Positions 1 to 13,354 of a stretch of DNA of 13,354 nucleotides are shown in pieces. Positions within the stretch are counted from its first letter, which is position 1. Each line of letters starts with the position of its first letter. Position numbers and translations under genes: made by a program. A model generated the notes under the pieces. It had not been told where the DNA came from. It saw nothing but the letters and a program-made list of their open reading frames with translations, and made no database searches. The DNA comes from Candidatus Abyssobacteria bacterium SURF_5 (lineage in GTDB: Bacteria > Abyssobacteria > SURF-5). The stretch spans positions 1 through 13,354 of the forward strand of contig QZKU01000058.1 of NCBI GenBank assembly GCA_003598085.1, in the 5' to 3' direction.

Positions 1-97
1 ATACCCTCTGCGACATTGCTCTATTCCTCTTTCACCATAAAAACCCTGTCTTTGTGCCCTTTCACTCACTTCCGAATGTCGGGTTGCGGAATCGCTG
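1..97. repeat. Left terminal inverted repeat (97 bp, perfect)
   Basis: Bases 1-97 are the exact reverse complement of 13257-13353. Identity stops sharply at base 98 (A here, where the other arm predicts G). The repeat lies inside the 3' part of the acetoacetate-decarboxylase-like frame and replaces the expected protein end. It contains only a tiny internal hairpin (CCGA-ATG-TCGG, 72-82) and no gene of its own. It may be the edge of an insertion sequence or MITE present in several copies, at which assembly stopped, or a chimeric fold-back end. I do not recognise the family. Confidence 0.95.
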
Positions 98-846
98 ACG
101 GGGTCCACCTCGGCAACCACCGCACCGCGTCTCATGATATTATTGCTGTGAGTGTAGATTGCGCCCAGCGTTTTCACCACTTCCACCTCGTCCCACGGAT
201 CGTATTCGGAATGATTCAGGATGATTTCGGCCTCGCCACCCTCAATCAGATATGGTCGAAACTCGACCTCCTCGCGAATCAGTCGCGGGGAATAGTCGAA
301 TGCACCGCCTTCGGGCGCCGGAAAATGCTTGAAATTGAACGCAACGACAACCCCGTCGCCATTTTGGCTGAGGATTTGTGAAAAAACGTCCTGTGCGCCT
401 TCCATATTGAACTTGCCCGACAGTTTCGCCCGGACATCGAGAAAACGGACACCGTGTCTCTCAACCCATCCTTCAACATCGCTGCCCTCGCGATTCAATT
501 CTATCTTCGCAATTTTCTTGGGGTACCCGTACACCTCCCGGCCGCCGGCCATTGCCATATCGTTTGTAACCGGCATCGAGAGGCAATAGGCGCCGGTCTC
601 GCCTTTAAACCTAGCTTGCAAAAATAAAGCGGCTTCGAGATAGGTTACTCCAAAATTCGTGCGCGGATAGTCCGCGATAAACCCGAATGCAAGGGGCCTC
701 TCCGCCGGCTCGAGCGGCGGCGGCAGCAGTCGCCTGACAATTTCGGGTTTCGTCTCCCAGACGACGGCCAGCATCTGCGCCTCATAAAACTCACCGGTTT
801 CCCTTTGCATTTGCGCTATTTCTTCGTATGTCTTCACGAAACCCAT
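1..846 (-). CDS. Acetoacetate decarboxylase family protein, 3' end truncated by window edge/terminal repeat
   Basis: The frame starts at ATG 846-844 and stays open for 282 codons to base 1. GGAGG lies 5 bases before the ATG. Residues 101-113 (GGREVYGYPKKIA) match the active-site segment of acetoacetate decarboxylase, in which the first of two adjacent lysines forms the Schiff base with the substrate and the second lowers its pKa. Here these would be K110 and K111. The family decarboxylates beta-keto acids in the cytoplasm or, in divergent members, performs aldol or dehydration chemistry, so the substrate is not predictable. Residues 1-250 look like a normal member of about 250-270 residues. 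From residue 251 on, the frame is encoded by the terminal repeat and reads as unrelated, charged sequence, so the true C-terminus is missing or disrupted. The gene is divergent from the PRC-barrel gene. Confidence 0.8.
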   Translation of the reverse strand, partial: MGFVKTYEEIAQMQRETGEFYEAQMLAVVWETKPEIVRRLLPPPLEPAERPLAFGFIADYPRTNFGVTYLEAALFLQARFKGETGAYCLSMPVTNDMAMAGGREVYGYPKKIAKIELNREGSDVEGWVERHGVRFLDVRAKLSGKFNMEGAQDVFSQILSQNGDGVVVAFNFKHFPAPEGGAFDYSPRLIREEVEFRPYLIEGGEAEIILNHSEYDPWDEVEVVKTLGAIYTHSNNIMRRGAVVAEVDPVSDSATRHSEVSERAQRQGFYGERGIEQCRRGY

Positions 847-1046
847 AGTATCCTCCGCAGAATAGCTCAATTCCCATGTTCGCTTTTCTCACTTTATCCG
901 AGATATTGGTTCTAAGCAAATTTTGGCAAAAAAAAGCAAAAATATAGAGCCGGACGCGCCAGACAATGACATAGTATTAATAGAGAAGAGAGTGTTGGGC
1001 GTACGAATAAAATGGTTCCAAAATAAGGTGAAAAGAGGAGAAAAAA

Positions 1047-1619
1047 ATGAAAGTATTGAGCTTATTCGTGGCAATGGCGTTTGCTTTCTCGTTCTTAGCG
1101 ATGCCGGCTTTTGCTGCCGGCGAAGGTGAAGTAACGAAGGACGGAACGCAGATGCAGGGGTTCTACAAGGGAAGTGATTTGCTGGATAAGAGCGTGATGA
1201 GCAGCGAAGGTGAAGTGCTCGGAGATCTGGACGATATCATCATTGGGCAGGATGGAACGCTGAAGTACGGTATCATCTCTTCCGGCGGGTTCCTCGGAAT
1301 GGGCGAAGAACAAGTCGCTGTTCCGCTCAAATCCATTCAGCTTGCTCCCGAGCAGGATGCTCTCATGGTCAACGTGACGCAGGACAGATTCGAGAATGCT
1401 CCCAGGTTTGACCAGGAAGGCTTTACCTCCGAAATGGAGCGCGAAGTAAGCGCATACTATGGCGCCGAGGAAATGGAGATGGAGCCCGAAGCAGAACGTG
1501 AATTGGCTCCCTTCGAGGAGACAGAACGGGAATTTGAAGGCATGAAGGAAGAGGGCCGCATGGACCACGAAGGCCGGATGGATCAGGAAGGCCTTTCAGG
1601 CGAGGAAAGCGCCTATTAA
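1047..1619 (+). CDS. Exported PRC-barrel domain protein with acidic C-terminal tail
   Basis: This encodes 190 residues. GAGGAG (1035-1040) lies 6 bases before the ATG. Residues 1-23 form a classical Sec signal peptide: Lys2, a hydrophobic core, and cleavage expected after AFA at about residue 23. Residues 36-112 read as a PRC-barrel (GSDLLDKSVMSSEGEVLGDL, then a D-G-T-L-K-Y-G-I strand, a glycine-rich turn and the VAVPLKSI strand). This beta-barrel fold is found in photosynthetic reaction-centre subunit H, in RimM and in many stress-related exported proteins. Residues 127-190 are rich in Glu and Met, with a near repeat GRMDHE/GRMDQE at 170-181, probably disordered. The product should be periplasmic or surface-exposed. 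The gene is monocistronic, with its own terminator immediately downstream. Its precise role is unknown. Confidence 0.8.
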   Translation: MKVLSLFVAMAFAFSFLAMPAFAAGEGEVTKDGTQMQGFYKGSDLLDKSVMSSEGEVLGDLDDIIIGQDGTLKYGIISSGGFLGMGEEQVAVPLKSIQLAPEQDALMVNVTQDRFENAPRFDQEGFTSEMEREVSAYYGAEEMEMEPEAERELAPFEETEREFEGMKEEGRMDHEGRMDQEGLSGEESAY

Positions 1620-1654
1620 TTCATACCCGATCATACATCATGCTGACGATTGGG

Positions 1655-1686
1655 CCGGCGCGCCATCCAGGCGCGCCGGTTTTTTT
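1655..1686 (+). terminator. Rho-independent terminator of the PRC-barrel gene
   Basis: A perfect 10 bp GC-only stem (CCGGCGCGCC 1655-1664 with GGCGCGCCGG 1670-1679) encloses the 5-base loop ATCCA and is followed by seven T residues (1680-1686). It lies 35 bases after the stop of the plus-strand gene. There is no matching A-tract on the left side, so it should act mainly on plus-strand transcripts, although the hairpin also sits just after the end of the convergent hydrolase gene. Confidence 0.93.
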
Positions 1687-1701
1687 GCCTCGACTCAGCC
1701 G

Positions 1702-3507
1702 CTATCGTTTCGGCGGCACAACCGGTATCTGCAGATATGAATCGTACTTTCCACCCGTGTGAATAGTATCTTTCGCATGCCGCGCCCGATACAGACCCAC
1801 CCGCGAGCCCTGCATTGTCATCGGACTGTCCGATGAGAGCGTCAGCACCAGGCGCGACCCCTTCGGGTACACCATGCTCGTCGGCCAGACCTCGACCTGC
1901 ATCTCCACCGGCTCGCCCGGCTCGAGCGGCAGCAGATTCTTGTGGCGGTGATAGGGGCGCGAGGCGGTCGTGAGTTCCGGGTCCAGTTCGCGGTGCTGAG
2001 CGGAAAGCCAGCCGACCGTCACAATCTCCCGCTCTCCATACCATTTGTGCAACAGCGGATGCAGCGTCGGATGCACGATCAGCATTACCGCGTGCACGTT
2101 CATGTCGTTGATGCTTGAAGAGACCCACAGATTGAGCTTGATCTCGCCCGTGATCTCGGTGTCCTCACGAAACGGATCGGAAACAAACACAGCCACATTA
2201 TCGTTTTCTGTGTAGCCGCCGGGCGCGTCATACGTGACACTGGTTTCGGTTTCGGGCAGCGTATCGGCAAAGCCGCCCGCCGAGTCGTCTTTTGCCGCCT
2301 TCAGATACAGCTTTCGATATTCCGTGCGCGCGATCGGCCAATCGTTTTCATAGCGCCAGTCGAAATCGAAACGGCCCGTCCCGGTCCGCACGGCAAGCTT
2401 TACCGGCGGCTCATTCATGATGCCGTTATCGATGCCCTTGAGCCAGTAATCGAAGAACCTCAATTGGGTCAGGAATCCCTCTTCCGAATAATACGCGTCC
2501 TGATGCGCGCCGGTGTGCACCCGAAGCTTCTTGTTCGCAGAGGCCGCTCGCTTGAATCCCTCGAGGTTCCCCCGCAGGTGGCCGGCTCCCATCCAGCCGT
2601 TCCAGTTGCCCGCGCTGTAAAGCGGGACCTGCACCTCGCTCCAATCCGGGCGTCGCTTCGCCCAGAACTCGTCATCCGTTCGATGGAACACGAATTCCCA
2701 GATGGCCGGCGGCGCATTCTCCTCGTAATTCTGCGCGTGCGGCCAGCCGCGAACGGAGTAGTCGCGGTAAAACTCGCCGACGTAGAACATCACCCACGGG
2801 AAGCAGAAGATGCCGCCGCGGTAAAAGCTGTCGCGGTACTGATCGGCCAGGCCCTCCCACGGAATGATCGCCTTCAATGACGGCGGCTGCTTCGCGGCGA
2901 CATACCATTGATTGATCGCGATGTAGGAGACGCCCGAAAGGCCGATGTTGCCGTTGCTCCACGGCTGGCGCGCCGCCCATTCGATGGCGTCGTAATAATC
3001 CTCGGCTTCCTGATCGTTCAAGCCGGAGGATTTGCCCGTCGATTGCCCGAAACCGCGCATATCGATGCGAACGAGCGCATACCCCCACGGAACCCAGCGC
3101 TCCGGGTTCGGCAGCTCCCACACCTGGTATTCTCCCGGCTCGCCCTCGTGACCCTCCGGAACTGGCCACGGCCGGTCCTTCATGTACGCCGTCATCGACA
3201 TGATCACCGGAAATCGGCCCTCGGCGTCCGGCCTGAAGATGTTCGCCTTCAAGCTCGTGCCGTCGCGCATCGGGATATCCACATTCATTTCCGCGATCAA
3301 CCCGTACTCCTGCTTCGGCCCGTAAGCGGAATGATACTGCTCGATCGCCTCGCGCGCCTCGTCATTCGCCTTCACGGCCTCGGGAACGCGCTTGTCGCCA
3401 AAATGGTCCTGCGGCCGCTTCACCTGCGGAGTCGCGCAGGAAAGAAAGCAAACCGAGGAGAACACGAATAGCAAAAGGAGAAGCCTGCGCATCAAACCGT
3501 ATGACAT
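1702..3507 (-). CDS. CocE/NonD (peptidase S15) family hydrolase, probable lipoprotein
   Basis: This encodes 601 residues from ATG 3507. GGAGG sits 6 bases upstream of this ATG and inside the frame of the ATG at 3522, so 3507 is preferred. Residues 7-24 are Arg-rich then strongly hydrophobic, ending FLSC with Cys24 followed by Ala: a plausible, slightly atypical lipobox. The alpha/beta-hydrolase core spans about 70-360, with DMRGFGQSTG (149-158), the nucleophile elbow GVSY (Ser194) and a candidate catalytic histidine in TGAH (His335). Residues 400-600 form the jelly-roll C-domain typical of CocE and X-Pro dipeptidyl peptidases. The usual acid motif (GWYD in CocE) reads NWNGW at 301-305, without Asp. 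The substrate may be an ester, amide or acylated peptide; it cannot be told. The gene stands alone and converges on the PRC-barrel gene. Confidence 0.88.
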   Translation of the reverse strand: MSYGLMRRLLLLLFVFSSVCFLSCATPQVKRPQDHFGDKRVPEAVKANDEAREAIEQYHSAYGPKQEYGLIAEMNVDIPMRDGTSLKANIFRPDAEGRFPVIMSMTAYMKDRPWPVPEGHEGEPGEYQVWELPNPERWVPWGYALVRIDMRGFGQSTGKSSGLNDQEAEDYYDAIEWAARQPWSNGNIGLSGVSYIAINQWYVAAKQPPSLKAIIPWEGLADQYRDSFYRGGIFCFPWVMFYVGEFYRDYSVRGWPHAQNYEENAPPAIWEFVFHRTDDEFWAKRRPDWSEVQVPLYSAGNWNGWMGAGHLRGNLEGFKRAASANKKLRVHTGAHQDAYYSEEGFLTQLRFFDYWLKGIDNGIMNEPPVKLAVRTGTGRFDFDWRYENDWPIARTEYRKLYLKAAKDDSAGGFADTLPETETSVTYDAPGGYTENDNVAVFVSDPFREDTEITGEIKLNLWVSSSINDMNVHAVMLIVHPTLHPLLHKWYGEREIVTVGWLSAQHRELDPELTTASRPYHRHKNLLPLEPGEPVEMQVEVWPTSMVYPKGSRLVLTLSSDSPMTMQGSRVGLYRARHAKDTIHTGGKYDSYLQIPVVPPKR

Positions 3508-3571
3508 CTTCCACCTCCACATCCGTTGAACATTCGCTACCGTAGTGTTTCAAAAATGGCTTCCCAAGGCG

Positions 3572-3700
3572 ATGGGGACTGACTCCATTTACGGAATTCA
3601 TGCCTTTTTGAATACGTAGAATGGTGTCTGTCCCCAGAGCAAAGCGGAGCGAAATCACGCGCCTCGCGTGATAGAACGGCGCCTGTCCCCGGAGCAAAAC
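3572..3700. repeat. REP-like cluster: GTCTGTCCCC-type repeats, two direct copies and one inverted copy
   Basis: Segments 3622-3645 and 3677-3700 are 24 bp direct repeats that differ at five positions; the shared core is CTGTCCCC followed by GAGCAAA. The reverse complement of 3572-3589 matches 3620-3637 with four mismatches, so the first two units can fold into a long hairpin. A perfect 6 bp stem, CACGCG-CCT-CGCGTG (3656-3670), lies between the direct copies. Similar GGGGACAGACACC-type units are scattered through many environmental bacterial genomes, often linked to REP-associated tyrosine transposases; that link is from memory and no transposase is present here. The cluster fills the spacer between the M24 gene and the CocE-like gene. 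Confidence 0.7.
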
Positions 3701-3719
3701 CGTGAAAAAGCGCTGTTCG

Positions 3720-4889
3720 CTATGTTTCGATCACCAGTTCTTCCAGCCGCTCGGGCGCCTGCGTCAGCTTCACGTTCCCCGTTTCCGTGATCAAAACCGA
3801 GTCGGAATGCCGGAAGCCGCCCAACCCCTCGATGTAGATGCCCGGCTCGATGCTGATCAGCATCCCCGGCTCGAGCTCGCGATCATATCCCAGCGCGAGA
3901 TACGGCGCCTCGTGACCGGTGATCCCCAGCCCGTGGCCGGTGCGATGGAGGATATGCTCGCCATAGCCGGCATCCACGATGACTTTCCTCACCTTCTCGT
4001 CGATCTCATTCATGTTTGCGCCCGGCTTCGCCAGCTCGTACGCCAACTCGCGGGCTGCCATCGAGACTTCAAACGGCCTCTTCGCCTTTTCCGGCGCGCG
4101 CCCGAGAAAAAACGCGCGCTCCACCTCGACTCCGTAGCCGTCGAATTGGCCGCCGACGCCGGACACGTGCGGCCCGCCCTCCTCCATCGCGAGAAACGGC
4201 GTCGGCACGAAATGAGGATCGTGCGACTTCGATGGAGGCAAAACGGCCGCCCCGACCTTCGTAACGTAATAATTGAAGTCGGGAATATCCGCCACCAGCT
4301 TCTCCATGAGGAACTTCTGGACCTCGCTGAATATCAGCAGTTCCAGCGCGCCCGGCCTTGCGATCTTCAGGAGAATCTCGTGGCCCTCATTGATCAATTG
4401 GCAGGCGTGAACCGTTCGGCCGATTTCATAGTCGGTCTTGATCAGCCGGGCCTCATCGATGATATCGGTGACGGCGAATGCGGCCGACGGCGTCTTCTCG
4501 GCGATGAAGAGCGGCAGAGTCGGCTCCACGCCGATACGACCTCCCTTCTTGAAGAGAGGCCGAAAGACATCGAACCACATCTGTCCCTTTGGAGCCGGGA
4601 ATTCATAATACGTCGCATATTCCAGCGGCGCACGGGCGCGCGCCCGAACATGCGTGCTTTCGAGCAGCGGGCACAACATCATCGGCGTCCCGTCCTGCGG
4701 GATCACGAGAATGAACGGCCGCTCGTGCACGTAATTCGCGAAGTTGGTGAGATAGTAAATGTTGACGGGATCGTGAGACACGTAGTAATCAAGGCCTTGC
4801 TCCGCCATCAGGGCGCGCACCTTGTCGAGGCGGGCGGCAAGCTCGGCTTCGCTCGGAGGGGTGGTTATCGGCTTCGGAATCTCGCTCAT
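3720..4889 (-). CDS. M24-fold (Xaa-Pro peptidase/creatinase-like) protein with altered metal site
   Basis: This encodes 389 residues from ATG 4889, chosen because AAGGAG lies 5 bases upstream; the frame extends to 4994 without a comparable site. Residues 15-150 form a creatinase-type N-domain (HDPVNIYYLTNF at 39-50). Residues 155-389 are the pita-bread domain, with DGYGVEVER (250-258), HRTGHGLGITGHE (315-327), SIEPGIY (346-352) and GGFRHSDSVLIT (357-368). M24 peptidases bind two metals through Asp, Asp, His, Glu, Glu. Aligning by motif, only His319 and Glu348 remain; the Asp positions are Gly244 and Glu255, and the last Glu is Ser362. I recall a similar GGFRHSD motif in other proteins annotated as Xaa-Pro peptidases, so this may be a stable subfamily. 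It could be a peptidase with a different site or a metal-free creatinase-like hydrolase. Confidence 0.85.
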   Translation of the reverse strand: MSEIPKPITTPPSEAELAARLDKVRALMAEQGLDYYVSHDPVNIYYLTNFANYVHERPFILVIPQDGTPMMLCPLLESTHVRARARAPLEYATYYEFPAPKGQMWFDVFRPLFKKGGRIGVEPTLPLFIAEKTPSAAFAVTDIIDEARLIKTDYEIGRTVHACQLINEGHEILLKIARPGALELLIFSEVQKFLMEKLVADIPDFNYYVTKVGAAVLPPSKSHDPHFVPTPFLAMEEGGPHVSGVGGQFDGYGVEVERAFFLGRAPEKAKRPFEVSMAARELAYELAKPGANMNEIDEKVRKVIVDAGYGEHILHRTGHGLGITGHEAPYLALGYDRELEPGMLISIEPGIYIEGLGGFRHSDSVLITETGNVKLTQAPERLEELVIET

Positions 4890-4944
4890 CGGGTCTCCTT
4901 CGTAATGTTGCCGCATCCATCTTGCCTGAGCTCGATTGCCTAAG

Positions 4945-4974
4945 AGAATAGCAGACTCGATGGAACAATTGCAA
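4945..4974 (-). promoter_or_regulatory. Possible promoter for the M24 gene
   Basis: Read on the minus strand, TTGCAA (4974-4969) and TATTCT (4950-4945) are 18 bases apart and end about 55 bases before the ATG at 4889. Each hexamer matches four of six consensus sigma-70 positions. This is a weak, pattern-only call. Confidence 0.3.
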
Positions 4975-5026
4975 TCAGCTTGAATGGCATCCACACGAGC
5001 AAACAGAGGAAAGAGAGAGTTCCTTC

Positions 5027-5075
5027 TTCAACCTTAAACTTTGAAACTCGAAACCTGGAACCCGAAACCCGAACC
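5027..5075. repeat. Degenerate heptamer tandem array, seven units
   Basis: Seven consecutive 7-base units with a pattern close to TTGAAAC (for example TTGAAAC at 5041-5047, TCGAAAC at 5048-5054, CCGAAAC at 5062-5068). The central GAAAC/GAACC core is best kept and the first two positions vary. It resembles in type the short tandemly repeated heptanucleotides (STRR) described in cyanobacteria, but the sequence is different. Confidence 0.75.
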
Positions 5076-5190
5076 CATCATCGACCACACGAATTCGCAC
5101 GAATTAGACGAATTCTTGAACCCGCCGATACACGCCGATGAACTCTCCGTTCGTCATCCTGAGCACAGTCGAAGGATCTCTCTTCTGACC

Positions 5191-5218
5191 TTGAACCTTG
5201 AACTTTGGACCTTGAACT
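5191..5218. repeat. Second heptamer tandem array, four units
   Basis: Four exact 7-base units in the same orientation as the array at 5027: TTGAACC, TTGAACT, TTGGACC and TTGAACT. The two arrays are separated by about 115 bases containing other repeat types. Confidence 0.8.
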
Positions 5219-5347
5219 GATTCATCCACCACGTGGGCCTCGCGGCCACGGAGGAAAGACAAAATCGAACCACGAAGAAAGAGAGACAGAACCACGGACG
5301 CACACAGATTCACACGGATCATTGGAACCCAATAAATGCCCGTGTAG

Positions 5348-5377
5348 GGGCATCCCGCGTCTCGCGGGAACGTGCCC
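5348..5377. repeat. Imperfect hairpin repeat (GGGCA ... TGCCC)
   Basis: Outer arms GGGCA (5348-5352) and TGCCC (5373-5377) enclose an inner perfect stem CCCGCG/CGCGGG (5354-5359, 5363-5368) with loop TCT. There is no following T-tract, and no gene end lies nearby on either strand, so it is more likely an interspersed repeat than a terminator. Confidence 0.6.
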
Positions 5378-5409
5378 GTCGATTCATCCTGACCCGCCGA
5401 AGGTAAAAT

Positions 5410-5430
5410 TCCCCCTTTACGAAAGGGGGA
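5410..5430. repeat. Perfect 9 bp hairpin (TCCCCCTTT/AAAGGGGGA)
   Basis: The stem 5410-5418 pairs with 5422-5430 around the loop ACG. It is followed by two related G-rich units (CTAAGGGAGG and CTAAGGGGG, 5431-5450). Similar CCCCCTTT/AAAGGGGG units are scattered in many bacterial genomes. No gene ends nearby, so a terminator role is unlikely. Confidence 0.65.
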
Positions 5431-5526
5431 CTAAGGGAGGACTAAGGGGGATTTCCCTCGTCGTCATTCCTGCTCCGCCTGCGTTGGGGTCGCGACCCTC
5501 TTTCTTTCATCGCATGCCCCAAGAAT

Positions 5527-5569
5527 TTTTCATTTGGCCGCTCAACGTGTTATAATTTTGAAATATAAT
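5527..5569 (+). promoter_or_regulatory. Probable promoter region of the radical SAM-HAD operon
   Basis: Two perfect TATAAT hexamers occur at 5551-5556 and 5564-5569 in an abruptly AT-rich stretch, 50-70 bases before the radical SAM start. The best -35 match for the first is TTTTCA (5527-5532) with an 18-base spacer; the second has no good -35. The position and the two consensus -10 boxes support a promoter, but which one is used is unclear. Confidence 0.45.
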
Positions 5570-5620
5570 CGATGAAAAAAGGCTTTTCGACTACCTTTGG
5601 AAGTATGAGGAATTTCGATT

Positions 5621-6511
5621 ATGGTGTATGAACTTCCGCCGTTCCGGCCGCCGAGCGAGGCCTACAGCATGCTGCTGCGCGTTACCCGCGGATGCCCATG
5701 GAACCGCTGTACCTACTGCGGCATGTATAAGGGAATGAAATTCGAGACGCGGTCGGTCGAGGAAATGAAAGCCGATATCGACGCAGCCCTCGAATTCTAC
5801 GGCGACCGCGCGATGAACGTGTTCATCGGCGACGCCGACAGCCCGGTCATCAAGACGGTTGATTTCGTCGAGATTTTGCGCTATCTGCGCTCGAAATTCA
5901 CAAGGATACACCGGGTCACCAGCTACGGCCGCGCGAAAACAATCGCGCTGATGGCGCCCGAAAAGCTCAAGCGCCTGGCCGAAGCCGGCCTCGACCGCCT
6001 CCACCTCGGCCTCGAAACCGGCGACCCCAACCTGCTGCAGTACATCAAGAAGGGGGCGACGCCGGAACACATGATCGAGGCCGGCCGCAAGATAAAAGCC
6101 GCGGGCATCGAGCTCTCCGAATATCTCATGCTCGGCGTCGGCGGCTCGAAAGGATGGGAATCGCACGCCCGCGAAAGCGCGCGCGTCCTGAACGCGATCG
6201 TTCCCGATTTCATTCGCGTGCGCACAATGACGCTGATCCCCGGCACGCCGATGTTCGAGGCGTATGAGAAGGGCGAATACCTGCCGGCGAATGTGCTCGA
6301 GATGCTGATGGAGGAGCGCCTCCTGATCGAGTGCCTCGACGGCATCGGCTCCGAATTCCACAGCGACCACGTCTCCAACCTCGTCCCCGTCTTCGGAAAA
6401 TTCATGGGAGACAAGCCGCAGATGCTCGAGACGCTCGACCGCATCATCGAGCGCGTCGAGAAAAACAAGGATAAACTGACGAACGAACCGCGGATTGCAA
6501 CGGTAATGTAA
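5621..6511 (+). CDS. Radical SAM domain protein (CX4CX2C cluster motif)
   Basis: This encodes 296 residues. The start at 5621 has a modest GAGG (5607-5610) 10 bases upstream. Residues 22-40 carry the [4Fe-4S] cysteines C25, C30 and C33 in RGCPWNRCTYCGMYKG, a CX4CX2C spacing rather than the classical CX3CX2C. Residues 68-73 (FIGDAD) and 127-135 (LHLGLETGD) fit the SAM-binding strands of the partial TIM barrel in HemN/Elp3-like radical SAM proteins, and LIPGTPMFE (206-214) is also typical of that group. No cobalamin or SPASM domain is visible. The enzyme should make a 5'-deoxyadenosyl radical in the cytoplasm under low oxygen; the substrate is unknown. The HAD gene follows 2 bases after the stop, which implies cotranscription and probably a shared pathway. 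Confidence 0.9.
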   Translation: MVYELPPFRPPSEAYSMLLRVTRGCPWNRCTYCGMYKGMKFETRSVEEMKADIDAALEFYGDRAMNVFIGDADSPVIKTVDFVEILRYLRSKFTRIHRVTSYGRAKTIALMAPEKLKRLAEAGLDRLHLGLETGDPNLLQYIKKGATPEHMIEAGRKIKAAGIELSEYLMLGVGGSKGWESHARESARVLNAIVPDFIRVRTMTLIPGTPMFEAYEKGEYLPANVLEMLMEERLLIECLDGIGSEFHSDHVSNLVPVFGKFMGDKPQMLETLDRIIERVEKNKDKLTNEPRIATVM

Positions 6512-6513
6512 TT

Positions 6514-7221
6514 ATGACGGATAAACAAAAAAAGATTTCGACCGTTTTCTTCGATTTCGGCGACACGCTCGTCGAGGGCAGGCCCGCATATCTGCATCGG
6601 GTGGCCGATCTGCTCGCCGAGTTCGGGTTTCGGCATGAGGTTGCCGAGGTCGTGCACGCATTCAATAAGGCCGACTATCTCGTGTACGTGGATCATCAAT
6701 CGGGCTCGCTCTCGGTGGATGGCCAATACATGATGCGGTTTCTCCACCATTTCGGGGAGTGTCTCGGCGTCAAGATCGACTGGAAGACGCTTCTGCCGCA
6801 GATTCTGCGCAAGTTCGACGACCAGCCGTACGAGCGCGCGCTTGCCGATGGCGCGATCGAAACGCTCGGCGCGCTCCGGGACAAAGGATACCGCCTCGGC
6901 GTCATCTCGAACAATGACGGCAGTTGTCGCACGAAATGCGAGGCGCTCGGGATCGCCGACTTCTTCAAGGTGATCGTCGATTCCTCAATCGAGGGCGTCC
7001 GCAAACCGGCGCCGAAAATCTTTGAGATCGCGCTCGAGCGGATGAAGATTTCCCCTCGCGAGGCGATGCACGTGGGCGACATGTATGGAAGCGACGTGCT
7101 CGGCGCCCGCGACGTGGAGATACAGCCTGTCTGGTACAACCAGAACAAGGTGGATGCCTTCAGTCCGTACCGGCCGGCGCACACTGTAGAACAGCTTGCG
7201 CAGATACTTGATTTCGTGTAA
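6514..7221 (+). CDS. HAD superfamily hydrolase (HAD-IA like)
   Basis: This encodes 235 residues. The ATG lies 2 bases after the radical SAM stop with no strong ribosome site of its own, suggesting translational coupling. All four HAD motifs are visible: motif I DFGDT with nucleophile Asp14 (residues 14-18), motif II ISNND with Ser132, motif III lysine Lys164 in VRKPAPKIFE, and motif IV GDMYGSD with Asp189 and Asp194. Residues 20-110 form the helical C1 cap. The usual general acid two residues after the nucleophile is Gly16, with Asp17 next to it, so it departs from DxDxT and may not be an ordinary phosphatase. It probably acts on a small phosphorylated metabolite, possibly made or consumed by the radical SAM partner; that is inference. 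Confidence 0.88.
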   Translation: MTDKQKKISTVFFDFGDTLVEGRPAYLHRVADLLAEFGFRHEVAEVVHAFNKADYLVYVDHQSGSLSVDGQYMMRFLHHFGECLGVKIDWKTLLPQILRKFDDQPYERALADGAIETLGALRDKGYRLGVISNNDGSCRTKCEALGIADFFKVIVDSSIEGVRKPAPKIFEIALERMKISPREAMHVGDMYGSDVLGARDVEIQPVWYNQNKVDAFSPYRPAHTVEQLAQILDFV

Positions 7222-7337
7222 CCGGCGGCCCCGGCGAGGTCGCTCGTAAATGAGGGAGCCTGCTTAACGTGTCCCCGGAATTCCAAAGCCGGCAATCCTG
7301 AAGTCAAATTCCCTTCCGCTCTTGGAGGTACATTTCC

Positions 7338-8327
7338 GTGGCGGGTTCTCGTTCCTTTCGTGTTGCGCTTCTGGCGTCGGCGTTGCTTCATATGGGAGCG
7401 TTTGCGGCCTTCGACCAGGATGTCATCTCGCGCAAGCTGCTTGCGCCGCCGCAGATTGCTGTGGCAAAAAAGAAGCCGGAAATCGTGCGATTCGAACTCG
7501 TCGAAACTCCGGACTCGGCCAAGGTCGACGCGGCGCCAAAAAGCGCCAGGCTGATGTCGGACAAAAACACCCGCGCGCAAGACCTCTTTCAGAGCGAAAA
7601 AAAGCTGCCGGACGCGCCGCATATGGAGGGCAAAAATCCTGACGCGCGCGATACGAGGCCGCAGATGATCTCTCCCCCCGAGACGCCCAGGCAGGCTCAG
7701 AAGCCGGCGCCGCCCGCCAAGCCGGCAGAACCTGTCAGACAGCCGGAAAAACAGCCACCGGCAAAGGAGCCGGCGGAGACAAAAAAAGATGCGAAAATCG
7801 GGGTATCGATCGAGCCCGAGCCTCTCCAGCAGGCGAAGATGGAGCCTGACCTCGATACTGCGAAGAAAGAAGTGATCCAGTTGGCGAAAAAGTCCGCCGA
7901 TGTCTCGATGCCCGTTGCGCCAGCTCAGTCTTCGCGCGTCGTCTCAGCCGCCAGCCCGCGCAATACCAATGCGGATGCGGAGATAACCGGCGAGCTTTCA
8001 TATGCCGCATCGCGTCATTTCTTCGGCGAGTACCTGCTCGCGATGAAACAGGCGGTAGAACGGCAGTGGATTTCGCGACTGGTGACGAAGTACACCGGCC
8101 TTGTCGTCTCGAAAGCCGTCATCGACTTCAAGATTCAGCCGGATGGGCGCGTGACGGATATGTCGGTCAACTCCTCCGAGGGCGACCCCTATTTTCCGCT
8201 CGTGTGCGTCTCTTCAATCAACGATGCGCAGCCGTTCGGCCCCATTCCATATTCGCAAGCGGTCGGGTTGCCTGAGGAATTCATGAACAAACCGCTGAAC
8301 ATACGGTTCACTTTCCAATATGATTAG
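7338..8327 (+). CDS. TonB/TolA-like energy transducer protein
   Basis: This encodes 329 residues from GTG 7338, with GGAGG (7324-7328) 9 bases upstream. Residues 8-25 form a single N-terminal membrane anchor containing SALLH (14-18), the SxxxH pattern of TonB transmembrane helices. Residues about 100-170 are Pro/Lys/Glu-rich, as expected of the periplasm-spanning arm. Residues about 228-329 resemble a TonB/TolA C-terminal domain (AVERQWISRL, then VVSKAVIDFKIQPDGRVTDM). The ExbB-like and ExbD-like genes follow directly, so the product probably couples the proton gradient to an outer-membrane receptor or to Tol-type envelope maintenance. No receptor, TolB or Pal gene is visible in the window, so TonB versus TolA is not settled. 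It begins 116 bases after the HAD gene, probably as a separate transcription unit. Confidence 0.82.
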   Translation: MAGSRSFRVALLASALLHMGAFAAFDQDVISRKLLAPPQIAVAKKKPEIVRFELVETPDSAKVDAAPKSARLMSDKNTRAQDLFQSEKKLPDAPHMEGKNPDARDTRPQMISPPETPRQAQKPAPPAKPAEPVRQPEKQPPAKEPAETKKDAKIGVSIEPEPLQQAKMEPDLDTAKKEVIQLAKKSADVSMPVAPAQSSRVVSAASPRNTNADAEITGELSYAASRHFFGEYLLAMKQAVERQWISRLVTKYTGLVVSKAVIDFKIQPDGRVTDMSVNSSEGDPYFPLVCVSSINDAQPFGPIPYSQAVGLPEEFMNKPLNIRFTFQYD

Positions 8328-8388
8328 GAATTCAGAGGGAAAGAGGTAATCTTGCTCCAAATGAAAATACAAGTGAAGGAGGCGTGAG

Positions 8389-9051
8389 GTGCAAACGTCG
8401 CTCCATTTGATGAAAGCCGGCGGAATCACCATGATCCCGCTGCTGATCTGCTCGATCCTGGCGCTTGCCATTATCATAGAAAAGGCGTACAGTCTCCGCG
8501 CGCGAAAAGTGATTTCGCCCGAGATCGCCGGGATGGTCGAACACCTCGAGAGCGACGATCAGATGGTCGCATCGCTCGCGCTGTGCGACCGGATCAATAC
8601 GCCGTTTGCCCGCGTGATCAAGACAGGCCTGATCAATCGCAGGCTCGCGCGCGCCGATAACATCGAGCTCGTCCAGTCGGCCGCCCGCCGCGAGGTCACC
8701 TCTCACGAGCGCGGCCTCCTGATGCTCGAAATCATCACCGGAATCTCGCCGCTGCTCGGGCTACTTGGCACCGTGCTCGGCATCTTCCACGTGTTCGGCG
8801 TGATCGTCGAGCGCGGCATCGGCGAAGCATCGATCCTGTCGGGCGGCATCTCCGAGGCGCTCATCACCACGATCGTCGGCCTCTTCATCGCCATCCCCTC
8901 ATTCGTAGCCCATAGCTACTTCTCGAAGCGGGTCGATGACCACATGCTCGAAATCGAGCGCTTCGCAAATATGCTGATTCACAAGCTGTATGGGAGCCAG
9001 GCGGAGCAGGCCGAGCGGCTGCACCTGGAACACGAGGAACTGTCGAGGTAG
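8389..9051 (+). CDS. ExbB/TolQ/MotA family proton channel protein
   Basis: This encodes 220 residues from GTG 8389, with AAGGAGG (8376-8382) 6 bases before it. Three membrane segments fit ExbB/TolQ: about residues 11-30, 112-140 (with GISPLLGLLGTVLG) and 154-178 (with ISEALITTIVGLFIAIPSF). The last two carry the family's signature glycine-rich and Thr-containing helices that line the proton path. Residues 31-110 form the cytoplasmic loop. The protein assembles as an inner-membrane pentamer with the ExbD-like product encoded 5 bases downstream and drives the TonB-like protein encoded 61 bases upstream. Length and motifs are normal for the family. Confidence 0.93.
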   Translation: MQTSLHLMKAGGITMIPLLICSILALAIIIEKAYSLRARKVISPEIAGMVEHLESDDQMVASLALCDRINTPFARVIKTGLINRRLARADNIELVQSAARREVTSHERGLLMLEIITGISPLLGLLGTVLGIFHVFGVIVERGIGEASILSGGISEALITTIVGLFIAIPSFVAHSYFSKRVDDHMLEIERFANMLIHKLYGSQAEQAERLHLEHEELSR

Positions 9052-9056
9052 ACTCT

Positions 9057-9470
9057 ATGATCAAGGTCCGCGAGCGCCGCCGAAAAAAACCCGCGATCAA
9101 TATCACCTCGCTCATCGACGTCATGTTCCTGCTGCTCATTTTCTTCATGGTCTCGACCACGTTCGCCGAACACCCGGGCATCAAGCTCGAACTCCCGAAA
9201 GCGAAGACCGGCGAGCCCAACACGCTCGACCCGCTGGTGTTGACGCTCACCAAGGCGGGCGACATGTTTCTCAACGACGTCGCGGTCGATGAAGAGCAAC
9301 TGCGCGTCCGGCTCAAATCGGCTTCAAACAGACCCGACGCTTCGCTCGTCCTGCGCGCGGACAAGGATGTCCCCTACGGCTTCGTCATCCACGCAATGGA
9401 CATCTCCCGCCAGTGCGGCATTCGCCGCATCACCTCCCTTACCGATCTTCCCCAAAATGCGGGGACATAA
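9057..9470 (+). CDS. ExbD/TolR family biopolymer transport protein
   Basis: This encodes 137 residues, starting 5 bases after the ExbB-like stop. A basic N-terminus (KVRERRRKKP, 3-12) precedes a single membrane helix, about 18-36, with the invariant proton-carrying aspartate at Asp21 (NITSLIDVMFLLLIFFM). Residues 42-137 are the periplasmic domain that binds peptidoglycan or TonB/TolA in this family; ADKDVPYGFVIHAMD (101-115) is a typical segment. It completes the TonB-ExbB-ExbD operon. No terminator hairpin is visible in the 101 bases before the convergent SDR gene ends. Confidence 0.93.
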   Translation: MIKVRERRRKKPAINITSLIDVMFLLLIFFMVSTTFAEHPGIKLELPKAKTGEPNTLDPLVLTLTKAGDMFLNDVAVDEEQLRVRLKSASNRPDASLVLRADKDVPYGFVIHAMDISRQCGIRRITSLTDLPQNAGT

Positions 9471-9571
9471 CATCGGTTTCGTTCACAAGCATTTGAGGCC
9501 GGTGCGAAAAGCGCCCCCGCGGAATTATCGATGATGCGCCAAATGGAGTGGCAGCCCTTTCAGGGATGCTG

Positions 9572-10582
9572 TCAGATGCCCGGATTCCGCGCGCCGCCGG
9601 AGAGGTGGACCCAATTGGAGAGCCGGCGCATGCCCTCGTCGATGGTTACGGCGGGACGATATCCGAGCATGCTTTTGGCTTTCTCGCAACTGAAGGTGAG
9701 ATTGCGGCCGGTGAGGGCGATGCCGTAGCGGGTCATGAGCGGCTCGCTCTTCGAACTGGTTAGCGAATGCAGCTTTTCCGCCACAGCCGCCGAAGCGTAT
9801 GCGACCGAGTAGGGGATCGAAATTTTGGGGTGGGGGAAGCCGGCGGCGTCGGCCATTTTCGTAATGAACTCGCGCGCGGTGATCCGCTCGTCGTCGGTCA
9901 CGAAAAAAGCTTCGCCGGATATCTTCATATTGCGGCCTGCGAGGATGAGGCAGTCGCACACGTTCTCGACGTAGCTGGTCGATGTCTCCGCACGGCCGCC
10001 GCCAATGAGGAATAGCTGCCGCCGGTGCGCGAGCTTCGCCATGATCGGCATGATCGTCGTGTCGCCCGGGCCCCACACCCACGTGGGCCGAACGGCTACG
10101 GCGCTCACCCGCCCGCTCTTTGCCGCCTCGAGCACCTCGCGCTCGGCCAGAGCCTTCGTCTCGGAATAATGGTCCTTGTAGCGCGGCGGATACGGCGTTG
10201 TCTCGTCGGCATTGTATTTGTCGGTGAAATCGAAGGTAACCGACTGCGTGCTCACGTACACCAGGCGACCGATGCCGGCAGTCTCGCATGCCTTGAGCAC
10301 ATTTCGCGTGCCCTCGACGTTCGCAAGATAGAATTCCGTGCGCGACCGCCCCATGCCGACCAGCGCGGCGGCGTGATACACGATATCGATCCCTTTTGCC
10401 GCCTCAAGCACGGACTCATAATGAGTAATGTCGCCGTCCGCGAGTGCGGCGCCCATTTCCGCGAGCGGAGCCTTCCTGCTGGTCCTGCGCACCAGGCACC
10501 TGACGCTGTCGCCCTGCTCGATCAACTTCCGCACGAGATGTTTTCCCATAAATCCGGCGCCGCCGGTTACGAGCGCTTTCAT
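9572..10582 (-). CDS. NAD(P)-dependent epimerase/dehydratase or 3-beta-HSD-type SDR
   Basis: This encodes 336 residues from ATG 10582, with GGAGGTGA ending 3 bases before the start. It is an extended short-chain dehydrogenase. The Rossmann motif TGGAGFMG (6-13) opens the protein, LVRRTS after the second strand hints at NADP preference, YHAAALVG is at 69-76, the catalytic Ser lies in VSTQSV (110-115), and Tyr139 with Lys143 form the YxxxK pair in YSETK. RPTWVWGPGD (165-174) is typical of 3-beta-hydroxysteroid dehydrogenase, dihydroflavonol reductase and nucleotide-sugar epimerase relatives, and the C-terminal half is the substrate domain. The real substrate cannot be read. It is divergent from the dehalogenase gene, with a shared 186 bp control region, and could oxidise or reduce a product linked to that enzyme (inference). 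Confidence 0.9.
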   Translation of the reverse strand: MKALVTGGAGFMGKHLVRKLIEQGDSVRCLVRRTSRKAPLAEMGAALADGDITHYESVLEAAKGIDIVYHAAALVGMGRSRTEFYLANVEGTRNVLKACETAGIGRLVYVSTQSVTFDFTDKYNADETTPYPPRYKDHYSETKALAEREVLEAAKSGRVSAVAVRPTWVWGPGDTTIMPIMAKLAHRRQLFLIGGGRAETSTSYVENVCDCLILAGRNMKISGEAFFVTDDERITAREFITKMADAAGFPHPKISIPYSVAYASAAVAEKLHSLTSSKSEPLMTRYGIALTGRNLTFSCEKAKSMLGYRPAVTIDEGMRRLSNWVHLSGGARNPGI

Positions 10583-10622
10583 CGGTCACCTCCCGTTGTC
10601 AATCCTCTATCGCACGTGATCG

Positions 10623-10650
10623 ATTATATACGACGGAAAATCATTTTGAA
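10623..10650 (-). promoter_or_regulatory. Promoter-like site for the SDR gene
   Basis: On the minus strand, TTCAAA (10650-10645) and a perfect TATAAT (10628-10623) are 16 bases apart, giving a predicted leader of about 35 bases before ATG 10582. The -35 hexamer lies inside the palindrome at 10640-10656, an arrangement typical of repressor control. Confidence 0.55.
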
Positions 10651-10656
10651 AATGAT
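10640..10656. promoter_or_regulatory. Perfect 17 bp palindrome, candidate operator
   Basis: ATCATTTT-G-AAAATGAT is a perfect 8+1+8 inverted repeat. It overlaps the predicted -35 of the SDR promoter and ends 13 bases before the -35 of the dehalogenase promoter. Its size and symmetry fit a site for a dimeric regulator; it also has a faint likeness to Fur-type AT-rich boxes, but I cannot assign a regulator. No regulator gene lies in the window. Confidence 0.5.
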
Positions 10657-10669
10657 GTGAAGAAAAAGC

Positions 10670-10698
10670 TTGAACAAATCCTGTTAATCCGATATATT
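10670..10698 (+). promoter_or_regulatory. Promoter-like site for the dehalogenase gene
   Basis: TTGAAC (10670-10675) and TATATT (10693-10698) are exactly 17 bases apart, matching sigma-70 consensus at four and five of six positions. The start codon is about 65 bases downstream of the expected transcription start, leaving room for a modest untranslated leader. Confidence 0.5.
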
Positions 10699-10768
10699 TG
10701 CTTGTCGAACAACAATACCGTGAGGCCTTGAATATATTATTTCCGCTGGCGAACAAGGAGACCCCCAA

Positions 10769-11683
10769 ATGCCTATCATTCGCACGCCCGAGGAGCGGTT
10801 CAAGAATTTGCCGGACTACGATTTCGAGTCGCATTATGCCGACGTGCTGGGATGCCGGATGCACTACGTTGACGAGGGCGCCGGCGAAGTTGTCCTCTGC
10901 CTGCACGGCGAGCCGACGTGGTCGTTCCTCTATCGCAAAATGATCAAGGTCCTGCGGAAACAACGCCGCGTGATCGCGCCCGATTTCATCGGGTTCGGCA
11001 AATCCGACAAGTACACCGAAAAGAGCAAGTACTCGTTCCAGATGCATCGCGATTTTCTGGTCGAATTCCTCGAAACGCTCGACCTGCAGGACATCACCCT
11101 CGTCTGCCAGGACTGGGGCGGCCTCATCGGCCTCCGCGCGGCCAGCGAATTGCCTGACCGATTCGCCCGCCTGGTCATCATGAATACCGGCCTGCCGACC
11201 GGGGAGGGCGAGATTTCCGAAGCTTTCATGAATTGGCGCAATTACGTCGAGCGGACGCCCGACCTGCCGATCGGTCAGCTCATGCAAATGGCGATGGCCG
11301 ACCCCGACCGGCTCACGCCCGACATCATCCGCGGATATGAAGCGCCGTTCCCCGAGCCGAAATACAAGGCGGGCGCGCAGGCATGGCCGCTGCTGGTTCC
11401 CATCAGAAAGGATGATCCGGGCGCGGCCGAGATGCGGCGCGCGCGCGAGGTCTTTTCAAAATGGATGAAGCCGGCGCTTGTGATGTTCTCCGATGGCGAC
11501 CCGATCACGCGCGGCGGCGACCTCTTCTTCCGCGCTCTGATTCCATCGGCCAAACAGCGGCCGGAAATCACCATCCGCGACGCCGGCCATTTCCTTCAGG
11601 AAGAAAAGGGCGAGGAGATCGCGCGGCATATCCTGGATTTCATGGCGGACACGCCGCCGCTTGAACAGGAGCACGGAAACTGA
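10769..11683 (+). CDS. Haloalkane dehalogenase (DhlA/HLD-I type alpha/beta hydrolase)
   Basis: This encodes 304 residues, close to the 310 of Xanthobacter DhlA; AAGGAG (10755-10760) precedes the ATG by 8. The enzyme class hydrolyses carbon-halogen bonds to an alcohol plus halide in the cytoplasm. Visible signatures are [13 protein letters not shown] (47-59, Glu49 at the DhlA Glu56 position), [11 protein letters not shown] (71-81), the nucleophile elbow QDWGG (Asp115 with halide-binding Trp116), a candidate second halide-binding Trp156 in the cap, an acid in SDGDP (Asp244, or Asp242) and the catalytic His274 in DAGHFLQEE. Asp rather than Ser at the elbow, plus the adjacent Trp, separates it from esterases. 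Related alpha/beta hydrolases such as epoxide hydrolases also use Asp but carry cap tyrosines. The native substrate is unknown. It stands alone, divergent from the SDR gene. Confidence 0.88.
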
Positions 11684-11964
11684 AGAGTCGATAACGGAAG
11701 GTGGATTTTTGGGGGTGGAGAAAAGAAGTACGCTTTCCCTAAGAGAAATGCACATATTCAACGCAAGCTCTTTTGGGAGCGCATCCTACTTCTTTGATTT
11801 GCTGTTGTTCGCAGGCCTTGCAATTGCGCTCGTGTTTGCGCGGTAAGATGCTGTGGCGAAGAACTGCTGCATTTTCAGACTTGGCCCCTTCGGCCCAACA
11901 ATTCTTTCACTTCCAGTGCAAATTCTTCTTTCACCGCTCCGATTGTCCTTTTGCGCCGCCATCT
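11684..11964. other. AT-richer spacer without a supported gene
   Basis: These 281 bases lie between the convergent dehalogenase and deaminase genes. Base composition drops visibly from here to the right edge. A frame entering from inside the dehalogenase gene ends at 11846 with a hydrophobic stretch, but has no ribosome site or recognisable product. A weak interrupted hairpin (11881-11898) lies near the deaminase end, with no T-tract. I see no other structure. Confidence 0.5.
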
Positions 11965-13155
11965 TCAATCACCCCTCGCGTGCAGACCATATAAATGTCG
12001 TGCAGTGAGACCAGTATATCTCTCGAAGTCAAAATCCTGATCCTTGGCTTTGGCTTTCGCCAGCTCAAAAATTCTTTCTGATTCGCTATGAGGATACGGT
12101 TCCACGTAAACAACCTTCTTTATCCCTACCTCAAGAATCATTTTTGCGCACATCAGACAAGGGAAGGTCGTACAATAGAGGGTCGTCCCCTTTAAAGATA
12201 TTCCCTTTCTTATTGCCCTCAATATTGCTCGTTCCTCAGCGTGCACAGCATAACACAAGTCCAAGTGCTTTTCAAGAAGGCTTCTCTTTCTTCTATTATC
12301 ATATCCGCAACTGCATTCTGCTAACGTGATCTGGATTTCCTTGTCCCTGCATCCCTCGCACTTCAGCAATTCTTTCCGCCTGCAAACTTTACAATCTGAT
12401 ATTCCTTCGGGCACTCCATTCCATCCCGTCGAGATCACATTCAATCCATCTGCTATGACCGCGCCAACTCTCCTTCCTTGGCACTTTGAAAGAAGCCTCT
12501 GCATAAAAGCATGCGACATGAGAACGGCCTTCTCCACTTTATCACTAGCTTCTCCTGATACAATCTTGAAGAAATCTCCCAAGTCATCGTAAAGCTTGTG
12601 AGGTTTCGCTTTACCCTTGTCTTTGTCATTGTTAATGAAATAGTCTGCCATATTCACACAATCAGTTACTTGCTGACCGTACTCAGGTTGTAAATCTCCG
12701 CTATCTCTCATGTCGGCGTCCAGGAACTCGTCCCGTTCCTGCTGATTTTTGACATTTGTCCACCTCATCCTGTCTTCTTCAGACGCGTAAAGAGCCAAAA
12801 CATAGCAATGGGGGATAAGGTTCCGAAGAAATCTTACTTCCTCTGGATTTCGGACTGTCTCTATGACAACCCGCCTCACTGCTTTGCGAACTCGACCAGA
12901 TCCGAGAAACTTGTCAAGAGCAAGCTGCATCAAAATTTGGCTGCCCTTCGTCTTTCTGATTTTATCTCCGTAATTTTGCATTTCGCTTCTAGAAAGACCC
13001 TTCGGGAGGTTGTAAAAATCTCTGAGGATACTGGACAGTGAAATATGCTTGAATCTATATTCCTTCTTGAGATATTCGGCGCTGGTGGTGCATCCGCTTC
13101 CAAATGCGCCCGCTATCGCAACGTAGAGCATGTTCGACGATTTAGCTCTCGTCAT
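11965..13155 (-). CDS. P-loop/deoxycytidylate deaminase fusion, likely antiphage dCTP/dCMP deaminase (AvcD-like)
   Basis: This encodes 396 residues from ATG 13155, with GGAGG 6 bases upstream. Residues 9-180 form a P-loop kinase-like domain (AIAGAFGSGCTT at 13-24, VIETVRNPEEV at 97-107). The usual Walker lysine position is Cys22, so kinase activity is doubtful. Residues about 205-396 form a zinc-dependent cytidine-deaminase-fold domain: GWNGVPEG (244-251), HAE with His305 and Glu307, and PCLMC with Cys333 and Cys336. A Cys-rich insert (Cys255, 258, 266, 269, 281, 283) may hold another metal. This architecture is that of the antiphage deaminases (AvcD, DefenseFinder dCTPdeaminase), which drain deoxycytidine nucleotides during infection. 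The gene is much AT-richer than its neighbours and sits by the right terminal repeat, suggesting transfer. A housekeeping dCMP deaminase is the alternative. Confidence 0.82.
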   Translation of the reverse strand: MTRAKSSNMLYVAIAGAFGSGCTTSAEYLKKEYRFKHISLSSILRDFYNLPKGLSRSEMQNYGDKIRKTKGSQILMQLALDKFLGSGRVRKAVRRVVIETVRNPEEVRFLRNLIPHCYVLALYASEEDRMRWTNVKNQQERDEFLDADMRDSGDLQPEYGQQVTDCVNMADYFINNDKDKGKAKPHKLYDDLGDFFKIVSGEASDKVEKAVLMSHAFMQRLLSKCQGRRVGAVIADGLNVISTGWNGVPEGISDCKVCRRKELLKCEGCRDKEIQITLAECSCGYDNRRKRSLLEKHLDLCYAVHAEERAILRAIRKGISLKGTTLYCTTFPCLMCAKMILEVGIKKVVYVEPYPHSESERIFELAKAKAKDQDFDFERYTGLTARHLYGLHARGD

Positions 13156-13209
13156 CCGCAGCCTCCAAGCACTTTCATTCCTGTTTGATTATGAATAGAA
13201 CTGATTGCT

Positions 13210-13238
13210 AGTGTAGCATATTTCTATGTTCTCATCAA
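13210..13238 (-). promoter_or_regulatory. Promoter-like site for the deaminase gene
   Basis: On the minus strand, TTGATG (13238-13233) and TACACT (13215-13210) are 17 bases apart, each matching four of six consensus positions. The predicted leader before ATG 13155 is about 47 bases. The site lies wholly between the gene and the terminal repeat, so the gene need not depend on sequence inside the repeat. Confidence 0.4.
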
Positions 13239-13256
13239 ATCTGGAAGAGAACAGCC

Positions 13257-13353
13257 CAGCGATTCCGCAACCCGACATTCGGAAGTGAGTGAAAGGGCAC
13301 AAAGACAGGGTTTTTATGGTGAAAGAGGAATAGAGCAATGTCGCAGAGGGTAT
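13257..13353. repeat. Right terminal inverted repeat (97 bp, perfect)
   Basis: Exact reverse complement of bases 1-97; one further base (13354) lies outside. The inner boundary is CAGCGATTCCGCAACCCG, and the arm begins 102 bases upstream of the deaminase start. No gene is contained in it. Both arms are entered from the window interior in the same sense, so they are two inverted copies of one sequence. Confidence 0.95.
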
Positions 13354-13354
13354 T

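Follow-up and report, generated by a model that had tools for sequence, protein, structure and literature searches.

Canonical AvcD proteins deaminate both dCTP and dCMP upon phage infection and thereby limit phage DNA synthesis (PMC10511110, PMC12409362), and an AvcID homologue is reported from ETEC (PMC10511110). The deaminase WP_000951932.1 of ETEC H10407 p58 served here as the anchor for the canonical group. The window analysed, the whole 13,354-nt contig from Candidatus Abyssobacteria bacterium SURF_5, encodes on its minus strand (11965..13155) a 396-aa protein with P-loop (adenylate-kinase-like) and dCMP/dCTP-type deaminase domains, recognized by Pfam, NF041025 and PADLOC. A ribosome-binding GGAGG lies at 13162-13166, 6 nt 5′ of the ATG. 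The preliminary description of a kinase-like domain fused to a cytidine deaminase with intact HAE and PCxxC motifs was borne out by the open frame, by Pfam (PF00383 dCMP_cyt_deam_1, 6.8e-21; AAA_17, 4.1e-6) and by alignment. Profile comparison also favored an antiphage deaminase over a ComE-type enzyme: NF041025, the NCBIfam model for anti-phage dCTP deaminase, aligned over model positions 3-425 of 437 (E 5.2e-64) with 216.7 bits, below its curated cut-off of 400, versus 60 bits for the ComEB profile, and the PADLOC dCTPase model matched at 1e-84.

An AlphaFold model computed from seven input sequences was of moderate quality (mean pLDDT 64), with values of about 70-87 for most of residues 10-160 and lower values at 81-90, 151-160 and 171-200. 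Within it the P-loop domain (residues 9-200; 12556..13131, minus strand) precedes the deaminase domain (residues 204-390; 11986..12546, minus strand; PF00383). The nearest solved fold for the former is the adenylate-kinase-related 3lw7 (VIA Z 20.7, rmsd 2.4 over 167 residues), and residues 204-380 match the cyanophage dCMP deaminase 4p9e (VIA Z 19.3, rmsd 2.0 over 124 residues). HAE at residues 305-307 (12235..12243, minus strand), comprising the first zinc ligand and the catalytic Glu, is invariant across all aligned groups, PCLMC at residues 332-336 (12148..12162, minus strand) supplies the zinc ligands Cys333 and Cys336, and the substrate-site Asn246 is intact. The C-terminal F..[FY].G motif is present at residues 375-389; its conserved glycine, G382, occurs in all canonical rows and all sequenced-through rows of the Cys branch introduced below, and is absent in compact fusions. 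A structural metal (M2) site exists in some dCMP deaminases (PMC12697855), and the Cys-rich loop at residues 255-283 (12307..12393, minus strand), reading CxxC-x7-CxxC and then CxC in the alignment, is probably an enlarged version of it. Seven cysteines lie between residues 255 and 301; C255 and C283 are common to this protein and the Cys branch, and C258, C266 and C269 occur in this protein only. The pLDDT of the loop was very low (27-33), and the AlphaFold model gives the metal-site reading no support.

The Walker A lysine is required for phosphoryl transfer in P-loop kinases. The P-loop of the 396-aa protein, GAFGSGCTT (residues 16-24; 13084..13110, minus strand), has Cys22 in the lysine column of the alignment. 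In an alignment of 35 P-loop-deaminase fusions, taken from genomes, plasmids, viral contigs and phage records, this column held Lys in all ten compact fusions, Cys in 9/9 members of a second branch (the Cys branch), and L, I, G, V, M or R in the 15 canonical antiphage deaminases, none of which has Lys; the ETEC H10407 homologue reads GFAGCGMKT. Sampling of about 790 additional genomes yielded a further ten Cys-branch proteins, each with Cys (19/19 overall, pattern GxxG[SAV]GC), and six more canonical proteins, all lacking GK[ST], one of which has a Lys in the column within a poorly aligned SPIGSLKEK. The substitution noted earlier therefore stands, but not as a contrast with AvcD, since all 15 canonical members of the alignment also lack the lysine and Cys is universal in the second branch. 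Judged from these alignments, lysine loss is the rule of the antiphage deaminase family and Cys marks one branch of it. As a broken kinase site is normal for the family, the 396-aa protein is no strange exception but a divergent relative of unusually short length. Because the lysine is lost, and given what is generally known of P-loop kinases, its P-loop domain probably regulates by binding a nucleotide rather than acting as a kinase. One residue (Lys, Cys or neither) thus sorts three kinds of P-loop-deaminase fusion in agreement with genomic context, a simple rule for annotation and experiments. Among canonical members, L110, L111 and L057 are extended at the N-terminus by roughly 80-100 aa (in L057, for example, MRFDGSFEELKKKLAPISSAGEWVEI), perhaps an added domain, and one genome, G400, encodes three of these deaminases (L080, L083 and L084), of which two are canonical and the third belongs to the Cys branch.

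To our knowledge there is no experimental work on the 396-aa protein or on the Cys branch. NCBI names the Geminocystis and Pantoea members of that branch anti-phage dCTP deaminase, and the members L065, L067 and L068 also score below the NF041025 cut-off. The neighbours of Cys-branch genes suggest a role in defence: in L065 the deaminase adjoins Avs4 (E 0), in L067 an AlwI-type restriction endonuclease and two methylases, in L066 and L068 nucleases of the Mrr/PDC-S02 type, and in L069 a DUF1016 nuclease along with an HsdM fragment. In L065 the Avs4 is full-length and the deaminase follows two genes later (1-4605 and 5188-7293). On the Geminocystis plasmid pGM01 (L075; 615-1934 and 2254-4137) the Cys-branch deaminase adjoins a dGTP triphosphohydrolase, possibly two nucleotide-depleting enzymes together; this deaminase reads PWELC and so lacks the first zinc cysteine of PCxxC.

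The reading we consider probable is that the 396-aa protein is a horizontally acquired, compact antiphage deaminase of the AvcD/DCD kind that would deplete deoxycytidine nucleotides on phage infection. As its catalytic residues and type of P-loop match those of AvcD, it most likely works in the same way. Upon phage takeover the zinc domain would deaminate deoxycytidine nucleotides, dCTP and/or dCMP, to dUTP/dUMP, and their loss would starve phage DNA synthesis. The P-loop domain, without the lysine as in nearly every antiphage-side relative, most likely binds a nucleotide and would thereby hold the deaminase off or build an oligomer. What we infer here is the substrate, a sensing function for the P-loop domain, and phage defence itself.

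Placement in trees was consistent with this kinship. Full-length trees, with P-loop columns taken out of the larger alignment, split off the canonical, Cys and compact groups at 100/99 or better each and set the 396-aa protein between the compact group and the canonical plus Cys groups; the canonical clade containing the ETEC homologue excluded it at 100/100. In a rooted tree of the deaminase domain only, with 13 standalone bacterial deaminases as outgroup, the 396-aa protein, the Cys branch and the canonical group were separated from ComEB and the compact fusions at 100/98.9, and grouping with the compact fusions was rejected (AU p 0.0145). A second rooted tree, which included seven phage dCMP deaminases and omitted the C-terminal motif, placed the 396-aa protein with the two antiphage branches at 100/98.7, and the compact grouping was again rejected (AU p 0.0013). 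Kinship with antiphage deaminases, as first proposed, accordingly has the backing of NF041025 and PADLOC, the rooted deaminase-domain trees and the common C-terminal motif. A place among housekeeping or phage-encoded dCMP deaminases, named beforehand as the contrary outcome, was not seen for the housekeeping enzymes; grouping with the phage clade was 9 log units less likely but not rejected (AU p 0.28). The best trees leave the protein outside the Cys branch, and neither joining to that branch (AU p 0.45, 0.39 and 0.48) nor joining to the canonical group (AU p 0.39-0.49) was rejected. GSGCTT, Trp245, Cys255 and Cys283 may tilt it towards the Cys branch.

A bolder version, which we hold to be unlikely, is that the 396-aa protein would represent, for the first time, a third lineage of antiphage deaminases that split off before the canonical and Cys branches diverged. 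It would then be a minimal defence protein without an RNA partner, with a kinase domain that lost its lysine as phage sensor. If true, it would show a housekeeping kinase-deaminase fusion turning into an immune effector.

The compact fusions, for which we know of no established name, bear on a different reading, that the 396-aa protein is a metabolic dCMP deaminase producing dUMP for dTTP synthesis, akin to these fusions and with kinase activity merely lost. One of them, K_L032, is its nearest row by plain identity (34-42%), and they adjoin ordinary chromosomal genes (dnaA, dus, leuC/D and def, read by eye). Yet the rooted trees keep the 396-aa protein out of the compact clade at the AU values given above, the compact fusions uniformly retain Lys and lack the C-terminal motif, the gene has a foreign composition, and two relatives of the same family are without the fusion gene. 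The host moreover possesses a standalone dCMP deaminase on contig 43, directly after genes read by eye as Sua5, rpiB and glyA, and the housekeeping role is therefore already filled. We regard this metabolic reading as fairly improbable. The trees, the context and the separate host enzyme led us to reject a housekeeping role. Compact fusions with an intact Walker A motif occur in diverse genomes (L032, L036, L033, L037, L029, L034 and others) and are the only deaminase matched in G049, G058 and G074; such proteins may take the place of ComEB and look like the form from which the antiphage fusions descended.

The GC content of the 396-aa gene, 45.3% overall with a GC3 of 47.9% against 61-83% in the ten other genes of the contig, marks it as acquired horizontally. 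Those neighbours are ordinary (PRC-barrel, S15 and M24 peptidases, radical SAM, HAD, ExbB/ExbD, 3-beta-HSD-like and alpha/beta hydrolase), and no defence gene was found among the ten, but only 199 nt of contig remain before the start codon. The terminal repeat described earlier is real: 97 nt at 100% identity, inverted, at 1-97 and 13257-13353. The same 94-98 nt recur at 14 contig ends of the SURF_5 genome with a sharp common edge (CAGCGATTCCGC) and unrelated flanks, so the repeat marks one end of a multicopy element that broke the assembly and is no replicon end. Its start occupies 13257..13354 (98 nt, cut by the contig end; no strand assigned), and a second, inverted copy of the edge lies at 1..97 at the other contig end. 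The element is perhaps an insertion sequence with a start codon close to its cut end. It was not found in the two family relatives. No convincing target-site duplications appeared in the 14 flanks; none would be expected if every one of these contig ends carries the same end of the element.

The proximity of the gene to this element edge (101 nt), the Cys-branch relative L063 on a viral contig and the unrejected grouping with phage dCMP deaminases agree with a gene of a mobile element or phage that would supply dU nucleotides to that element, with no part in defence. We judge this quite improbable: the phage dCMP deaminases compared are standalone proteins of 150-198 aa without a P-loop domain, no phage gene was seen on the 13,354-nt contig, and the favored topology unites the protein with the antiphage branches. 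A decayed or inactive copy is very improbable, for despite a long branch (1.3-1.5), the shortest length in the antiphage-side set and the absence of close relatives from every collection searched, the frame is open, with the ribosome-binding site, the zinc and catalytic residues and Asn246 intact. Single-protein scans of genome and viral contigs returned no relative; relatives came from alignment-based scans, whose patterns may miss proteins like the 396-aa one. The long branch, these pattern-limited searches, a possible chimeric assembly join and mechanically called ORFs in the relatives are possible sources of error, and some gene names without HMM support were assigned by eye.

Returning to the antiphage deaminase reading, control by an upstream AvcI-type RNA appears unlikely. 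AvcI needs a minimum of about 171 nt (PMC10511110), and the unique DNA upstream of the gene measures 101 nt (13156..13256, minus strand) including the GGAGG. The earlier suggestion that no room exists for AvcI is thus plausible, but this flank is cut, as the contig ends at the repeat. RNA folding of 13156-13354 revealed no unusual structure (z -0.47), no Rfam match was obtained in the upstream DNA, and no site in 13156-13256 passed a consensus scan for a sigma-70 promoter. In six Cys-branch loci (L065, L066, L068, L103, L113 and L115) only 28-78 nt separate the start codon from the end of a preceding gene on the same strand, and an AvcI-type RNA of about 171 nt does not fit into such gaps. The 101 nt before the 396-aa gene agree with this pattern, although a flank that is cut proves nothing. 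The deep-branching 396-aa protein is a small system for asking what a lysine-less P-loop domain does, and also lets one ask how antiphage deaminases stay off without AvcI.

Compared with the known systems, ComEB and the T4-type dCMP deaminases share the deaminase fold and zinc motifs with the 396-aa protein, but they lack a P-loop domain and form a separate clade. The compact fusions (GKNGSGKG, about 330-350 aa) have a similar length, the same domain order and the structural cysteines; they differ in retaining Lys, in lacking the C-terminal motif, in grouping with ComEB and in their ordinary chromosomal neighbours. With the Cys branch the protein has in common Cys in the Lys column, Trp245, Cys255, Cys283 and HAEE, whereas Cys-branch proteins are 567-752 aa long (427 aa in one contig-cut ORF) and have roughly 200-330 additional residues following the P-loop, an insert that the 396-aa protein lacks. 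It is also shorter than AvcD, as the preliminary description had stated, canonical members ranging from about 494 to 658 aa and the typical plasmid AvcD/DCD from 499 to 551 aa. Identity to AvcD/DCD is about 25-30%; the 396-aa protein scores below the NF041025 cut-off with no sign of AvcI, and it retains the Cys ligands of the structural metal site that canonical AvcD/DCD proteins have lost. What the two share is the order of P-loop and deaminase domains, the HAE and PCxxC motifs, a P-loop without the Walker A lysine, the C-terminal F..[FY].G motif and a D..YGQ-type motif in the P-loop domain.
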